A program made the position numbers and the translations under genes. This document shows, piece after piece, positions 1 to 64,000 of a stretch of DNA of 64,000 nt. This stretch comes from Thermoplasmata archaeon (GTDB lineage Archaea > Thermoplasmatota > Thermoplasmata > Lutacidiplasmatales > UBA184): the NCBI GenBank assembly GCA_021817605.1, contig JAKAUN010000009.1:1-64000 (forward strand). The letters are read 5' to 3'. The notes beneath the pieces were generated by a model that saw only the letters and a program-made list of their open reading frames with translations, was not told the origin of the DNA and did not search any database. How positions within the stretch are numbered: position 1 is the first letter of the stretch; every line of letters begins with the position of its first letter.

Positions 1-790
1 GGGAGCGTCGACGACGTGCACGGGAAGCTACACGATCCCCGCCGGGTTCACTTTCGACTACTCCTACGACACGGTGGTCGCGAACGGCTCGGACTTCGCG
101 GGCAACAACCTCACCGCCCAGGACAGCGCGAGCGTGCAGGTGGTACACCCGTCGCTCACGGTGGTGAAGACGGTGGACCCGACGCGGGTCTCGGACGTCA
201 CGTCGAACACGATCGATGTGAGTGCGCTGGTGACGAACACCGGTGACACGACACTCTACAACGTGAGCGTCATCGACAACCTGTCCGGGAAGCTCAGCTG
301 CGCGGCGACTACGCTGGCCGTGGGAGCGTCGACGACGTGCACGGGAAGCTACACGATCCCCGCCGGGTTCGCGCATGACTACTCCTACGACACGGTGGTC
401 GCGAACGGCTCGGACTTCGCGCACAACGACCTCACCGCCCAGGACAGCGCGAGCGTGCAGGTGGTGCACCCGTCGCTCACGGTGGTGAAGACGGTGGACC
501 CGACGCGGGTCTCGGACGTCACGTCGAACACGATCGATGTGAGTGCGCTGGTGACGAACACCGGTGACACGACACTCTACAACGTGAGCGTCACCGACAA
601 CCTGTCCGGGAAGCTCAGCTGCGCGGCGACTACGCTGGCCGTGGGAGCGTCGACGACGTGCACGGGAAGCTACACGATCCCCGCCGGGTTCACTTTCGAC
701 TACTCCTACGACACGGTGGTCGCGAACGGGACGGACTTCGCGGGCAACAACCTCACCGCCCAGGACAGCGCGAGCGTGCAGGTCACGCAC
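1..790 (+). repeat. Tandem 321-base coding repeats, near identical
   Basis: The phrase gggagcgtcgacgacgtgca recurs at 1, 322 and 643, giving an exact 321-base (107-codon) period. Units differ at only a few positions, for example ttcactttcgac versus ttcgcgcatgac after the CCCGCCGGGTTC segment and cgggcaacaac versus gcacaacgac. The third unit ends near base 790, where the sequence diverges into the unique domain. More units probably lie left of the window. Confidence 0.9.
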
Positions 791-1603
791 CCGACCCCGG
801 CGACGGTGACGGACACGAACTTCTGTCCGCTGCCCAACGGGCAGTTCCGCCTCATCTACAACAAGTACGTCGGTAGCGCGTTCCAGCTGAAGTCCTCGAA
901 CCCGGGCCAGTTCTACTACAACGTCTACAGCCTGAGTGGCATGACGACGGGGACGACGCTTACTGTAGAGATTCCGTATCCGTTCGTGACGACCGGTGCG
1001 AACCCCAGCCAGGTGTTCCTCAACCAGCCGCTGCCGACCTGTCCGTCGTCGCCTCCGAGCACCAACATCAACAGCCAGTTCGTGATCACGAACGCCACGT
1101 TCGGGCTCTCGACCTACAACCCACGCAGCCTCGGCTCGGTGGTCGTAGTGACCTTCGAGCTGGTCGGCCCATCGATCGCCCCGGGGAATCAACTCTGGTT
1201 CGCCATCCACCTCAGCTACGGTCTCAAGGGCCAGTTGTTCGACCAACTCGCGCCGGGAAGCAGCTCCTGTCCGAGCCCGCCCAACACCGGGCCCTGCGCC
1301 CAACTGATGGCGGCCCCGACGATTGTGATTAACGACCCCCAGGCCTACACCTTCACGAACAGTCATAGCGGCGCGACCACGGTCTCGAGCGTCAATGATT
1401 TCAACAGCGCGGCCGAGCCGGCGGGAGCCCGAGTCTCGGACCCGGTGACTCCTTTGGCGGGGGCTCAGATCGCTATCGGGCTGGTCTGTGGCATCGCGGT
1501 GGTGGGTCTACTTCGGAGCCGACAGGCCAACGCTGGATCTACCGCGAAGCGCACGGTGGTGCGGGCAGACTCCCGCGGAGAAGAGGAGCGGATCGTCCAG
1601 TAG
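2..1603 (+). CDS. Repeat-containing surface protein, C-terminal part (5' truncated by window edge)
   Basis: The reading frame is already open at base 2, so the true start lies upstream. The visible part has about 2.4 copies of a 107-residue repeat with the pattern VTNTGDTTLYNVSVTDNL and C-x-TLAVGASTTCTGSYTIP, which resembles DUF11/DUF7507-type extracellular beta-sandwich repeats. A non-repeated domain of roughly 200 residues follows, then a Ser/Thr-rich stretch, one hydrophobic helix (IAIGLVCGIAVVGLL) and a basic tail. This is the usual layout of a cell-surface protein anchored by a C-terminal membrane segment. The two Cys per repeat may pair. The repeats are nearly identical in DNA. Function (adhesion or surface coat) is inferred only from architecture. 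Confidence 0.85.
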   Translation, partial: GASTTCTGSYTIPAGFTFDYSYDTVVANGSDFAGNNLTAQDSASVQVVHPSLTVVKTVDPTRVSDVTSNTIDVSALVTNTGDTTLYNVSVIDNLSGKLSCAATTLAVGASTTCTGSYTIPAGFAHDYSYDTVVANGSDFAHNDLTAQDSASVQVVHPSLTVVKTVDPTRVSDVTSNTIDVSALVTNTGDTTLYNVSVTDNLSGKLSCAATTLAVGASTTCTGSYTIPAGFTFDYSYDTVVANGTDFAGNNLTAQDSASVQVTHPTPATVTDTNFCPLPNGQFRLIYNKYVGSAFQLKSSNPGQFYYNVYSLSGMTTGTTLTVEIPYPFVTTGANPSQVFLNQPLPTCPSSPPSTNINSQFVITNATFGLSTYNPRSLGSVVVVTFELVGPSIAPGNQLWFAIHLSYGLKGQLFDQLAPGSSSCPSPPNTGPCAQLMAAPTIVINDPQAYTFTNSHSGATTVSSVNDFNSAAEPAGARVSDPVTPLAGAQIAIGLVCGIAVVGLLRSRQANAGSTAKRTVVRADSRGEEERIVQ

Positions 1604-1918
1604 CAGGCGCTGGTGAAACCTGCTTCACCCCGAAGCGGGAGCCTCGGTCCAACCCTTTCCTCGATTCCCCTACAGCTCGCAAGAACCCGAAGACCTAGGT
1701 TCGCTCATCGCCGGGGGCTGGGCAGGGCGGTTTGCGTGCGGAGCGTGTAGAAGCTCCCCGCGTCCTCAGCGTGTCGAGCGCCGGAGGAGACCCGTCTCTC
1801 CATGTCCGCAAGGTCCCCGTGGCCGCGGACCTCACGACGATAGCCGGACTGGGCTGGGAGGCGGCGCGTGCGTGCGAAGGAATCGTTATCTTGCCCGTCG
1901 GCGGAATGACCGACGAGC
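1604..1918. other. Intergenic, no gene seen
   Basis: There is no convincing coding frame between the surface-protein stop and the tRNA. A weak TATA-like stretch (aatcgttatc, about 1881-1890) lies about 30 bases before the tRNA and may serve its promoter. Confidence 0.5.
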
Positions 1919-1990
1919 GCCGCCATAGCTCAGCAGGTAGAGCGGCTGATTTGTAATCAGCAGGTCGGGAGTTCAATCCTCTCTGGCGGC
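1919..1990 (+). tRNA. tRNA-Thr (anticodon TGT)
   Basis: A complete cloverleaf folds by eye. The acceptor stem pairs GCCGCCA (1919-1925) with TGGCGGC (1984-1990). The D stem is gctc/gagc. The anticodon stem gctga/tcagc (1945-1949, 1957-1961) holds loop tttgtaa with anticodon TGT at 1952-1954. The T stem gggag/ctctc encloses loop ttcaatc. CCA is not encoded and no intron is present. It reads the Thr codon ACA. Confidence 0.96.
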
Positions 1991-2512
1991 TTCCTTTCAC
2001 GGGCCAGCACACGACGGTTCTCGTGGACGGTTCGCCCTCTCGAGGACGGCGGAGATTCCGTCGGACCGACGACGAACCTCGAGCAGCTCGCCCCCTTCGA
2101 TGGCCGGGTGGATCTTGCCTATTCCCGGGGTCGGAAGAGTCCGGGGGTAACGCTTCACGAATGGGCCGAACGCGCGGCCTGGACCTGATCGTGCTGACGC
2201 GCGCAAGTACGAGATCTGGGAAACGCTTCCCTCGGCGGCGTGAGCCAGCGCCGTCACGTCGGTGCGATCGGCTTCTTGGCGGAAAGGGTGGCGGGCTCAC
2301 CTGCCGCGAGACCAAGGGCTGTCGCGACGCCTCGCCAAGCTCGAGCCGTGACGGTCCTCTGCCCGAGTTGCGTGTGGCCCCCTAAGTTGGTGAGCGTGAT
2401 GGCCCGGGCTCGCGGGACGGAGCCCCGTTCCAGGAAGCCGCCGCTGGGGCCCAAGAGGTCGCTTCCGCCCGAGGGGGCATCATGCTTCCACGCAGGCCCG
2501 GCCCCGCGGCGA
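1991..2512. other. Intergenic, no gene seen
   Basis: About 520 bases lie between the tRNA and the next gene end. Open frames here on both strands are Arg/Pro-rich and look like GC-rich shadows. I see no tRNA, C/D-box or insertion-sequence signature. Confidence 0.4.
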
Positions 2513-2803
2513 CTAGCGGTAGGCCGACCCGGGGGGTTCTTTGCCCTTGGGCAGAGCTTTGAGTCCCCGGTCCCACTGGAGCATCTTGACGACGTTCTGG
2601 CTGGCGATATTGTAGATGGGTTCACCGTTGAGAGGGTTGTTCCCGATGCGTTGAACGCCGATGATGTTCACCTCGAACCGTATGACCACCCGCTTGCCTC
2701 CATCGGTGATGACCACCTGAACCCGCGCAGGATCGGGGTCGGCCTTCCACTCGTCGACGGGCTCGGACTTGCTCATGTCGATCGGTATCGAACCTGCGGC
2801 CAT
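2513..2803 (-). CDS. Small conserved-looking hypothetical protein (96 aa)
   Basis: The 96-residue product starts MAAGSIPIDMSKSEP and continues into an alternating hydrophobic/charged core (VQVVITDGGKRVVIRFEVNI) typical of a small beta-rich domain. It ends with a Lys/Pro tail. A TATA-like cttttaga sits at about 2838-2845 on the minus strand, placing a transcript start just before this ATG; GTG at 2812 is an in-frame alternative. It has no membrane segment, signal peptide or Cys pairs. It is the last gene of a minus-strand run beginning at 7024. I do not recognise the family. Confidence 0.62.
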   Translation of the reverse strand: MAAGSIPIDMSKSEPVDEWKADPDPARVQVVITDGGKRVVIRFEVNIIGVQRIGNNPLNGEPIYNIASQNVVKMLQWDRGLKALPKGKEPPGSAYR

Positions 2804-2890
2804 CGTTTCCACCGGCGCCGGTCCATCCCGGTCCCGTCTAAAAGCTCGAGGACCCGGTGACGCCGCGAGCCGTGCCCCCTACCGCCGGAG

Positions 2891-4240
2891 TTAGGTTCCG
2901 AGCGCGGGCGAACGGCACCTGGTGCAGTGGGCCGACCAAGGCGCGTTGACCAGCTTGCAGTGCGTGCAGGTCCAGGCACGAGTCCTTGTCGGGGGCGTCG
3001 TTCGTGTCGTATCCCCGGTAGGAGCGGTAGGGTTGGGCACGTCCTGCGGGGGCAGCGAAGGGACCGCTGGCTCGGGTAATGCGGGCGCCTGTGGGGGCAG
3101 TGGGGGATGCGGGGATCCGAGGGGTCGTTGGGGGACGGCGGGGAGCGCAGGAGCAGGTTGCGGTGTGCCGACCGTTGTGGTTGGGGAGGCTCGGGCCGGC
3201 GAGTTCTCTGCACGGGACGGTTGGGGACGGGATGGCAGGGCCGCCAAGCCACGCGCAGCCGTTGGTGGCGCGGTCGGGTCAGGCCCCGCCGCCGCGGTCG
3301 AGCCCGCCCACGGGACTCCGGCCGAATGGGTGGGGGCAGCCGAAGCGGGGCTGGCGGCAGGCACCGCCGCGGGGGCGGTCGCCGGAGCCCCGGTCGGGGG
3401 TGGCGGTCTTTCGGCCGAACGACCGAACGGGCTTTCGGCACGTGGTGCGGGGGAACCTGTCAAAGGTTCTGCTCCGGGCCCCCCGAACGGCGGGCGAGAC
3501 GGGCGTGGGGCCTGGGTGGGCACGGGAGCTGACGGAGGCTCGAGACCGAGGCCGGTCGGAGGAGGGGGCAGGAGGATCATCGCGGGTGCGGCACTCGGGC
3601 GCGCTGCTCCGGAGCCTACGGCCTGGCGGGAGCGACGGAGTGCCGCGGCGAGCCGGTCCGCGCTCGGCAGCTTGGTGGGCGTCTCGGCCGCCGCCGGGGC
3701 TCCGGCAAGAGCCACCCCGTCCCACTCGGAGACCGCGGGCCGCTCGGTGACCGGCCGCGGGGCGTTCTTCACCGGTGGGACTCCCACCGGGTAGGAGCCA
3801 GACCACTCGGTGGGAGCTCCCGAGCGGCGTGTCTGGAGCGAGGCGAAGAGGAGACTTCCCACGACCCCAGCGGCCGTCCCGATGCCGAAGCCGCCATAGG
3901 CCACCAGACCGGCGAGAGAGAGGCCCATCAGCGTGTACATCCCGAGGCTCAGCCCGAAGGCGCGTCGGTAGAGCTCCCAGCCCACCACGGCGATGAGGAG
4001 GCCCACCGCGATCCCGAGAAGGCAGGCAACCAGGAACCATGTCGGGGAGAGTCCCCAGAACGCGCGGTAGGTGCACGAGGTCCCGGTGGGCGGCGGATTG
4101 CAGTCCACGTAGATCGTCCAGGCCGAGGTGAGCGCGTAGCCGGCGTAGGTCGCGGTGGCCACCCCCGATAGAACGCTCAGCAGCAGGGCCGCGAAGGCCC
4201 GCTGCGACTTGCCCTTCCAATCCCTGGGGCCCGCGATCAC
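2891..4240 (-). CDS. Membrane protein with Pro/Ala-rich linker and C-terminal RanBP2-type zinc finger
   Basis: This 449-residue protein starts with GTG. Residues about 10-140 contain roughly four hydrophobic segments (including FAALLLSVLSGVATATYAGYA and FLVACLLGIAVGLLIAVVGW). A very long low-complexity Pro/Ala/Thr linker follows (about 150-420). The last residues form W-x-C-x2-C-x3-N-x6-C-x2-C, which exactly fits the RanBP2-type zinc finger consensus. The finger would sit at the end of a flexible tether from the membrane, probably in the cytosol. That family binds ubiquitin or single-stranded RNA in eukaryotes; the ligand here is unknown. It lies 48 bases downstream of the dehydratase gene and may be co-transcribed. 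Confidence 0.8.
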   Translation of the reverse strand: MIAGPRDWKGKSQRAFAALLLSVLSGVATATYAGYALTSAWTIYVDCNPPPTGTSCTYRAFWGLSPTWFLVACLLGIAVGLLIAVVGWELYRRAFGLSLGMYTLMGLSLAGLVAYGGFGIGTAAGVVGSLLFASLQTRRSGAPTEWSGSYPVGVPPVKNAPRPVTERPAVSEWDGVALAGAPAAAETPTKLPSADRLAAALRRSRQAVGSGAARPSAAPAMILLPPPPTGLGLEPPSAPVPTQAPRPSRPPFGGPGAEPLTGSPAPRAESPFGRSAERPPPPTGAPATAPAAVPAASPASAAPTHSAGVPWAGSTAAAGPDPTAPPTAARGLAALPSRPQPSRAENSPARASPTTTVGTPQPAPALPAVPQRPLGSPHPPLPPQAPALPEPAVPSLPPQDVPNPTAPTGDTTRTTPPTRTRAWTCTHCKLVNAPWSAHCTRCRSPALGT

Positions 4241-4288
4241 GCGGCCTCCCAGGGACCCCCCGGTCGCAGGCCCCCGACGACCATGGGA

Positions 4289-5497
4289 TCAGCCGTCGGC
4301 TCCCTTGCCGGTCCGGGGCGGGGGACGGGCCCACGTTCCGCCGACAACCCACGGCGGTTCCGGGCCGACCGGGTCGATCGCTTCCGAGCGGAAGCGCTCC
4401 ACCGCTGCATCGTCGACAACGATCCCGAGGCCGGGCCCGCCGGGGATTCGAAACTCCCCGTCCTCGAGCGCGTAGCCTCGGACGAGGGACCGCTTCCAGT
4501 CCGGCCAGCTGGCTTCGAAGCTCTCTTGGAGGAAAAAGGTGGGAAGCGTTGCGTCCATCTGGAGGGTCGCCGCGGTCTGGACCGGGCCGAAGGCGTTGTG
4601 GTAGGCAACCGGCGCGCCCCACGCTGCCGCGACGCCGGCGATCTCTCGGCCGTAGCTGAACCCACCGGAGTTGGTGATGTCCGGCTGGAGGATGTCCACG
4701 AGACCCCGTCGGAGGAAGCTGAGGAAGTCAGCGGACGTGAGCAGGCGTTCCCCGAGCGCCACGGGGGTCACGACCTCGCGCCGGAAATCTGCAAGCCCGT
4801 CGGAAAGTTCGGGGATCACCGGCTCCTCCATGAACCTCGGGGCGAACCGATCCAGGGCACGACCGGCGCGCATGGCGGCCTCGGGGAGGAAACGGCCGTG
4901 GTACTCGATGAGAAGGTCGACATCTGGTCCCACGGCATTGCGGACCGCGCCGACGCGCGCCACGGCAAGGTCGAGGCCCTGAGGTGAAAGGGTCCGGTAC
5001 TGGTCCCCGAACGGGTCGAACTTGAGCGCGCGGAAACCCTTGCGGGTGTACTCCTGGGCTCGGGCGGCGAACTCCTCCGGGGTAAGGCAGTCGGCGTACC
5101 AGCCGTTGGCGTAGGCGGTGACCTTGTCGCGCATGCGTCCGCCGAGGAGATCGCAGACCGGCACCCCGAGCTCGCGACCGAGAAGGTCGTGACAGGCAAT
5201 GTCGACCGCAGAGAGGGCGCTGGTCGCCTCCATGGAGCGCGAGCGATAGAACGAGTAGCGCTCGAACTCGCGCAACGCCTCGCGATGGGCATGCAGCTCC
5301 CGGCCCTCGTAGAACCGGGCCACCTCCCGCACGCTCTCGCGCACCGGATGGGTCATGAGGGTGGTCGGCGCCTCGCCCCAGCCCACCGCCCCGGTCTCGG
5401 TGGTCACTCGGACGAGCAGGATGGTCGATCCCCACGGCGAGGAGCTCTCACCCGCCGGCGCGGCAAGTTCGAGGGGCTCGACCGTTCGGATCTTCAT
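4289..5497 (-). CDS. Enolase-superfamily (mandelate racemase/muconate lactonizing) sugar-acid dehydratase-like protein
   Basis: The 402-residue protein has an N-terminal capping domain starting MKIRTVEPLELAAP and a TIM barrel. Metal-ligand candidates follow superfamily order: LLIEYHGRF (Glu, with His two residues later), MEEPVIPE and LGERLL, plus AYHNAFGP near the end. The acid-x-His-Gly-Arg arrangement resembles the galactonate/mannonate dehydratase subgroup, so dehydration of an aldonic acid is a reasonable guess, for example in a non-phosphorylative Entner-Doudoroff route; the substrate cannot be fixed. The start is set by an ATGA overlap with the upstream peroxiredoxin stop, which implies translational coupling. 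A longer in-frame start would run far into that gene. Confidence 0.87.
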   Translation of the reverse strand: MKIRTVEPLELAAPAGESSSPWGSTILLVRVTTETGAVGWGEAPTTLMTHPVRESVREVARFYEGRELHAHREALREFERYSFYRSRSMEATSALSAVDIACHDLLGRELGVPVCDLLGGRMRDKVTAYANGWYADCLTPEEFAARAQEYTRKGFRALKFDPFGDQYRTLSPQGLDLAVARVGAVRNAVGPDVDLLIEYHGRFLPEAAMRAGRALDRFAPRFMEEPVIPELSDGLADFRREVVTPVALGERLLTSADFLSFLRRGLVDILQPDITNSGGFSYGREIAGVAAAWGAPVAYHNAFGPVQTAATLQMDATLPTFFLQESFEASWPDWKRSLVRGYALEDGEFRIPGGPGLGIVVDDAAVERFRSEAIDPVGPEPPWVVGGTWARPPPRTGKGADG

Positions 5498-6000
5498 GGG
5501 CCGCTCTCCGGGGCCCGCGGGTCGTCGGGGGTCGCGGCGGGGGCTGGTGCCCCAACCGGCGCCTGCGGACCCCACCTCGCAACGGCCCGACGGACGTGCA
5601 CGCGGGGGAACGGGCTTCGGATGACTTCCCGAACCACCCCGTCCGCGTCGAGCAGGAAGGTGACGCGCCGTGCAAGTCCCAAGAGGCCGAGGACGTCGTA
5701 GCTACGGGCTACCGATCCGTCGTGGTCGGCGACGAGCGGGAAGGGGACCTGGCAGCGCACGGCAAATCGTGCCTGGGAGCTGGTCGTGTCCACACTCACC
5801 CCGAGGAGGGCTACTCCCGCCGCGTGCAGGGCCTCGTAGGCGCCGACAAACCCTTCCGTCTCCCGGGTGCACCCGGGACTTCCTGCCTTGGGATAGAAGA
5901 AAAGCACCAGGGGACGGCCCCTGAAGTCGTCAAGAGAGATGGGAGAACCGTCGGCCGCCGTAGCGCGGAAGGACGGTGCCACATCCCCCGCGTCGAGCAC
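5494..6000 (-). CDS. bcp: Bcp-type peroxiredoxin
   Basis: This 168-residue thioredoxin-fold peroxidase reduces hydroperoxides. Its peroxidatic Cys lies in FFYPKAGSPGCTRE, matching the PxxxTPGCT region of PrxQ/Bcp enzymes with Ser in place of Thr. A second Cys in FAVRCQVPFPL could resolve the disulfide. The C-terminal 25 residues are Pro/Ala-rich. It has no signal peptide, so it is cytosolic. The stop overlaps the start of the downstream dehydratase by four bases, and a divergent aldo-keto reductase gene lies 25 bases upstream on the same strand. Confidence 0.92.
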   Translation of the reverse strand: MLDAGDVAPSFRATAADGSPISLDDFRGRPLVLFFYPKAGSPGCTRETEGFVGAYEALHAAGVALLGVSVDTTSSQARFAVRCQVPFPLVADHDGSVARSYDVLGLLGLARRVTFLLDADGVVREVIRSPFPRVHVRRAVARWGPQAPVGAPAPAATPDDPRAPESGP

Positions 6001-6025
6001 ACCGGTGCGAGGAGACGGTGCTATT

Positions 6026-7024
6026 TCAGCTTCCGCCGCGGCGGGCTTCGGGCTCCGGGGGCTTCTCGGGGTGTTCGAGCTGGCCGAGCTCTTGCGGGCT
6101 CAGCGGCGGCACCTCCCTGAATCGAAGGATTTCTTCCAGCCGTCGCGGTGGTGGCAGGGGTAGGCAGGCGGTACTCACCCACGGCTTGGTGAGCACGTAG
6201 GCGACGGCGGCCTGCGCGAGCGTCCTGTCGCGCCGCGCGGTAAGGAAGCCAAGCCGGAGCACCCCGGCGTACCCTGCGGAGAGGTCGCGAACCGGCGTCG
6301 GCGGCGCCCGCCCCAGGCCCTTGGACTCCCCCCCCGGGCCGCTCCACGCCGAGCCGTCCAGGCGCCCGCCCGCGAGCACGTCGCGAGCGATGCAGCGGGC
6401 GATCCCACTGTCCCACGAAGCCCTGCGCGGGCCCAAGAGTTCCGGCTCGAGCAGGGAGAAACTGGCGGAGGCCAAGGGTGCGCCCGGGTGGGAGACCACT
6501 TGGTCGACCTCCGCAAGAGTGGCGCAACGCACGCAGACATCCGCCACCCCCGGTTCGTCACGCAGGCCGAGGAGGTCCGACACGAACGAGGGGAATCCTA
6601 GGGGGGAGCGTGGGTCGTGGCGCGCCTCTACCACCCGTCGAAAGCCCGACAGCAGGCTCGCTGTCTCCTCGGGGGGCCGGCGAGAGCCTGCGGGCCCCGC
6701 CCCGACGGAGCTAACGGGCGGGGGCCCGGCGCGGGAGATGGCCAAGCTCCTCGCCGGCTGCCCCGCCACCAGGACCACGAGGTCCGGGTCCGGTCGAGGG
6801 AACGCGCGGCGAAGGCAGACCGCGGCGAAACCGGGGTCGGGCGCGTCGACAAGGTCGAAGGTCGTGACCCCGAGCTCGCGGCAGCGGCGCAGCTGGGCGG
6901 CGACCGGTGCAATGGCCTGGGGGACGGTTGCCCCGAGACTCCGTGGCGCGACGGCGATGGGGGAGAGTCGCACGTCTCCCGCGCGAGCGGCGCGCTCGAC
7001 CGTGGGCGAAGCCGATCCGGGCAT
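6026..7024 (-). CDS. Divergent aldo/keto reductase-like protein
   Basis: This 332-residue protein has the outline of an aldo/keto reductase barrel. Features are LRRCRELGVTTFDLVDAPD near the N terminus, TLAQAAVAYVLTKPWVSTACL and a closing RLEEILRFREVPPLSPQEL, matching the family's last strands and helix. The usual DTAxxYG segment reads FDLVDAPDPGF, so the catalytic Tyr seems absent. That makes redox activity doubtful. It is the first gene of the minus-strand cluster and is divergent to rfcL. Confidence 0.7.
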   Translation of the reverse strand: MPGSASPTVERAARAGDVRLSPIAVAPRSLGATVPQAIAPVAAQLRRCRELGVTTFDLVDAPDPGFAAVCLRRAFPRPDPDLVVLVAGQPARSLAISRAGPPPVSSVGAGPAGSRRPPEETASLLSGFRRVVEARHDPRSPLGFPSFVSDLLGLRDEPGVADVCVRCATLAEVDQVVSHPGAPLASASFSLLEPELLGPRRASWDSGIARCIARDVLAGGRLDGSAWSGPGGESKGLGRAPPTPVRDLSAGYAGVLRLGFLTARRDRTLAQAAVAYVLTKPWVSTACLPLPPPRRLEEILRFREVPPLSPQELGQLEHPEKPPEPEARRGGS

Positions 7025-7124
7025 CCCGCGGGACTCCAGCGCCCGGCTGCGATAGCGTACCTCGCTCCGGGGCCGTAGCCGCCAAGGCGTGAGCGCTTAT
7101 TCCCCACCCCGCCTGCCGAAGCCG

Positions 7125-8834
7125 ATGGCCGACCCAAACAAGGCCCGCCTCCCTCTTTCCGAGAGGTTTCGCCCCGAGCGCCTTGTGGACCTCCTGGGCA
7201 ATGGGAAGGCGCGCAACGACCTGAGGGCATGGGCCGAGCGCTGGCGTGCCGCAAGCCCCGCGAGCTTCCGGGCGGCGATCCTCATCGGCCCCCCGGGGGT
7301 CGGGAAGACCACGGCCGCCATCGCCCTCGCCCACGAGTTCGGCTGGGCCCTGGTGGAGATGAACGCCTCGGACGCACGTAACCAGGTCGCTCTCGAGCAG
7401 GTCGCGGGTCGCGCGTCCGTCTCTCAGAGCCTCGACGGGGACCCTGGCGCCCCGGGCCCGCATCGGGCCCTCATCTTGCTTGACGAGGCGGATTGCCTCT
7501 CGGGACGGGCCACCGAGGCGGCCCGTCCTCCTCCCGAGACGCTTTCCCTACGCGACTTCCTCCGGCAGCGCTACACCTCGGTCGAGGCCCTCAACAACGC
7601 CTGGAAGCTCACCTCCACGACGAGGTCACGACCGTTCGAGGACTGGCCGTCCGTGCCGCGGAGCCCGGGCTCCTACGCTTGGGCGCGGCTGGCCGAGGCC
7701 CGCCGGGACATTGAGGACTGGAGGGGGTCCGGTGCCGCTTCCGACCTCTCCGACCGGGGCGGCCTCGCAACGATCGCCCGGCTCGTCCGCTCCACGCGTC
7801 AGCCCCTCGTCCTCACGGTCAATGACGATCGGTCCCTTGCGCGGTATTCGCCTGTCTTTCGCTCGGGCGTTGCCCGGATACGCTTCTTTCCGCTCCGTGA
7901 CCTCGAGGTCTCGAGCCGCCTGGCCGTCATCGCCCGCTCTGAGGGCATACGGCTTGCTCCCGGGGTCCTCGAGGCGATCGTGGGACGCTCCCGAGGGGAC
8001 TTTCGGGCGGCACTCAACGACCTCGAGGCGATCGCCCCGCTGCCGCCGGGTCCTGCCCAGCGGGAGGCGCTCGGGGCCAGGGACCTGGCCAGCGACCTCG
8101 CCCACTTCACGGAGGAGGCGCTCTCGAGTCCACGCTACTACCGATCGGTGGAGGTCCGCGACCGCGTCGACGTCCCGCCGGACGACCTCCTGCCGTGGAT
8201 CGAGGAGAACCTCGACCACTTTTCCGTGGATGCCGGCCACCGGGACGCCGGCTTTGCCGTCCTCGCCGCCGCGGAGCTTCTGCTCGCCCGGGCCCGCCGC
8301 TGGAGGGTCTATGGGCTGTGGAGCTACGCTTCCGAGCTCCTCGCCGGCGGCGTACCCCTGGCGGTCCGGGACCGTCCCGGCCCGTCGTGGGGGGAGGCGC
8401 GCTTTCCGCGGTTCCTTGCCGAGATGGGCCGCTCCCGCGGGGTGCGCGGCGTGCGGGCAGGGCTTTCCTTGAAGGTGGGAAAGCGTCTGCATCTCTCCAA
8501 GGCGAAGGCGACGGCCCTCGTCCTTCCCTTGCTCGAGCGGCTCTTTGACGGGGTCGTGCGCGACCGCCGGGAGGCGCGAGGATGGGAGCTCGCCCGCGCG
8601 CTGGTCGAGGAGCTCGGGCTCTCGTCCGAGGAGGTCACCTTCCTTCTGGGCGGGAGCTCCGACGTCGAGCTGGTGGAGGGGCTGCTCGCAGAAGAACCGG
8701 CGGTGGAGGGACCCTCCCCGGCCGGGAACGGACCCGAGGAGCGGGAAACCGCGGGTCCGTCCCCGGAGCCGAACCCCGCGCTGCGGAAGCGCAAGGTGCA
8801 GCGGAGCCTTTCGGAGTTCGGGAGCCGGAACTAG
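7125..8834 (+). CDS. rfcL: Replication factor C large subunit with an inserted domain
   Basis: This 569-residue AAA+ clamp-loader subunit loads the PCNA ring onto DNA with RfcS. It shows an RFC box (PLSERFRPERLVDLLGN), Walker A GPPGVGKTT (about 55-63), Walker B LILLDEAD, sensor 1 TVNDD (about 231) and a helical C-terminal collar. The tail QRSLSEFGSRN resembles a PIP box. Residues about 131-205, between Walker B and sensor 1, are an insertion not seen in typical RfcL. ATG 7125 is chosen because a TATA-like gcttattcc lies about 27 bases upstream, consistent with a leaderless transcript. GTG 7089 would add 12 residues. Confidence 0.93.
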   Translation: MADPNKARLPLSERFRPERLVDLLGNGKARNDLRAWAERWRAASPASFRAAILIGPPGVGKTTAAIALAHEFGWALVEMNASDARNQVALEQVAGRASVSQSLDGDPGAPGPHRALILLDEADCLSGRATEAARPPPETLSLRDFLRQRYTSVEALNNAWKLTSTTRSRPFEDWPSVPRSPGSYAWARLAEARRDIEDWRGSGAASDLSDRGGLATIARLVRSTRQPLVLTVNDDRSLARYSPVFRSGVARIRFFPLRDLEVSSRLAVIARSEGIRLAPGVLEAIVGRSRGDFRAALNDLEAIAPLPPGPAQREALGARDLASDLAHFTEEALSSPRYYRSVEVRDRVDVPPDDLLPWIEENLDHFSVDAGHRDAGFAVLAAAELLLARARRWRVYGLWSYASELLAGGVPLAVRDRPGPSWGEARFPRFLAEMGRSRGVRGVRAGLSLKVGKRLHLSKAKATALVLPLLERLFDGVVRDRREARGWELARALVEELGLSSEEVTFLLGGSSDVELVEGLLAEEPAVEGPSPAGNGPEERETAGPSPEPNPALRKRKVQRSLSEFGSRN

Positions 8835-8880
8835 TTGGTCCAGAGCAGGGGAACAGGATCCCCACGGCCTACGGATGCCC

Positions 8881-9318
8881 CTAGCCGAGTCGCGCCCGCA
8901 CGCTGATGGCCACGTTGCCCTTAAGGGCGCTTGAGATCGGACAGCCCTCGCTCGCCGACTTCGCGGCCTGCTCGAACTCCGTGGCGGAGATGCCGGCGAC
9001 CTTGCCGACCACTTCGATCTCCATGGTCGTGACCTTCCATGCGTCCCCGACCTTGTCGAAGGTGGCGGTCGCGGTGACGTCCAGCCTCTCGGGAGGCTTC
9101 TGCATGCGTCCGAGCCCTGCCGAGAGGGCCATCGAGAAGCAGGACGCTTCCGCGGCGGCGAGGAGCTCCTCCGGGCTCGACTTGCCCCCGGGGGCCTCGG
9201 TCCGTGCCGGCCAGGAGACCCGGACCTCGCCGAGCGCCCCGGTCGTACCGTGCACGGTCCCGCTGCCGTGGGCCAGGTCTCCGAGCCAGGTTGCTTGGGC
9301 GCTGCGCTTCGCTGCCAT
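8881..9318 (-). CDS. OsmC/Ohr-family peroxidase-like protein
   Basis: This 145-residue OsmC-fold protein has the two family Cys in AEASCFSMAL and SEGCPIS, which act as the thiol pair in peroxide reduction. The N-terminal domain contains GEVRVSWPARTEAPGGKSSPEELL, close to OsmC. It has no signal peptide and is cytosolic. Organic hydroperoxide defence is the family role, and the peroxiredoxin gene at 5494 adds a second peroxide enzyme nearby. It is transcribed convergently toward rfcL. Confidence 0.92.
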   Translation of the reverse strand: MAAKRSAQATWLGDLAHGSGTVHGTTGALGEVRVSWPARTEAPGGKSSPEELLAAAEASCFSMALSAGLGRMQKPPERLDVTATATFDKVGDAWKVTTMEIEVVGKVAGISATEFEQAAKSASEGCPISSALKGNVAISVRARLG

Positions 9319-9406
9319 GGGACGCCCGAGCGCCGGCGTAATTTAACCCCGCGCGCCCTCGCCGGGTCACCGGTAGAGCTTTGCCTCCTTCGGGCCTCGG
9401 CAGGGT

Positions 9407-9895
9407 GTGGCGGTCTCGCTCGCGCGCCTCCCCCGGTATCTGGTCCTCGAGCCGGTCTCGACCGTGCGACTCGAAATAGAGCTGGTCGAACCGTCGTGCG
9501 AGATCGACGTGGAGCTCCAGAACCCCGAGCCGGGGCGGTCGTTCGTGATGCTCCTCGGAAAGCAGGGCGGGCCGCATCTGCAACGGATGCGCCTTTCGGG
9601 CAGGGCCCGGATCCTTTTCGACCCGAAGTCGCCGGGCACCTACGCCCTGATGCTGGCGAATCCCCAGAAGGAGCCCCTGGTGCTCCGTCTGCGTGCGCGC
9701 AATCTCGTGCGGCGCACCCGGAGGCCCGCCAAGGCCCCGGGACGGGGGACGAAGGCCTCCCGCTCGCCCCCCCGCTCCCGTGCTGCCTCGCTCAGCGCCT
9801 CGGGGCTCACCAGGGCGGGGGCCGGGTCACCGGCCGGCCGCGCAGGGGCGCGACGGGCCGCCCGAGGGTCCGCGGAACCCGAAACCGGCGCTTAG
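9407..9895 (+). CDS. Hypothetical protein with basic C-terminal tail
   Basis: The 162-residue product starts at GTG. Residues 10-100 look like a compact beta-rich domain (YLVLEPVSTVRLEIELVEPS, then RSFVMLLGKQGG and SPGTYALMLANP), suggesting a beta-sandwich. From about residue 103 the sequence is strongly basic and Ala/Ser/Pro-rich, as in nucleic-acid-binding tails. It has no Cys pairs or membrane segments. It lies between the divergent OsmC gene and the marC gene. I do not recognise the family. Confidence 0.6.
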   Translation: MAVSLARLPRYLVLEPVSTVRLEIELVEPSCEIDVELQNPEPGRSFVMLLGKQGGPHLQRMRLSGRARILFDPKSPGTYALMLANPQKEPLVLRLRARNLVRRTRRPAKAPGRGTKASRSPPRSRAASLSASGLTRAGAGSPAGRAGARRAARGSAEPETGA

Positions 9896-9958
9896 GTCCG
9901 CCTCCCGAAGGGTTGAAACCACCCCGCGCTCCGGGCTACCGGAGGCGGAATCGCGTCG

Positions 9959-10594
9959 ATGACGACCCTCGCAGTCTACGCGGAGATCATCGTTAGCATC
10001 TTTGCCATCGTCGATCCGCTCGGCACGCTTCCGTTCTTCGTCGCGCTCACCGACGGGTTCGAACCTGCGGACCGTCGGCTGGTCCTCCAACGGGCCGTGA
10101 TCGTGCTCGCGGCGGTGCTGACCCTGTTCGCGCTCCTGGGAAGATTTCTCTTCGCCGCCTTCGGTTTCACTCTGGGCGCCTTCGAGATCGCCGGCGGCAT
10201 CCTGCTGTTCCTCGTGGCCTACGACATGCTCCAGGGCGAGATGACCCGCACGAAGATCGGACCGCGCGACCGGGACGAGGTGGTCCACCGCCGGGACGAG
10301 GTGGCGGTCGTGCCGCTCGGGATCCCGCTCCTCGCCGGTCCCGGGGCCATCTCGACCGTGATGATCTACGAGGGGAGCGCGGGAAACGATCCGCTCCTCA
10401 TCGTCGCGACGTTCGTCGCCATCCTGATCACGGCGGCCGCTACGTTCGTGATCTTGCGCTTCGGTCAGCCGATCCTTCGGTCGATGGGCCGCGTGGGCGT
10501 CATGGCGATGACCCGGGTGCTCGGGCTCATCCTCGCCGCCCTGGGCGTCCAGTTCGTGATCAACGGCGTCGCCGCCGTTCTCCCGCACCTTTAG
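9959..10594 (+). CDS. MarC-family integral membrane protein
   Basis: This 211-residue protein has six predicted membrane helices and MarC/UPF0056 signatures: IVDPLGTLPFFVALTDG at the N terminus and PLGIPLLAGPGAISTVMI in the middle. The fourth helix region is preceded by a charged loop (EMTRTKIGPRDRDEVVHRR). A GGAGG-like site lies about 14 bases before the ATG. The family's transport role is not established; an original link to antibiotic resistance was withdrawn. The 3' end overlaps the convergent DUF1684 gene. Confidence 0.93.
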   Translation: MTTLAVYAEIIVSIFAIVDPLGTLPFFVALTDGFEPADRRLVLQRAVIVLAAVLTLFALLGRFLFAAFGFTLGAFEIAGGILLFLVAYDMLQGEMTRTKIGPRDRDEVVHRRDEVAVVPLGIPLLAGPGAISTVMIYEGSAGNDPLLIVATFVAILITAAATFVILRFGQPILRSMGRVGVMAMTRVLGLILAALGVQFVINGVAAVLPHL

Positions 10595-11210
10595 CCGGGC
10601 TCCTGCGGGACGGCTTGGGCGGGGTGACGCGCCGGGTCGCCCGACGGGCCGCCGGGACGGGCCGAGGAGCCTTTTCGGCGGCCCAGCTCTTCTCCCCGGC
10701 CCGGACGGCGACCGCGAGGTCGTTGTCGGCCGGCGGGAAGCTGCACTCGTAGTCGTCGGTGTAGGCACAGTACGGGTTGAACGCGCGGTTGAAGTCGAGC
10801 TCGTAGAGGTCGGTCTCGTTGAGCTCGAGGGTGAGGTAGCGCCCTGCCCCGTAGCTCTGGCGGCCGCTCGTCCGGTCGCGGAACGGGACGAAGGCCGAGC
10901 GGCCGACCCCCTCTCCGGCGTGGTAGACCCGCAGCCGGAGCTCCCGACTCGCCAGGCGGAAGCGTAGGTCACCGAGATACCGCATCACGGCCTGGTTGTC
11001 GCGGTTCGTCCGCAGGTATGCCTCCGCCGGGGCCGGCAGGCGCTCGAGGCGGGCCTCGACCCGGTAGGACGGGTCCGGGGGAAAGTAGACAAGCTCGTGG
11101 AAGGGGACGCGGCCGGTAACGAATGGGGACTCCGGGTGGCGGGCCATGAACTCGTTCTTCATCGCGCGCTCCCGCCCGAGTTCCTTTCTCCAGGATTCCT
11201 TGCGGGCCAT
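10560..11210 (-). CDS. DUF1684 family protein
   Basis: This 216-residue protein carries DUF1684 hallmarks: FVPFRDRTSGRQSYGAGRYL, LDFNRAFNPYCAYTDDYECSFPPADN and RAGEKSW. The Asn-Pro-x-Cys and Cys-x-x-Pro-Pro elements are the most conserved part. The last 45 residues are a basic, Pro-rich tail. A minus-strand TATA-like ggttaaag at 11234-11241 places the transcript start at about the ATG. The family has no settled function and is soluble. Confidence 0.9.
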   Translation of the reverse strand: MARKESWRKELGRERAMKNEFMARHPESPFVTGRVPFHELVYFPPDPSYRVEARLERLPAPAEAYLRTNRDNQAVMRYLGDLRFRLASRELRLRVYHAGEGVGRSAFVPFRDRTSGRQSYGAGRYLTLELNETDLYELDFNRAFNPYCAYTDDYECSFPPADNDLAVAVRAGEKSWAAEKAPRPVPAARRATRRVTPPKPSRRSPAKGAGERRRRR

Positions 11211-11294
11211 CGTCGCTCGCGAATCCGACCCGGCTTTAACCCTATCGCGGCACGTAGCTCGCGGTGGGGGTCTCCGTGGCCTTCGGGCGCCGGC

Positions 11295-11663
11295 TCAGGC
11301 GTAGCCGAACTGGCGCTTGGCGAACTCGCTCATGCGGTCGGGCGTCCACGGGGGGTCCCAGACCATCTCCACCTTGGCGGCGTGGACCTCGGGGACCCGT
11401 TCCACGACCGACTTCACTTCCTCGGCCAGGATGCCGGCGACCGGACAGCCCGGGGCCGTGAGCGTCATCTTGAGGGTGACGTCGTCTCCCGCCCACTCGA
11501 AGCCGTAGACGAGTCCGAGGTCGACGATGTTCATCGGGATCTCCGGGTCGTAGACCTGCTTGAGACCTTCGGTGATCTGCCGCTCGCGCTCGGCGTAGCG
11601 GCCATCCGCGGCCTCCGGGGGCTGGACGGGGGCGGTCGTCGGAGGCACCGTCGCGTCGCTCAT
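11295..11663 (-). CDS. MIP18/SufT-type (DUF59) iron-sulfur assembly factor
   Basis: This 122-residue protein is built on the DUF59 fold. It shows KQVYDPEIPMNIVDLGLVYG, LTLTAPGCPVAGIL with the conserved Cys, and VEMVWDPPWTPDRMSEFAK. Members help insert Fe-S clusters (SufT, MIP18/CIA2) or assemble multi-protein enzymes (PaaD). The suf genes within 20 kb make an Fe-S role the best guess. A TATA box (cttatacg on the minus strand, 11687-11694) fits a leader of only a few bases. It is divergent to mptA. Confidence 0.92.
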   Translation of the reverse strand: MSDATVPPTTAPVQPPEAADGRYAERERQITEGLKQVYDPEIPMNIVDLGLVYGFEWAGDDVTLKMTLTAPGCPVAGILAEEVKSVVERVPEVHAAKVEMVWDPPWTPDRMSEFAKRQFGYA

Positions 11664-11761
11664 CTAACGAGGAAGCGGCCCTCCGCGTATAAGTTCTCGC
11701 CGGAACGAGCCGTTCCGGGGGGCCGGGAACCGCTTTGAGGCCTGCTCCCCGTGGGAAGGCG

Positions 11762-12679
11762 ATGAGCCCAGCGCAGGACGTCCACGCGATGGCCCCGACC
11801 CAAGGCGGGCTCCGGCTCCGATCCGTGGGCCTCTCGGGGATCCGCAAGCCGCTGGTCGTGCGCCGACCCGACCGCGAGCATACCTTGGCGGTGACGTTCC
11901 ATGTGGCCGTCGACCTCCCTTCCGGGCGCAAAGGCTCGGACCTCTCGCGCAACGCCGAGATCCTTGCCGAGGTCGTTGACGAGACGGCCACGCGCCCGGT
12001 GGGCAGCCTCGAGATGGCCTGCTCCCGCATCGCCTCGGAACTCCTGGCCCGCCATAGCTATGCGACGGAGGCCTCGGTCCGGGCCTCGGCAGAATACTTC
12101 CTGAGACAGGGGGTCTCCGAGGAGAAGCGCAGCTTCGAGGATTACACGCTCCTCGCCGAGGCGACCGTCAGCCACGCTCCCTCGGGCGGGCTCCTCTTAC
12201 AACGGGCAGTCGGCGCCGAGGCGGTCGGCATGACCGCCTGCCCATGCGCGATGGAGACCTGCCGGGAGCTGCTGACGCGCGAGCATCCGCAGCTGGCCGA
12301 CCCCGCTCTCCGCGACCTCCCGATGATCACGCACAACCAGCGCAACCGTACCCGACTCGTCTTCGAGATCGCGGAGGAGGCCGAGGTCGAGGTCGACCGG
12401 GTGATCGCGGCGATCGAAGCGGCGCAGTCGAGCCCCACCTACGCGATCCTCAAGCGGGGCGACGAGGGCGAGGTCGTGCTCCGTGCGCACCGCCACCCGA
12501 AGTTCGTCGAGGATGTCCTTCGCGACCTGTTGGCGAGCCTTCCGGAGAGGTTCCCTGCCCTCCCCGACGCGGTAGCTGTCCGGGCGTCAACGGTGAGCGA
12601 GGAATCGATCCACAAGTACAACGTCGAGGCGTCGCACCGTATCACGCTCGGCGAGCTGCGCCACCCGACGGACGGCTGA
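11762..12679 (+). CDS. mptA: GTP cyclohydrolase MptA/FolE2 family
   Basis: This 305-residue enzyme opens the guanine ring of GTP. In archaea MptA makes 7,8-dihydroneopterin 2',3'-cyclic phosphate, the first step toward (tetrahydro)methanopterin-type C1 carriers or folates. Visible motifs are VSLDLP-like VAVDLPSGRKGSDLSRN near the N terminus, the metal Cys/His region GMTACPCAMETCRELL, a THNQRN element and SVSEESIHKYNVEA-like STVSEESIHKYNVEA. ATG 11762 is preferred, with ggaagg just upstream; an in-frame TTG at 11735 would add nine residues. It is followed by an ABC exporter in the same direction 18 bases on. Confidence 0.93.
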   Translation: MSPAQDVHAMAPTQGGLRLRSVGLSGIRKPLVVRRPDREHTLAVTFHVAVDLPSGRKGSDLSRNAEILAEVVDETATRPVGSLEMACSRIASELLARHSYATEASVRASAEYFLRQGVSEEKRSFEDYTLLAEATVSHAPSGGLLLQRAVGAEAVGMTACPCAMETCRELLTREHPQLADPALRDLPMITHNQRNRTRLVFEIAEEAEVEVDRVIAAIEAAQSSPTYAILKRGDEGEVVLRAHRHPKFVEDVLRDLLASLPERFPALPDAVAVRASTVSEESIHKYNVEASHRITLGELRHPTDG

Positions 12680-12697
12680 ACGGCGCCGCGAGGGGTC

Positions 12698-13990
12698 ATG
12701 CGCGCTTCGGTGGTGGCCTTACGGCGTCGACCGGGCCGTTCGGCGGCGACCGTCTTCGGCATCGGCCTCGCGACGGGCCTCGTGCTGCTGCTCCTCGCGC
12801 TCTCGGCAGGGGTCCAGACGAGCGCGACGACCCTCGCCAACGCAAGTGGGATCGACCTTCTCGCCACGAGCTCGGGAGGGAGCAGCTCCTTCGGCGCCGC
12901 CCCTCCCCCGATCCCTCACGCGCACCGCCTCGCCCAGGAGATTCCCGCCAAGGACCCGAACGTCGCGGTGGCGAGTCCCTGGCTCGTCGACAATCTTGTC
13001 TACGGCAACGCGACGCTCTGGGCTCGGGCGAACGCGAGCACCGTGCCGGGCGGTTGGGGAACCACGCAGGCCGGTACGGTCGGATGGATCCCGAGCGACA
13101 CGCAGGGGATCGAGATCCCCCCGATCACCGCGGGCACCGGATTCACCTACCCCGGTGACCCGTACTACAATAACGGCTCCTACAACGGGACCCCTACGCA
13201 CCAGCTCGTCATCGACCAGGCTCTCGCCGGGGTCCTCGGGGTTTCCGTAGGCGAGCAGCTATGGGCCGCACCCGCAGGCCCCACCTCCGGGCTACCCGCG
13301 TGGTACGAGAACGCCACCGAGTTCACCGTCGTCGGGGTTTCGGGCCCGTTCTGGCTCGTCCCTTCGGCGCTCCTGGCCTTCGGCTACCTCTCGGAGATCC
13401 AGTCGCTGGTCGGTGCCGCCTCGCCCACCACCGACTACGCGACGTTCATTCTCATCCATCTGCACGACCCGTCCTCTCCGGCGACCGACCAGGTCCGCAT
13501 CGCGCGGGCGTTCTCCCAGCTTTCGGTATTGACCCTCTCGGACATCCTGCGCGAGTTCCAGCATGTCGTCGACGTCTACCGCACGTTCGGCACCCTCGTC
13601 GGCTCGGTCGGGATCGTGGTCGCGGCGCTCTTCACGACGACCATCTTGCAGATGTCGGTCGACGACCGTAGCCGCGAGCTCGCGCTCCTGCGCGCGATAG
13701 GGTCGCCCCGGGCGGAGGTCGGCTGGACCGTGCTCGAGGAAGGGCTCGTCCTCTCGGGGCTGGGGCTCGCGGTGGGCCTGCCGCTGGCCTATCTCGGGGC
13801 GCTCGCGATGAACGCCTTCCTGGTCGGTCTCTTGCCGGGTCTCCCTGCGGGATTCTCCTTCGTCTCCTTTGATCCCACGGTGATCGTGACCGGCGCGGCC
13901 GCGGTGGTCGGGATCGGCCTCGTAGCAGGAACCGCCCCGGCGGTCCGGGCCATGGGCCTTCCGATCGCCGAGGAGCTCCGTGCGCCGTGA
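12698..13990 (+). CDS. MacB/FtsX-type ABC transporter permease (first)
   Basis: This 430-residue protein has an N-terminal helix (VFGIGLATGLVLLLLALSAGV), a large outer domain (about 45-280), then three C-terminal helices around VGSVGIVVAALFTTTILQMSV. The ELALLRAIGSPRAEVGWTVLEEG stretch is the typical FtsX coupling loop. Proteins of this class use ATP to move lipoproteins, peptides or drugs across or out of the membrane by mechanotransmission. Its stop overlaps the next permease start (GTGA), implying a heterodimeric transporter. Confidence 0.9.
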   Translation: MRASVVALRRRPGRSAATVFGIGLATGLVLLLLALSAGVQTSATTLANASGIDLLATSSGGSSSFGAAPPPIPHAHRLAQEIPAKDPNVAVASPWLVDNLVYGNATLWARANASTVPGGWGTTQAGTVGWIPSDTQGIEIPPITAGTGFTYPGDPYYNNGSYNGTPTHQLVIDQALAGVLGVSVGEQLWAAPAGPTSGLPAWYENATEFTVVGVSGPFWLVPSALLAFGYLSEIQSLVGAASPTTDYATFILIHLHDPSSPATDQVRIARAFSQLSVLTLSDILREFQHVVDVYRTFGTLVGSVGIVVAALFTTTILQMSVDDRSRELALLRAIGSPRAEVGWTVLEEGLVLSGLGLAVGLPLAYLGALAMNAFLVGLLPGLPAGFSFVSFDPTVIVTGAAAVVGIGLVAGTAPAVRAMGLPIAEELRAP

Positions 13991-15240
13991 CGCTCGGGAG
14001 CGTCCTGGGAGGCCGCAACGCCCGTCACCGGCGCTGGCAGACCGTCCTGTCGGTCGCCGCCATCGCCACGGCGGTCGCGCTTCCCGTCGTGCTCATCAGC
14101 GTCGGCGGCGGTGTCGCGGACCACGAGCTCGCCTCGCTCCGGAGCTCGGGCTACCAGCTCATCGTCAGCGGTTCGGGCACCCACGGGATCAGCAACGCGC
14201 ACAACGCGACCACCAAGATCGAGTCGATTCCCGGCGTGGCCGCCGCCGTACCCATCCTCTCCGTCCCCATCGACGCGGTCCTAGGGGCGGGCAGCTATTC
14301 CGGGGTCCTCGCCGAGGGGGTCATCCCGGGTTCCTTCCCCCTCACGTTGGGACCGACCGAGGGACCGCTGTTCCCGTCGGTACTTCCCCTGGGGGATCCG
14401 ACCGACACGATCCACTGGGACGGCGGAAGCTATGCCGGCCCGGCAAGCTGGGACGTGCTGGTCTCCACCACGTTCCAGCAGACCTTCGGCGTCCAGGTCG
14501 GCAACACCCTTGTGCTCTCGCCGACCGTCAATGCCTCGCTCGGCATCGCCTTCAACGTCACCGGGGTCTTCGGCGTGCCCCCTCTCATTGGCGTGCCGAC
14601 CGGGGTCTACGCGGTCCTGCTGCCCCTCTCCGACCTCCAGGTGCTCGCGCACCTCGCCTCGGGCCCCGGGACCGTCGTCCCGGACGCTGCCGACACCCTC
14701 GAGGTCGTCGCCCAAGCAGCGGTCGCCTCCAATCCCGCGGCCCTCGCGGCGCTCCGGGCGACGATCCAGGGCCACTTTCCCGGCTACACGGTCACGACCC
14801 TCTCCGAACAGGCCCAGCAGCTCGAGCAGGCGAGCTCCCTGCTGACGGGCTTCTACCTCGCTCTCTCCTCGGTCGGGCTTACCGTCGGGGTCATGTTCCT
14901 CGCCCTCGTCCTCCTGCGCAGGGTGGAGGGGGACCAGCGGTCGATCGGCATCCGCCGCGCCCTCGGGGTTCCGCGGAGTCGCATCGTCCTGGGAATCCTC
15001 GAAGAGGGGGCATTGCTCGCGGCACTGGGCGGGACCTTCGGGGTCTTCGCGGGCTGGGCTATCGTGCGCGGCCTCGCCACCTGGGCGACCTCTACGGTGC
15101 AGCTCGCGGCAGAGCTCGCGATCTTCGAACCCTCTACGCTCGTGTCGATCGCCCTCGGGGTCACCGGTCTCTCGCTCCTCGCGAGCCTTCTGGCCGCGCG
15201 TCGTGCCCTCGCGCTCGACGTGCTAGAGGCCCTGCGGTGA
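13987..15240 (+). CDS. MacB/FtsX-type ABC transporter permease (second)
   Basis: The 417-residue permease is paired with the preceding one. It has an N-terminal helix (TVLSVAAIATAVALPVVLISV), an outer domain (about 40-285) and three C-terminal helices. The coupling loop RSIGIRRALGVPRSRIVLGILEEG closely parallels that of its partner. The GTG start overlaps the upstream stop by four bases and its own stop overlaps the ATPase start in the same way, so the three genes are one translational unit. Confidence 0.91.
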   Translation: MTLGSVLGGRNARHRRWQTVLSVAAIATAVALPVVLISVGGGVADHELASLRSSGYQLIVSGSGTHGISNAHNATTKIESIPGVAAAVPILSVPIDAVLGAGSYSGVLAEGVIPGSFPLTLGPTEGPLFPSVLPLGDPTDTIHWDGGSYAGPASWDVLVSTTFQQTFGVQVGNTLVLSPTVNASLGIAFNVTGVFGVPPLIGVPTGVYAVLLPLSDLQVLAHLASGPGTVVPDAADTLEVVAQAAVASNPAALAALRATIQGHFPGYTVTTLSEQAQQLEQASSLLTGFYLALSSVGLTVGVMFLALVLLRRVEGDQRSIGIRRALGVPRSRIVLGILEEGALLAALGGTFGVFAGWAIVRGLATWATSTVQLAAELAIFEPSTLVSIALGVTGLSLLASLLAARRALALDVLEALR

Positions 15241-15941
15241 GCGCTCAGGGCGCCCCCGAGGTCGTCCTCCGGGAGGTCTCCAAGAGCTATCGCTCGTCGA
15301 CGCCCGAGGCGGTCCCCGCCCTGCGCTCCGTGGACCTCACGGTAGGTCGCGGGGAGTTCGTGAGCGTCGAAGGACCGAGCGGATGCGGAAAGACCACGCT
15401 GCTCAACCTTCTGGGTCTCCTGGACAGCCCGACGCAGGGCGAGGTCCTCTGGGACGGCCGCTCGGTCGGCCTGCTGGCGGACCGCGAGCGCTCCCGGCTG
15501 CGCCTCGAGAGGGTCGGGTTCATCTTCCAGAGGTTCTACCTCCTGCCCGCGTTGACCGCACGGGAGAACGTCGAGCTACCCCTGAGAACCCTCGGGGTCC
15601 GACAGCCCGAGCGTCGGGAACGGTCCGCCGAGCTGCTGCGCGAGGTGGGTCTCGAGGGGAGGGAGAAGGCGTTCCCCCACCAGCTCTCGGGGGGTGAGGA
15701 GCAGCGTGTCGCCATCGCCCGCGCCCTCGCCAACCGGCCGGGACTCCTCCTCGCCGACGAGCCCACCGGCGAGCTCGACTCGGGCAACGCGCGCCAGGTC
15801 CTCGAGCTGCTCGTCAAGGTCCGGGCCGAGCGCGCGGCGACCCTCGTCCTGGTCACGCACAATCCCGAGGTCGCGGGCAAAGCCCAGCGGCACCTGTTCA
15901 TGAAGGACGGCCGCATCGCCGACGACCGGCGGGACGGCTAG
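15237..15941 (+). CDS. MacB/LolD-type ABC transporter ATPase
   Basis: The 234-residue ATPase powers the two preceding permeases. It contains Walker A GPSGCGKTTLLNLL, Q-loop FIFQRFYLLPALT, signature LSGGEEQRVAIARAL (Glu where Gln is usual), Walker B LLLADEPTGELDS and H-loop VTHNPEV. GTG 15237 is chosen because it overlaps the permease stop as GTGA and gives normal family length. The frame stays open far upstream only because it runs opposite the permease code. The ABCE1 gene starts at the base after its stop. Confidence 0.94.
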   Translation: MSAQGAPEVVLREVSKSYRSSTPEAVPALRSVDLTVGRGEFVSVEGPSGCGKTTLLNLLGLLDSPTQGEVLWDGRSVGLLADRERSRLRLERVGFIFQRFYLLPALTARENVELPLRTLGVRQPERRERSAELLREVGLEGREKAFPHQLSGGEEQRVAIARALANRPGLLLADEPTGELDSGNARQVLELLVKVRAERAATLVLVTHNPEVAGKAQRHLFMKDGRIADDRRDG

Positions 15942-17717
15942 ATGGCGCGCATCGCGATCCTCCTCGCGGACCGCTGCCATCCGAAGGAGTGCCAGTGGGA
16001 GTGCCAGGCCTACTGTCCCCCCGTGCGGATGGGTCAGGAGTGCATCGTCGAGGGCGAGAACGGCAAGCCCGTGATCTCCGAGACCCTCTGCATTGGGTGC
16101 GGCATCTGCGTGCACAAATGCCCGTTCGACGCGATCAAGATCCTCAACACCCCCGAGGCCGAGGAGGCGGAGATCGTCCATCGCTACGGCTACAACGGTT
16201 TCCGACTCTACCGCCTTCCTCTGCCCCCGACGCAGGGGATCACCGGCCTTTTGGGACCCAACGGCACCGGCAAGTCGACCGCCCTCAGGATCCTTGCCGG
16301 CCGCGAGGTCCCCAACCTCGGACACTTCGAGGAGCCGGGCACCTGGCCGAGCGTGCTCGAGCACTACCGCGGCACCGCGCTGCGGGCCCATTTCGAGCGC
16401 GTGGCGGAGGGTAAGCTCGTCGCGGCGTTCAAGCCGCAGTACGTCGACCGTCTCGCCGACGAGCCCTCGAGCGTACAGGAGTTCGTCGGCGAGGAGGCGG
16501 CCGCACGCCGTGCGATCGACGCCGTGGGGCTTTCGGCGAAAGCGTCCCGCCGGCTCGGCGAGCTTTCCGGAGGGGAGCTTCAGCTCGCGTCGATCGCACG
16601 GACCCTCGCCGCGGAGGCCGACCTCTACCTGTTCGACGAGCCGTCAAGCTATCTCGACATCATTCACCGGCTCAAGGTCGCTCGCCTCTTGCGCGAGCTC
16701 GGCGAGCGCAAGGGAGTCCTCGTCGTCGAGCACGACCTCGCGCTCCTCGACTATCTTGCCGACCAGGCGCACCTCATCTACGGCGAGCCGGCGGCTTTCG
16801 GCGTCGTTACCCATCCGTTGCCGATGCGCGCCGCCGTGAACACCTATCTCACCGGCTACCTCAAGGACGAGAACGTCCGCTTCCGCACCGATCCGGTGCG
16901 GTTCGTGAGCCACCCTCCGAAGCTCTCGGCGCGGAGGGACGCGCTCGTGAGCTTCCCCCCCCTTGCCAAGGACTGGCCCGGCTTTTCCCTCGAGACCGCG
17001 GCCGGCTCGCTCGCCAAGGGAGAGACGGTGGGGGTGGTCGGTCCGAACGCGACCGGGAAGACCACCTTCGTTCGCATGCTCGCGGGGGTCGAGCCGCCGA
17101 CGCGCGGGGTGCCGCCTCCCGGCGTGACGGTGAGCTACAAACCCCAGTACCTCAAGGCGACCCAGGCAACCAGCCTGCGCGAGCGCAGTCAGGCGCTCGG
17201 CGCGGAGCCGAACTTTGACCTCAAGCTCTTCGAGCGCGAGCTACTTCCCGGCCTCCATCTTGAGGAGGTGGCCGACGTCGCGCTCACCGACCTCTCTGGC
17301 GGGGAGCTCCAGCGCGCCGCGGTCGCTCTCGCCCTCGCGCGGCCGGCGACCCTCTACCTTCTGGACGAACCGTCCGCCTACCTGGACGCCGACGAGAGGA
17401 TGGCGATGGCCCGGCTCCTCCGGCGCCAGGTCGAGCGCCAGGCGGTCTCCGCGCTCCTCGTCGACCACGACGTCTACTTCCTCGACCTCGCGTGCGACGC
17501 GCTGGTCGTCTTCGACCATCCGGACGGTGACCCGGCTCGGGGCCGGGGCGAGGGTCCGTTCGCGATGCGCGAGGGGATGAACCGGTTGCTCGCGAGCGTA
17601 AACGTGACGTTCCGTCGCGACGCGGAGACCCTGCGTCCGAGGATCAACCGCGAGGGGTCGGTTCTTGACCGCGAGCAGCGTGCCCGGGGGGAGTTCTACT
17701 ACGAGGCCGCTTCCTGA
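15942..17717 (+). CDS. ABCE1/Rli1 ribosome-recycling ATPase
   Basis: This 591-residue ABCE1 splits ribosomes after termination. The N-terminal Fe-S domain carries Cys in CHPKECQWECQAYCPP and CIGCGICVHKCPFDA. The first nucleotide-binding domain has GPNGTGKST and LSGGELQLASIARTL, with LFDEPSSYLDI. The second has GPNATGKTT, LSGGELQRAAVALAL and LLDEPSAYLDA. It is cytosolic and essential in archaea and eukaryotes. The ATG follows directly after the stop of an ABC exporter ATPase, so it may ride on that operon. Its many Fe-S ligands make it a client of the suf genes downstream. Confidence 0.97.
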   Translation: MARIAILLADRCHPKECQWECQAYCPPVRMGQECIVEGENGKPVISETLCIGCGICVHKCPFDAIKILNTPEAEEAEIVHRYGYNGFRLYRLPLPPTQGITGLLGPNGTGKSTALRILAGREVPNLGHFEEPGTWPSVLEHYRGTALRAHFERVAEGKLVAAFKPQYVDRLADEPSSVQEFVGEEAAARRAIDAVGLSAKASRRLGELSGGELQLASIARTLAAEADLYLFDEPSSYLDIIHRLKVARLLRELGERKGVLVVEHDLALLDYLADQAHLIYGEPAAFGVVTHPLPMRAAVNTYLTGYLKDENVRFRTDPVRFVSHPPKLSARRDALVSFPPLAKDWPGFSLETAAGSLAKGETVGVVGPNATGKTTFVRMLAGVEPPTRGVPPPGVTVSYKPQYLKATQATSLRERSQALGAEPNFDLKLFERELLPGLHLEEVADVALTDLSGGELQRAAVALALARPATLYLLDEPSAYLDADERMAMARLLRRQVERQAVSALLVDHDVYFLDLACDALVVFDHPDGDPARGRGEGPFAMREGMNRLLASVNVTFRRDAETLRPRINREGSVLDREQRARGEFYYEAAS

Positions 17718-18130
17718 CGTGAGCTAGCCCGTTTCGGATGACCCTGGGAAGGAACATTCCCCTCTCGTTCCTGTAAACGTAAGGGAGAGAACCCATTCCC
17801 CTCTCCGATCCCCCGGAATGGGCCTCCGATCTGGCGCATCCGGTCCACGTTGCCACTATAGCTCGAAGGGGCGCTGCAGTGCCCCAACCGGCAAGGCTTC
17901 CGGGCCGTGGTTGGCCGTCCACCCCGTTGAGATTGCGTTGGGATGACTCTTAGCGCCCGGAGCCAGCGCGGGAAGCACTCCGGTCGGTCGACATCCTGGA
18001 TAGGCTGCCGGCCCGCCGAGAACTTCCGTCAACTTGACAGGTGGAGAATTTTCGTCGGGTCGTGCAAACTTTGATGCGTTCCGAGGCCATGGTCAGTTGC
18101 GGAGTTAAACCGAGGATCAGGGGGTACTCC
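17718..18130. other. Intergenic with hairpins and the leader of the next gene
   Basis: No gene is seen. Just after ABCE1 are gggaa...ttccc (about 17746-17761), a direct repeat cattcccctctc at 17755-17766 and 17794-17805 that helps form ggagag...ctctcc, and a near-palindrome around ggggcgctgcagtgcccc (about 17870). These may end transcription. A TATA-like ttaaac at 18105-18110 lies 26 bases before the next ATG. Confidence 0.45.
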
Positions 18131-18604
18131 ATGCAGCTCCCGATGTCGCGTGGCGACGCGCTTTCTCGGAGTAGCCGCCAGCGCCGGTTCGGTGCCCTGA
18201 TCATTGCCCTGGGCGCGGCCGGAGTAATGGGCGGTATGGGGTTGCTTGCCACCGTCCGATTCCCGTCGCCCCTTAGGGTCTACGCGCTTCTGGCAACGGT
18301 GGGTGCAGGTATCGGCCTGATTGTCTACGGATGGTCGCGGGTCGAGGCGGCCGTACGGCTGGGAGAAGTGCCGCTGAATCCCGAGGCAGCTCGAGTGGCC
18401 GCCCAGTGCGTTCGCCGGGCGGAGTGGCTTTGGGTTGTGGGCTTCTTCGTGGTGATTCTGGGGCCCCTACTGACCGGACTCGCTTGGCTTGCTCTGCTCG
18501 GGCTTGGACTCCTCGTTTACGCGGCCACCTCCTACTGGGCGGTCCTCCGCTACGAGCGAGAGCAACGGCTCTCCGGTCTGGGTCCGAGCGCTCCTTCGGC
18601 CTGA
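18131..18604 (+). CDS. Small four-helix membrane protein, unknown
   Basis: This 157-residue protein has four strongly hydrophobic segments: ALIIALGAAGVMGGMGLLATV, VYALLATVGAGIGLIVYGW, WLWVVGFFVVILGPLLTGLAW and LALLGLGLLVYAATSYW. A charged loop (LGEVPLNPEAARVAAQCVRR) separates helices two and three. ATG 18131 is chosen because the TATA-like ttaaac 26 bases upstream fits a leaderless transcript; earlier in-frame starts lie before that box. I do not recognise the family. Confidence 0.7.
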   Translation: MQLPMSRGDALSRSSRQRRFGALIIALGAAGVMGGMGLLATVRFPSPLRVYALLATVGAGIGLIVYGWSRVEAAVRLGEVPLNPEAARVAAQCVRRAEWLWVVGFFVVILGPLLTGLAWLALLGLGLLVYAATSYWAVLRYEREQRLSGLGPSAPSA

Positions 18605-19479
18605 GCCCTGGGCCTGTCGGTCGGCTTTCCGACCCCATCCCGGCATACTTCCCACCGCCCGGGATCGAAGAGGGAATCGCGCTGGGCGGCGAGCCGGTTA
18701 TGGTTCCCGACGCCGACGAGAACGCAGGTCCCGTACTTCCTGTGCGACCCACACCCCCGAGAGCTGGCGGCCCTTGGTGCCATTGTCACACCCTTCCTTC
18801 CAGCTCGGCTGCCGGGGAACAACGCACCCGTTCTCACCGGCGGGTCAGCCAGAAAGAGGGCCTCCCTCTGTCGAGCGTCTCAGGCCAAGCTGCACCCAGC
18901 TCGCACGGGGGCCCGGGTCAGCGAACAGAGACCCGGCTGGACCGAGAGCGAGAATTCTGGCTGCAGGGGTCCCCAGGGTCGTGCCTCGGTCCGACGCCGT
19001 CCTTGCGTTGGCCGGCGACGGGCTCAAGGAGCGGTTGGAAATTCGGGCCGGACTAGGCCACCCACCTAGGCTCCTCTGCAGACGCTCATCGACAATTTCC
19101 GAGCTCTCACGCCTTGGCTCGCGTTACCCTCGTCCGTGACCTTGACGGAACCTTCCTGGACCTCCTTTCCGTACGTGGAGCGGGCCCCGGGAGAGCTCAA
19201 GGATGGCGAGACGGTGATGAATCATTGGCCGTCTCACCCCGGGATGGGGGTGCTCACGAACTCCCTCTGTGCCTGCCCTCCGGCGCGCGAGCGGGGCGAG
19301 GGGCGGCTCCGAGCCGCTCGGTAGTGCCCGATGCACCACAACGCGGAACGAACGTCCTCTTCGGCGCCTTCCTGACCGAAAGAGGGGAGAAGTCCCCGCG
19401 CCCCAGGGAGGCCGAAAGGGTTAGCTCCTTATCTACGGTGGAGGACCGAACGGTGGGAGCTCGTCGGCACGTCTCTACC
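18605..19479. other. Long intergenic stretch, no supported gene
   Basis: About 875 bases have no frame with convincing protein character on either strand. Long open frames here are Arg/Pro/Ser-rich and overlap each other. I could not identify a structured RNA. A TATA-like ttatcta at 19429-19435 belongs to the next gene. The stretch is unusually long for this compact region. Confidence 0.4.
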
Positions 19480-20157
19480 ATGGACCCGACGATCTCGCAC
19501 CCGGACTCGGTTGGTCGAATGAGTGAGGACCCGGACGACGCCCGAGTTTCCCCCTCGGAGGCCGCTGCTCCTACGAAGCCGCAAGCTGACGGGGAGGAGG
19601 CTCCCGATCTCGACGAGGAGGGGCGTTTCCGGGCCCGGGGGACGCTCTCCTACGCCGTCGTGGGGACCTACGTCTTCCTCCTCCTGTTCTTCGTCTACCT
19701 CTCCCGGTCCAGCTTTTTCGGCACGTTTGGCTGGACGCCGTACCTGCTCCTCGCGGTGACCGCCGTCTTCCTGGCGCGCTACCTCTCCACGACCTACACT
19801 ATCGACGACACCCGGCTGCGGGCTTGGCGCGTCCTCGGCGGGCGATCCGTCCCGCTCGAGGAGGTGCGGGCGATCGAGTACGCGAGCATGCGGGACCTCG
19901 TCCCCATCGGCGGGGGGCTCACGATGGGCTCGTGGGGATGGAGGGGTCATCTCTACAGCCCGTCGATCGGGGAGTTCGACTCGATCTATACCGACCCGGT
20001 CCGGGGCCTCCTCGTCACGGCGGGGGCCTACCCGCTCTACATCTCCCCGAAGGACCCCGAGGGGTTCGCGCGCGAGCTCTCGCGTCGCGTGCGCTCCTAC
20101 ACCGGACCGCTCTCCAAGGATGTCGGCAGCCCCGGGCCGGGCCGACCCGCTCAGTAG
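19480..20157 (+). CDS. Membrane protein with bacterial PH-like domain
   Basis: The 225-residue protein has an acidic N terminus and two membrane helices (YAVVGTYVFLLLFFVYL and PYLLLAVTAVFLARYL). A cytosolic domain follows with TYTIDDTRLRAWRVLGGRSV, EEVRAIEYA, GLLVTAGAYPLYISPKDPEGF and a final basic helix. This is the pattern of prokaryotic membrane-anchored PH-like domains. ATG 19480 follows a TATA-like box at 19429-19435; ATG 19519 is an alternative. The 3' end overlaps the convergent sulfur-carrier/E1 gene. Ligand unknown. Confidence 0.8.
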   Translation: MDPTISHPDSVGRMSEDPDDARVSPSEAAAPTKPQADGEEAPDLDEEGRFRARGTLSYAVVGTYVFLLLFFVYLSRSSFFGTFGWTPYLLLAVTAVFLARYLSTTYTIDDTRLRAWRVLGGRSVPLEEVRAIEYASMRDLVPIGGGLTMGSWGWRGHLYSPSIGEFDSIYTDPVRGLLVTAGAYPLYISPKDPEGFARELSRRVRSYTGPLSKDVGSPGPGRPAQ

Positions 20158-21617
20158 ACCGGCAGGTTCGGGTCGATCCGCTCGGCCCAGGCGTTGATGC
20201 CGCCGCGGAGGTTCCGCACGTTGGTGAAGCCGAGCTCGAGGAGAGTGCGGACGGCGTCCGCCGATCGGGCGCCGCTGCGGCAATAGAGGACGAGCTCGCG
20301 CGCCCGCGTGAGCTCGCTCATCCGCTCGGTGAGCTCGCCCTTCGGGATGGTGAGGGGTGCCCGGGAAAGCTGGCTGATCTCCCACTCCTCGGGCTCTCGG
20401 ACATCCACGAGGAGCGGAGGCTCCTCGCCCGCCAGGGCGTCCCGAAGCTCTTCAGGAGTAATCTCGGGGACTCCCGGGGACGCCGCTCCGGGAGGCGCCA
20501 CACCGCAGAACTGTAGGTAGTCTACCAGTCCCTTTTGGGTCGCCTTCGGCGAGCAGAGCACGCACTCCGGGTTCTTCGCGAGGGCGAGCTCCCGGAAGCT
20601 CATCGTGCCGGCGTCGTAGAGCAGGAGCCGGCCGACCAGAGGCTCGCCGAGTCCGAGGAGGATCTTGATCGCCTCGGTCGCCTGGAGCGCTCCGACCACG
20701 CCCGGGAGGACCCCGAGCACGCCGGCCTCCGCGCAGGACGGGACGAGGTCGGGAGGCGGAGGCTCGGGGTAGAGGCAGCGGTAGCACGGCCCCCGACGGG
20801 CGTCGAAGACGCTCACTTGGCCCTCGAAACGGTAGATCGACCCGTAGACGTTCGGTTTCCCCAGCAGCACGCAGGCGTCGTTGACGAGGTAACGTGTCGG
20901 GAAATTGTCCGTCCCGTCGACCACGAGGTCGTAGGGCCGCAGGACCTCCATCGCGTTGGTCGAGTCGAGCCGTCCGGCGTGCGGGACGATGGTGACGCCC
21001 GGGTTGAGCCCCTCGAGCCGTTCGCGAGCCGCCTCGAGCTTGGGCCGCCCGAGGTCGGCGGTCGAGTAGAGGACCTGGCGCTGCAGGTTCGACAGTTCGA
21101 CCGCGTCCAGATCGACCAGTCCGATCGTGCCGACCCCGGCCGCGGCGAGGTAGAGCGCCGCGGGCGCCCCGAGCCCACCGGTGCCGACCAGGAGGACCTT
21201 CGCGTTGCGCAGCGCCTTCTGGCCGGCGACGCCGACCTCGGGAAGGAGCAAGTGTCGGCTGTAGCGTCGCAGCTCCTCGGAGGTGAAGGCGCGTCCTCCC
21301 TCCCGGGGCGTTGCCCCCGGCGCCATCGTCCCGGAGGGGGCTCCGCCGGCGATCGCGGGAACGATCGACAGCACGTCCCCGTCCCGGACCGCGGTCTGGT
21401 CGCGCGCGAGGGTACGGACGTCCTTGTCGTTCAGGTAGACCGAGACAAAGTTGCGCAGGGCCCCGTCCGGCGAGAGCAGATGGCGCCGGAGCGCCGGGTG
21501 GGTCTCGGTGAGCGAGCGCAGCAGCGCCCCGACCGTTTCCCCCTCGACGAGGACCTCGGCGTGGCCGCCGGCAAATCCGCGCAGAGGCGTCGGCACCTTG
21601 ATCGGTATCCTTGCCAT
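20151..21617 (-). CDS. Fused CysO-like sulfur carrier - MoeB/E1 - rhodanese
   Basis: This 488-residue protein has three parts. Residues 1-92 are a ubiquitin-fold sulfur carrier with VYLNDKDVR and the end VPAIAGG (Gly-Gly at 91-92), very close to the VxGG end of mycobacterial CysO. Residues about 110-365 are a MoeB/ThiF-type adenylating domain with GTGGLGAPAALYLA, DGTDNFPTRYLVND and two Cys pairs (CYRC, CVLC) for zinc. Residues about 385-488 are a rhodanese with active loop CRSGARS. The E1 would adenylate the carrier tail and the rhodanese deliver sulfur as thiocarboxylate. The Gly-Gly is internal, followed by a linker, so cleavage would be needed to free it; a JAMM peptidase gene sits 21 bases upstream. 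Domain calls are firm, processing is inference. Confidence 0.93.
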   Translation of the reverse strand: MARIPIKVPTPLRGFAGGHAEVLVEGETVGALLRSLTETHPALRRHLLSPDGALRNFVSVYLNDKDVRTLARDQTAVRDGDVLSIVPAIAGGAPSGTMAPGATPREGGRAFTSEELRRYSRHLLLPEVGVAGQKALRNAKVLLVGTGGLGAPAALYLAAAGVGTIGLVDLDAVELSNLQRQVLYSTADLGRPKLEAARERLEGLNPGVTIVPHAGRLDSTNAMEVLRPYDLVVDGTDNFPTRYLVNDACVLLGKPNVYGSIYRFEGQVSVFDARRGPCYRCLYPEPPPPDLVPSCAEAGVLGVLPGVVGALQATEAIKILLGLGEPLVGRLLLYDAGTMSFRELALAKNPECVLCSPKATQKGLVDYLQFCGVAPPGAASPGVPEITPEELRDALAGEEPPLLVDVREPEEWEISQLSRAPLTIPKGELTERMSELTRARELVLYCRSGARSADAVRTLLELGFTNVRNLRGGINAWAERIDPNLPVY

Positions 21618-21638
21618 GATGAGCTCCCTCCGAACGGA

Positions 21639-22109
21639 TCAGGCGCCTCCCGACGCGACGGACGGGGGCGTCGTCTCGGTGGCGAGGGCGACGCGGACGA
21701 ACTCCCCGCGATCGGGATCGAGCTGGAAGGCTCCCACCTCGGGCGACGGGTCCCCCGCCGTCACGGAGAGGATCACGTAGGAGTACCAGGGCCAGGCGTG
21801 GTCCTGGTCGAAGCGGGACGGCCGGGCCGGCTGGTCCGGGTGTGAGTGGAAGAAGCCGCAGACCACCTCGCCCCGCTCGATCGCCCGGCGCTCGGCCTCG
21901 CGCAGCTGCTCGGCGGAGATGACGAAGCGACGGTGGCGCTCCTCGACCCGCTCGTTCGGGGCGAGGGCGACCGAGCCGATGGGCCGGGGGGAGAGCTCCA
22001 CCCGGTCCGCGGACGAGAAGAGGAAGCCGCAGCACTCCTCCGGATAGCTCTCGCGGGCGTAGCCCCGCATCTCCTCGAGGAGCGAGGACGGTACGGAGAG
22101 CCCCCTCAT
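21639..22109 (-). CDS. JAMM/MPN+ metallopeptidase, Mec+-like
   Basis: This 156-residue JAMM protein has all catalytic elements: Glu in YPEECCGFLF, and GFFHSHPDQPARPSRFDQD, a perfect H-x-H-x10-D zinc motif. Prokaryotic stand-alone JAMM enzymes such as Mec+ cut after the Gly-Gly of sulfur carriers, releasing cysteine from the CysO-cysteine adduct. The ATG overlaps the cysteine synthase stop (ATGA), and the fused carrier/E1 gene starts 21 bases downstream. Context strongly suggests action on that carrier, both to expose Gly-Gly and to free the amino acid. It is cytosolic, with no signal peptide. Confidence 0.93.
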   Translation of the reverse strand: MRGLSVPSSLLEEMRGYARESYPEECCGFLFSSADRVELSPRPIGSVALAPNERVEERHRRFVISAEQLREAERRAIERGEVVCGFFHSHPDQPARPSRFDQDHAWPWYSYVILSVTAGDPSPEVGAFQLDPDRGEFVRVALATETTPPSVASGGA

Positions 22110-23071
22110 GCCGTCGGCTCCTGCCCGGGGCTCCCGCCGCTGTCGGGCAGGACCGTGACCACGTAGGCGCCTTCGCTCCGGCCGCCGACCCGCAACGACG
22201 CGACGAGCGCCGCGGCGGAGGAAAGGCCCACCACGAGCCCCTCGTCACGGGCGAGGGCCGCGCGCAGCGCGACGGCTTCCTCGGTTGCCACGCGCTCGGT
22301 CCGGTCGACCAGCGCCTCGTCGTAGGTCGAGGGGCGTCGTGCGGTGGGGAGGTGCTTGAGGCCCTCGAGCGCGTGCATCGGCTCGTCCGGCTCCACTCCG
22401 ACCACTTGGATCGAGGCTTCCTGTTCCTTGAGAAAGCGTGCGGTCCCCGTGATCGTCCCGCCTGTTCCGACCCCACAGACCAGGTGCGTGAGGCGCCGGC
22501 GCGACTGGCGCCAGATCTCCGGACCCGTGGTCCGGTAGTGGGCGAGAGGGTTCTGGGGATTGTTGTACTGGTCGGCGAAGAAGTACCGCTCGGGGGCGGA
22601 CGCCGCCAGGGCGCGAGCCTCTTCCTGGGCGCCGTCGGTCCCGGCACCGGGATCGGTGAGGACCACGCTGGTCCCGAGGGCGCTCAGGCGCGCCAACCGT
22701 TCGGCGCTGGCGTTGCGAGGGACGAAGAGCGTGACCGAAAAGCCAAGACGCGCGCCGAGCATCGCGTAGGCGACCGCGGTGTTGCCGCTCGAAGCGTCGA
22801 CCAAGGTGCGGCCGGCACCGAGGTCCCCTGCCTCGATCGCCGCACGCACGATGGCAAGGGCCGCGCGGTCCTTGACCGAGCCGCTGGGATTCGTCGCCTC
22901 GAGCTTGCCCCACAGCTCGAAGGCTCCGCCGTGGCGAGCGACCAGGCGGCGCAGCGGAACGAGCGGGGTGTTGCCGACGACGGCCAGAAGCGGGTCGTCC
23001 AAGAGCTCGGAGGCCCGCGGAGAGGCCCCCCCGAAGGACGTGGTCAGCCGAGCTGGATCAGATGCGCGCAC
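22106..23071 (-). CDS. PLP-dependent cysteine synthase (CysK/CysM family)
   Basis: This enzyme of about 321 residues replaces the beta-substituent of an activated serine with sulfide or a carrier thiocarboxylate. It shows VGNTPLVPLRR, the PLP lysine in NPSGSVKDRAAL, the DASSGNTAVAYA substrate loop and the phosphate loop CGVGTGGTITGTARFL. The operon with a carrier/E1 protein and a JAMM peptidase matches the CysM type that uses a protein thiocarboxylate. GTG 23071 overlaps the regulator's end by 28 bases and gives normal family length. Longer starts would run deep into the regulator; a CTG overlapping its stop (23047) is another possibility. Confidence 0.9.
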   Translation of the reverse strand: MRASDPARLTTSFGGASPRASELLDDPLLAVVGNTPLVPLRRLVARHGGAFELWGKLEATNPSGSVKDRAALAIVRAAIEAGDLGAGRTLVDASSGNTAVAYAMLGARLGFSVTLFVPRNASAERLARLSALGTSVVLTDPGAGTDGAQEEARALAASAPERYFFADQYNNPQNPLAHYRTTGPEIWRQSRRRLTHLVCGVGTGGTITGTARFLKEQEASIQVVGVEPDEPMHALEGLKHLPTARRPSTYDEALVDRTERVATEEAVALRAALARDEGLVVGLSSAAALVASLRVGGRSEGAYVVTVLPDSGGSPGQEPTA

Positions 23072-23688
23072 CGGGACCCCCCTCGTCCGATGGAGTCCTG
23101 AAGGTCGACTCCCACCTCGCCGAGGAGGGCCTCCGTGAGGTGCTTGTCGAAGATGTCGCAGAGGAGGAACGGATGCGTGAGCGCGCTGCGGCGGAAGACA
23201 CAGTTCGCGCGGAGAACGCGCCACCGTCCGTCCGGGCTCTTCTCGACCATCGCCCGGAAGCCGAGACGGTTGAGCAGCACCACCAGGTTGTGCGCCTTCT
23301 CTTCGTCGGTCGCCCCGGGAGGGATGTCGCGGGCGACGAGTCGGGCGAGGCGCTCGGCCGCGCGCGCGAAGAGCGCGCCGACGTACCCTTCTCCCTCGCC
23401 GGAGAGGAGCTCCTCGACGATCGCGTCGAGCATGAGATCGTACTTCTTCGGGAAGAGTTCCTGTCCCCGGCCGGTGAGCGAGAAGCGCTTTCGCGGTCGC
23501 CCGACGCCCTCGCGATGGAAGGTTGGGACGACCAGGCCCTTCTCCTCCATCCGTTCGAGGTGGCCCCGCGCAGCGCTCTCCTGGATCCCCAGCACCAAGG
23601 CGAGGTCCCTTGCGGTGCGGGGCGATTCGGCCAACTGCTCGAGGATCTTCCCGCGGGTTCCTTCGAAGGTTTCCAGCTCGGCCGCCAT
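23044..23688 (-). CDS. SufR-like winged-helix regulator with C-terminal cysteines
   Basis: This 214-residue protein has an N-terminal winged helix-turn-helix (ILEQLAESPRTARDLALVLG, AARGHLERMEEKGLV and VGRPRKRFSLTGRG). Its C-terminal domain has Cys in ANCVFRRSA, LLCDIFDKH and SRCAHLI, placed like the Fe-S ligands of SufR, which represses suf genes when holding a cluster. It is divergent to sufC and heads the cysteine-synthesis operon, so it likely reads Fe-S status and controls both sides. ATG 23688 is used because the longer start at 23733 falls inside the promoter element. Regulation is inferred from family and position. Confidence 0.85.
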   Translation of the reverse strand: MAAELETFEGTRGKILEQLAESPRTARDLALVLGIQESAARGHLERMEEKGLVVPTFHREGVGRPRKRFSLTGRGQELFPKKYDLMLDAIVEELLSGEGEGYVGALFARAAERLARLVARDIPPGATDEEKAHNLVVLLNRLGFRAMVEKSPDGRWRVLRANCVFRRSALTHPFLLCDIFDKHLTEALLGEVGVDLQDSIGRGGSRCAHLIQLG

Positions 23689-23722
23689 TTGCGTGGTCCG
23701 ACCCCGCGCTACGCGGTGGGGA

Positions 23723-23734
23723 GATTTACACACC
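23723..23734 (+). promoter_or_regulatory. Candidate SufR operator, sufR/sufC intergenic
   Basis: GATTTACACACC occurs here and again at 29676-29687 before sufD. On the minus strand it begins 8 bases after the TTTAAA box, between that box and the expected sufR start. Seen from sufC it lies just upstream of the TATA box. A bound repressor could block both promoters. The exact repeat and spacing are seen; SufR binding is inferred. Confidence 0.6.
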
Positions 23735-23742
23735 GCGCCATG

Positions 23743-23750
23743 TTTAAATA
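23743..23750 (+). promoter_or_regulatory. TATA box for sufC (and, in reverse, sufR)
   Basis: TTTAAATA lies about 28 bases before the sufC ATG at 23775, so the transcript should be leaderless. The symmetric TTTAAA core can also serve the minus-strand regulator gene. Confidence 0.75.
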
Positions 23751-23774
23751 ACGGTATCGGCTCGCAAATGTACG

Positions 23775-24557
23775 ATGGAAGGCACGAAGCTCTCGACGCC
23801 GCACGTCCTTCAGGTCGAGAATCTGCACGTGGAGGTCGCCGGAAAGGAGATTCTCCGCGGGGTCAACCTCACGCTCAAGAGCGGAGAGCTCACGGCGCTC
23901 ATGGGACCGAACGGCTCGGGGAAGAGCACCCTCGCCTACGCGCTCATGGGTCATCCGAAGTACAAGGTGACCGCGGGTCGGGCGCTGCTCGACGGCAAGG
24001 ATCTGCTCACGATGCCGGTCGACCAGCGCTCGCGGGCGGGGCTCTTCCTAGGCTTCCAGTACCCGCAGGAGGTCTCGGGCCTCTCGCTCTCGAAGTTCCT
24101 CTGGACGACCTACATGCAGCGCCACACGGCGCAGACCGCCGACGCGGCCCGCTTCGATAGGGAGCTCAAGACCCATCTCGGCTACCTCGGGATGGACGAT
24201 GCGTTGCTCAAGCGTTCGCTCAACGAAGGGTTCTCCGGCGGGGAGAAGAAGCGGGTCGAGGTCCTCCAGATGGCGACGCTCACGCCGGTCTTCTCGATCC
24301 TGGACGAGCCGGATTCCGGTCTCGACATCGACGCGGTGAAGGCGGTCGGGGAGACGGTGGCCAAGCTCCACCGACCCGACGCCGGGATCCTGGTGATCAC
24401 GCACTACCAGCGGATCCTCAAGTACCTCAAGCCGGATCGCGTGCACGTCATGGTCGACGGCCTGATCGCCCTCTCGGGCGGCCGCGAACTCGCCGAAGAG
24501 CTCGAGGCAAAGGGTTACGACTGGGTTCGCGTCGGGGTTCCGGGGACGTCCGGGTAG
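23775..24557 (+). CDS. sufC: SufC, Fe-S assembly ATPase
   Basis: This 260-residue ABC-type ATPase drives the SufBCD scaffold that builds Fe-S clusters. It has Walker A GPNGSGKSTLAYALMGH, Q-loop GFQYPQEVSG, signature FSGGEKKRVEVLQM, Walker B SILDEPDSGLDID and H-loop VITHYQRIL. The SufC-specific PDSGLD and GEKKR elements are intact. The start follows a strong TATA box and appears leaderless. Next are sufS (28 bases later) and sufB; sufD lies apart on the other strand. Confidence 0.97.
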   Translation: MEGTKLSTPHVLQVENLHVEVAGKEILRGVNLTLKSGELTALMGPNGSGKSTLAYALMGHPKYKVTAGRALLDGKDLLTMPVDQRSRAGLFLGFQYPQEVSGLSLSKFLWTTYMQRHTAQTADAARFDRELKTHLGYLGMDDALLKRSLNEGFSGGEKKRVEVLQMATLTPVFSILDEPDSGLDIDAVKAVGETVAKLHRPDAGILVITHYQRILKYLKPDRVHVMVDGLIALSGGRELAEELEAKGYDWVRVGVPGTSG

Positions 24558-24585
24558 GACGCTCCCCCGTCGGGGAGGTCGGGCG

Positions 24586-25845
24586 GTGGGACTCGAGGCG
24601 TGTCGGGGCGATTTCCCGATCCTCTCCCGCGCCACGGGCGGCCATCCTCTGATCTACCTCGACTCGGCGGCGACCTCCCAGAAACCGCGCTCCGTCCTCG
24701 ACGCCGAGGAAGGCTTCTACGCGCGGACCAACGCGAACGTCCACCGGGGGGTCTACGAGCTCAGCGTCGAGGCGACCGACGCCTACGAGGCCGCCCGCGC
24801 CCGGACCGCTAGGTTCCTGGGCGCGAAGGACCCGAACGAGGTCGTTTTCGTCCGGGGGACGACCGAGGCGCTCAACCTCCTCGCGACAAGCCTCGGACAA
24901 TCGGTCCTCGAGCGGGGCGACCGGGTCGTCGCCACGATCATGGAGCACCACTCGAACCTCGTCCCCTGGCACTTCCTGCGGGAGCACGCCGGCATCCAGA
25001 TCGACTTTGTCGACATCGACGACGAGGGACGGCTGCGGCTCGAGGAGCTCGACCGCTACCTCGCCGCCGGCCGAGTTAAGGTCGTCACACTCACCCACGT
25101 CTCCAACGTCCTCGGCACCGTGAACCCTGTCCGGGAGATCGCGGAGAAGGCGCACGCGCACGGCGCCCTCGTCGTGCTCGACGCGGCGCAGTCCGCCCCG
25201 CACCGCCGACTCGACGTCGCGGAGCTGGGCGTCGACTTCCTCGCTTTTTCCGGCCACAAGATGCTCGGCCCGATGGGCATCGGCGCCCTGTGGGGAAAGG
25301 CCGAGCTGCTCGCCAAGCTGCCGCCGTACATGGGCGGGGGCGAGATGATCGACCAGGTCCGCACCGATGGGGCGAGCTACCGCGAACCTCCCCAGCGGTT
25401 CGAGGCGGGGACGCCGAACGTCGGCGGCGCGATCGCGCTCGGGGCGGCGATCGACTACCTCGAGCGGGTCGGCTGGGACGAGCTGAGGACGCACGAGCGG
25501 CGGCTCCTCGAGCGGCTTCTCCAGGGAGCCCGCGAGAGGGTCGGGGGGAAGGTGAAGGTCTTCGGCCCCCACGAGACTCGGGACCGGGAGGCCGTGGTCT
25601 CCTTCGCTCTCCAAGGCGTGCATCCCCACGACGTGGCGAGCCTTCTGGATGCCGAGGGGATCTGCGTGCGCGCCGGACACCACTGCGCCCAGCCCCTCAT
25701 GCAGCGGCTCGGCGTCCCGGCGCTTACCCGGGCGAGCCCTTACCTCTACAACACCGAGTCCGAGATCGACCGGCTCTTCGACGCGCTCGAAAAGGTCGAC
25801 CGGCTCTTTGCCGGGGAGAAGCTCCCCACGGGCACAGCCCGCTAG
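24586..25845 (+). CDS. sufS: SufS, group II cysteine desulfurase
   Basis: The 419-residue PLP enzyme takes sulfur from cysteine as persulfide for Fe-S assembly. It has VIYLDSAATSQKP-like LIYLDSAATSQKP, TNANVHRGVY, VVLDAAQSAPH, the PLP lysine in FSGHKMLGPMGIG and the catalytic Cys in RAGHHCAQPLM. The GTG start is 28 bases after the sufC stop. Its sulfur acceptor is probably the SufU protein encoded at 30080. Cysteine supply would come from the divergent operon. Confidence 0.96.
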   Translation: MGLEACRGDFPILSRATGGHPLIYLDSAATSQKPRSVLDAEEGFYARTNANVHRGVYELSVEATDAYEAARARTARFLGAKDPNEVVFVRGTTEALNLLATSLGQSVLERGDRVVATIMEHHSNLVPWHFLREHAGIQIDFVDIDDEGRLRLEELDRYLAAGRVKVVTLTHVSNVLGTVNPVREIAEKAHAHGALVVLDAAQSAPHRRLDVAELGVDFLAFSGHKMLGPMGIGALWGKAELLAKLPPYMGGGEMIDQVRTDGASYREPPQRFEAGTPNVGGAIALGAAIDYLERVGWDELRTHERRLLERLLQGARERVGGKVKVFGPHETRDREAVVSFALQGVHPHDVASLLDAEGICVRAGHHCAQPLMQRLGVPALTRASPYLYNTESEIDRLFDALEKVDRLFAGEKLPTGTAR

Positions 25846-25985
25846 CGGCGCACCGCCGCTCCCGCCGGAGCGACACTCCGCTCGTGCACGGCCCTCGGGA
25901 GGTGTAGCCTTCTCACCTACACCGACCGCGGGGGGCCACTCTCCACCGATAGGGGGGACGGAGTAGCGCGGGAAGCGACCTCTGA

Positions 25986-25993
25986 TTTAAATA
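25986..25993 (+). promoter_or_regulatory. TATA box for sufB
   Basis: TTTAAATA lies 38 bases before the sufB ATG, in a 178-base gap after sufS. sufB therefore has its own promoter in addition to any read-through. The 12-base element near sufC and sufD is not present here. Confidence 0.7.
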
Positions 25994-26023
25994 CGCCGCG
26001 GTGCTGGAATTAGCTGGGCGACC

Positions 26024-27436
26024 ATGGCGCAGACGGCTTCTGAGATCAGTCCGCTCGACTACACCCGCTACGACTTCAAGGACCCGGAGACCTACCGGGT
26101 CCGCATCCCGAAGGGCCTTTCCCGGGACGTCGTGCGGAAGATCAGCGCCTTCAAGCACGAGCCGGATTGGATGCTGGAGTACCGCCTGCGGGCCTACGAC
26201 CATTTCGTCTCACGGCCGATGCCCGACTGGGGACCCGACCTCTCGGACATCGATTTCGACGCCTACACCTACTACGCCGACCCGCTCGGCGACGAGAAGC
26301 CGAAGCGCAGTTGGGACGACCTTCCCGCGGACATCAAGAACACCTTCGAGAAGCTCGGGATCCCGAAGGCCGAGCGGGAGTTCTTTGGAGGGGTCGGCGC
26401 GCAGTACGACAGCGGGACCGTCTACCACAAGATCCGCGAGGACCTCGCGGCGAAGGGGGTCATCTTCTGCGACACGGATACCGCCGTCCGCGAGCACACG
26501 GACATCGTGCGCAAGTACTTCGGCAAGATCGTCCCCTACAACGACAACAAGTTCGCCGCGCTCAACAGCGCGGTCTGGTCGGGCGGGAGCTTCGTCTACG
26601 TCCCGCCGGGGGTGGACGCCGGGATCCCGCTCCAGGCGTACTTCCGCATCAACGCGAAGAATGTCGGGCAGTTCGAGCGCACGCTCATCATCGCGGACCG
26701 GGGAGCCAAGGTCCATTATCTCGAGGGGTGCACTGCCCCGGTGTACTCGACCGATTCGCTCCACGCGGCGGTGGTCGAGGTCATTTCTGAGCCGTATGCG
26801 AAGCTACGGTACACCACCGTCCAGAACTGGTCGAAGAACGTCTACAACCTGGTCACCAAGCGCGCCGTGGCCCAGGAGGGCGCGCTCGTCGAGTGGGTCG
26901 ACGGCAACATGGGTTCGAAAGTGACGATGAAGTACCCGAGCGTCTACCTCAAAGGGCGCGGCGCGCGGGCCGACATCCTCTCGGTCGCCTTCGCGAGCGA
27001 GGGCCAGGTCATCGACTCGGGAGCGAAGGCGGTCCACTCGGCGCCGGATACCTCGAGCAAGATCATCGCGAAATCGATCGCCATCCGCGGCGGGCAGACC
27101 AGCTACCGAGGCCTCCTCCATGTCGCCCCCGGAGCGACGGGCGTCAAGGCCGCGGTACGCTGCGACGCGCTGCTTCCCGACGAGCAGGGCCGCTCGGACA
27201 CCTACCCCTACAACGAGATCCACGAGGAGGACGCCACCATCACCCACGAGGCCGTCGTCGGCAAGATCGGGGAGGAGCAGATCTTCTATCTCATGAGCCG
27301 CGGCCTCTCCGAGTCGGACGCGATCCACCTCATCCTGATGGGGTTCCTGGCGGAGTTCGCCAAGGAGCTTCCCGTCGACTACGCCCTCGAGCTCAACCGG
27401 CTCATCCAGCTCGAGATGTCCGGCGCGGTCGGGTAG
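26024..27436 (+). CDS. sufB: SufB, Fe-S cluster scaffold subunit
   Basis: The 470-residue SufB forms the scaffold with SufC and SufD. It has GISKAEREFFGGVGAQYDS-like IPKAEREFFGGVGAQYDS, the FVYVPPGVDAGIPLQAYFRIN block, AKVHYLEGCTAP, VDGNMGSKVTMKYPSVYL and the C-terminal RCDALLPDEQGRSDTYPYNE region, with Cys matching the sulfur-accepting position. Length and order of motifs are typical. It is cytosolic. Confidence 0.97.
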   Translation: MAQTASEISPLDYTRYDFKDPETYRVRIPKGLSRDVVRKISAFKHEPDWMLEYRLRAYDHFVSRPMPDWGPDLSDIDFDAYTYYADPLGDEKPKRSWDDLPADIKNTFEKLGIPKAEREFFGGVGAQYDSGTVYHKIREDLAAKGVIFCDTDTAVREHTDIVRKYFGKIVPYNDNKFAALNSAVWSGGSFVYVPPGVDAGIPLQAYFRINAKNVGQFERTLIIADRGAKVHYLEGCTAPVYSTDSLHAAVVEVISEPYAKLRYTTVQNWSKNVYNLVTKRAVAQEGALVEWVDGNMGSKVTMKYPSVYLKGRGARADILSVAFASEGQVIDSGAKAVHSAPDTSSKIIAKSIAIRGGQTSYRGLLHVAPGATGVKAAVRCDALLPDEQGRSDTYPYNEIHEEDATITHEAVVGKIGEEQIFYLMSRGLSESDAIHLILMGFLAEFAKELPVDYALELNRLIQLEMSGAVG

Positions 27437-27574
27437 GGCTGTCGGCCCTTCCTCGACCGGGGCCCGGCCGGGGTCCTCCGCCACGGCGCGGGCGATAACG
27501 CAGTCAACGGGCAGCCGAAACGTCTAGCGGTGGGTAAAAAGAGCCGGCTGGCCCCTGGGCGACCGAGGTCGACG

Positions 27575-27808
27575 ATGCGACTTATTCGGCACGATGCGAC
27601 GGGACCTGCGCTCATCGAGGTCGGGGGATCCACCGTCGCGGTCTGCCAATGCGGTCTCAGCCGCAACAAGCCCTTCTGCGACGGCACCCACGCAAAGACC
27701 CGCGACGAGGAGCCGGGGAAGACGTACGTCTACGATGCGGACCACAACCGGGTCATAGTGGAGGACATGTTCCCCACGCCGGGGAAGAAGTTCGTCCATA
27801 AGCCCTGA
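27575..27808 (+). CDS. CDGSH-type iron-sulfur protein
   Basis: This 77-residue protein contains CQCGLSRNKPFCDGTH, the full C-x-C-x2-S-x3-P-x-C-D-G-T-H ligand set of a CDGSH [2Fe-2S] site (three Cys, one His). There is one motif only, as in minimal archaeal and bacterial members. Family members carry electrons or transfer clusters. Its place next to sufB suggests cluster trafficking. ATG 27575 gives the normal compact length, with a weak A-rich box about 38 bases upstream; GTG 27530 would extend it. Confidence 0.92.
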   Translation: MRLIRHDATGPALIEVGGSTVAVCQCGLSRNKPFCDGTHAKTRDEEPGKTYVYDADHNRVIVEDMFPTPGKKFVHKP

Positions 27809-27882
27809 ATGCGTCGCAGCGGCTAGCCGCCGCGCCCCGGTCTCTCCGTGGCTATCGCGAGAGGCGACCGCGGCGCCGTCGG

Positions 27883-28209
27883 CTAGCTCTTGGTCTTCCG
27901 GGAGCGGGGCACCGTGGGTCCTTCCGTGTGGGACTTCACAAGGTCGATGACGGCCAGCAGCACGGCGTAGGCGAGGTTGGCCCGCCGCCGGAGATCCTCC
28001 CGGCTCGCGGGCGAGGAGTCCCCCAGAAGAGCCCCGGCGCTCCGCAACAGGTCGGCCGCGGTCTCGAGGCTCGCCGGTTGCAGCACCCTTCCCCGGGGGT
28101 GGAGGACGAGCTCCTCGGTCTCGGCGAGGTCGGCCCGGAGCGAGCGCACGAGCTCCTCCAGCTCCGCGTCCGGTAGCTTAGAACCGTCCAGCACGAGCGG
28201 AGGGGTCAT
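27883..28209 (-). CDS. Hypothetical helical protein downstream of sufD
   Basis: This 108-residue protein looks largely helical: LPDAELEELVRSLRADLAETE, SLETAADLLRSAGALLG and EDLRRRANLAYAVLLAVIDL, with a Lys/Arg tail. It has no Cys, signal or obvious active site. It starts 69 bases after sufD on the same strand, so may be co-transcribed with it. I do not recognise the family. Confidence 0.6.
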   Translation of the reverse strand: MTPPLVLDGSKLPDAELEELVRSLRADLAETEELVLHPRGRVLQPASLETAADLLRSAGALLGDSSPASREDLRRRANLAYAVLLAVIDLVKSHTEGPTVPRSRKTKS

Positions 28210-28278
28210 GGCGGCCCCCCTCCCGGAGCTTGGGGAGCCGTTAGCGTTTCGGCCCGGCCGTTGGGGGGCATCGTGCCA

Positions 28279-29673
28279 CTAGCGGAGCTTGGCGTCAAAC
28301 CGCCACTCCGGGGCGCCCTCGGTCCCGGTGACCTCGAGGGGAGGCAGAGCGGGGAACTCGGGCCCGGTCCAGGGGACCTCGCGTCCGTCCCATCGGGCGG
28401 CAAGAAGCGGGTAGAGCAGCTCGCGCAGTCCGGCGACGGGAGCACGCTCGTGCACGTAGGCGAGGAAGCCCTCCGCGATAAGACGGACCGCGGCCGGTTG
28501 GGAGAAGCCCCGGCTTTCCAGGTAGAAGACCTTCTCCGGGTCGACGGGGGCGACCGAGGTCGAGTGGGTCGCCTTCACGTCGCGGCAAAGGATCTCGAGG
28601 ATCGGGATGGTGTCCGAGCGGCTCCCCTTGGAGAGGAGCATGGCGTGCTCGGAGACGTAGGCGACCGTCTTGCGCGCCTCGTGCTCGATGCGAACGAGCC
28701 CCCGGCTCATCCCCCGGGCCTGGTCGCGGAAGACTCCCCGGGTGATCGATTGGCCATGGGTATCGGTCGACGTGTGGGTGAGATCGACCGAGCTGTCGAA
28801 CGACTGGTCGCCGGCGCCGAAGAACGTCTGGAGGTCCGTGACCTCCGAGCCGGCACCGGCCAGGGTCGACTGGTTGCGCACCTTGGTCCGAAACCCTCCC
28901 ATGCCGTTCCAGAGCCATGCGATGCGGGAGTTGGCCCCGGTGGTCGCCCGACGGCGGTAGATCGACACCGTCCGCATATCGGGGCTGTGGACCCCGAGGT
29001 AGACGACCTTCGCGTCGGCGCCGGTGGTGAGGGAGGTGGAGGAGGCGTGCAGTCGCTGGCCTTCGGGCACCTCGGGGGTGGAGAAGACCTCCTCGGTGAA
29101 GAGCAGCTGCGAGCCCACCCCGCAACGCACGGACCGATGGATGCTGATCGCCTCGTGCGGGAGGGAAAGCACCGCGTAATCCGCCACGCGGACCGGGGCG
29201 CGGTAGCGGTCCGGCAGCTCGAGCTCGTAGCCGCGGTTGACGAGGGCGCTACCGAGCGCGGAGAGGCGGTCCGTCGCCTCCTCCTCCTTCCCGAGGAAAG
29301 CGACGATGTCGGCCTCCCCCCCTGACCAGATCTCTTCGAAGGCACGGAAGCGGACCCCCGCAGAGACGAGCTCAGGGGGGACGAAGCCCCGGGTCCCGCT
29401 CGCGTCGTGGACCACTCGGACCGTCCCCTCGTTTTGCGGCGGCAGGGCGACCGCCGGCCCCGACGCCGCGGGGTCGAGCCCGGCAAGGTCGACGTTGGAG
29501 AAGTAGCCGTACCCCCGGTAGAGGGGATTCGGCTCGAGGGGAAGCTTGAGGAACCGGCTGTGGGCCTCCCGACGTTCTCGGGCAGTGGAGCTGGGGTCGC
29601 CGGCCTTCTCGGAGAGGGCGGCAACCGCTTCCGCCGAGAGCCAAGCGTCGTACCGTGGGGCGGCTGAGGCCAT
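28279..29673 (-). CDS. sufD: SufD, Fe-S scaffold subunit
   Basis: This 464-residue SufB paralog has a divergent N-terminal half. The conserved beta-helix core includes GTRGFVPPELVSAGVRF, GADAKVVYLGVHS, SRIAWLWNGMGGFRTKVRNQ and THTSTDTHGQSITRGVFRDQ, and ends KVFYLESRGFSQPAAVRLIAEG. It pairs with SufB and SufC. It sits alone, convergent to sufB, with its own promoter. ATG 29673 falls about 26 bases after a TTATAA box, suggesting a leaderless transcript, and the candidate SufR element lies between box and start. Confidence 0.94.
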   Translation of the reverse strand: MASAAPRYDAWLSAEAVAALSEKAGDPSSTARERREAHSRFLKLPLEPNPLYRGYGYFSNVDLAGLDPAASGPAVALPPQNEGTVRVVHDASGTRGFVPPELVSAGVRFRAFEEIWSGGEADIVAFLGKEEEATDRLSALGSALVNRGYELELPDRYRAPVRVADYAVLSLPHEAISIHRSVRCGVGSQLLFTEEVFSTPEVPEGQRLHASSTSLTTGADAKVVYLGVHSPDMRTVSIYRRRATTGANSRIAWLWNGMGGFRTKVRNQSTLAGAGSEVTDLQTFFGAGDQSFDSSVDLTHTSTDTHGQSITRGVFRDQARGMSRGLVRIEHEARKTVAYVSEHAMLLSKGSRSDTIPILEILCRDVKATHSTSVAPVDPEKVFYLESRGFSQPAAVRLIAEGFLAYVHERAPVAGLRELLYPLLAARWDGREVPWTGPEFPALPPLEVTGTEGAPEWRFDAKLR

Positions 29674-29675
29674 TG

Positions 29676-29702
29676 GATTTACACACCCGGTTGTGGTTAT
29701 AA
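29676..29702 (-). promoter_or_regulatory. sufD promoter with candidate SufR operator
   Basis: TTATAA at 29697-29702 is the TATA box. The element read as GGTGTGTAAATC on this strand (29687-29676) begins 9 bases later, right at the expected transcript start. An ACAC-N5-TGTG inverted repeat (29683-29695) overlaps it. The same 12 bases at nearly the same spacing occur at sufR. Confidence 0.6.
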
Positions 29703-30079
29703 GTTGTCGCGCCTGGGGAGCCCTCCGTGGCGATCCGCCGCGGACCCGCGTTCCCTCCGTCCCGCGTTCCAACGGCGGCTCTGTCGTATCGGTCGGAGCC
29801 CGCGAGCGTCGTCTAAAAGGGACGCCATGTCGGGCGACGAGGGGCAGTTGCCAGGAACCTACTATCTACCGGTCTTCTCCGGCACCCCGGTGCCGGCGGG
29901 CTCACGCGGCTCCATGCGTGCCTCTCGGAGGGCAACTGTCCGGACTCGGGCCCCGCCGAAAGGCTCGTCCCGTGGTTGGTCCGGGCTGCAGCGTTCCCGG
30001 GCGGGCTCTCCCCTCTCGCGGAAGGCGTTTAGTACGTCCGCTACGGTGGGACGAGCACCGGACTCCGGGCCGGGCTCAG
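29703..30079. other. Intergenic between sufD and sufU
   Basis: About 375 bases. A short frame from ATG 29827 has little support and is left out. A TATA-like gtttagta at 30027-30034 is suitably placed for sufU. Confidence 0.4.
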
Positions 30080-30472
30080 ATGGCGTACGACATGTACCAG
30101 GAGGTCATCCTCCAGCACTACCGCGCGCCCCGAAATTTTGGCCCCCTCGAGGGAGCCACCTACGCGGGCGAGGAGGCGAATCCCCTCTGCGGCGACCGCA
30201 TCACCTTCCGCCTGAAGGTCGACCCCGGGACCGGGCGCGTGGAGGCAGCCAAGTTCGAGGGCGACGGCTGCGCGATCAGCGTGGCGAGCGCCTCGATGCT
30301 CTCCGAGAAGATCGCGGGGAAGACGCTCGACGAGCTCCGAGGCATCGGCCAGGACGAGGTTCTCAAGCAACTCGGGATACCCCTCTCGCCGGTGCGCGTG
30401 AAGTGCGCGCTCACGGGGTTCGCGGCCCTCGGCAAGGCGCTGCAGGCGAGCGCCTCGCACCCCCCGGCCTAG
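30080..30472 (+). CDS. sufU: SufU/IscU-type sulfur acceptor
   Basis: The 130-residue IscU-fold protein has the three conserved Cys: NPLCGDRITF, GDGCAISVASASML and VRVKCALTGF. The insertion between the second and third Cys fits SufU, which accepts persulfide sulfur from SufS. The start MAYDMYQEVILQHYRAPRNFG is typical. The frame is open far upstream without protein character, so ATG 30080 is chosen. It completes the suf set in this window. Confidence 0.94.
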   Translation: MAYDMYQEVILQHYRAPRNFGPLEGATYAGEEANPLCGDRITFRLKVDPGTGRVEAAKFEGDGCAISVASASMLSEKIAGKTLDELRGIGQDEVLKQLGIPLSPVRVKCALTGFAALGKALQASASHPPA

Positions 30473-30551
30473 GGGCCCACGGGCGGTCCCCCGACGGGCG
30501 CCCGTGCCCCGTCCGTCCTCTCGCGGCGAACGTGGCGCCCGGAGGGGGCCC

Positions 30552-30752
30552 ATGATCAAGCTGGAGGAGGATACCTGCGTCCTTTGCGGGCTCTGCACGG
30601 GGGTCTGCCCTCCGGACGCGCTCGAGCTCACCCCGACCCGACTGGTCGTTCACGACAACTGCACGGACTGCGGCTGGTGTGTCCCCTACTGCCCAGTAGG
30701 GGCCCTATCGGGAGGCCGTCCCCTCCGAGGAAGGAGTCGAGTCCATGCCTGA
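30552..30752 (+). CDS. 2[4Fe-4S] ferredoxin
   Basis: The 66-residue protein has CVLCGLCTGVCP and CTDCGWCVPYCPVG, two full C-x2-C-x2-C-x3-C clusters. It should carry electrons at low potential. Its last 8 bases overlap the start of the radical SAM gene, so the two are probably translated together and the ferredoxin may reduce that enzyme. Confidence 0.93.
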   Translation: MIKLEEDTCVLCGLCTGVCPPDALELTPTRLVVHDNCTDCGWCVPYCPVGALSGGRPLRGRSRVHA

Positions 30753-32199
30753 GGCTCCCGCTCTCCGGGCCGGTGGGCGTCGTCCGCGCGTGCTCCTCGT
30801 GGACCCGTACATGGCGCGGGAGGACCCGATGGAGCGGAAGTTCATCGAGCTCTACCCGTCGCTCGGGCTCCTAACCCTGGGCGCGTTCCTCCGGGAAGAA
30901 GCGGTCGACGTCGCCATGGTCGACCTCACCTTCGCCCGCGACCTCCGCCCCGTCGACAGTTCCCTCGCACGCTTCGTCCCGGACGTGGTCGGGGTCCACA
31001 CCAAGACGCTCATCGCTGGCCGGGCGATGGAGATCGCCGAAAGGGCCCGTGCCGCCGGAGCGCTGAGCGTCGCGGGCGGTCCGGACGCCGCCTCTCGTCC
31101 GGAGCTCTACCTGAGGGCGGGCTTCGATGCGGTCGTCCCCGGCGAAGGGGAGAGGACGCTCACCGACCTCGCCCGTCGGGCGGCGGCACGCGCCCCGATA
31201 GCAGAGACCCCGGGACTTCTCACGTGGAACGGTTCGGCGATCCTCCGCGGTCCCCCCCGCCCGATGGTCCGCGACCTCGACGCTCTTCCTCTGCCGGCCT
31301 GGGACCTCGTGGACATGGAGGCCTACCTCGGACGCTGGGAGCGCCAGAGTGGCGAGCGCCGTGCGGCGGTCCTCACCAGCCGCGGCTGCCCGTTCGATTG
31401 CTCCTGGTGTTCGAAGCCGACCTTCGGTCGGACGTTCCGCCAGCAGTCGCCGGGACGGGTCCTCGAGGAGCTGGTGGCGCTCAAGGAGCGCTATCACGTC
31501 GATTACGTCCGATTCTGTGACGACGTCTTCGGGATCTCCCGCTCCTGGCTCGAGATGCTCCTCGACGGCATGCTCGAGCGGCGGCTCGGCCTTAAGTTCG
31601 AATGTCTCGCGCGGGTCGACCTCCTCAAGCCGGACCTCTTGCGCCGCATGCGGGAGGCCGGCCTCGCGCGGGTCTACGTCGGCGTCGAGTCCGGCAGCCA
31701 GAAGATGCTCGACCTGATGAACCGGGGCACGAAGGTCCAACAGATCGAGCGCACCGCCGAAGCTCTGCGTCGGGCGGGTATCCGGCAGTTCTGGTTCCTC
31801 ATGCTCGGCTACCCGGGCGAATCGCTCGAAGACCTGGAGGCGACCTTCCAGCTCTTCCGGCGCTTCAGCCCCGAGGAGTACTCGGTGTCGATCGCGGTCC
31901 CGGTCCCTGGGACCCGGTTCCACGAGACGCTCAAGGGAAAGGTCTCGGTGGACGGACGTCGGACGCGGGGCTCGGGAGGAAGGACCCTCCTTTACGAGGC
32001 AGCCTACGGGGAGGCGCTCTACCGGTGGGCCCAGGCGCGCTTCGAGCTCGAGGCCGCCCTGGGCAAGGCCCGGGACAAGATCTCCCCGAGGCTCGTCGCA
32101 CGCCTGGAGCGCGCCGCCGATCGCTTCCACCGTCAGGTGGCGACCCCCCTCCTCACCGGGGGCGAGAGCGCGGCACCTGCGCGGGAGATCACCCGCTAG
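30745..32199 (+). CDS. B12-binding radical SAM protein
   Basis: The 484-residue protein has an N-terminal cobalamin-binding-like domain (PRVLLVDPYMAREDP, SLGLLTLGAFLREE, DVVGVHTKTL, GFDAVVPGEGERTL). A radical SAM barrel follows with SRGCPFDCSWCSKPTFG (CxxxCxxC). Downstream blocks RVYVGVESGSQKMLDLMNRG and FWFLMLGYPGE are typical of the BchE/P-methylase-like class. Such enzymes methylate or rearrange unactivated carbons. The substrate is unknown. It partners with an overlapping ferredoxin gene. Confidence 0.9.
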   Translation: MPEAPALRAGGRRPRVLLVDPYMAREDPMERKFIELYPSLGLLTLGAFLREEAVDVAMVDLTFARDLRPVDSSLARFVPDVVGVHTKTLIAGRAMEIAERARAAGALSVAGGPDAASRPELYLRAGFDAVVPGEGERTLTDLARRAAARAPIAETPGLLTWNGSAILRGPPRPMVRDLDALPLPAWDLVDMEAYLGRWERQSGERRAAVLTSRGCPFDCSWCSKPTFGRTFRQQSPGRVLEELVALKERYHVDYVRFCDDVFGISRSWLEMLLDGMLERRLGLKFECLARVDLLKPDLLRRMREAGLARVYVGVESGSQKMLDLMNRGTKVQQIERTAEALRRAGIRQFWFLMLGYPGESLEDLEATFQLFRRFSPEEYSVSIAVPVPGTRFHETLKGKVSVDGRRTRGSGGRTLLYEAAYGEALYRWAQARFELEAALGKARDKISPRLVARLERAADRFHRQVATPLLTGGESAAPAREITR

Positions 32200-32315
32200 C
32201 CGTTCGTCGCCCGCGGGTGGAGCGGGCACGGACGCTTGAGACGGCCGAGCCGGCACTTCTCCGGCGGCACCGGGGGGATCGGCTTCTGCATCCGGCCGTA
32301 CTTGCGGCGGGGCAT
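32196..32315 (-). CDS. 39-residue basic protein with two Cys
   Basis: The frame reads MPRRKYGRMQKPIPPVPP then EKCRLGRLKRPCPLHPRATNG, with two Cys, a Pro-rich middle and many basic residues. A strong ribosome site (ggaaggag on the minus strand) lies 6 bases before the ATG. The stop overlaps that of the convergent radical SAM gene. The size and charge resemble small ribosome- or nucleic-acid-associated proteins, but I do not recognise it. Confidence 0.6.
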   Translation of the reverse strand: MPRRKYGRMQKPIPPVPPEKCRLGRLKRPCPLHPRATNG

Positions 32316-32407
32316 TGCTAGCTCCTTCCCCAGAGTCCTTCGGGCGGCCTAAAGGGTCGTGGTCCGACCGCGGGGAAGCTCTTCTGCTCCGCGCGGTGGG
32401 CGAGGCG

Positions 32408-33511
32408 ATGACCGCGTCCGACGGGGCGACCTCGCGAGGGACCCGCGGGTTCGCCCTCCGCGCGGTGGAGCGTCACGGAGTCTCCCCCGGGCACTTCCGC
32501 GTCACCCGCTCGGGCCTCACGCTCTCCTCCGTGGGTCTCGGCACCTACCTCGGAGCCGCGGACGGCCCCACGGACCTCGCGGTGGAGCAGGCGGTGTCGA
32601 TCTGCCTGAGCTCCCGCCGGGTCAACGTTCTCGACACCGCCATCAATTACCGGCACCAACGCGCCGAGAGGAGCGTGGGTCGTGCCCTGCGACGCCTCTT
32701 CGAGGGGGGCGATGTCGCACGGGAGGAGGTCTTCCTGTCGACCAAGATCGGCTACCTCGCCCCCGACGCCGAAGCGGGGATCTCTCCCGCGGCATGGGTG
32801 GAGCGGGAATTGCTGGGTCCGGGGGTCGTCCGGCCCGAGGACCTCGTCGACGGAAGTCATTCGATGAGCCGTTCCTATCTCACCGACCAGCTCGGCCGGA
32901 GCCTTCGCAACCTCGACCTCGGGACGGTCGATCTCCTCTACCTCCACAACGGGCCGGAGGCCCAGCTTTCCGCGGTCGGCCTCGAGACGTTCCTCGTCCG
33001 CCTGGAGGAGGCGTTCGGTCTCTTCGAGTCGTTCCGTGAAGAGGGCAAGATCGTCTCCTACGGCCTCGCTACCTGGCAGTCGCTCCGGACCCCTCCGGGA
33101 AGGCCAGGTCACTTCCCTCTGGAGGCTGCGCTAGCGCGGGCCCGAAAGGTCGGCGGGGAGGAGCACGGCCTTCGGTTCGTGCAGTTCCCGTTCAACGCGG
33201 CGATGCCCGAGGCCTGGGCCGTGCCCACCCAATCGGTCGGGGGCGAGCGGCTCCCGCTCTTCCGGGCAGCCCAGAAGCTCGGCCTCGGCTGCTTTACGAG
33301 CGTTCCCCTGCTGCAGGGAGAGCTGGCTCGCGGCGGCCGCTCGCGGAGCGGACTCTCCGCGGCGCAGACGGCGCTCCAGTTCGCCCGGTCGGCCCCGGGG
33401 ACCCTCACCACCCTGGTCGGGCAGAAGACCCCCCAGCACCTTTCCGAGAACCTCGAGCTGGCCCAGCGTCTTCCGTGGGACGACGCGGAGTTCGGCGAGG
33501 CCGCCGTCTAG
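32408..33511 (+). CDS. Aldo/keto reductase
   Basis: The 367-residue barrel enzyme keeps the catalytic set: Asp and Tyr in VLDTAINYRHQRAERSVGRAL, Lys in VFLSTKIGYL and His in DLLYLHNGPEAQ. The cofactor end includes TTLVGQKTPQHLSENLELA. It should use NADPH or NADH to reduce a carbonyl. ATG 32408 gives a sensible N terminus. The end overlaps rad50 convergently by four bases. Confidence 0.9.
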   Translation: MTASDGATSRGTRGFALRAVERHGVSPGHFRVTRSGLTLSSVGLGTYLGAADGPTDLAVEQAVSICLSSRRVNVLDTAINYRHQRAERSVGRALRRLFEGGDVAREEVFLSTKIGYLAPDAEAGISPAAWVERELLGPGVVRPEDLVDGSHSMSRSYLTDQLGRSLRNLDLGTVDLLYLHNGPEAQLSAVGLETFLVRLEEAFGLFESFREEGKIVSYGLATWQSLRTPPGRPGHFPLEAALARARKVGGEEHGLRFVQFPFNAAMPEAWAVPTQSVGGERLPLFRAAQKLGLGCFTSVPLLQGELARGGRSRSGLSAAQTALQFARSAPGTLTTLVGQKTPQHLSENLELAQRLPWDDAEFGEAAV

Positions 33512-36123
33512 TTCGGGCCCGAGGAGGGGCCGTCCTCCGACCCGGGGTCGGCCGATGGGCCGAACCCATCGAGTGAGCCCTCGCCGGGCGGCTCGGCGGC
33601 GACCTCCAGGGTGGAGCGCCCGTCCCGCTTGACGACGCGGACCGTGCGGTCGGCGATGGAGGCCAGCTGGGCCTCGTGGGAGACGACGATCACCTGGGGG
33701 AGCTTGAGCTCGTCCAGCAGCTCGCCCATGCGGACGACCTGCTCGGAGGAGAAGCCGTCCGTCGGCTCGTCCAGGAGGAGCGTCTCGAGCCGTACCTCGC
33801 CGAGGGCGCGGACCGTGGCGGCAAGCGCCAATCGGAAGGCAAGGGCGAGGCTGGTCCGCTCGCCGCCGCTCAGCGCCTCCGCATGGGTCACCTCGCCGTT
33901 GATCGTGACCTGGGGGGTGAATGCCGTGTCCGTCCGTGCGACCAGCCCCGGATCGTCGAGGAGGGCCGCGAAGTAGCGGGAGAACGAGCGGTCGAACGAG
34001 CCCTGGGCATGCGCGAGGAGCTCCTTCTCCATGGCGAGGAGGTGGCGGCGCAGCGGGTCGCCGATCCAGCTTGCCCGTGCCTCGAGCCCCTCCGCCTCCT
34101 CGAGGAGCGTGGCGCGCTCCGCGCGTCCTCGCTCGGCGAGGGCGATCCTCTCGGCCAGGGCCTCGAGGCGCGTGTCCGCCCGGACGAGCGCCTCCCGAGC
34201 CGCTCCGACACGCTCCTCCCGACGGCGGAGCTCCTTGCGAGAGCTCTCGGCGCCTCGCCGCAGCTCCTCGAGCCCGGAGAGCTTCTGCTGGAGCGCCTCG
34301 CTGCGGGCGGCCCGGTCCTTGGCCCGCCCCGCCCGGAGGTGTCTCTCCTCTGCGAGGCGCCCGAGCTCCGAGCGCGTCCGCTCGATCGCGCGGTCGAGGC
34401 CAAGAAGTCGCTCCTCGGCCCGTGCGACCTTCTCGAGCTCGCCTTGGATCGCCGCGCGCTCGTGGCCGGCGGTTTCCCAGGAGGCGCGGAGCCCGCTCTG
34501 CTCCCCGGTGAGCTCTTTTAGCCGTTGGTCGAGCTCGGGCGCGCTCGTGCCCCCGGCTGGCTCCGCCGCGAGAGCGGCGGTGGCGGCGCGAAGCTCCTCC
34601 TCCCACCTCCCCACCGAGTCGCCGAGCGTCGCGCGACGCCGATCGACCTCGACCCAACGCTCGTGGGCCCGCTCGTAGCGCTCGCGGGCCTTGCGCTCCG
34701 CCTCGAGCTGCTCGAGGGCGCGCGCGGCCTCCGACCTCAGGCCTTCGACATTCGCCACGTGGGTCCGCGCCTCTCCGACATGCTCGGAGAACTCGGCGGT
34801 CCGGACCGTCTGGTGGCAGGTAGGACAGACCCCGGCGCGTAACAGCTCCTCGATCGTCGCGAGGTCCGAGCGCGCCTTGGCGAGGCGCTCGAGCGCGCCG
34901 TTCTCCTCGACCCTGCGTCGCCCGAGCTCCCCCTCGAGCTCCGCGAGCGTCCGTGGGGTCGGGGCCGGCGGCTCTCTCGACGGTCCTTCGGCGAGCGCCT
35001 GGTGGAGAGCCGTCGCGACCGCGTCCCGCTCGACGCGGGCACGCTCCTGCCTTCGGAGAAGCTCCTCGGCGGCCCGACGCGCTGCCGCGAGCTCCGCCCG
35101 GCGGGCGGTGAGGGCTCGCAGCTCCGCCTCCGCGCGGCCGACGGCGGATTCGAGGCGCGTCCGCTCAAGATCGCACGCTGCCAGTCGCCCGGAGAGCGTC
35201 GGACGGTTGGCCGCCAAGCTGCGAGCGGCCGAACGCTCTCCCTCAGCACGGGCGAGGTCGGATTCGAGCTCGGCGCCTCTCCGCGCAGCCTCCTCCTCCA
35301 CGTGTCGCTCGGTCGTCTGGTCCCTCACGAGGCCGTCGAGCTCCCTCTGGTCGGCCTCGAGCGAAGCGACGGAGCGCTCGACCGCCTCGAGGTGCGTGCG
35401 TCCCTCCTCGAGCGAAGCGAGTTCCGTCACGAGTTCCTCGCCAAGCTGCCGGCGTTCGAGCGTGAGCTGATCGGATTCGCGGGCTGCCTTGGCCCGGTCC
35501 TCGTCCCAGTGGACGAGGCGGTCGGCCTCCTCGCGGCGTCGCCGCGCGTCGACCTTGAGGTCCGAGGCGACGCTCACGGCGTTCTCGGCGGCCGTGCGAT
35601 AGCGCTCGACCCCCAGCGCCTTGCGAACCGTCTCGAGGCGCTCTTCCGGGTCCGCGGCGAGGATCTCACGCATCCTCTCCTGGGGGACGTAGATCGCCCA
35701 GCGCCAGATGTCCGAGTGCGCCTTCGGGTTCGGATTGTCGGGAAAGCCGACCAGTTCGATGACACGGCGGCGCAGCTCCGTCGCCGAGTAGCTCGTCGGC
35801 CGCCCGTCCTCGGTGAAAGTGATCCCTTCCGCCTCAAACGTCTCGTGCCCCCGGCGGCGGACCCGGCGGAACTTGCGGGAGACCTCGAACCGCTGGCTCC
35901 CCTCCCCGAGGCGCACGCGGACCTCGGCCTCCGAGCGTCCGTGGCGGACGAGGAAGCCCGCGTCGACCTCGGCGACGCCGAAGAGGGCCATCTCGATTCC
36001 GTAGAGAAGGCTGGTCTTGCCGGCACCGACGTCGCCGACGATGAGGGTCGTCCCCGGTGTGAGATCGAGTCGGGCGCTCTCGAAGCTGCGGATGTTGCGC
36101 AGCGTGACCCCCCGGATCTGCAT
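33508..36123 (-). CDS. rad50: Rad50 double-strand-break repair ATPase
   Basis: This 871-residue SMC-like ATPase has the N-terminal Walker A VGDVGAGKTSLLYG and a long coiled coil (about 170-700). The zinc hook CPTCH (AGVCPTCHQTV) lies in the middle, and the C-terminal signature LSGGERTSLALAFRL with Walker B TLLLDEPTDGF closes the head. It pairs with Mre11 to tether and process DNA ends. The start is 20 bases after the mre11 stop, forming the usual operon. The last residues are an acidic/Pro tail. Confidence 0.96.
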   Translation of the reverse strand: MQIRGVTLRNIRSFESARLDLTPGTTLIVGDVGAGKTSLLYGIEMALFGVAEVDAGFLVRHGRSEAEVRVRLGEGSQRFEVSRKFRRVRRRGHETFEAEGITFTEDGRPTSYSATELRRRVIELVGFPDNPNPKAHSDIWRWAIYVPQERMREILAADPEERLETVRKALGVERYRTAAENAVSVASDLKVDARRRREEADRLVHWDEDRAKAARESDQLTLERRQLGEELVTELASLEEGRTHLEAVERSVASLEADQRELDGLVRDQTTERHVEEEAARRGAELESDLARAEGERSAARSLAANRPTLSGRLAACDLERTRLESAVGRAEAELRALTARRAELAAARRAAEELLRRQERARVERDAVATALHQALAEGPSREPPAPTPRTLAELEGELGRRRVEENGALERLAKARSDLATIEELLRAGVCPTCHQTVRTAEFSEHVGEARTHVANVEGLRSEAARALEQLEAERKARERYERAHERWVEVDRRRATLGDSVGRWEEELRAATAALAAEPAGGTSAPELDQRLKELTGEQSGLRASWETAGHERAAIQGELEKVARAEERLLGLDRAIERTRSELGRLAEERHLRAGRAKDRAARSEALQQKLSGLEELRRGAESSRKELRRREERVGAAREALVRADTRLEALAERIALAERGRAERATLLEEAEGLEARASWIGDPLRRHLLAMEKELLAHAQGSFDRSFSRYFAALLDDPGLVARTDTAFTPQVTINGEVTHAEALSGGERTSLALAFRLALAATVRALGEVRLETLLLDEPTDGFSSEQVVRMGELLDELKLPQVIVVSHEAQLASIADRTVRVVKRDGRSTLEVAAEPPGEGSLDGFGPSADPGSEDGPSSGPN

Positions 36124-36143
36124 GCCCCGGTCGCCTCCGCGGC

Positions 36144-37424
36144 CTAGTCACCCCGCAACGCGGGAAGCCCGAGGAGCCGACGGGCGGCGTCAATGCGGGC
36201 GTTCTGGTAGTCGGCGCGGGACTCCCCCTCGGCCCTCGGGACCCCGAGCTCTCGCACCAGTTCGCGCACGAGCCGCTCGGCCTCCTTCCCGGCGAGCCAG
36301 CCGGCCGTCTTTCGGGTGTCCGAAAGAAGCTCTGCGATCTCGCGGGCTTCGATGTCCGTCTCGTCACCCCGGGGGCCGCTCTCCTCCCCTGGCGGGAGGA
36401 GATCACGCACGTCCCAGGTGATCGCCCCGTCCGCCGGCGCGGCGGCCTTGCTCACCTCGGCGAAGTCGAGGCTCGCGAGGCTCCCGCCGGCGAGCTCGCC
36501 GTGGACCTTGGGAAAGACCAGGGTACCCGGCGAGGACTCCTCGCGGACCCTGCGCTCGATCTCGCGTCGCGCCTCCTCGGCGCTGCGTCCCGTGACATCC
36601 ACGTCGACCAGACGCAGGAGGTCGCTTGGCGCAGTGTCGACCAGCTCGACGTGGGCCTGCCCGTCCTCGACCCGGACGATGGCCACGCCGCGGTGGGTCG
36701 TCCCCGCGACCGCGTGCTCGAGGTCGGTGCGGCTCGTCCCGAAGACGGCACCAGGGTTCACGAGGGGACCCCCTCCCGGCCCGTCGCCGAGGTAGGTCGC
36801 GTGGATGTGGCCGCCGGCGTAGTAGCCGCAGCCCGCGGGCAGGTCCTCCCGCGAGATGCCCCGGATGTGCTCGCGAAGCGAGGCGGGCAGGTACTCCTCG
36901 ACCGCGGCGTGGAAGAGGAAGATCTTGAAGCCGGACTGCTGGGTGAACGCCTCCGAGTCCACGGCGCGGAAATACGCCCGGTCGAGCCCGTGGGAGCGCC
37001 CCGAGATACCCGCGATCGCGGCGCCGGTCGGCCTGTCGACCAGGAAGGGGAGCGTCCATCGGGTCCCCTCGGTACGGACCGCCTCGGGAGCGACCTTCGC
37101 GAAGACCCCGGCGGCGGCGAGGACGTCGAGCCAGCTGGTGCGGTGGGCGACGTAGTCGTGGGAGCCGTAGATCGCGTAGATCCGCTTTCCGCGGTCGACC
37201 AGCCGCCGCAGCGCCGAGGCGATAGGGGCGACCTCCGCCGGGTCGGGCACCGGGGTGTGGAAGAGGTCCCCGCTGATGACCAGGAACTCGGCGTCCCGTT
37301 CCTCGACCACCTCGAGGGCGCGCAGCACGCTCTGTCGGAGCGCGGCCCTTACCGCCGGGGCCCGGGGCCACGCTCCGACGTGTGCGTCGGCGAGGTGCGC
37401 GAAGACGAACGCCCGTGAGCCCAT
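36144..37424 (-). CDS. mre11: Mre11 nuclease
   Basis: This 426-residue calcineurin-like phosphoesterase has FAHLADAHVG, FLVISGDLFH, IYAIYGSHDYV (Ser replaces the usual Asn of GNHD), IFLFHAAV and CGYYAGGHIH as metal-site motifs. It nicks and resects DNA ends with Rad50, encoded 20 bases downstream. The C-terminal third is helical and should bind the Rad50 coiled coil. A small membrane-linked hypothetical gene lies 8 bases upstream. Confidence 0.95.
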   Translation of the reverse strand: MGSRAFVFAHLADAHVGAWPRAPAVRAALRQSVLRALEVVEERDAEFLVISGDLFHTPVPDPAEVAPIASALRRLVDRGKRIYAIYGSHDYVAHRTSWLDVLAAAGVFAKVAPEAVRTEGTRWTLPFLVDRPTGAAIAGISGRSHGLDRAYFRAVDSEAFTQQSGFKIFLFHAAVEEYLPASLREHIRGISREDLPAGCGYYAGGHIHATYLGDGPGGGPLVNPGAVFGTSRTDLEHAVAGTTHRGVAIVRVEDGQAHVELVDTAPSDLLRLVDVDVTGRSAEEARREIERRVREESSPGTLVFPKVHGELAGGSLASLDFAEVSKAAAPADGAITWDVRDLLPPGEESGPRGDETDIEAREIAELLSDTRKTAGWLAGKEAERLVRELVRELGVPRAEGESRADYQNARIDAARRLLGLPALRGD

Positions 37425-37432
37425 CGGAAGGT

Positions 37433-37849
37433 CTACCGCTCAGCCCGGGTCCGTCCGGTCGCGCCGGAGGGCGGCGACGGGGGGTCGCCGCGGCCCCCGG
37501 ACTCGGCGAGCCGTCGGGAGAAGGCAGCTCCCAGACCGGCCCCGGCGCCGAGGGCGAGTAGGCCGAGGAGCAGGAGGTCGTCCGACGACCTGGGGGCAGG
37601 CCGGGCCTCGGTGGGCCGGCTCGGGGCCGGAGCGGGGCCCGCCGCCATCGACCGCGTCGCCTCGAGACGAGCTCGGACGACGAGGCTCTCCCGAAGCATC
37701 GCCTCGAGGATCTCGAAGAGCTCGGTCGCCTCCTCCATCGTGATCTGACGGCCGCGCAGGCGGCCGACGAGGTAGACGTACCGTGGCGAGCTCGAGGCCG
37801 GCGCGGGCTGACGCGTTGCCGGGGGCGTAACCGGCGGCTGGGTAGGCAT
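37433..37849 (-). CDS. Hypothetical protein with one membrane helix, mre11 operon
   Basis: This 138-residue product has a helical core YVYLVGRLRGRQITMEEATE and LFEILEAMLRES, then a Pro/Ala linker, one hydrophobic helix (LLLLGLLALGAGAGLGAAF) and a short basic tail. Its stop is 8 bases from the mre11 start, so it is probably co-transcribed with mre11-rad50. ATG 37849 is chosen over an upstream in-frame start six codons earlier. Function unknown. Confidence 0.65.
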   Translation of the reverse strand: MPTQPPVTPPATRQPAPASSSPRYVYLVGRLRGRQITMEEATELFEILEAMLRESLVVRARLEATRSMAAGPAPAPSRPTEARPAPRSSDDLLLLGLLALGAGAGLGAAFSRRLAESGGRGDPPSPPSGATGRTRAER

Positions 37850-37951
37850 CACGGTCCCGGGGTCCAAAGCCTCCCGGCTCTTGAAGGGTCTCGTTCCCGC
37901 GCCCTCCCGGGGGCCGCGTGCTTATAGGCACCCTGAGACCTTGCCGGGGAA

Positions 37952-38323
37952 ATGGCGAACTCCGAGCCGGAGGCCACCCCCCGCGACCCCGAGGAGAAGG
38001 ACCGCCACCTCCACGTCCGGCTTGCGGACCAGAAAGGCTCGATCTTCGACTTCATCACCGAGTACCTCCAGGCGTCCGGGAAGACCGCCGATTGGTACTG
38101 GCGGACCGCCGGCCGCCTCGAAGGGAACGAGGCCGAGAACCTTGAGGAGCTCCTCTCGAGCGCCTTCGAGGCCGGGGCTTTCATCGCGCACGAACACCCC
38201 CGGGACGTCGAGTTCCTCTGGGTCACCGAAGCGGAGTGCGAGAAGGAACGGCGGCGCGAAGAACGCGGCGAGGAGCGCGAAGCCGCGAAGAAGGAGCGCT
38301 CGAGCCTCCAGCACTACGCCTGA
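37952..38323 (+). CDS. Small charged hypothetical protein
   Basis: This 123-residue protein has a folded core (DRHLHVRLADQKGSIFDFIT, GKTADWYWRTAGRLEG, AFIAHEHPRDVEFLWVTEAE) and a highly charged helical end (KERRREERGEEREAAKKERS). A TATA-like gcttatag lies 31 bases before the ATG, so the leader is very short. It has no Cys or membrane segments. I do not recognise the family. Confidence 0.65.
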   Translation: MANSEPEATPRDPEEKDRHLHVRLADQKGSIFDFITEYLQASGKTADWYWRTAGRLEGNEAENLEELLSSAFEAGAFIAHEHPRDVEFLWVTEAECEKERRREERGEEREAAKKERSSLQHYA

Positions 38324-38404
38324 GGCGAGCTCGTAAGCCTCCAGGGAGCCCCACCGGGGGACCCAAGCGGCCCCGACGGCCGTGCGAAAAAGTGGCGCCG
38401 TTCT

Positions 38405-38479
38405 CTACCGCTTCTTCTTCGACCTGCAGCCACAGATGTCGCACATCGCCGTCCCCTCGAACGAGCGGAGGCGCTCCAC
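38405..38479 (-). CDS. Possible 24-residue CxxCxC micro-protein
   Basis: A GTG start gives MERLRSFEGTAMCDICGCRSKKKR, about 70 bases after hppA on the same strand and in the same frame as it. The MCDICGC motif and Lys/Arg end resemble tiny zinc-ribbon tails. There is only a weak ribosome site. The frame continues upstream to the hppA stop without another start. Confidence 0.28.
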   Translation of the reverse strand: MERLRSFEGTAMCDICGCRSKKKR

Positions 38480-38551
38480 CGTCTTCCAACCCGCCGAACG
38501 GTGGACTTCGCCGGGACACGAGGCGGGCCACCGCGACGAGGCGGACCCGCC

Positions 38552-40675
<2,124 letters not shown>

Positions 40676-40713
40676 CGGTGGCCTTCCGAAACGACGCGTC
40701 CGATGAGGGTCGA

Positions 40714-40721
40714 TTAATAAC
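40714..40721 (-). promoter_or_regulatory. TATA box of hppA next to the IS insertion
   Basis: TTATTAAT on the minus strand lies about 40 bases before the hppA ATG, giving a leader of roughly 16 bases. The 8-base target duplication begins 8 bases beyond it, so anything that controlled hppA from further upstream has been pushed more than 1 kb away. Confidence 0.65.
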
Positions 40722-40728
40722 CTTTGCC

Positions 40729-40736
40729 GACCGGGT
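40729..40736 (+). repeat. 8-base target-site duplication, left copy
   Basis: CGACCGGG directly precedes the left inverted repeat; the identical copy follows the right one at 41846-41853. Confidence 0.88.
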
Positions 40737-40753
40737 GCTGTGGTGATTGAATC
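40737..40753 (+). repeat. IS left terminal inverted repeat
   Basis: TGCTGTGGTGATTGAAT; pairs with the right end at 14 of 17 positions. Confidence 0.85.
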
Positions 40754-40804
40754 GGTTCGGGTGGAAGTAGGCTTAGATTAACCGGGACCCCTCACCCCTT
40801 CGGC

Positions 40805-41790
40805 ATGTCCCGCCGCTGGGGCAAGCCCCACCCCGATCACCGCGACTGGCCGTCCTACAACGAGCGCCTCGTGGTTCGGGGCGAGTTCTTCCTCGATCCC
40901 ACTCCCTTCGAGCATCGGACCGAGGAGCTCGCCAAGATGAACCGCGGCAAGCGGGGCGGCCAGTACCGCCTCCCCGAGTCGTTCGTCCGATGGCTCGTGA
41001 TCTGGAAGCAGTTTCTCGATATCGCAGCCTCGAGGGGCTCATCCGACGCTTCGCTACCCTCGGGCTCACCCCCTCGACCACCTCGGCCGACTACACGACC
41101 CTGTGGCACCGCCTCCACCACCTGACGCCGGCGGTGAAGCTGCCGAAGTTCACGGATCTGCAGCTGGCCACCGACGACTCGGGGCTGAAGACCGGGAACG
41201 CGGGGGAGTATCGCATCTTTCGGTATGGCGACCCTGAAGCGAAGCGGCGCAAGCACCTCATCGTGGTGATCACGGCGGACGTGCGTCGGAAGAAGCTCAT
41301 CGGGATCGAGGTCTACATCGAGGGGGTCGGCCACTCCGAGGCCGAAGTGGCGCAACGGCACCTGCGGGCGGCGGTGGCGCAGGGCCACCACGTTCGGAAG
41401 TTCGACGGGGATGGGGCGTTCGACAGCCGGTCGATGTTCCGGTCGCTCCAGGAGATGGCGATAGAGCCGGTGATCAAGATCGCGCGGAACTCGGCGACGT
41501 GTCGGAGGCACAGCCCGCACCCGGGGGGATGGCCGAGACGCAAGGCGGTGCGGGAGTTTCGGAAGCGCGGGTATCGGGCGTGGGCCGACACGAAGGGGTA
41601 CGGGATGCGCTGGCCCGGGACGGAGGGGACCTTCTCGGCGGTGAAACGGAAGTTCGGGGAGAACACGGTGGCCCGATCGCCGGGAGGGCTCCGGGCGGAA
41701 GGCTACCAGCGATTCTGGGCATACGAGGAGCTTCGGGAGTATGGGGAAACCCACGCCCCACCCCCGACGCCCTCGCGGAACCCCATGTAG
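40805..41790 (+). pseudogene. Frameshifted IS5-like transposase
   Basis: The N-terminal part (40805 to about 41015) reads PSYNERLVVRGEFFLD and ends FVRWLVIWKQFLD. The rest, in another frame, continues SRYRSLEGLIRRFATLGLTP to the end at 41790. DDE motifs are LQLATDDSGLKT, VRKFDGDGAFDSRSMF and TEGTFSAVKRKFGENTVA. The two frames overlap near 40990-41125 with a -1 (or +2) change. I see no clear slippery heptamer, so a one-base lesion or sequencing error is more likely than programmed shifting. The ends are intact. Confidence 0.82.
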
Positions 41791-41828
41791 GGGGTAGAGC
41801 AACGGGAGCGAGACGTCAGGGAAGAATC

Positions 41829-41845
41829 ATTCATTCAACAGAGCA
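41829..41845 (-). repeat. IS right terminal inverted repeat
   Basis: Read on the minus strand: TGCTCTGTTGAATGAAT; matches the left end with mismatches at positions 5, 8 and 12. Confidence 0.85.
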
Positions 41846-41917
41846 CGACCGGGCCCTCCGTCCTCTATCTCCTTGGGTCCCGGCCGCGGGTCTATAAACG
41901 GGGCCCGACGAGCCTAG

Positions 41918-42124
41918 AGCGGTGGCCGCGTCGTTCCCCTTGGATCCGGTGACGGTAGCACCCGACGCAGCCGGGTCGCATGCCGGACCTGCGGGGCGCA
42001 GGTCGAGATCCGAAAGCTCCGAGGTCACCTCGGGAACGACCATCGGGTGGACTCCTCGGCGCTGGACGCCGAGCTCCTTTGGGCGACGAGCAACGCGCGT
42101 CGCGGCCGTCGGCAGCGTCCGTAA
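41918..42124 (+). pseudogene. C2H2 zinc-finger ORF lacking a start, possibly frameshifted
   Basis: This frame has the third-position GC bias of real genes here and encodes C-R-T-C-G-A, then an 11-residue spacer and H-L-G-N-D-H: a C-x2-C-x11-H-x4-H finger. It has no ATG, GTG or TTG between the upstream TAG (41915) and the Cys. A TATA box (TATAAA, 41893-41898) points to GTG 41922, which is in another frame. A single-base change between 41922 and 41980 would join them. It may be a broken small regulator, or a sequencing error may hide an intact one. Confidence 0.38.
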
Positions 42125-42164
42125 CGTGGCAGCCGACCGGGCCGCGGCCCGCGACCGGGGGTAA

Positions 42165-44069
42165 CTACGGGTCGAAGTCGCGTCGGCGAACCTTTTCGCC
42201 GAGGAAGGCGAGGAACTCCGGCCGCGACATCTTCCGCGCCTCCTTCGTGCCCCTGACTCGCACGGAGACGGAATTGTCGGCGACCTCGCGGTCGCCCACG
42301 ACGGCGACGTAGGGAACCCGTGCGAGCTCGGCGGCGCGCACCCGCTTGGGCAAGGTCTCCTCGCTCCCCGAGACCTCGGAGCGCAGCCCGGAGGCGTGGA
42401 GCTCCTCGGCAAAAGCGTGAGCGAAGGCGCCGTGCCTTTCGGTCACGGGGAGGATCGCGACCTGCACGGGGGCGAGCCACGGGGGCCAACGCCCGGCGAC
42501 ATGCTCGGTGAGGACCCCGGTAAACCTCTCCCAGGTCCCCAGGATGGTGCGATGGATGACCGCCGGCGTATGCATCTTCCCGTCGGCCCCCTGGTACTCG
42601 AGGCCGAAGCGGCGGGGCATCTGGAAATCGAGCTGGATGGTGCCCGTCTGCCACGGCCGCCCCAGGCTGTCCTTGAGGTGGATGTCGATCTTCGGAGCGT
42701 AGAACGCGCCCTCCCCCGGAGAGCGGCGGAGGGCGACCCCGGCGCCCTCGAGCACCCTCGCGAGGGTCGCCTCGGCGCGATCCCACTCCTCGGAACCTCC
42801 GAGGAAGGAGGCCGGTCGCGTGGAGAGCTCGAACGCAAAGTCGAGCCGGAACGTGGCGCAGGCGTCCCGCACCCAGTCGATAAGGACCCGCATCTCGGGC
42901 TCGATCTGCTCCTCCGTGACGAAGATGTGCGCGTCGTCCTGGACGAGCTCGCGGACCCGCATGAGACCATGGAGCGTCCCGCTGGGCTCAAGCCGGTGGA
43001 GAGGCGCGAACTCGGCGAGCCTCAGCGGAAGCTCCCGGTAGCTTCGCGGGCGCGAGCCGAAGATGAGCATAGCCCCGGGGCAGTTCATCGGCTTCCAGCC
43101 GTAGAGCTCGCCGTCGAGCTCGCTCAGGAACATCGTATCGCGGTAGTGCTCCCAGTGGCCGCTCGTCTCGAAGACCGAGCGGTGGAAGAGGAGCGGGGTT
43201 CGCACCTCGGCGTAGCCCGCCTTCTTGAGGTGCTCCGTCACGAACTTCTCGAGCTCGCGGACAATCACCATCCCGTTCGGCAACCAGAAGGCAAACCCGG
43301 GGGTCCGTTCGCTGAAGAAGAAGAGCTCCTGCCGCTGGCCGATCGTTCGGTGGTCGCGGGCGACCGCCTCCTCCCGCAACTTGAGGAACGCGTCGAGCTC
43401 GGGCCGCGTCGGAAAGCCGATGCCCCGGACGCGCTGGAGTGGCTGTGCCCCCGGAGAATCCGGGGTGGTGGCCGAGAAGCCGAGGATGTGCGCACCCTGG
43501 AGCCAGCCCGTGTCGGGGACGTGCGGTCCCCTACAGAGGTCGGTGAACGCGCCAGTGTCGTAGACGGTGATCGGCTCGCCGGCGGGGGTCTCGGCGATGT
43601 AGCGTAGCTTGTACGGGTTCGACGCGAACAGCTTCTCGGCCTGGTCGCGGGTGATCTCCCGGCGAACGAACTTCTCGCGGGCACGGACCGCGCGGTCCAT
43701 GGCCGCGTTCATCGCGTCGAGGTCGGGCGGGGTGAGGGGACGGACGTCAAAGTCGTAGTAGAACCCCTCCTCCGTGGGAGGACCGACCTTCGGCAGAGCC
43801 CCGACGACGGTCTCGACCAGGGCCTTGGCCACGAGGTGGGCCGACGAGTGCTGTAGGATGTCCCTTCCTGCCCGGTCGGAAAAGGCGAGTGGTGCGAGGG
43901 AACCCGGTCCGTCCGCGACGAAGGCGAGGTCCACGGGGCGCCCGTTCCAGAGCCCGGCGAGGAACGTCGGCGCGGACGAGGGAGACCAACGGGTGAGCAG
44001 CGAGCCAATACTCTCCGCCGGGTTCGCCTCGAGCGTCGAACCGTCCGGGAAGCTGATCCGATGGTTCAC
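42165..44069 (-). CDS. thrS: Threonyl-tRNA synthetase, bacterial type
   Basis: The 634-residue enzyme charges tRNA-Thr. It has an N-terminal TGS domain (ISFPDGSTLEANPAESIG) and the editing domain with HSSAHLVAKAL and TDLCRGPHVPDTG. The class II core shows motif 2 around MNCPGAMLIF and RELPLRLAEFAPLHRLEPSG, and there is a C-terminal anticodon-binding domain (PVQVAILPVTERHGAFA). The editing domain is of the HxxxH type usual in bacteria, rather than the D-aminoacyl-tRNA deacylase-like domain of many archaeal ThrRS. This suggests acquisition by transfer in the lineage. Confidence 0.95.
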   Translation of the reverse strand: MNHRISFPDGSTLEANPAESIGSLLTRWSPSSAPTFLAGLWNGRPVDLAFVADGPGSLAPLAFSDRAGRDILQHSSAHLVAKALVETVVGALPKVGPPTEEGFYYDFDVRPLTPPDLDAMNAAMDRAVRAREKFVRREITRDQAEKLFASNPYKLRYIAETPAGEPITVYDTGAFTDLCRGPHVPDTGWLQGAHILGFSATTPDSPGAQPLQRVRGIGFPTRPELDAFLKLREEAVARDHRTIGQRQELFFFSERTPGFAFWLPNGMVIVRELEKFVTEHLKKAGYAEVRTPLLFHRSVFETSGHWEHYRDTMFLSELDGELYGWKPMNCPGAMLIFGSRPRSYRELPLRLAEFAPLHRLEPSGTLHGLMRVRELVQDDAHIFVTEEQIEPEMRVLIDWVRDACATFRLDFAFELSTRPASFLGGSEEWDRAEATLARVLEGAGVALRRSPGEGAFYAPKIDIHLKDSLGRPWQTGTIQLDFQMPRRFGLEYQGADGKMHTPAVIHRTILGTWERFTGVLTEHVAGRWPPWLAPVQVAILPVTERHGAFAHAFAEELHASGLRSEVSGSEETLPKRVRAAELARVPYVAVVGDREVADNSVSVRVRGTKEARKMSRPEFLAFLGEKVRRRDFDP

Positions 44070-44454
44070 GGGCCCGTCCTCGTGCGAGTCGAGGAGGACA
44101 GGAGCAAAACCCTAGCGGTCGATGCGGGCCGCGCCTCCACGCCCGCGTGGGGGGCTTTCCCACGATGGCTCAGCGGGGTCCGGGGGCCTGCGCGGCGATG
44201 GCTAGGCCGTCTGCCTCCCGCGGTGCGAGGGCGATTGCCCGGAATATTGGCTCGACGCGAGGTTTCATTCTCGGGTCTGGGCTTGGGACAGGTCCTGCCA
44301 CCGCACACCCGCGAGACCACCACGCGGACGCTCGCCCGCGTCGGTGGAGCCCTCTACGGGCTGCGCCGCGAAGGACCTCCGCTCGATCTCGCCGGCACCC
44401 GCCCAACTTCCTGTCGAACCGGGCGGCACCCGTTCGACAGGGCCGGCCCCTCTC
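44070..44454. other. Intergenic before thrS
   Basis: There is no supported gene between the thrS start and the C/D RNA. An inverted repeat cctgtcgaac...gttcgacagg (about 44410-44440) forms a strong hairpin and may end transcription of the minus-strand sRNA/HisA-like transcript. Confidence 0.45.
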
Positions 44455-44517
44455 GTGCGCTCAGCTCGCCCATCATTCATCACCGTTCAGCCGGTTCTGT
44501 TCTTCATCATCGCGCAC
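44455..44517 (-). ncRNA. C/D box guide sRNA
   Basis: On the minus strand all boxes are present in order: stem GTGCGC, C box ATGATGA (44510-44504), 13-base guide, D' CTGA (44490-44487), ACG, C' GTGATGA (44483-44477), 12-base guide ATGATGGGCGAG, D CTGA (44464-44461), stem GCGCAC. The end stem is perfectly complementary. It should guide 2'-O-methylation via fibrillarin/Nop5/L7Ae. The stop codon of the HisA-like gene lies inside the C box, so the RNA is probably cut from that transcript. Targets are not assigned. Confidence 0.85.
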
Positions 44518-45265
44518 TGCGAGTACGGGGAGGCGGGGGGGCCGAAGCGAGAGGCTTCTCTTCTCGCCCGAGGATGCCGTCCAAGTGGAAGATCCCGCCC
44601 GAGGCCCCGCTCTCGGCGAGACGGCCTCGCTCGTTCAGGGAGAATGAGCCGTCGACCCACACGGGGCCGGCCGTCGCAACATCCCTGACGAGCGACCAGT
44701 CGACGTCGATCTCGCGGGGCGAGAGGACGAGGTCGGTAACCCCCACTTCGCGGACGAGGGAGGCGACCTCGCGGGGGCTCGCGACCGGCCACTCTCCTTT
44801 CAGCCGCAGGCCCGAGGGGCCCAGGTCGAGCTCGAAAACAATGTCTGTCGAGAGTCGCCAGGCCCTTCGGACCTCCCTGGGCCCGACGAGCGTGGCACTG
44901 GAAAGGATCACCCGGGACACGCCGGCGACCAGGACGTCGATGGCCTGGTCGGCGTTGCGCACCCCCGCGTCCGCCCAGATCGTCGCCTCACGCGTGAGCT
45001 CCTGAAGGTAGTCGAGCTGCGGCTGACCGCGCTCGATGCCGTCGAGGTCGACCACGTAGATGATCGGATGATCCCGGGCGAGCTGGTCGACCACGTCGAA
45101 AGGGTCGTAGGTCTGGCCGGAGGGGGTGTGCGCCACCAACGGCCCATCGGGCGACGGGAGGCACACCTGGCCCCGGCGGAGCAGAAGGCAGGGGAGAAGG
45201 CTCGGCTGGTCCGATAACCGGGAGCCGCTAGCGTCCTTTGGGGGGTTGGTTTTCGGCCCGCTCAT
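44507..45265 (-). CDS. HisA-like TIM-barrel protein (HisA-related, function unknown)
   Basis: The 252-residue protein resembles the HisA/HisF barrel: IIYVVDLDGIERGQPQLDYL, WADAGVRNADQAIDVLVAG, VILSSATLVGP, FELDLGPSGLRLKG, VLSPREIDVDW and VWVDGSFSLNERG. It fits the archaeal HisA-related group of uncertain function rather than true HisA; the second phosphate-binding loop is not typical. ATG 45265 is chosen; the frame extends upstream over the RNase P RNA. The 3' end overlaps a C/D sRNA. Confidence 0.83.
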   Translation of the reverse strand: MSGPKTNPPKDASGSRLSDQPSLLPCLLLRRGQVCLPSPDGPLVAHTPSGQTYDPFDVVDQLARDHPIIYVVDLDGIERGQPQLDYLQELTREATIWADAGVRNADQAIDVLVAGVSRVILSSATLVGPREVRRAWRLSTDIVFELDLGPSGLRLKGEWPVASPREVASLVREVGVTDLVLSPREIDVDWSLVRDVATAGPVWVDGSFSLNERGRLAESGASGGIFHLDGILGREEKPLASAPPPPRTRSAR

Positions 45266-45314
45266 GAGGCGTCCACGTCGAGAGAGCATTTCGACCTTTG
45301 CCCTCCACGGAAGC

Positions 45315-45321
45315 CTCTTAG
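45315..45321 (+). promoter_or_regulatory. Probable TATA box of rnpB
   Basis: CTCTTAG sits 26 bases before the first base of helix P1, the expected archaeal spacing. Confidence 0.5.
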
Positions 45322-45343
45322 GGCACTCCTCTGTCGCTCCCCC

Positions 45344-45655
45344 GCCAGGAGGTGGAGGGCAGCTGACGGTGGATCGGGTCGGCGACGACTCGCCGCTGAG
45401 GAAAGTCCCCACTCCGGGAGACACGGGGTCGGGTGGGAGCCCGACGGGCGAGAGTCCGAGCTCCGGAGCAGAAACGACACAGCCCGGCGGGACGGTGAAG
45501 GGGCCGCCCTGGAGGCTCCGCCGGGACTTGGTGAAACGGCCGACTCCCCGGGAGCAAGCCCTAAGGGACGGGAGGATGCGTCTCCCTGACCGTCGAGGAG
45601 AGCGCGCAGTCGAATGCTGCCTGAAACGGAATGGGGCTTACTACCACGACCTGGC
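45344..45655 (+). ncRNA. rnpB: RNase P RNA (archaeal type A)
   Basis: This 312-base RNA is the catalytic part of the enzyme that trims tRNA 5' ends. Conserved blocks are gaggaaagtcccc (about 45398), gagcagaaacgacacagccc and gtgaaacggccgactccccg, then gggcttac near the 3' end. Helix P1 pairs GCCAGG-AG-GTGG (45344-45355) with CCAC-GA-CCTGGC (45644-45655). P2 pairs GGCAGC (45358-45363) with GCTGCC (45616-45621). P3 is ggcga/tcgcc. The boundaries follow from P1. Confidence 0.95.
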
Positions 45656-45837
45656 CGCTCCGGCGAGAAATCGCCGGGGCGTTAGCCGTTGAAGCGGCGT
45701 TTCGACGGCATACCCGGCGGACCGAGACTAAGCTTCGGGCCGATCTCCGCGAAACCTAAGCAACTGTTGTATCCGCTCGTCTCCTCCCCCGGGCGGCGGC
45801 TAACCCTTTCGGCCTCCGGGGGGCCCTCCGGTTACGT

Positions 45838-46210
45838 TCAGAGGGTCGCACCGCAGCTTGTGCAGTGAACGTTCCCGGCCGGGTTCATCGATCCGCAGTA
45901 CCTGCAATGCAGGTAGACCGCCGGCGGGATGGGGGTGGCCTGCACGTTAATGTAGATCGGTTGAGGCGGTGGCGAATAGATCGGCGGGGGGTAGTGGATA
46001 GTACGTCGGACCCTGCTGCAGTCGAAGACTGACCACGGGCGGTTTCGGCTTGGAAGCCCGAGCGCCCCCGAATGCAATCAGAAGGATGCCGGAGAGGAGG
46101 AACAGGATGCCTGCAGCCGCGAGCACAATCGTGGCGGTGAGGATGATGCCGGTAAGCAAGAACAGCACGCCGGCGATCGCGACTCCCCGACTCCACGTCG
46201 CAGTAGGCAT
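45838..46210 (-). pseudogene. Frameshifted membrane / zinc-ribbon protein
   Basis: The first frame (from ATG 46210) gives MPTATWSRGVAIAGVLFLL and a second helix (IVLAAAGILFLLSGILLIAF), then a linker ending in QQGPTYYP. The second frame continues PPPIYSPPPQPIYINVQ and ends with zinc ribbon HCRYCGSMNPAGNVHCTSCG. The join falls at a run of six C on the minus strand (about 45986-45992). Joined, it would be a normal two-helix protein with a C-terminal zinc ribbon. A homopolymer sequencing error is as likely as a real mutation. Confidence 0.6.
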
Positions 46211-46398
46211 CGGCACGCTCCGTAAGGAACCTTTCTGCCGTGCACTCGTTCGGCGAACGAGGGGATCTCCCTCTGGCACATCCACGCGCTCGGTCCTCCG
46301 CTGGCTAGGCGATTGGTCGGCCCCTCCGGCCCCCGGGAAACCGGGGCCCGCAATTTCTACCCTTGGAGCGGCGGAGGGGGCGGTCGTCTACCATAACG

Positions 46399-46614
46399 CT
46401 AGCAGTACGCGAACTCGCGCGAGTTTTCGTAACCGCACGCGGGGCAGAATCTGCTTGCGGATGCGGGAGGGCCTGTTGCTTGGGTTTCCGGGGTTGTCGT
46501 CGTCGGCGCCCCCGGAGGAGCCGAAAGTTGAAGAGCCCAAGTCAGCTGAGGGCCGTCCAGAACCGGTCGAATGTGTTGTCGGCTTGACCGGTCAAATGTC
46601 CTGGCACACCACAC
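46399..46614 (-). pseudogene. Zinc-ribbon fragment, truncated
   Basis: A 71-residue frame ends FCPACGYENSREFAYC then TAG, so the last Cys of a C-x2-C ... C-x2-C ribbon is missing. The rest is Pro/Thr-rich. It resembles the C-terminal end of proteins like that at 45838 and may be a decayed paralog. Confidence 0.3.
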
Positions 46615-46731
46615 CTATCTTGTAAACTCCCTTACTGGATCGTACTTGCGCGGCGAATCCGTTCGGGCCGCAACCCGGAATAGGCGTGTGGGTCGAGACT
46701 TCTCTCCGTTTGACCGAGACCGCCGCCCCCG

Positions 46732-48072
46732 TTAGAGACGCCGCTTCGACCTCGCTTCGTCTTCCTCGAGAACGAACGCGTCCTTCTCGCGGATCACGCC
46801 AAGGATCTTTCGGGAGTCGTCCACCACCGGGATCGCCCGGAACCGGTACTTTCGGAACATCTCCAAGACCCGGGCTCGTCCGGTCTGAGGGGAGACTGCG
46901 ACGAGGCCCTGGGTCATGATCTCCTCGAGTCGTTGCGTGGGTTCGGCTTGGAGGAGCTCGTTGATGTCGACGACTCCTCGGACATCCCGGTCCGCGTCGA
47001 CCACATAGATGTACATCGTGACAAGACACTTCGGCGCCTCGCGGCGGAACCGCGCGAACGATTCCTCCACCGTGAGCTCTCCGGGGAACTCGAGGAAGGT
47101 CCGAACCGCCAGCGTGACCGCCGGCACGTCGTGCTGCTCTACGATGGAACGGACCTTCGTCGCGATCTCACCCTTCAGCATCCCCAAGAGCTCGCGCGCG
47201 TTCTCCTCGGGGAGGATCGAGACGATATCCGCGATCTCCACGGGGGAGAGATGGGCGATGATCTGGCCCAGCCGAGTGGCCTCGGTGTCGGCGATGATCT
47301 CCCGTTGCACGCGGGGCTCGGTCGCCTCCAGAGCATGCGCCGCGGCCTTGGTGTCGAGCGCGTTGAAGAGGGTAAGCCGTTCCTCGCGGCTCAGCTCCTC
47401 GAGGACGTCGGCGGCGTCCTCCGCGGGTATCCTACCCAAGGCTTCCTTGCTCACGGTAAGTCGCACGTCCCCTGCCGTGCTCGTGAGGTCAGGACCGACG
47501 GGCTGAACGTACTTCCAGGGAATGAGCTCCTCGGCCGAACGGCCTTCGGAGACCGAGGAGGCCACCCTCCCCCAAACTCCGAGCCGGCGCCGTCGGGCCT
47601 CCTGCCCAATGACCGCGGCCACGACGAAGAGCTGGCTGCCCGCTCGAAGCATCCGAATGTCATACACCACATCGATCCCGAATCCGCGGGTGTCGAGGAT
47701 GCGCTTATCGAGAATCCGATCACGGAGGAGAAGCAGCTCTCCTAGGTCCGCGACGCCTTCGTACTCCGTTTGGGTGGGAGGATCTTTCACGACCGTCTCC
47801 GTAGCGTCCATTCGGACGACCCGGGGCCAGGGGACCTTCAAAGGCGGTCGGCCGAAAGGTCGCCGAACGAGCAGGTGGGTCACTTCCGCGTACTTCGGGT
47901 CGTCGAGGAAGACAAAGTCCTGAAGCTTCCCGAGCGTGTCGCCGGACTCCGTCCGTACCTTCCGGTCCACGAGCTCGCTGATTCGGAGATACTGGGCTTC
48001 CTCAATATCCCGGACGAGAGCTGCCGGGTGGGTCGGCCTTGCCCTTTCCCCGCCGACGTGCGCCACCGTCAT
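46732..48072 (-). CDS. Soluble PRC-barrel / MgtE-N / CBS sensor protein
   Basis: This 446-residue protein has no membrane helix. Residues about 28-100 and 105-165 look like two PRC-barrel units (ELVDRKVRTESGDTLGKLQD; KRILDTRGFGIDVVYDIRM). Residues about 205-320 are the MgtE superhelical N domain (IPAEDAADVLEELSREERL and LSPVEIADIVSILPEENARE). Two CBS domains (about 320-446) end with FRAIPVVDDSRKILGVIREKD. In MgtE channels the N and CBS parts bind Mg2+ and gate the pore. Here the pore is missing and an Nramp-related carrier gene lies upstream in the same direction, suggesting a detached metal sensor. Confidence 0.88.
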   Translation of the reverse strand: MTVAHVGGERARPTHPAALVRDIEEAQYLRISELVDRKVRTESGDTLGKLQDFVFLDDPKYAEVTHLLVRRPFGRPPLKVPWPRVVRMDATETVVKDPPTQTEYEGVADLGELLLLRDRILDKRILDTRGFGIDVVYDIRMLRAGSQLFVVAAVIGQEARRRRLGVWGRVASSVSEGRSAEELIPWKYVQPVGPDLTSTAGDVRLTVSKEALGRIPAEDAADVLEELSREERLTLFNALDTKAAAHALEATEPRVQREIIADTEATRLGQIIAHLSPVEIADIVSILPEENARELLGMLKGEIATKVRSIVEQHDVPAVTLAVRTFLEFPGELTVEESFARFRREAPKCLVTMYIYVVDADRDVRGVVDINELLQAEPTQRLEEIMTQGLVAVSPQTGRARVLEMFRKYRFRAIPVVDDSRKILGVIREKDAFVLEEDEARSKRRL

Positions 48073-48141
48073 CCTCCCCGGGTCGGGAAAAGGGATCGCT
48101 CCCGTCGGGCTACAGCACGGCGCTCCATCGTCCCTTGCCTC

Positions 48142-48315
48142 CTAGTACCCCAGCCGGGTGATGAGGGAATACAAGAGCAGACCCACCAGACTGAGAAGGT
48201 AGATGCGGAGAAGGACCAACACGACCTTGGTTCCACGGTTCAGGCGAATCCGGGGGACGGCGTACGTCCGGTTGATCTCGCGTATCTTCCCGGCCGCATT
48301 CTGTATCCAGCTCAC
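48142..48315 (-). CDS. 57-residue single-helix membrane protein
   Basis: The frame starts GTG with VSWIQNAAGKIREINRTYAV and has one membrane helix (VVLVLLRIYLLSLVGLLLYS) near the C terminus. A GGAGG site lies 10 bases upstream, inside the end of the Nramp gene. The start is 6 bases after the Nramp stop, and the sensor gene follows 69 bases later, so it is the middle gene of a three-gene unit. The basic N terminus should face the cytosol. It may be a small transporter subunit. Confidence 0.75.
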   Translation of the reverse strand: MSWIQNAAGKIREINRTYAVPRIRLNRGTKVVLVLLRIYLLSLVGLLLYSLITRLGY

Positions 48316-48321
48316 AGTTCG

Positions 48322-49623
48322 TCAGCCTCCGAAAAGATGGGGGAAGATGGTCCCGACGGCGTAGACGGTCGAGAGGGTCAGGATCACGCCCACGATGGTC
48401 CCGGCCATGACATTCTGGGCAAGCGTGTTCTTGTAGCTCCCAACCAGCTCCTCCTGATTCAGCAGCACGATCAGGAAGACCAGCGCAGCGGGCAGCAGGG
48501 TGACCGCGATGACTTGGACGAAGAGGGTGATCACACCGAGCGGTGCTCCCGGAATCAGGACGATGCTTCCCGCGATGACCATGATGCTCAAGCGGAACAC
48601 GTTGAACCACTTCGCTTGTCCCAGTCGGTCGTTGAGGGAGTGCGACCATCCGAAGACCTCGCCGACCGCCCAGGAACTTGCCAACGAGACGGAGAGCGCC
48701 CCTATGAGCCCGGCATCAAACAACCCGATGGCGAGGATGATGCCCACGTACGGGTGCAGCGGCACCAGGAGCCTCGCCGCTTGCCCGGCGGACATCAGGC
48801 TGGTGTCCCCGCCGAAGAACACCGTCGCGATGATGATGAGCGCAACGGCCGTAACGACGGTGAAGGTCGCTCCGATCGCGGTGTCCCACCGAGCGTAGGG
48901 CACGTCGCGCTTCTTGAGTCCCTTGTCGACGACGGAGCTCTGTTGAAAGAAGATCATCCAGGGCGCGATCGTGGTTCCGATCGTCGCCATGATTAGGAAG
49001 ACGACCGGGCCCCCGAGCCCTTCAGGGAAGCCCGGCACCACGCCCGTCCTAAAGATGTCGCCGACATTCGGGTGGATGAAGAAGACCACCGGAACGTAGA
49101 CCATGTTCACGGCGCAGATGGCTAGGACGATCTTCTCCCAGGTCCAGTAGCGTCCGTTGAGCAGAAGGACCATGATGAACGTGATCACGACCACCTCGGT
49201 GAACAACGGAGGGATACCGAACACGGCCATCGCCATCGTCATCCCGATGAACTCGGTCGTGATCGTGAGACAGTCGGTGAGGGTGAGGTCCGAGAGCGAA
49301 AACCATCCCCAGAACGGCCCGAACGCCTCGAATATCGCCTGAGCATGACCTCGTTTGGTCATGACCCCAAGGCGTACGGTCATTTCCTGACAGACGTACG
49401 CGACCGGCCCCAGGAGCAGGACGATCCAAACGAAACTGTACCGGTAATACGCTCCGGAAAGCATGTAGGTGGTGAGCCCACCGGCGTCGTTGTCGGCCAC
49501 CATCACGATGACACCGGGGCCTATGACCGCGGCGAGGATCGCGAGCTGCTTGCGGAACCGACGGTACCGGAAGTAGAGCCGGGAGACCGCTCCCATTCCG
49601 CCCGGGCTCGAACCTGTCTTCAT
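48322..49623 (-). CDS. Nramp-related divalent metal (possibly Mg2+) transporter
   Basis: The 433-residue carrier has 11 or so helices. In helix 1 GPGVIVMVADNDAGGLTTYM replaces the DPGN motif of Mn/Fe Nramp proteins with DNDAG. In helix 6 the MPH motif is replaced by TTIAPWMIFFQQS, so the metal-binding Met is missing. Nramp-related Mg2+ transporters also lose this Met, which favours a hard ion such as Mg2+. An MgtE-type sensor gene in the same operon supports this. Specificity is inference. Confidence 0.88.
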   Translation of the reverse strand: MKTGSSPGGMGAVSRLYFRYRRFRKQLAILAAVIGPGVIVMVADNDAGGLTTYMLSGAYYRYSFVWIVLLLGPVAYVCQEMTVRLGVMTKRGHAQAIFEAFGPFWGWFSLSDLTLTDCLTITTEFIGMTMAMAVFGIPPLFTEVVVITFIMVLLLNGRYWTWEKIVLAICAVNMVYVPVVFFIHPNVGDIFRTGVVPGFPEGLGGPVVFLIMATIGTTIAPWMIFFQQSSVVDKGLKKRDVPYARWDTAIGATFTVVTAVALIIIATVFFGGDTSLMSAGQAARLLVPLHPYVGIILAIGLFDAGLIGALSVSLASSWAVGEVFGWSHSLNDRLGQAKWFNVFRLSIMVIAGSIVLIPGAPLGVITLFVQVIAVTLLPAALVFLIVLLNQEELVGSYKNTLAQNVMAGTIVGVILTLSTVYAVGTIFPHLFGG

Positions 49624-49773
49624 GCTTCGCTCCGGGAGGAATCCTCGTGGGGCGGGCCTCGGGTGTGACGCTCCCGCGGACCCGATACGGTGCCCCGACG
49701 CAGGAATCTGGGCCTGAACGCCGACTGCGTACCCTACCCTCCAGGGGGGGATGGGGGGCCAGGGGGATGGGGA

Positions 49774-49782
49774 TTTATAAAT
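49774..49782 (+). promoter_or_regulatory. TATA box of the CsoR-like gene
   Basis: TTTATAAAT is the clearest TATA box in this part of the window, about 50-70 bases before the candidate starts of the regulator gene. Confidence 0.65.
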
Positions 49783-49828
49783 GCGCCGGCGGGACGGGGA
49801 CTCGGGTGAGAAGGGTTAATGCTCCAAC

Positions 49829-50104
49829 GTGGTATGGAGCGACGGAATGTTGGGGTCCCCCAGGGTAGACATCCGGGACCGCCTCGTCCTAGCCAAAGGG
49901 CACGTGGAGGGGATCATCAAGATGGTAGATAACGGCAAGGATGACACCCAGGTGCTTCGCCAGATCCTAGCGGTGCACGCGCAACTCGAGAAGGCCTCGG
50001 TGATGGTTCTCGAAGGGATGTTGGAGTCTTTCATGGACGCGACCAAGGCGCGTCGAAAGGAACTCCTGGTGCAGATTCGCGCCAGTCTGCGAGACCTGAC
50101 GTAG
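49829..50104 (+). CDS. CsoR/RcnR-like helical regulator lacking the usual Cys
   Basis: The 91-residue helical protein follows the CsoR/RcnR pattern: RLVLAKGHVEGIIKMVDNGK, DDTQVLRQILAVHAQLEKAS and VLEGMLESFMDATKARRKEL. The conserved Cys before VLxQ is Asp here, so it cannot be a Cu(I) or persulfide sensor of the usual type. It is divergent to the metal-transport unit and may control it. GTG 49829 or ATG 49847 are both possible starts. Confidence 0.72.
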   Translation: MVWSDGMLGSPRVDIRDRLVLAKGHVEGIIKMVDNGKDDTQVLRQILAVHAQLEKASVMVLEGMLESFMDATKARRKELLVQIRASLRDLT

Positions 50105-50419
50105 CACGTGCGGTACACCCTCGAGGAACCGGGGGCCCGGGTCGCCCCTCGGGGGTCTTCGAAGCCATCGGATCGGGCCGGTGTCAGCCGGAGTGAGAAA
50201 GTGTTCCCCTTGAGATGACTATCCCTGGCGACGATCTCCAGGACCGGACCGCGGAGGACATCGGGCAGGCGGCTTGCGGCTCGGCGCGCCTTCCCCGGCC
50301 CTGCTCGGCGGACCCGTGGCGGCGGCGGCCCCGGGCGGTCGAGCGGCCTCTCGGGGTAGCGCGATCAGCCCCTCCCAAGCCATCGACCGGGGTGCCTCGG
50401 ATCAGATGGGGTCGCGCGG
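50105..50419. other. Intergenic, no gene seen
   Basis: About 315 bases between convergent genes with no supported frame or RNA. Confidence 0.4.
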
Positions 50420-51004
50420 TCAGACCCATCGGCCGATCAAGGCGGCTCCCTGTGGCGGCGGAAGCGTCGGCCCGGGGTCTACCGCCGGGCTTGACGGCGG
50501 CGCGGCCGGCTCGACAGGACGCGTGGAAGGAGAGGGCGGCTTGGGCCCCTTCCTCCGAACGAGGCCCGCCAACAGACAGACGAAACCTACCCCGATGAGG
50601 ATCGAACCGACCGTGGTCAATGCAGTCGTAATGCGGAAGCTCACGTTCGCCGGCGAACCGGCCGCACCTGAGGGGGTTGCCCCCAACAGGATGTAGCCGC
50701 CGTCCGGCTGGCTTAGGCTGAAGGATCCCCCGAGCCCGTACTCCGCCACCACGCTGCTTACGGTCGCGTTGGTGCAGTGGCTCGCGCACGCGCCGGCGAA
50801 GATCTCAACGGGGGCATCCGAGGTCCACGAGACGGAAACGGGAATGGCCCCGGTCACCGAGAAACCGGCGACCCGGCCCAGGTAGTAGGGGATCGTCGCC
50901 GAGGTCGAGACCGTTTGTGACGGCAGCGGTTCCAAAGGAACGACCAGGAACAGAGCTCCGCCCACCACGAGGGCGATCCCGACGGCCACCCACCCGACGC
51001 GCAC
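50420..51004 (-). CDS. Two-helix membrane protein with outer domain, unknown
   Basis: This 194-residue protein has an N-terminal signal/anchor helix (VGIALVVGGALFLVVPLEPL) and a roughly 100-residue Ser/Thr-rich outer domain with two Cys (FAGACASHCTNAT). A second helix (VGSILIGVGFVCLLAGLV) and a Pro-rich cytosolic tail complete it. The outer domain looks beta-rich. It lies 111 bases upstream of the ABC-2 permease end on the same strand. Family not recognised. Confidence 0.68.
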   Translation of the reverse strand: MRVGWVAVGIALVVGGALFLVVPLEPLPSQTVSTSATIPYYLGRVAGFSVTGAIPVSVSWTSDAPVEIFAGACASHCTNATVSSVVAEYGLGGSFSLSQPDGGYILLGATPSGAAGSPANVSFRITTALTTVGSILIGVGFVCLLAGLVRRKGPKPPSPSTRPVEPAAPPSSPAVDPGPTLPPPQGAALIGRWV

Positions 51005-51115
51005 TCCCGGGCCCCTCGGGGAGGACCGGGCTGCGGCTACATAGGGGTGCCGCTCACGACCCTGGTCGACGGGCGCCGGAGACGAGTGGTCCGCCCTGCC
51101 GGCCGGGCGCCGCCC

Positions 51116-51886
51116 TCACTGGACCGGGCCGAATTCCAGCGACCGAAAGGAGAGGACCGCAAGCAGGAAGGTCGCCAGGGCGAGCCCGCCAAGGACCGCT
51201 CCTGCGAGGATGTCTGCCTTCCCGATTCCGTGGGTGAAGGCATCCCGCACGGCGTTGGCGGCGTAGGTGAGCGGGTTGGCGTAGAAGATCCCGACCAGGA
51301 GCCTCGGGGTTCTGGAGGTCACCGGGTAGTAGACCGTGGAAAGAAAGATGAGGAAGTACTGGAGAAGTGACTGGATCGTGAAGTAGAGGTTGGCCGAGCG
51401 GATCCTCGCGCCCAGCGCGATGAGCAGTCCGCCAAAGAACACCGCGCCCAGGCCGATCGTCCCGAGGATGACAAGTCCCGCGAGGAGCGAAACGCTCGGA
51501 AGGCCGACAAGGGGGAGGGCGACAACGGCGAGCAGGCCCACTCCGACGAGCGCGAAGAGCAAGGTGGTGATCAGGAGAGCCGCGAGGTACTCGGACCTTC
51601 GGAACGGGCCGGAGAAGATCTGCTCGACCATCGACCAGCGGCGGTCGAGCCAGAAGATCCGCCCGGAGAGCACGGCCCCGGTGATCATCTGGGAGGCGAT
51701 CATCCCGGGGACGAGGAAGGCCACGTAGTTGCCCGAGGAGCCGATCGCGGGAATGAGCTGGTTGAACATCGTGCCGAGGATCACGATGAGGAAGGCGGGC
51801 TGACCGAACATCACGAGCAGCGTGATCGGGTCGAGGCTCGCCCGGAAGTTGCGGACCACCAGACGGAGCACGGGCGGGAGGTTCAT
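51116..51886 (-). CDS. ABC-2 type transporter permease
   Basis: The 256-residue permease has six helices and the ABC-2 pattern: LVVRNFRASLDPITLLVMFG, YVAFLVPGMIASQMITGAV, RRWSMVEQIFSGPFRRSEYL and FYANPLTYAANAVRDAF. It exports drugs, lipids or polysaccharides with the ATPase encoded just upstream. The ATG overlaps the ATPase stop (ATGA). Confidence 0.93.
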   Translation of the reverse strand: MNLPPVLRLVVRNFRASLDPITLLVMFGQPAFLIVILGTMFNQLIPAIGSSGNYVAFLVPGMIASQMITGAVLSGRIFWLDRRWSMVEQIFSGPFRRSEYLAALLITTLLFALVGVGLLAVVALPLVGLPSVSLLAGLVILGTIGLGAVFFGGLLIALGARIRSANLYFTIQSLLQYFLIFLSTVYYPVTSRTPRLLVGIFYANPLTYAANAVRDAFTHGIGKADILAGAVLGGLALATFLLAVLSFRSLEFGPVQ

Positions 51887-52875
51887 CGGCCGAGCCCCTC
51901 GGGACCGGCTCCCGTCGGGGGTCCGTCCGAGACGAGGCGGACGAAGGCGTCCTCCAGGGTGGCTTCCTCGACCGCGATCCGCTCGAGATCGATCTTGCGG
52001 GCAGCGGCCCACCGGGCGGTCTCGGCCACAAGCGTCTCGGCGTTCGCCGCGCGAAAGACCACCACATCCTCGCGTGCCTCGACGAGGACGAAGCCGTCCC
52101 CCTCCTCGGCCAGGATCCCGCGAAGCGATTCGCTCTCCTCAGCACTGAGAGGCCGATCGAACTCGGCCTCCACCGTCCTCGAGCCTCGGTAGCTGCGTTT
52201 GATCTCCGCAGGCGAGCCGATCCTCAGAAGTTTACCTTCGTGCATGACGGCGATCCGGTGGCAAAGGCGATCGGCCTCGTGCAGGATGTGGGTCGTGAAT
52301 ACGATGGTCAGTCCCTGGCGCGCCCTGGCTGCAAGATAGTCCAGGATGCGGCTGCGGGTGAGCGCATCCAGTCCTACCGTAGGCTCGTCGAGGAAGAGAA
52401 GCTCCATGTCGTGCATGAGCTCCCGGGCGACCTGGAACCTCCGACGCTCGCCACCGGAAAGAGCCCAGGGCTTGCGATGGCGCACCCCTTGCAGCTCGAA
52501 GAGGTCGAGCATCTCCTCCGCGCGCGCCTTCGCGGTCCCCCGGGAAACCCCCCACAGGAAGGCGTAGAGGCGCAGGTTGTCCTCTACCGAGACGAAGTCG
52601 AGCGACTCGGACTGCAGCACCACGCCGAGGCGTCGGCGTTCCTCGCGCCCGCAGCGTCGCAGCTCCTTCCCGAAGAGCGTCCCGTTCCCCTCTGTGGGGA
52701 TGAGCAAGGTAGAGAGGAGACGGACCGTCGTGGTCTTGCCCGCGCCGTTCCGCCCGAGCAAGCCGAAGACCTCGCCGCGGCCAAGCGAAAAGGTGAGATG
52801 GCGAACGGCGAAGCGCCCCGGGCGGTAGGCGTAGCCGAGGTCGCTGGCGCTGACGACGCTGTCGGTCCCGGTCAC
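51883..52875 (-). CDS. ABC-2 type transporter ATPase
   Basis: This 330-residue ATPase has Walker A GRNGAGKTTTVRLLSTLL, Q-loop VLQSESLDF, signature LSGGERRRFQVARELM, Walker B LLFLDEPTVGLD and H-loop TTHILHEAD. The C-terminal 90 residues form the extra domain seen in DrrA/NodI-like proteins. GTG 52875 gives the normal N terminus; the frame is open further upstream without homologous character. Translationally coupled to the permease. Confidence 0.93.
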   Translation of the reverse strand: MTGTDSVVSASDLGYAYRPGRFAVRHLTFSLGRGEVFGLLGRNGAGKTTTVRLLSTLLIPTEGNGTLFGKELRRCGREERRRLGVVLQSESLDFVSVEDNLRLYAFLWGVSRGTAKARAEEMLDLFELQGVRHRKPWALSGGERRRFQVARELMHDMELLFLDEPTVGLDALTRSRILDYLAARARQGLTIVFTTHILHEADRLCHRIAVMHEGKLLRIGSPAEIKRSYRGSRTVEAEFDRPLSAEESESLRGILAEEGDGFVLVEAREDVVVFRAANAETLVAETARWAAARKIDLERIAVEEATLEDAFVRLVSDGPPTGAGPEGLGR

Positions 52876-53144
52876 AGCGGGCTCCGCGAAGGAGCACGAT
52901 GGAGGGAGATAGCGCCGCGCCTCTTCGGGAACCGGCCTCTGCCGGGCGTGAGGACCCGGCCGACAGGTGAAATCGTGCCCCTCCCGTCTCCGCGGAAGGG
53001 AGGGCCGCCGGGCCTGGGACCGGGATGGCACTCTCGAGACTTGGACGCTCGCCGCGACCGCCCGGGCGGGAGGCGGGGGGGGCGATCTCAGTCGCTCGTG
53101 AGGTGCCCCGGCGAACGACCGGTTCCCGGAGCAACGGAGGCGGG

Positions 53145-53840
53145 CTACTCAGGTCCCGTGGGTTCGGGGTCCACGCAGTCGTGCCTGCCTCGGGCAGAGG
53201 GGCGCAGGGATTTCGGGAGGAAGGTGAACAGCGGCCCGTCCCATTCCAACGCGTGGGGCTGGCGGACCAACTGGTGGGCACCGACGGCCGCAGTAGAGCC
53301 AGGTATCGGCACGAAGGCGAGCTCGACGAATCCCGACTCCTTGAACCACGAGCGGATCGACGGCGTGAGGTCCGGCTCGAACCTGCCCCGTGTCCAGATG
53401 ACGACCGCCCCCGGGGCGCAGAGTTCCGGGAGGTGGGTCACGGTGCGGCGGACGTCCTCGTCGGAGATGTTTCCGAAGATGCCGCAGGCCAGGACGATGT
53501 TCGCGGGCACGGCCCCGAAGTAGCTCTCCCGCGACGCCGCGTCGCCTTGGAAGAACTCGACCGAACCGAGCCCCGACCGGCGCGCCGCCTCGCGACCCAC
53601 TCCCAGCAGCTCCGGCTCGAACTCCACGAGGCGAGCGCTCACCTCCGCACGACGAGGATGCGACGGGAGGACACCGAGGAGGTCCCTTCCGTCCCCGGCA
53701 CACAGGCTCACCAGCCGTACCCGCCCGTGAGGCGCCCGGTCGATCGCTCGTGCGAGGAGCTCCTGGACCACGCGAAGGCGGCCCGCTCGGCCGGGGTCCG
53801 TTGGGTAGTCCTGGTGCCAGGCGACCCATTCGCGGCTCAT
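53145..53840 (-). CDS. Putative class I SAM-dependent methyltransferase
   Basis: The 231-residue protein has motif I VRLVSLCAGDGRDLLGVL, an acidic residue after strand 2 (ARLVEFEPELLGVG), FFQGDAA and NIVLACGIFGNI as motif IV region. It is close to class I methyltransferases, although ACGIFGNI lacks the usual DPP-like element, so substrate is open. No membrane segments. It stands alone, upstream of the YHS gene end. Confidence 0.8.
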   Translation of the reverse strand: MSREWVAWHQDYPTDPGRAGRLRVVQELLARAIDRAPHGRVRLVSLCAGDGRDLLGVLPSHPRRAEVSARLVEFEPELLGVGREAARRSGLGSVEFFQGDAASRESYFGAVPANIVLACGIFGNISDEDVRRTVTHLPELCAPGAVVIWTRGRFEPDLTPSIRSWFKESGFVELAFVPIPGSTAAVGAHQLVRQPHALEWDGPLFTFLPKSLRPSARGRHDCVDPEPTGPE

Positions 53841-53963
53841 CGGGCGCCGCCTGCTCTACCGCGTCGCGCACGCGTCAGCCGCACGGTCCGGCACGGCCTC
53901 GAAGAGAGGAGACGCAAGTGTCCTCGCCCTGCCAAAGACGAGCGCTCGGGGCGGCTCCGCCGC

Positions 53964-54107
53964 TCAGTGCCCCGGGTGGGACTTCGCGTAGGTGTCCCGG
54001 CAGCCCTTCGAGCAGAAGTAGACCTCCTTTCCGTCGAAGACGCCCTTGGCCGCAGCCCGTTCCGTGTCGACCTTCATCCCGCAGACGGGATCGATCTCCG
54101 TCGCCAT
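53964..54107 (-). CDS. YHS-domain protein (47 aa)
   Basis: A minimal YHS/TRASH-like protein: IDPVCGMKVDTERAAAKGVF, then VYFCSKGCRDTYAKSHPGH. The Cys residues (CGM, CSKGC) likely bind a metal such as copper or zinc. A strong GGAGGGAGAGG lies just before ATG 54107. Such proteins often sit in metal efflux systems, but no P-type ATPase is nearby. Confidence 0.88.
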   Translation of the reverse strand: MATEIDPVCGMKVDTERAAAKGVFDGKEVYFCSKGCRDTYAKSHPGH

Positions 54108-54274
54108 GCCTCTCCCTCCCTGGTGGAATTGCCTCCCTCTCCTATTAGGTCCGCGCGCCCGCGACGCGGGCCCCCGAAAGGCGGAGTGTTCCAGCCGTCC
54201 GGGCGGGCCGTGCACCCGCGCGCGCCGTCAAGCCGTGCCGAGCAGGCGGGCCGGTCGTTCGCCGACTCCTACCC

Positions 54275-54655
54275 CTACCGGAGGTCACGAAGGATCTCGT
54301 GGTACTGCTCGGAGCTGATCTCGCCCTTGGCGTAGCGAAGCCGCAGTGCCTCTTCCGGGGTGGATGCGCCCGCGGACGGGGGGTACATCGGGGGATTGGG
54401 CGCAAGGGGGCGGAGGAACAGAACTACGAAGAACAGCAGCAGGGCGAGGGGGACGACCATCATCAGCGCGCCGACGAACCACACCCCACTGGACGGGCCC
54501 CACCCGCCCATCATTCCCCAGCCGGAGCCAAGCGCTCCGTTCGCGAGGACGGCCAACAGGACGACCCCCGCTGCGGCGACGACCAAAAGCCCGACCACCA
54601 GCGCAAGGGCCCCCGGGCTCAAGGCTCCTCTGGGTCGCTCGTGAGCGGCTGCCAT
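54275..54655 (-). CDS. Membrane protein with SHOCT domain
   Basis: The 126-residue protein has two helices (LALVVGLLVVAAAGVVLLAVL and GVWFVGALMMVVPLALLLFF). It ends with the SHOCT motif TPEEALRLRYAKGEISSEQY and HEILRDLR. SHOCT ends are common on small membrane proteins and may aid assembly. Neighbour of the YHS gene on the same strand. Confidence 0.87.
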   Translation of the reverse strand: MAAAHERPRGALSPGALALVVGLLVVAAAGVVLLAVLANGALGSGWGMMGGWGPSSGVWFVGALMMVVPLALLLFFVVLFLRPLAPNPPMYPPSAGASTPEEALRLRYAKGEISSEQYHEILRDLR

Positions 54656-54870
54656 GGTCGTGAATAGTTCACGGCCTCCTGCGACATAGCCGAGGCGTCA
54701 ACCCGACCTGACGCCGCCGGCGACCCGGCCGTTGGGGGCCACCGGCGCAACGCCTCGGGGTCACCCCCGCCCCTCCCTGCCCTAGGGCCCTGCGTGGGCT
54801 TCGGGCCCCTTAGCCGCCGGTCAGGGGTGTTGGCCCCCGACGCGGCGACCGCCCGTTCCCGGCTCGGAGT

Positions 54871-56328
54871 CTAACCCCAGTGTGGCGCGAGGATCTCCCC
54901 TCGGACCGAGGCCACGATCTCGGAGAGAAGACTCGTCGACGGGGAGAGCGCGAGTGCTCCGGGCCCCGCGGGTGCCGCGGGGAACGCCACGCGTCGGTGT
55001 TCGAAGACGAGCGTGCGGTGTACCGACGTGCTGGCGATCTTGAAGTGACGCCCCCCGAAACCGCCCCGGGTCTTCCAGCCGCTCAGCGGGATGAGCTTGT
55101 AGTGGTACTTCCCGCTCGGGAGATGGAAGCTGACCAGGCCGGGCGAGGCATGGGTCTGGCGGACCCGCTGCGGGTGCCCGAACGCGACGCGACCCGTGTG
55201 GCCGAAGATCTTGAGCCCCCAGTCTGTCCCGTTCGGGAGACCGGACTCGTTGAACGTGACGTTGTAGGTCGGCAGCGCGGTGAAGTTGATTTGGATCGTC
55301 ACCGGACCGCCCGAGACGTTGAGCCTCCCGGACGAGAAGTTCGCGGCGTAGCCGTCAACCTCCTCAACGTGGAACCGGTAGGTGCCGTTGAGCAGGTTGA
55401 ACGCCATCGAGCTGGTGGCGGTGGTCTGCTGGAAGCTCATCTCGCTTCCGTCGTCGTCCCCGCCCCACTGGTTGCCCTGGGCCCCCCAGCTGCTCATGCC
55501 ATGGAGCTCGACCGTCCAGTTCGTCCCGTTCGCAAGCCCCTGCTCGACGAACGTCACCGGGTAGCTGGCCGCCGCCGCGAAGGTCACCTGGATCGGAGCC
55601 GGCGAGGCACCCGAGACATTGAGCGAACCGGTGGACGGACCTACGATCGAGTAGTTCGTGACGTTGAAGACGGTGTAGCTGTAGCTCCCGTTCGGCAAAG
55701 AGAGGGTGAGGGTCGAGTTGTTGGTCATGTTGAAACCGTCGCCCCAGCCGTCGAAGCCACCAGCAAAGAGCCCGAGGTCCTGCTGGGAACCGTTGCCCGA
55801 CTGGTTTCCCTGAGCGTTCTGGCCTCCGTATCCGCCGAGCGCCACCGACCAGTTGGTCCCTGCCGCGAGTCCGGTCTCCACGAAGGTGACCGTGTAGAGG
55901 GTGGGCGGGCCGAAGTGAACCGCGATCGGGGCCGGGGAGGCGCCGGCGACCGTGAAGCTGCCTTGGCCGGGTTGGGCATCGGTCTCGTTGACCTCGGGTA
56001 CCTGGAAGAAGTAGGTGCCGTTCGCGAGGGAGAAGCTGATCGAAGAGCCGTTCGAGCTCTGGAAGAGTGCGCCCCCGTCGTCGTCGCACTCGTTCGTGAT
56101 GCAGACCTGGACACTCCAGTTCGACCCGGCGGGTAAGCCGGTCTCGGTGAACGTGACGGTGTAGTTCGTCCCGAAAAGGGAGGGGGTAGCGTACGAGGAG
56201 GTTGGCGGAGAGCTCGGCGCGGCAGCTCCGTGGAGACCGGCGGCAGCACCGGCTCCGATCACAAGCGCCGAACCGACCATGATCATGGCTCCGAAGATCG
56301 CCCACATGCGCCAGCGGTTTTCTCCCAT
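54871..56328 (-). CDS. Secreted/surface protein with GLPxGTxW repeats
   Basis: The 485-residue protein has an N-terminal signal or anchor (MWAIFGAMIMVGSALVIGA). Four related beta-sandwich units follow with VTFTETGLPAGSNWSV, VTFVETGLAAGTNWSV, VTFVEQGLANGTNWTV and VTFNESGLPNGTDWGL, each about 90-110 residues and rich in Asn-Gly and Asn-x-Ser/Thr sites. Such repeats abound in Thermoplasmata surface proteins. The C-terminal 60 residues are basic then hydrophobic. ATG 56328 places the signal at the N terminus; ATG 56340 and 56388 are alternatives. Confidence 0.85.
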   Translation of the reverse strand: MGENRWRMWAIFGAMIMVGSALVIGAGAAAGLHGAAAPSSPPTSSYATPSLFGTNYTVTFTETGLPAGSNWSVQVCITNECDDDGGALFQSSNGSSISFSLANGTYFFQVPEVNETDAQPGQGSFTVAGASPAPIAVHFGPPTLYTVTFVETGLAAGTNWSVALGGYGGQNAQGNQSGNGSQQDLGLFAGGFDGWGDGFNMTNNSTLTLSLPNGSYSYTVFNVTNYSIVGPSTGSLNVSGASPAPIQVTFAAAASYPVTFVEQGLANGTNWTVELHGMSSWGAQGNQWGGDDDGSEMSFQQTTATSSMAFNLLNGTYRFHVEEVDGYAANFSSGRLNVSGGPVTIQINFTALPTYNVTFNESGLPNGTDWGLKIFGHTGRVAFGHPQRVRQTHASPGLVSFHLPSGKYHYKLIPLSGWKTRGGFGGRHFKIASTSVHRTLVFEHRRVAFPAAPAGPGALALSPSTSLLSEIVASVRGEILAPHWG

Positions 56329-56549
56329 CTCAGCCCCCATGGCTCTCGTGGCGGGAGCGAGGGTCGCCAGATATACCCCTTGGTGCAAGGTCCGTACGAA
56401 CCTCCGAGGTTCCCGAGGGACTCCCCGGCACGCGACGTCTGTCCCCGCGGGGAAGCACTCGCTCGGGAACCACAGGGATCGTGCTTCGAAGGACGGTCAC
56501 CGGGTCGCTCCCCGCTCGCCGTTATGCTCGGCCCAGCCTTGCTAGGGGA

Positions 56550-57005
56550 GTGAACGACGGCACCGGCCCCGAGTTCATCCTTTTCGCCGGCGGGGAGGTC
56601 GACCACGACGAGGACGGGCGAGAGCTCGTTCGGCACCTTCCCCGGTTCCGTGTTTTTTCCCTAACGCCGATGCCCAAAGTCGCTCCGCGGTCCTCGTACG
56701 GCCCCGAGCGCGCGGATACGTGGAAGTTCCCGGCCGACGTGCAGAGCTGCGTCGCCCTCGTCCTCGACCTCGCGCACAGGATGAGGTGCAGGGTCCGCGT
56801 GGTCGACGTGTACCGCCCCGGAGAGGATGCCGCGCTCGTCCGACGGTGGGTGACCTCGGAGACACTGCTCCCGATCCTGGTCTCCCCCGGCGGGAGGACC
56901 CTCGAGGGAGCGGACTCCTTCGTGCCAGGGACCGTCCGGGAGTTCCTCCGGGGGGAGGGCCCCGAAGGCGACCCCGGGAATCCTGGACAGCCGCGTCAAC
57001 TCTAG
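56550..57005 (+). CDS. Hypothetical protein, possible thioredoxin-like fold
   Basis: The 151-residue product from GTG 56550 (after agggga) has EFILFAGGEVDHDEDGREL, then ALVLDLAHRMRCRVRVVDVY, LPILVSPGGRTLEGADSF and VREFLRG. The order strand, helix, Pro-containing strand and GG-R-x-LEG resembles thioredoxin-like proteins but lacks a CxxC. Function unknown. Confidence 0.58.
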   Translation: MNDGTGPEFILFAGGEVDHDEDGRELVRHLPRFRVFSLTPMPKVAPRSSYGPERADTWKFPADVQSCVALVLDLAHRMRCRVRVVDVYRPGEDAALVRRWVTSETLLPILVSPGGRTLEGADSFVPGTVREFLRGEGPEGDPGNPGQPRQL

Positions 57006-57130
57006 GCGTCCCCCGGACAGGGGCTGCCCGGCCGAACCGGGCTACGGGGCAGGGCAAGCCTTGGCTCGGCCTCCATCGAGGACCGAGCTACGACGATTGC
57101 GTACCGGCCCCTTGTCGCGAGAGAGACCGT

Positions 57131-57706
57131 TCAGGCGACGGTGATGGTACCGTACATGTCGCCGGGGGCCGTCATGTCCTGGGTGCCGCAGAGGATCACG
57201 CATCCCCAGTCGAACGTCCCCGGAGTCGTGAAGTCGACCGAGAACGAGACCTGCACTGGGTCCGTGCTCGAGGAGGCGACCGGGATCGGCACGTTGACGT
57301 CGTAGATCCCGCTCGAGATCGTGAAGGTGTGGCTCACCTGGGCGAAGGGGACTTCCGTCGCGACCGAGGAGGCGCCGTCCCGCAGCACGGTCATGGTCGC
57401 CCCGTTCGTTCCCGAGACACGGGCGTCGGAGGGGCTGGGAATATAGGAGGCGGCCTCGGGGTCATAGTTCGTGATGACGAAGACAACGTGGGTGTTGAGC
57501 GGCACCGAAAGGTGGGCTGAGGAATACACGTAGGAGGACGCGGACGGGTCCCATTGGATCGTGAGGTTCCGCTCGACCGTGGGCAGCGAAGAGCCCGTCG
57601 CGCCAGAGGCGCTGCTGCCCTCCCACATGAGAGCGGCGAATCCGGCCACTACGACGACGGTCACGAGGACCGCGGCGGTGAGGTTGAAATACCCCTGGTC
57701 GTCCAT
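57131..57706 (-). CDS. Membrane-anchored cupredoxin-like protein
   Basis: The 191-residue protein has one N-terminal anchor helix (LTAAVLVTVVVVAGFAALMW) and an outer beta-domain. Near the end, TFDWGCVILCGTQDM with GDMYGTITV resembles the Cys/Met copper loop of cupredoxins and cytochrome oxidase subunit II, with His in VSHTFTIS as a possible ligand. Two Cys spaced C-x3-C could make a CuA-like site, but not all His ligands are clear. A TATA-like box at about 57739 precedes ATG 57706. Confidence 0.72.
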   Translation of the reverse strand: MDDQGYFNLTAAVLVTVVVVAGFAALMWEGSSASGATGSSLPTVERNLTIQWDPSASSYVYSSAHLSVPLNTHVVFVITNYDPEAASYIPSPSDARVSGTNGATMTVLRDGASSVATEVPFAQVSHTFTISSGIYDVNVPIPVASSSTDPVQVSFSVDFTTPGTFDWGCVILCGTQDMTAPGDMYGTITVA

Positions 57707-57841
57707 AGACCCAACCCATTCCACGGCGCGCTCTCTCGATAAACGTCAAGTCAAGCGCAGTTGACGAAACGCCCCGGAGCTGAACGGGGGGTCCTCTCCG
57801 CCCCCGTGGGCTCCGGCCGGCCCTCCCCGACAGCGCCGACA

Positions 57842-58735
57842 CTACGGACGGCTTGCCCGCGCGACGGCGTAGACTCCCAGGAGGACGAGGACGACGCCTA
57901 CTGCCTGGCCGAGACCGACGCTCTCCCCCTGGAAGATGACCGCGAGGCCGAGGGCTCCCAGCGGCACGAGGAAGGTGTATGCGCTCAGGGTGGAGGCGGC
58001 CTGACGCCCGAGCAGCCAGAACCATACGACGTAGGCAAAGGCGGTTCCGAACAGGCCGAGCCATAATACCGAGAGACCGAGCGACGCCGTCGGGTGCGGT
58101 AGCTGCCCGTGGTCCCATACGATGGCCATGGCCGCGAGGGCGAGCGAACCACCAAAGAGCTGGAGGCCGTTGGCCGACGCGAGCTGCTCGGGCTGGAATC
58201 GCCGCTGGAAGACGACGGTCGCTCCCGCCCAGCACACGGCGGCCCCCAAGAGCTCCCCGAAGGGCAGGATCGGTACCCCCTTCAGCGAGGTCGACCAGGG
58301 CTCCGAGACCAGGACCACGCCGGCAAAGCCCGCAGCGACGGCGACCCAATGCGCGCGGCCGAGGTGTCGACCGAGCGCGGGAACCGAAAAGAGGGCGACC
58401 CAGAGGGGGAACGTGTAGATCACCACCGCCGCCTCCCCCGCGGCGACCGATCCTGCAGCGACGAACCAGAGCCCGAGGAACGCGGCCGTGTTCGGGAGCC
58501 CCAAAAGGAGAGCGTCACGACGGTCGCGGGAGCGCAGCGTCGAGGTCGGCTGGCTCAGGAGGAGGTAGAGCCCGACGCCTGCCGAGCCGGCGGCGGCTCG
58601 CAGCGTGGCGAGCCAGAGCGGGCTCGCGGAGGCGAGTCCCACCCGGACGAAGAGGTAGTTGCCCGACCAGGCGAGGACCATCAAGGAAAAGAGAACCGAG
58701 GAACGGACCCCCGGCGGCAGAGCTCGCACGGCCAC
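57842..58735 (-). CDS. EamA/DMT-family transporter
   Basis: The 297-residue protein has ten helices in two EamA repeats (LFSLMVLAWSGNYLFVRVGL and ELLGAAVCWAGATVVFQRRF as repeat starts). These carriers export or import amino acids, nucleotides or other metabolites. GTG 58735 gives the normal length. Longer in-frame starts would cross the divergent pyrB promoter. Confidence 0.88.
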   Translation of the reverse strand: MAVRALPPGVRSSVLFSLMVLAWSGNYLFVRVGLASASPLWLATLRAAAGSAGVGLYLLLSQPTSTLRSRDRRDALLLGLPNTAAFLGLWFVAAGSVAAGEAAVVIYTFPLWVALFSVPALGRHLGRAHWVAVAAGFAGVVLVSEPWSTSLKGVPILPFGELLGAAVCWAGATVVFQRRFQPEQLASANGLQLFGGSLALAAMAIVWDHGQLPHPTASLGLSVLWLGLFGTAFAYVVWFWLLGRQAASTLSAYTFLVPLGALGLAVIFQGESVGLGQAVGVVLVLLGVYAVARASRP

Positions 58736-58855
58736 GGCGGCCGCCCCGGTTCCATAGCGGTTGCGGCCCCGGCTGACGGATGCCGCCGCCGGTTCGGACC
58801 CGGACCACTTGGCGTGGACCTTAAACCGCCGCATACCTCCCGGCCCCGACGGCCG

Positions 58856-59794
58856 ATGTCGATCCACGGGCGGGACATCGTATCGATCCGAGACCTCTCC
58901 CGCGAGGAGATCGAGGGGCTCCTGGCGAGCGCGCGCAAGATGATCCCCCTGGCCGAAGGGAGTCGGTCGTCGCGCGCCCTCAAGGACAAGGTCGTGGCGA
59001 TGGCCTTCTTCGAGCCGTCCACCCGCACGCGGCTCTCCTTCGAGGCGGCGGTCCACCGCCTCGGCGGGAACTGCCTCACGATCGCTGACGCCGGGGCAAC
59101 CTCGCTCCGCAAGGGGGAGAGCCTCTACGACACGATCCGCATGTTGAGCTCCTATTCGGACGCGATCGTGCTGCGCCACCCTAACGAGGGGGCCGCCCGC
59201 CTCGCCGCCCGGGCCTCGGAGCGTCCGGTCATCAACGCCGGGGACGGCGCGGGCCAGCATCCGACGCAGACGCTGCTCGACCTCGCGACGATGCACGAAG
59301 CGTTCGGCACGCTGAGCGGACTGTCGGTCGTCCTCCTCGGGGACCTCAAGTACGGTCGGACCGTCCACTCGCTCGCCTACGCGCTCGCCCAGTTCGGATC
59401 CGAGATCGTCCTCTCCTCGCCGCCGTCGCTCCGCCTGCCCGAGCAGCACTTGGCGGAGCTCAAGCGGCTCGGCGCCAAGGTCCGGGAGGAGCCGCTGCTC
59501 GCGAGCGCGGTGAAGGCCGCGGACGTCCTGTACGTGACCCGCATCCAGAAGGAGCGGTTCGCGGACGACGCGGAGTACCGGGCGGTAAGCGGAAGCTACC
59601 GCATCGACACGAGCGTCCTCGCCCACGCAAAGCCGCGGCTCATCGTGATGCATCCGTTACCGCGCGCCGGGGAGATCGCGCCCGAAGTGGACGCAACACC
59701 GCACGCCGCGTACTTTCGCCAGGCGTTCCTGGCCGTTCCCGTGCGGATGGCGCTCCTCGCGGGGATCCTCGGACCGGCGCGTCGGGGAGCGTAG
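58856..59794 (+). CDS. pyrB: Aspartate carbamoyltransferase catalytic subunit
   Basis: This 312-residue enzyme joins carbamoyl phosphate to aspartate, the committed step of pyrimidine synthesis. It has the carbamoyl phosphate loop FFEPSTRTRLSFEAA, RHPNEGAARLAA, AGDGAGQHPTQTLLDL and the aspartate-site LPRAGEI in VMHPLPRAGEI. A TATA-like ttaaa at 58821-58825 precedes ATG 58856. The regulatory gene follows with no gap. Confidence 0.97.
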   Translation: MSIHGRDIVSIRDLSREEIEGLLASARKMIPLAEGSRSSRALKDKVVAMAFFEPSTRTRLSFEAAVHRLGGNCLTIADAGATSLRKGESLYDTIRMLSSYSDAIVLRHPNEGAARLAARASERPVINAGDGAGQHPTQTLLDLATMHEAFGTLSGLSVVLLGDLKYGRTVHSLAYALAQFGSEIVLSSPPSLRLPEQHLAELKRLGAKVREEPLLASAVKAADVLYVTRIQKERFADDAEYRAVSGSYRIDTSVLAHAKPRLIVMHPLPRAGEIAPEVDATPHAAYFRQAFLAVPVRMALLAGILGPARRGA

Positions 59795-60259
59795 ATGGCC
59801 GTGCGGGAGCTCAAGATCACCCCGATCAAGAACGGGACCGTCATCGACCACATCGGCAACGGGCTCGCCCTCGAGGTCCTCCGCATCATCGGCGCCCAGT
59901 CGCTCGACCGCGAGTCGACGGTCAGCGTCGCGATGCACGTCCGCTCGGGCAAGCTGGGCTGGAAGGACATCGTCAAGGTCGAAGGCGTTGAGCTCTCCCC
60001 GCGGAAGGTCAACGCGATCGCGCTCATCGCGCCCACGGCCACGATCTCGATCATCCACGACTACAAGGTGCGCGAGAAGCGCACGGTCGACCTGCCGTCC
60101 CGGGTCGTCGGGGTCCTGCGCTGCCCGAACCCCAACTGCATCTCCAACCAGCCCGAACCGCTCGAGAGCGAGTTCGAGGTCGTCGAGCGTCGTCCGGTCC
60201 TGCTCAAGTGTGCGTTCTGCGAGAGGTTCGTCTCGGACTTCCTCCGCCAGATCCACTGA
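59795..60259 (+). CDS. pyrI: Aspartate carbamoyltransferase regulatory subunit
   Basis: The 154-residue PyrI has the nucleotide-binding domain (KITPIKNGTVIDHIGNGLAL) and a zinc domain with CPNPNC and CAFC (C-x4-C ... C-x2-C). It binds CTP/ATP and zinc and sets allosteric control of PyrB. The ATG directly follows the pyrB stop. Confidence 0.97.
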   Translation: MAVRELKITPIKNGTVIDHIGNGLALEVLRIIGAQSLDRESTVSVAMHVRSGKLGWKDIVKVEGVELSPRKVNAIALIAPTATISIIHDYKVREKRTVDLPSRVVGVLRCPNPNCISNQPEPLESEFEVVERRPVLLKCAFCERFVSDFLRQIH

Positions 60260-60277
60260 TCCGGTCGGTGTCGGTCG

Positions 60278-60898
60278 GTGGACGGAGCGGCCGTCTACGG
60301 CTTCCTGGTCGTCTTTGTCGTCATCGGCGGCCTCGAGCTCTTCGACCGTACCAGCTTCGCGCTCATCGCGCTCGCCTCGCGTGCCCCGGCGCTCGAGAGC
60401 TGGGCCGGAGGGACCGTCGCGTTCGTCGTCACGACGGCTCTCGCGGTCGGTCTCGGAGAAGGGCTCTCGGCGGTCTTCGGACCCGGACGCATCGGCCTCC
60501 TGAGGGTCGCGGGCGGGGTCTTCCTCCTCGGCTACGCGCTCTGGCTGTTCTTCCATCACGAGGAGGAGGCCTCGGCCGACGTCACGACCTCGCGCACGGC
60601 GTTCCTCGGCGCCTTCCTCACGATCGCCCTCCTCGAGCTCGGCGACACGACGATGATCTTCGAGGTCGTCTTCGTCGCCAACTTCGGCTGGCTCATCGTG
60701 CTCGTCGCGGGGGTTCTCGGCCTCTCCGCGGTCGCCGCGTGGGACGTCTGGCTCGGCCGCCGCCTCGGGACCCGGGTGAGCCCCGAGCGGCTCAAGCGCG
60801 TGGTCGTGGCGGTGCTCGCGATCGTCGGTGCGTTCTCGATCGTCTACGGTCTCGCGCCGGGCCTTTTCCCGTCGCTCAGCGTCGCGACCGGGCTATAG
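60278..60898 (+). CDS. GDT1/TMEM165 (UPF0016) family cation transporter
   Basis: The 206-residue protein has six helices in two halves. The family motif E-x-G-D-K/R-T appears as LELFDRTSF in the first half (Phe replaces Gly) and LELGDTTMI in the second (Thr replaces Lys/Arg). Members exchange Mn2+ or Ca2+ for H+. A charged loop (HHEEEASADVTT) splits the halves. It is 18 bases after pyrI. Confidence 0.85.
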   Translation: MDGAAVYGFLVVFVVIGGLELFDRTSFALIALASRAPALESWAGGTVAFVVTTALAVGLGEGLSAVFGPGRIGLLRVAGGVFLLGYALWLFFHHEEEASADVTTSRTAFLGAFLTIALLELGDTTMIFEVVFVANFGWLIVLVAGVLGLSAVAAWDVWLGRRLGTRVSPERLKRVVVAVLAIVGAFSIVYGLAPGLFPSLSVATGL

Positions 60899-63133
60899 CC
60901 GACGCGGCGGCAGCGCTCCGCCGCCGTGGCCGCTCTGCCCGGGGAGGTCGACGGCGTGCCCGACCCATCCCTGCCACTCGGGAGGCAGGGCCGCCCTCTC
61001 GTCCGGCTCGCCGAGCGTCGCCTCGAGCGCCTCCGCACGGTCGGTCCGGCCGCGGGCCCGCTCGAGCAGGGCAAGCCGAAGGAGCGCCTCGGCGCGGAAC
61101 CTCGGGACCGAGGCGTCCGGCGGGAGGTCGATCAGAGCGCTCCAGAACTCCTCGGCGAGGGAGGTCTCCCGACCGAGCGCCGCGCGTCGTCCGAGGAGGA
61201 GCCAGAGCCGCAGCAGATGCGGCGACGGCGGAAGGAGATGCATCGTCTCCGAAAGGCTCTGCGCCCGCTCGAGCGGCACCTCGGCCGAGGAAGGGCTGCC
61301 CCGGTCGAGCTCCAGCGCCGCGAGCCCGATCTGGTGGGCGAGCTCGATGGTGGGAAGCTTCTCGCTCGCCAGGACCGCGATGCTCGCCTCGCGGAGATGG
61401 CGGGCCTGCGCGACGTCGCCCCGGCGCTCCACCACGCGCACCTCGAACTCGGAGAGGAGGTAGTCGAGCTCCCAGCGACGCTCGTTGGCGAGCAGGTGAT
61501 GGGCCGAGCGGAGGTAGCGCTCGGCCTCCACGAGCTCCTCCGGGGTCCCCTCGAGGCGGGGAAGACCCATGGCGAACAGCCCCATCGCCTGGAGATGCTT
61601 CTCGGGCCGGCGTCGCGCCGCCTGCGCGACCCGAAGGGCCGTCTTCTCGGCCCGCGCGCGGAGGTTGCGCTCGACCAAGAGCTCGGTCGACAGGGTGTCG
61701 AAGAGGATCTCGGCCTCGGGCCGGTCGGCGATCTGGCATCTCTCCGCGATCTCCGCGAGCGTCGTGAGGAGAGAGGCTCGGGGACCGACGGCGCGTATCG
61801 CCAGGAGGAGCGGTTCGATCGACTGGGCGAGCTCCGCGGGAGGGCTCTGGGTTCCCAGAGCCCGGGCGATCCCTTCCCGGAGGCGGGCTTCGGCTTCCGA
61901 AGGACGGCCGCTGAAGAAGAGGGCGCGGGCGAGGTAGAGGCAGAGCTCGGGCTCGAGCGTCCTGCGTTCGGAAGGGCCCACGGTCACCAGGCACCCGTGC
62001 GCCTCCTCGAGAAGCTCGGTGGAGGTGGCGAAGGCCGCAAGATCGAGGCCGACCTCCGCGGCGGAGACCAGACGGGCCATCGCGGTCGCTCCGGGCCGGT
62101 TGGCAAGGTAATGCCGCGCCACCTCGATCCGTCGTGCGAACGTCGGCTCCGGGGAGAGCGCTTCGAGCGCCTCGGCGATCTCCCGGTGCATCGCGGCGCG
62201 TTCCGCCTCGGGAAGGAGGCCGGCAAGGATCCTCGCGGCCGCGCGGTCGAGGAAGGCGACGCGAGCGTCCCGGACCCGGAGGAGACCACGTTCGGCGGCC
62301 GGGACGAGCAGGTCGCCGAGCGCGACCACGCTCAGGCGCGAGACGCGCCCGAGCACGAGCTCGGTGACGTCCCCGCCGAGCAGAGCGAGGAAGCCCGCCA
62401 GCCGGCGGGTGCGCTCGGGGAGCTGGTCGAGCAGGTCCCGGTAGCGCCGCACCTCGCGGGGGTCGGCGGAGGCGTCGGGCTGGTGGACCCAGTCGACATC
62501 GGCCCGGTGGCGGAGCGCCTCCTGCCAGAGCGTCGTGCCCGGGACGGTGATGTCGAGCGCGGCCGCGACCAACAGGGGGCGAAGCCGCCCGCGGGCGGAG
62601 AGCTGGAGGAGGAAGCCTCGGCTCTCCGGATCGAGGAAGGCGGCGTCATCGACCAGGAGGACGACCGGATGGGCTGAGGCGCCGCGGAACTCGGGGAGGA
62701 TCTCCTCCCAGTAGCTCGCCAGATCTATCGCATCCGCCGCTCGGGGACGCGAGGGTTCTCCCAGGAAGAGCGACCCCGGACGCTCTGCCCTCCGACGGTG
62801 CGAGCGGGGCATCGTCCCCGGATTGACCGCGACCGGTGCCATAGGGGCGAGCCCCTCGGGGAGGGGGCTGTCCCCGACCGCGTCGCCCGCGACCGACGGA
62901 AAGTCCGAGGGGCTTCCCCGAAGGCCGACCAGGCCGGCGAAGGGTACCATCCGATCGCCGTAGCTCCCCCGCAACCGTACGACGCGGGCCGAGAGCTGCT
63001 CGGCACGGGCACCGATCTCCTGGAGGAGCTCCGACTTCCCGCTCGTCGGGGGGCCCAGGATGACCACCGTTCGGCCGGAGAACTCCCGCAACCCTTCGAG
63101 GGCACGGAGGATCGCGGGGACCTCGGCCGGCAC
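60893..63133 (-). CDS. Large AAA/STAND-like ATPase with helical repeats
   Basis: This protein of about 746 residues has Walker A VVILGPPTSGKSELLQEIG (about 20-38) and Walker B-like VVLLVDDAAFLDPESRG. A degenerate AAA/winged-helix region follows and then more than 400 residues of TPR-like helical repeats (ELVEAERYLRSAHHLLANE and similar). The layout resembles STAND or MalT-like ATPases without a visible DNA-binding end. GTG 63133 lies about 35 bases after a TATA box shared with the divergent deoxyhypusine synthase gene. Role unknown. Confidence 0.75.
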   Translation of the reverse strand: MPAEVPAILRALEGLREFSGRTVVILGPPTSGKSELLQEIGARAEQLSARVVRLRGSYGDRMVPFAGLVGLRGSPSDFPSVAGDAVGDSPLPEGLAPMAPVAVNPGTMPRSHRRRAERPGSLFLGEPSRPRAADAIDLASYWEEILPEFRGASAHPVVLLVDDAAFLDPESRGFLLQLSARGRLRPLLVAAALDITVPGTTLWQEALRHRADVDWVHQPDASADPREVRRYRDLLDQLPERTRRLAGFLALLGGDVTELVLGRVSRLSVVALGDLLVPAAERGLLRVRDARVAFLDRAAARILAGLLPEAERAAMHREIAEALEALSPEPTFARRIEVARHYLANRPGATAMARLVSAAEVGLDLAAFATSTELLEEAHGCLVTVGPSERRTLEPELCLYLARALFFSGRPSEAEARLREGIARALGTQSPPAELAQSIEPLLLAIRAVGPRASLLTTLAEIAERCQIADRPEAEILFDTLSTELLVERNLRARAEKTALRVAQAARRRPEKHLQAMGLFAMGLPRLEGTPEELVEAERYLRSAHHLLANERRWELDYLLSEFEVRVVERRGDVAQARHLREASIAVLASEKLPTIELAHQIGLAALELDRGSPSSAEVPLERAQSLSETMHLLPPSPHLLRLWLLLGRRAALGRETSLAEEFWSALIDLPPDASVPRFRAEALLRLALLERARGRTDRAEALEATLGEPDERAALPPEWQGWVGHAVDLPGQSGHGGGALPPRRL

Positions 63134-63162
63134 CGGGCACCTCCGTCCCCGTTCGGCCCGAT

Positions 63163-63172
63163 GTAATTTAAC
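63163..63172. promoter_or_regulatory. Bidirectional TATA box
   Basis: gtaatttaac reads as TATA-like on both strands and is well placed for the ATPase gene (start 63133) and for the deoxyhypusine synthase gene (start 63207). Confidence 0.55.
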
Positions 63173-63206
63173 AAGGCGCTGGACCCCCCCGGGAAGCGGG
63201 AGGGCC

Positions 63207-64000
63207 GTGCCAACGGCTAAGAACCGTGCGACGCTGCCCGGCACCGTGCCGCCACGCCTTGCGACGCAGCGCAAGCGCCTCCTGACCCGCCCGGTGCGTC
63301 CGGTGGACGTCCGCCGGGTCCACGGGCTAGGCGAGCTCCTCGATCAGTTCAGGACCACGTCGATCCAGGCGCGGAACCTCGGCCGATGCCTGGAGGTCTG
63401 GGAGAACGCACTCACCGACCGGCGACGCCCCACGATCTTCCTTGGCCTTGCCGGGCCGCTCATCGCCGCGGGCCTCCGCAAGGTGCTGCGGGACCTCATC
63501 GACTGGGGCGTCGTCGACGTGGTCGTCTCCACCGGCGCGGTCCTCTACCAGGACCTCTACCAGACGATCGGCGGCCGCCACTGGATGGGAAGCCCGACAG
63601 CCGACGACCTGCGTCTGCGCGAGCTCTATCTCGACCGCATCTACGACACCTACGTCGACGAGATCAAGTTCGAGGAGACCGACCGGGAGATCGCTCGGGT
63701 CACCCACGAGTTGCCCCCACGGCCCGCCTCGTCGCGGGAGTTCCTTCAGTTCCTCGGCTCGAGGTTCCCGGACCGCGAGTCGATCCTCGCGACCGCCGCC
63801 CGGCGTGGGGTGCCGGTCTTCTCGCCGGCGCTCATCGACAGCTCGATCGGGATCGGGCTCACCCTCCACTACCAGGCGAACCGGGGCAAGAAGGAACGGT
63901 TCCTCCTGGACGCGGTGCGCGACAACTACGAGCTCGTCCAGATCCTCGCTGCCTCCGCGCGGACCGCGGTGGTCTATGTCGGAGGGGGGACGCCGAAGAA
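63207..64000 (+). CDS. dys: Deoxyhypusine synthase (3' end outside the window)
   Basis: The 264 visible codons encode an enzyme that adds the aminobutyl group of spermidine to initiation factor aIF5A. Motifs are TIFLGLAGPLIAAGLRKVL, VVSTGAVLYQDLYQTIGG, VPVFSPALIDSSIG and YVGGGTPK, close to the NAD- and spermidine-binding blocks; the last is cut just as the active-site lysine loop begins. GTG 63207 follows gggaggg. The enzyme is typical of archaea and eukaryotes. Confidence 0.93.
   Translation, partial: MPTAKNRATLPGTVPPRLATQRKRLLTRPVRPVDVRRVHGLGELLDQFRTTSIQARNLGRCLEVWENALTDRRRPTIFLGLAGPLIAAGLRKVLRDLIDWGVVDVVVSTGAVLYQDLYQTIGGRHWMGSPTADDLRLRELYLDRIYDTYVDEIKFEETDREIARVTHELPPRPASSREFLQFLGSRFPDRESILATAARRGVPVFSPALIDSSIGIGLTLHYQANRGKKERFLLDAVRDNYELVQILAASARTAVVYVGGGTPK

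What the first reader, a model, noticed from the sequence alone, without database searches (positions are those of the whole stretch)
20151..23071. Cysteine synthesis operon with the sulfur carrier fused to its own E1 and rhodanese
One polypeptide (20151-21617) joins a CysO-like ubiquitin-fold carrier, a MoeB/E1 and a rhodanese. Next to it are a JAMM peptidase with a perfect H-x-H-x10-D and a CysK/CysM enzyme, overlapping by 4 bases. Mycobacteria make cysteine with separate CysO, CysM, Mec+ and MoeZ; here the same parts form one archaeal operon with carrier and activator fused. The carrier's Gly-Gly (codons at 21342-21347) is internal, so it must either be cleaved by the JAMM enzyme to free a usable tail or work by a different chemistry. 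A self-processing ubiquitin-like system making cysteine would be new in this form.
Basis: partly seen in the sequence, partly recalled or inferred. Interest (0 to 1): 0.88.

Follow-up and report, generated by a model that had tools for sequence, protein, structure and literature searches.

The report
Fused sulfur-carrier precursor in cysteine operon
An archaeon makes its sulfur-carrying protein as the front part of the enzyme that charges it, and comparison of many genomes suggests that a neighbouring protease must cut the two apart before they can help to make cysteine; the parts and the fusion are already known, but this link and the evidence for the cut look new.

Summary
In detail: SufR-like, CysM-like, JAMM and a CysO-like/E1/rhodanese fusion lie head to tail on the minus strand. 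The fusion is not private to this archaeon: it is in much of its Thermoplasmata genus and in Acidobacteriota, Gemmatimonadota, Bacteroidota, Chloroflexota and others, and a 2024 survey lists it for archaea as a MoaD-MoeBR fusion. The internal Gly-Gly is kept in 51 of 51 fused survey loci. The next residue is Ala/Ser in 60 of 81 non-redundant linkers (27.5 expected) and never Pro (10.4 expected). The linker is predicted disordered. In one archaeal clade without the operon JAMM the stop codon stands directly after Gly-Gly (3 of 3). Bacterial unfused carriers beside a JAMM end 1-8 residues after Gly-Gly in 16 of 17. JAMM stays with the fusion in 12 loci without the operon CysM. No serine acetyltransferase was found, so O-phosphoserine is the likelier CysM substrate. 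This is the only MoeB-type E1 found in the genome and probably serves MoaD too. New variant of a known kind; the cut is inferred, not shown.

The parts
20151..21617 (-). fusion: CysO-like carrier - MoeB/MoeZ-type E1 - rhodanese, 488 aa
   Evidence: the same fusion in 51 survey loci, window included, and 61 of 80 wider loci
21342..21602 (-). ubiquitin-fold carrier domain (ThiS family, residues 6-92)
   Evidence: Pfam 1.7e-13; best PDB match of this part is 3dwg_C, 3.7e-15, deposited as 'cfp10A'; that this chain is M. tuberculosis CysO is recalled
21342..21347 (-). internal Gly91-Gly92, inferred cleavage after Gly92
   Evidence: Gly-Gly in 51 of 51 fused survey loci (50, the 51st read)
21288..21341 (-). 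variable, predicted disordered linker, residues 93-110, begins with Ala93
   Evidence: AlphaFold pLDDT under 50 at 95-98 and 100-104; Ala/Ser excess and absence of Pro at +1
20562..21263 (-). E1 (ThiF/MoeB) adenylation domain
   Evidence: Pfam 3.8e-85; one of only two ThiF-family hits of the genome, the other being distant
20181..20459 (-). rhodanese domain with CRSGARS loop (Cys446)
   Evidence: Pfam 7.4e-17; Cys446 invariant in the 34 aligned fused proteins
21639..22109 (-). JAMM metalloprotease, 156 aa
   Evidence: Prok-JAB 2.2e-20; best PDB match 2kcq, 4.7e-25
21807..21848 (-). JAMM motif H88-x-H90-x7-S98-x2-D101
   Evidence: sequence; the motif is in 125 of 128 JAMM hits of the fetched loci, the other 3 being partial matches (some loci are held twice)
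22106..23071 (-). CysM-like PLP enzyme, GTG start
   Evidence: Lys at the column of Arg220 of M. tuberculosis CysM
23044..23688 (-). SufR-like winged-helix regulator, first gene of the unit
   Evidence: SufR_cyano 46.5 bits, cut-off 178.8; found beside the operon in many genus loci that reach far enough, but absent from the 9-10 kb stretches L038, L040 and L041

Best explanation
The fusion is a precursor. The neighbouring JAMM protease cuts after Gly92, giving a free CysO-like carrier with a Gly-Gly tail and a separate E1-rhodanese. The E1 then adenylates the tail, the rhodanese Cys446 supplies sulfur and a thiocarboxylate forms. CysM adds this sulfur to the aminoacrylate made from O-phosphoserine, leaving cysteine on the carrier tail, and the same JAMM releases the cysteine (its Mec+ role). 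The released E1-rhodanese also charges the genome's separate MoaD. Shown: gene content, the conservation pattern at the junction, and one clade in which a stop codon replaces the junction where the JAMM is gone. Inferred: every chemical step, the cut included.
For: Gly-Gly at the junction in 51 of 51 fused survey loci, followed by a linker of very variable sequence and length (7-27 aa). Position +1 after Gly-Gly: no Pro in 81 non-redundant linkers (10.4 expected) and 60 Ala/Ser (27.5 expected), reached in 0 of 20,000 draws from the linkers' own first eight positions. Linker predicted disordered between well-modelled domains. In the three genomes with an unfused carrier the stop codon follows Gly-Gly directly and SufR is followed at once by the carrier, with no operon JAMM; they are one clade nested among fused lineages. 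JAMM is kept in 12 fused loci (11 genomes) without the operon CysM; of 5 independent CysM contrasts on supported branches, JAMM is unchanged in 3.5 on average. In bacteria, unfused carriers beside a JAMM end 1-8 residues after Gly-Gly in 16 of 17. In 29 of 50 fused loci no ATG, GTG or TTG lies in frame between Gly-Gly and the eighth residue of the E1 match. [quoted passage not shown] cysE: no hit in this genome, while the 14 controls all ring, 8 of them over the cut-off; a phosphoglycerate-dehydrogenase hit, 3.3e-92, below that family's cut-off.
Against: No biochemical proof. Fusion and JAMM states agree in 54 of 54 scored rows (5 changes each), but four of those five changes are loss of the whole carrier together with JAMM and CysM, which any role of the JAMM predicts; only the split clade tests the fusion itself. 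Three contrasts lie on supported branches, sign test p 0.25. Bacterial unfused loci keep the JAMM as well (17 of 19), so its presence alone is explained by the Mec+ role; L173 has a bare Gly-Gly tail and a JAMM, L168 a bare tail with a JAMM elsewhere in its genome. Of 6 fused loci with neither JAMM nor CysM in the fetched stretch, 4 genomes have a strong JAMM elsewhere, one (L123) only a 7.8e-4 hit and one (L147) none; of 2 fused loci with CysM but no JAMM, L174 has only a 30-bit partial JAMM and weak hits elsewhere, and L117 (the same contig as survey genome G104) a best genome hit of 2.0e-7. Capped bacterial tails do not share the Ala/Ser preference at +1. A passage in PMC8832034 cites work in which HvJAMM1 did not need the diglycine to cut linear fusions. 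In CysM-less lineages the sulfur acceptor is unknown. Some genus genomes lack this E1 altogether, one of them 95% complete (G026). The genome has a cystathionine beta-synthase-like and Cys/Met-metabolism pair, another possible route to cysteine.
Confidence: 0.72

Rival explanations
1. The fusion works uncut: the tethered carrier presents its Gly-Gly to the E1 in another way, and the JAMM only releases cysteine from carriers.
For: The E1 and rhodanese residues listed as invariant are intact. JAMM is also found with unfused bacterial carriers (17 of 19).
Against: The only other ThiS-family hit of the genome is MoaD beside MoaE. E1s of this family act on a C-terminal Gly carboxylate (established knowledge), and fused MoaX and SAMP1-MoaE need cutting (PMC4326299, PMC4443979, passages). 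Invariant Gly-Gly with no Pro at +1 fits a scissile bond. Stop codon directly after Gly-Gly where the operon JAMM is gone.
Confidence: 0.08
2. It is a molybdenum-cofactor protein (MoaD-MoeBR), as the archaeal fusion survey filed it, and the CysM neighbour is incidental.
For: PMC11237513 names it so (passages). NCBIfam's MoeB model PRK08762 passes its cut-off (481 against 449 bits). The E1 is the only MoeB-type E1 found. Seven of seven genomes that lost the carrier kept the E1-rhodanese and at least one other ThiS-family hit.
Against: A separate MoaD-MoaE pair is present. The carrier's best PDB match is the CysO chain. The operon holds CysM in 28 of 50 scored genus rows and a CysM-like gene lies in 68 of 80 wider loci.
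Confidence: 0.1
3. The carrier is a ubiquitin-like protein modifier (SAMP-like) and the JAMM a desampylase; the cysteine link is secondary.
For: NCBIfam gives SAMP1 at 54.6 bits (cut-off 60) for this carrier and 60.2, just over, for a bacterial relative (L150), and desamp_Halo at 53 bits (cut-off 130) for the JAMM. CysM has been lost repeatedly while carrier and JAMM stay, so those lineages need another acceptor.
Against: The window's own scores are below the family cut-offs. No E2-like gene was seen in the operon. CysM in many loci.
Confidence: 0.12
4. Free E1-rhodanese is made by an internal start in the linker, so no cut is needed to free it.
For: The window linker holds Met98, and 21 of 50 linkers have an in-frame ATG, GTG or TTG.
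Against: 29 of 50 have none. Internal initiation would not free the carrier's tail in any case.
Confidence: 0.05

Closest known systems
CysO-CysM-Mec+-MoeZR cysteine pathway of mycobacteria
   Same: CysO-like carrier, CysM-like enzyme, JAMM and E1-rhodanese together; E1 probably shared with MoaD (PMC3227635, passages)
   Different: carrier and E1-rhodanese are one polypeptide here, so the tail must be exposed first; Lys instead of Arg at the Arg220 column
Operon types 4b-4d of Iyer et al. 2006 (PMC1779556): ThiS/MoaD, E1-rhodanese, JAB, cysteine synthase
   Same: the same four parts; [quoted passage not shown]
   Different: in the passages read the carrier of the 4b-4d operons is a separate gene, and the Ubl-ThiF fusions are not said to bear a rhodanese
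MoaD-MoeBR fusion, cluster 356.3 (14 assemblies), in the archaeal fusion survey PMC11237513
   Same: the same domain order; with moeBR itself (356.2) mainly in unclassified Euryarchaeota and Poseidoniales; transfer from Acidobacteria suggested (passages)
   Different: filed under molybdopterin; 'cysteine synthase' does not occur in the text and 'JAMM' only in a reference title; cut and stop-codon pattern not treated in the passages read
Ubl-E1-TBP fusions of Thaumarchaeota (Makarova and Koonin 2010, PMC2948915)
   Same: Ubl fused to an E1, said to be shared with bacteria (passages)
   Different: a different C-terminal domain; JAB said to be rarely near Ubl genes in archaea
Capped carriers cut by JAMM (QbsE/QbsD, PtmS2/PtmS1)
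   Same: residues after Gly-Gly that a JAMM-type protease removes to expose the tail (PMC6006322, passages; the name QbsE is recalled)
   Different: the caps of PtmS2 and PtmS3 are 2 and 1 residues; here the cap is the whole E1-rhodanese
MoaD-MoaE fusions cut after Gly-Gly (MoaX, the DRJAMM substrate, engineered SAMP1-MoaE)
   Same: internal Gly-Gly cut, by a JAMM in two cases (PMC8832034, PMC4443979) and by an unidentified protease in MoaX (PMC4326299) (passages)
   Different: partner is MoaE, part of the sulfur-accepting synthase; here it is the carrier's own activating enzyme

Membership tests
CysO/CysM/Mec+ cysteine pathway | ubiquitin-fold carrier related to CysO, with Gly-Gly | tested here: met
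   (3dwg_C, 3.7e-15; identity as CysO recalled)
CysO/CysM/Mec+ cysteine pathway | carrier ends at Gly-Gly as encoded | tested here: not met
   Gly-Gly is internal; it would be met only after a cut
CysO/CysM/Mec+ cysteine pathway | JAMM with complete metal motif in the operon | tested here: met
CysO/CysM/Mec+ cysteine pathway | CysM that takes O-phosphoserine | tested here: inconclusive
   Lys at the Arg220 column in 104 of 111 aligned CysM rows, some loci held twice; no cysE hit; phosphoglycerate-dehydrogenase-like gene present; the role of Arg220 is recalled
CysO/CysM/Mec+ cysteine pathway | E1 with C-terminal rhodanese and its Cys | tested here: met
   NCBIfam MoeZ model PRK07878 1.2e-143 but below its cut-off, MoeB model PRK08762 over its cut-off
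CysO/CysM/Mec+ cysteine pathway | carrier thiocarboxylate used by CysM | not testable with these tools
   needs enzymology
capped carriers processed by JAMM | residues after Gly-Gly, with a JAMM in the same operon | tested here: met
capped carriers processed by JAMM | cap removed by that JAMM | not testable with these tools
   indirect support only
MoaD (molybdopterin synthase small subunit) | encoded with MoaE | tested here: not met
   a different MoaD stands beside the MoaE found
SAMP / ubiquitin-like modifier | score above family cut-off | tested here: not met
   SAMP1 54.6 against cut-off 60; JAMM as desampylase 53 against 130; a bacterial relative, L150, reaches 60.2
SAMP / ubiquitin-like modifier | conjugation to lysines | not testable with these tools
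   needs proteomics

The most novel reading that the evidence does not exclude
The JAMM works as a post-translational stop codon. Once a dedicated JAMM is in the operon, the stop between carrier and E1 becomes dispensable, so fusion and fission flip back and forth (10 changes on a tree of 88 E1 rows, at least 7 forced by supported branches) and the carrier's cap ranges from one residue to the whole activating enzyme, in one genome even with the protease in the same chain. The uncut precursor would be a zymogen of the whole sulfur relay, so that one cut switches on cysteine synthesis and, through the shared E1, molybdopterin synthesis, under a SufR-like iron-sulfur regulator.
Probability: 0.3. 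Interest if true: 0.72.

Novelty: new variant of a known kind. Interest (0 to 1): 0.52.

Why it matters
It ties a fusion that has been filed under molybdopterin to protein-borne cysteine synthesis, and offers a natural case in which a stop codon seems to stand in for a JAMM protease. It gives a simple, testable example of a ubiquitin-like carrier made as a precursor with its own E1, in several phyla that are otherwise hard to study, and it warns annotation pipelines that call these proteins MoeB.

Tried and rejected
Internal start in the linker as the general way to free the E1: rejected, 29 of 50 linkers have no ATG/GTG/TTG. Assembly or sequencing artefact: rejected by repeated occurrence. 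JAMM explained by cysteine release alone: not enough within the genus, because JAMM persists in 12 fused loci (11 genomes) without the operon CysM; it may be enough in bacteria, where JAMM goes with CysM whether or not the carrier is fused, so that only the tails after Gly-Gly speak there. The tree with far outgroups had long branches that met; the tree used for counts left them out. States for that count were assigned by me. Rows dropped before it: 9 of 63 (L013, L017, L029, L030, L050, L051, L066, L081, L082), because JAMM, CysM or fusion state ran off the contig or lay on another contig. At least five loci of the wider scan are contigs already held from the survey (L095, L096, L097, L098, L117, by equal contig length); exact duplicate linkers were removed before the shuffle test (111 to 106, then those of 9 or more residues, 103, and 81 non-redundant). 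Two scans of the wrong frame or strand gave nothing and were not repeated: L177:583-1236 for the genome's second JAMM and L175:1501-2412 plus for the phosphoglycerate-dehydrogenase-like gene.


Full report
What is there. On the minus strand of the window four genes follow one another: a SufR-like regulator (23688-23044), a CysM-like PLP enzyme (23071-22106), a JAMM protease (22109-21639) and a 488-residue fusion (21617-20151) of a ubiquitin-fold carrier, a MoeB/MoeZ-type E1 and a rhodanese. CysM and JAMM overlap by 4 bases, SufR and CysM by 28 (if CysM starts at its GTG), and 21 bases separate JAMM from the fusion. The carrier's best match among solved structures is 3dwg_C, 3.7e-15 (the chain is CysO by recall). 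The JAMM has the complete H-x-H-x7-S-x2-D motif. The Gly-Gly lies at residues 91-92, inside the chain.

The rest of the genome (1.75 Mb, 16 contigs, completeness 100). Only one other ThiS-family protein was found, a MoaD beside a MoaE, and only one other ThiF-family protein, a distant, larger E1. The fused E1 is therefore the only MoeB-type E1 found and probably charges MoaD too. No serine acetyltransferase was found (cysE model: 0 of 1; the 14 controls all ring, 8 over the cut-off), while a phosphoglycerate-dehydrogenase-like gene exists (3.3e-92, below that family's cut-off). A second PLP enzyme with CBS domains stands before a Cys/Met-metabolism enzyme, a probable transsulfuration pair. In 104 of 111 aligned CysM rows, some loci held twice, a Lys stands at the column of Arg220 of M. 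tuberculosis CysM (that Arg220 is the O-phosphoserine residue is recalled).

Survey of near relatives (121 genomes: the window's own, 72 of its genus, 3 of its order, 45 of its class). I examined the loci of the best matches, not every genome; some genus genomes lack this E1, G026 (95% complete) among them. Of 50 scored genus rows, 28 have CysM, JAMM and fusion together, 12 have fusion and JAMM without the operon CysM, 3 have carrier and E1-rhodanese as two frames parted by one stop codon with neither operon JAMM nor operon CysM (G018, G024, G028), and 7 have the E1-rhodanese alone; those 7 genomes all keep at least one other ThiS-family hit. Two further families of the class have CysM with the fusion and a JAMM next to it or some kilobases away, except G104, where no JAMM lies on the 9.8-kb contig and the best genome hit is 2.0e-7. 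In one genome, G062, JAMM, carrier, E1 and rhodanese are one 703-residue frame.

Signs of a cut at the Gly-Gly. All 51 fused loci of the survey keep Gly-Gly (50, the 51st, a truncated one, read). What follows is a linker of 7-27 residues with no conserved sequence, except for its first position: over 81 non-redundant linkers (survey and wider scan together) it is Ala or Ser in 60 (27.5 expected) and Pro in none (10.4 expected), against draws from the linkers' own first eight positions, 0 of 20,000 as extreme. A Pro just after the bond is what most proteases cannot take (established knowledge). In 29 of 50 linkers there is no in-frame ATG, GTG or TTG, so an internal start cannot be general. AlphaFold with 34 fused sequences models carrier, E1 and rhodanese well (mean pLDDT 89.3, pTM 0.83) and stretches 95-98 and 100-104 of the linker below 50. 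The JAMM motif is kept in 125 of 128 JAMM hits, the other three being partial matches, CysM-less genomes included.

The natural experiment. In the three unfused archaeal genomes the stop codon follows the second Gly codon directly (TAA, TAG, TAG), exactly where the JAMM would cut, and the carrier follows SufR at once, with no JAMM between. G018 has only the other, genus-wide Prok-JAB type elsewhere; G024 and G028, 85% and 64% complete, have no Prok-JAB hit. On the E1-rhodanese trees they form one clade nested among fused lineages, with fused families outside, so the split is derived and counts once. The carrier was lost together with JAMM and CysM in about four further lineages. Over 54 scored rows (9 of 63 dropped) fusion and JAMM agree everywhere, 5 changes each, whereas CysM changes 9 times; but four of the five are losses of the whole carrier, which any role of the JAMM would predict. 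Three contrasts lie on supported branches, all in agreement, sign test p 0.25. That JAMM is kept in 12 fused loci without CysM is the other half of the argument.

Beyond the archaea. Of the 80, 61 are fused (49 with JAMM and CysM in the fetched stretch, 4 with JAMM only, 2 with CysM only, 6 with neither) and 19 split (16 with both, 1 JAMM only, 1 CysM only, 1 neither). Split carriers beside a JAMM end 1-8 residues after Gly-Gly in 16 of 17; the exception L173 ends at Gly-Gly. Of the two split loci without a JAMM nearby, L168 ends at Gly-Gly (a strong JAMM lies elsewhere in its genome) and L133 has two extra residues (a 1.4e-6 hit elsewhere). Of the 6 fused loci with neither gene nearby, 4 genomes have a strong JAMM elsewhere, one a 7.8e-4 hit, one none; of the 2 with CysM only, L174 shows a 30-bit partial JAMM and weak hits elsewhere, and L117 is G104 again. 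Fused and split states change 10 times on a tree of 88 E1 sequences (87 labelled), at least 7 forced by supported branches. In bacteria the JAMM thus accompanies CysM whether or not the carrier is fused, as its Mec+ role predicts; it is the residues after Gly-Gly that point to processing. The tails do not share the Ala/Ser preference at +1.

Mechanism. The best reading is a precursor: JAMM cuts after Gly92; E1 and rhodanese charge the free tail; CysM passes the sulfur to an O-phosphoserine-derived intermediate; JAMM releases cysteine; the E1 also charges MoaD. The gene pattern is shown; each chemical step is inferred from the families. In CysM-less lineages the acceptor of the sulfur is unknown.

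What is known. Iyer et al. 2006 (PMC1779556, passages) describe operons with carrier, E1-rhodanese, JAB and cysteine synthase, suggest that JAB may cut off a Ubl fused to another protein, and note one Ubl-ThiF fusion beside a cysteine synthase in Pelobacter propionicus. Makarova and Koonin 2010 (PMC2948915, passages) report Ubl-E1-TBP fusions in Thaumarchaeota. A 2024 survey of archaeal fusions (PMC11237513, passages) lists MoaD-MoeBR fusions (14 assemblies) and suggests transfer from Acidobacteria, under molybdopterin. JAMM cuts of MoaD-MoaE-type fusions are reported for HvJAMM1 (PMC4443979, passages) and DRJAMM (PMC8832034, passages); MoaX is cut at Gly82/Ser83 by an unidentified protease (PMC4326299, passages); capped carriers typically require a protease (PMC6006322, passages). 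I read passages only, of all these papers. The searches listed no paper that I could see to link the carrier-E1-rhodanese fusion with CysM and JAMM; the library lacks most subscription journals.

Verdict. Observation confirmed; interpretation partly supported; a new variant of a known kind, of moderate interest because the cut is now sharply predicted and cheap to test.

Noticed in passing
window 23044-23733 and 23775-30472: The cysteine operon stands back to back with a SUF-type cluster (SufC-, SufS-, SufB-, SufD- and SufU-like frames, named by eye), and a SufR-like regulator heads the cysteine operon; SufR lies beside this operon in many genus loci that reach far enough, not in L038, L040 and L041.
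   Followed up: partly
L055:3089-5197 (genome G062): JAMM, carrier, E1 and rhodanese in one 703-residue open frame (Pfam Prok-JAB 42-149, ThiS 210-296, ThiF 332-565, Rhodanese 603-694). One case, so an assembly error is possible.
   Followed up: partly
L178:2980-4964 (own genome C16): A second E1-like frame of 641 aa with weak PADLOC E1-E2 and BilD matches, overlapping a 165-aa frame that looks by eye like an E2-type protein but has no Pfam or PADLOC hit; possibly a ubiquitin-like conjugation system.
   Followed up: partly
12 loci without operon CysM, e.g. L028, L033, L056, L058: Fused carrier and JAMM kept although the operon CysM is gone; what receives the carrier's sulfur there is unexplained.
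   Followed up: no
G000:C12:136416-136724 and many genus genomes: A second, weaker Prok-JAB match (E about 1e-9 to 1e-13) lies elsewhere in many genus genomes; its role was not examined.
   Followed up: no
carrier tails in L135, L163, L167, L138: Several acidobacterial carriers end in Cys-containing caps after Gly-Gly (SSCCR, TSCRL, CCR, RPLRCACS).
   Followed up: no

Follow-up and report, generated by a model that had tools for sequence, protein, structure and literature searches.

A one-helix membrane protein accompanies one clade of NRMT-type Nramp carriers alongside a detached MgtE-type cytosolic module

The window analysed here, a stretch of 64,000 nucleotides from a Thermoplasmata archaeon, carries three genes which lie on the same strand (-) and span 2.9 kb. 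The first encodes an Nramp/SLC11 carrier of the NRMT type (P0001, 48322-49623, 433 aa), the second a 57-aa protein with a single helix, proposed here as a carrier subunit (P0003, 48142-48315, GTG start and TAG stop), and the third a soluble protein with PRC, MgtE_N and a CBS pair, called the sensor for short (P0002, 46732-48072, 446 aa). The initial annotation had placed this unit correctly and credited the tiny membrane protein with its own ribosome site, and a ribosome-binding-like GGAGG is indeed located at 48326-48330 (-), within the end of the carrier gene. The membrane helix of the small protein, at about residues 29-52 (48160-48231, -), contains an LRxYL motif and an intramembrane Arg, R37 (codon at 48205-48207, -). 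The true start of the sensor may be the GTG at 48066, which has a better GGAGG spacing than the start at 48072.

Divergent from the operon, at 49829-50104 (+), lies the gene of a CsoR/RcnR-type protein (Trns_repr_metal) devoid of any Cys, a homologue of which occupies the equivalent position in seven of the eight nearest loci (L020-L025 and L027); a TATA-like ATTTATAAAT is found at 49773-49782, between this gene and that of the carrier. The Cys-less protein may act as regulator of the operon. Near the unit, the archaeal RNase P RNA (RF00373, 179 bits) maps to 45347-45652 (+). The other genes that recur around the unit are all of generic kinds, such as ABC ATPases, response regulators and kinases.

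The carrier is recognised by the Pfam Nramp profile (E 6.7e-68), and among solved structures EleNRMT (7qia, 3.6e-50) comes closest to it. Helix 1 reads DNDAGG (residues 44-49, 49477-49494, -) where canonical Nramp has DPGN, and in helix 6 the motif GTTIAPW (residues 216-222, 48958-48978, -) substitutes an Ala for the metal-binding Met, in agreement with the initial annotation, which had noted both replacements and proposed an Nramp-related carrier of the Mg2+ type. The signature which defines NRMTs, DxxG in helix 1 with TxxA/T in helix 6 (PMC8806188), is complete in the carrier, and the canonical MntH signature, DxxN (DPGN) with A/CxxM, is missing from it. On the carrier tree, the window carrier falls into a sister clade to the class of EleNRMT, with canonical Nramp outside, and the split of NRMT from canonical Nramp has a support of 93. 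An adjacent gene for an MgtE N-terminal domain, typical of NRMTs although not strictly so, is present at the window, and the nearest relatives of the carrier are mostly from Thermoplasmata MAGs. Motif, phylogeny and the riboswitches of relatives described below suggest that the carrier, a LeuT-fold NRMT, most likely imports Mg2+.

In the sensor, PRC (first barrel, residues 29-64, 47881-47988, -), MgtE_N (47140-47424, -) and CBS matches lie above the Pfam cut-offs, while a second PRC and a second CBS fall below them, so that the PRC-barrels and two CBS domains originally annotated were recovered by profile only in part. The second CBS is otherwise substantiated, as residues 201-440 align with the cytosolic domain of Thermus MgtE, including its N domain and both CBS, and the AlphaFold model of the sensor retrieves MgtE cytosolic domains as its best structural matches (E 5e-18). 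MgtE_N precedes the CBS pair (residues 318-445, 46738-47121, -), in the order expected of MgtE. The lack of a pore was borne out as well, since the sensor has no hydrophobic segment and the MgtE pore domain PF01769 is absent both from it and from the window genome. Equivalents of MgtE D95 (37/40) and D247 (40/40) are conserved across the sensor family, as are those of the ATP-site residues Y170 and F227, and the equivalent of E59 is Asp in 32 of 40 sensors and His in the window. The equivalents of D91, D226 and D250 are lost in the family, the plug-helix residues E258/D259 have no counterpart, and the full set of Mg2+-binding residues of MgtE sites Mg2-Mg7 is not found in the sensor. A detached, pore-less MgtE module is therefore present as annotated, but its reuse as an Mg2+ sensor is not established, given the lost ligands; Mg2+ might still be sensed through fewer sites.

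The 80 relatives compared with the window were picked by closeness to its carrier, irrespective of their neighbours. Each of the 81 loci has the same order, consisting of the carrier, a one-helix protein of 51-84 aa and a PRC/MgtE_N/CBS protein, so that the co-occurrence of the three genes, and with it a small third partner in the unit, extends across archaea and bacteria. According to their records, the archaeal hosts belong to Thermoplasmata, Methanomicrobiales, Methanosarcina, Bathyarchaeota and Micrarchaeota, and the bacterial ones to Chloroflexi, Omnitrophota, Desulfovibrio relatives, Myxococcales, Bacteroidota and Nitrospirae, among others. The consensus of the small protein is KIxEINRKYAxPxIKMTxxVKxxLLxLRxYLxxLVxLLxYKFxT; N, Y, L, L, R and L are each kept in 80/81 of these separate sequences, R being the intramembrane Arg, and the Tyr of LRxYL in all 81. 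When the window gene is compared with its two closest relatives, a dN/dS of about 0.14-0.16 indicates purifying selection and, together with a homologue in place in 80/80 relatives, argues against a chance reading frame. The mean net charge of the N-side is +4.9 (vs +0.7), which makes an N-in topology likely. No significant Pfam, NCBIfam or PDB sequence match was obtained for 52 members, nor any PHROGs match for four, and orphan copies were found neither in 60 relatives nor in plasmids. No description of the protein was found in the literature searched; subscription journals lay mostly outside that search, and absence from the literature is unproven.

A wider sampling was centred on four loci, from Actinomycetes, Methanosarcina, Humidesulfovibrio and Chloroflexi, and covered their phyla, the phylum names in this sample being taken from the titles of the centre loci. 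It separated the carriers into two groups, one associated with the small protein (class I where this is a separate gene) and the other, class II, in which the sensor gene adjoins the carrier, mostly upstream, and to which EleNRMT belongs by phylogeny. On the carrier tree, the carriers with a small protein group together in one clade (SH-aLRT 99), whose sister is class II, and a single state change separates the two. The small protein was not found in the clade of class II and EleNRMT. A crude search beside class II carriers for a hydrophobic helix with an Arg gave hits in 2/67 cases, both of them out-of-frame ORFs that overlap the carrier gene, which is what noise would give. At L064, a class I unit that has an M-box and all three genes is directly followed by a class II carrier gene (8670-10034), and both carrier classes are found in one gene cluster.

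Within its clade, the small gene can change position or form. It stands after the sensor gene in L127, L173 and L174 and upstream of the carrier in L261, and a diverged small protein was recognised in L203, L205, L210, L212, L232, L250-L253, L263 and L264. In many Chloroflexota and some Actinobacteriota, the helix of the small protein is fused to the C-terminus of the carrier. These fusions, about 30 carriers with open frames of at least 544 aa, consist of an 11-helix carrier to which an extra helix and, behind it, the helix of the small protein are added, as in RPKLSAPVRAAMWVLRSYLVVAVVLLIVKAVELG; the extra helix is accounted for by the N-in topology, which requires one after an odd number of helices. 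The spacing of Arg, Tyr and Lys in the fused helix is unchanged with respect to the separate proteins, while the EINxKY motif is lost.

A sub-branch of carriers with ENDxPSM and GATxTPWM motifs (L210, L212, L250 2328-3746, L251, L252, L253, L263 and L264) possibly has a different substrate. In L252/L253 it is adjoined by a DtxR/IdeR-type regulator with an FeoA domain. Tandem carriers occur in L207/L250 and L208/L251, where a fused DNDAGG carrier comes first and an ENDAPSM carrier, which has a separate small protein of its own, comes second. The ENDxPSM carriers have the small protein adjacent, and the flanks read contain no sensor gene, which indicates that the small protein is independent of the sensor. 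Since it is fused to carriers, present without a nearby sensor and not found in the sister clade, which does have sensors, the small protein follows the carrier rather than the sensor, an association which the initial annotation had missed. Its status as a subunit of the carrier is well supported by this comparative genomic evidence, as a prediction from gene association.

A candidate contact site is suggested by the carrier positions which distinguish the two groups. Thirteen of the 28 positions separating the small-protein clade from class II fall in residues 71-126 (permutation p 0.0006), corresponding to helix 2, a loop and helix 3. The only acidic residue among them is D112 in helix 3 (codon at 49288-49290, -), present in 82/82 class I carriers and 29/34 other members of the clade and in 0/65 of class II. 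D112 and R37 are each situated about 7-8 residues into a helix which starts at the cytoplasmic side, and D112 is a plausible partner for the nearly invariant Arg of the small protein. Nine fused carriers lack the Arg, five of which also lack the Asp, and no complete sequence keeps Arg without Asp. Covariation of the two residues was rejected as independent statistical proof: on the carrier tree Asp was lost once, in a lineage already lacking Arg, independent pairs were not significant, and the co-loss is thus suggestive only. When the L048 carrier and small protein were modelled by AlphaFold as one chain read through the stop, residues 478-506 formed a helix (pLDDT near 88, pTM 0.78), values which speak for the helix and not for a contact between carrier and helix.

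Taken together, the three genes probably constitute one system, in which a Mg2+-type NRMT would be combined with an auxiliary membrane subunit and a cytosolic Mg2+ sensor, a reading drawn from sequence comparison that we hold with good, though not full, confidence. Gene content and order, conservation, the natural fusions and the partition on the tree are observations, and binding, substrate and the direction of regulation are predictions. On this reading, the 57-aa protein would be an auxiliary one-helix subunit with its N-terminus inside, packed against the LeuT-fold carrier. Class-specific conservation makes helix 3 a plausible place of contact, with R37 and D112, which lie at a similar depth towards the cytoplasmic side, forming a charge pair. 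Its gene has stayed with one carrier clade, whether downstream of the carrier, upstream of it or after the sensor, and where Chloroflexota and Actinobacteriota have it fused to the C-terminus of the carrier, the added helix preserves the N-in topology. The PRC/MgtE_N/CBS protein would sense cytosolic Mg2+, and possibly an adenine nucleotide, and presumably damp uptake once enough Mg2+ is present, the role which this module has within MgtE. In its boldest form, the scheme would make a large clade of NRMT carriers feedback-controlled complexes, where a dedicated one-helix subunit, held at helix 3 by the Arg-Asp pair, gates or tunes a LeuT-fold Mg2+ carrier under a detached MgtE-type sensor, so that the gating domain of a channel would control a secondary carrier; in this full form the scheme is a working model which could well prove wrong.

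Instead of a regulatory part, the small protein might serve solely in the assembly or stability of the carrier, an explanation to be taken seriously even if we would not bet on it. Other transport complexes are known to have small subunits that stabilise them, and a tiny protein of one helix, which travels with the carrier and can be fused to it, would fit this precedent. The nearly invariant N, Y, P, R and Y, one of them a charged residue inside the membrane, point to more than a hydrophobic brace, although they are not decisive.

The small protein could also link the sensor to the carrier, with its cytosolic EINxKYxxP holding the former and its helix relaying the signal to the latter. The class I gene does sit between those of carrier and sensor, the cytosolic N-terminal motif is nearly invariant, and some of the positions separating the carrier classes lie in the cytosolic loop that precedes helix 3. 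However, the small protein persists where no sensor gene is nearby, EINxKY is lost on fusion, and class II sensors accompany carriers which have no small protein; such a relay appears somewhat unlikely.

With regard to substrate, M-box Mg2+ riboswitches precede class I carriers in five of the 30 bacterial loci tested (L048, L057, L064, L069 and L074), which favours Mg2+ for the small-protein clade; none was found in the window region. L069 has two identical-scoring M-boxes in tandem upstream of its class I operon (4977-5201 and 5593-5817). CorA, like the MgtE pore, is absent from the window genome. Among this genome and 36 genus mates, most are without CorA, MgtE pore and NRMT alike, and the argument that the carrier is the sole Mg2+ importer was dropped, as most NRMT-less genus mates also lack CorA and the MgtE pore. 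If the unit instead transported Mn2+/Fe2+, with a sensor responding to such transition metals, this would accord with the NrmT of A. capsulatum, which has an MgtE-like gene adjacent and behaved as a Mn2+ transporter, rescuing a Mn2+ transport defect (PMC4072509), with the DtxR/IdeR-type regulator next to the ENDxPSM branch and with the divergent metal-repressor-like gene before the operon in the window lineage. Against it stand the DxxG-TxxA motif shared with the Mg2+-transporting EleNRMT, the Mg2+ riboswitches of the five class I operons and the absence of Cys from the repressor-like protein of the window, and we regard it as improbable. Finally, the notion that the small reading frame is spurious or unrelated, to which its lack of coverage by any Pfam, NCBIfam or PDB family might lend itself, has practically no standing, being already refuted by the in-place homologues, purifying selection and natural fusions.

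The central idea of the initial annotation, an MgtE-type module paired with a different transporter, was already known, as Shin et al. 2014 reported that most NrmT genes adjoin a gene homologous to the N-terminal cytosolic domain of MgtE and offered feedback regulation as a speculation (PMC4072509). The pair of carrier and sensor is thus known, and what is new in this clade is the small subunit. In the same study, Clostridium acetobutylicum carriers restored Mg2+ uptake without an MgtE-like partner (PMC4072509); together with the lack of the small protein in the EleNRMT clade, this means that neither partner is required for transport by every NRMT. The NRMT tree sampled here has two main branches, the small partner was found in one of them, and carriers of this branch expressed alone would be studied without their natural subunit. 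Moreover, the question posed by Shin et al. 2014 on the role of the MgtE-like fragment now has testable parts and named residues.

Compared with known systems, the window carrier shares fold and Pfam family with the canonical Nramp/MntH carriers of Mn2+/Fe2+ (DraNramp, ScaDMT), from which it differs in the replacement of DPGN and of the helix 6 Met. To our knowledge, canonical Nramp/MntH carriers have neither a small partner nor an MgtE-like sensor, and we know of Nramp carriers being studied only as single polypeptides. With the NrmT/NRMT branch of SLC11 (Ca_c0685; EleNRMT, 7qia; PMC4072509, PMC8806188), the window has in common DxxG-TxxA and the adjacent MgtE-like gene, and an M-box occurs in some relatives. 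The window's clade, sister to that of EleNRMT, encodes the small one-helix protein, none of which was found in the latter, and the sensor gene lies downstream of the carrier in the window, in contrast to its mostly upstream position in class II. Lastly, the cytosolic gate of the MgtE channel (2yvy, 8gpv) shares MgtE_N and the CBS pair with the sensor, in which the equivalents of D95, D247, Y170 and F227 are conserved; in contrast to MgtE, the window sensor lacks pore, plug helix and several Mg2+ ligands, and it is a separate soluble protein with added PRC-barrels.
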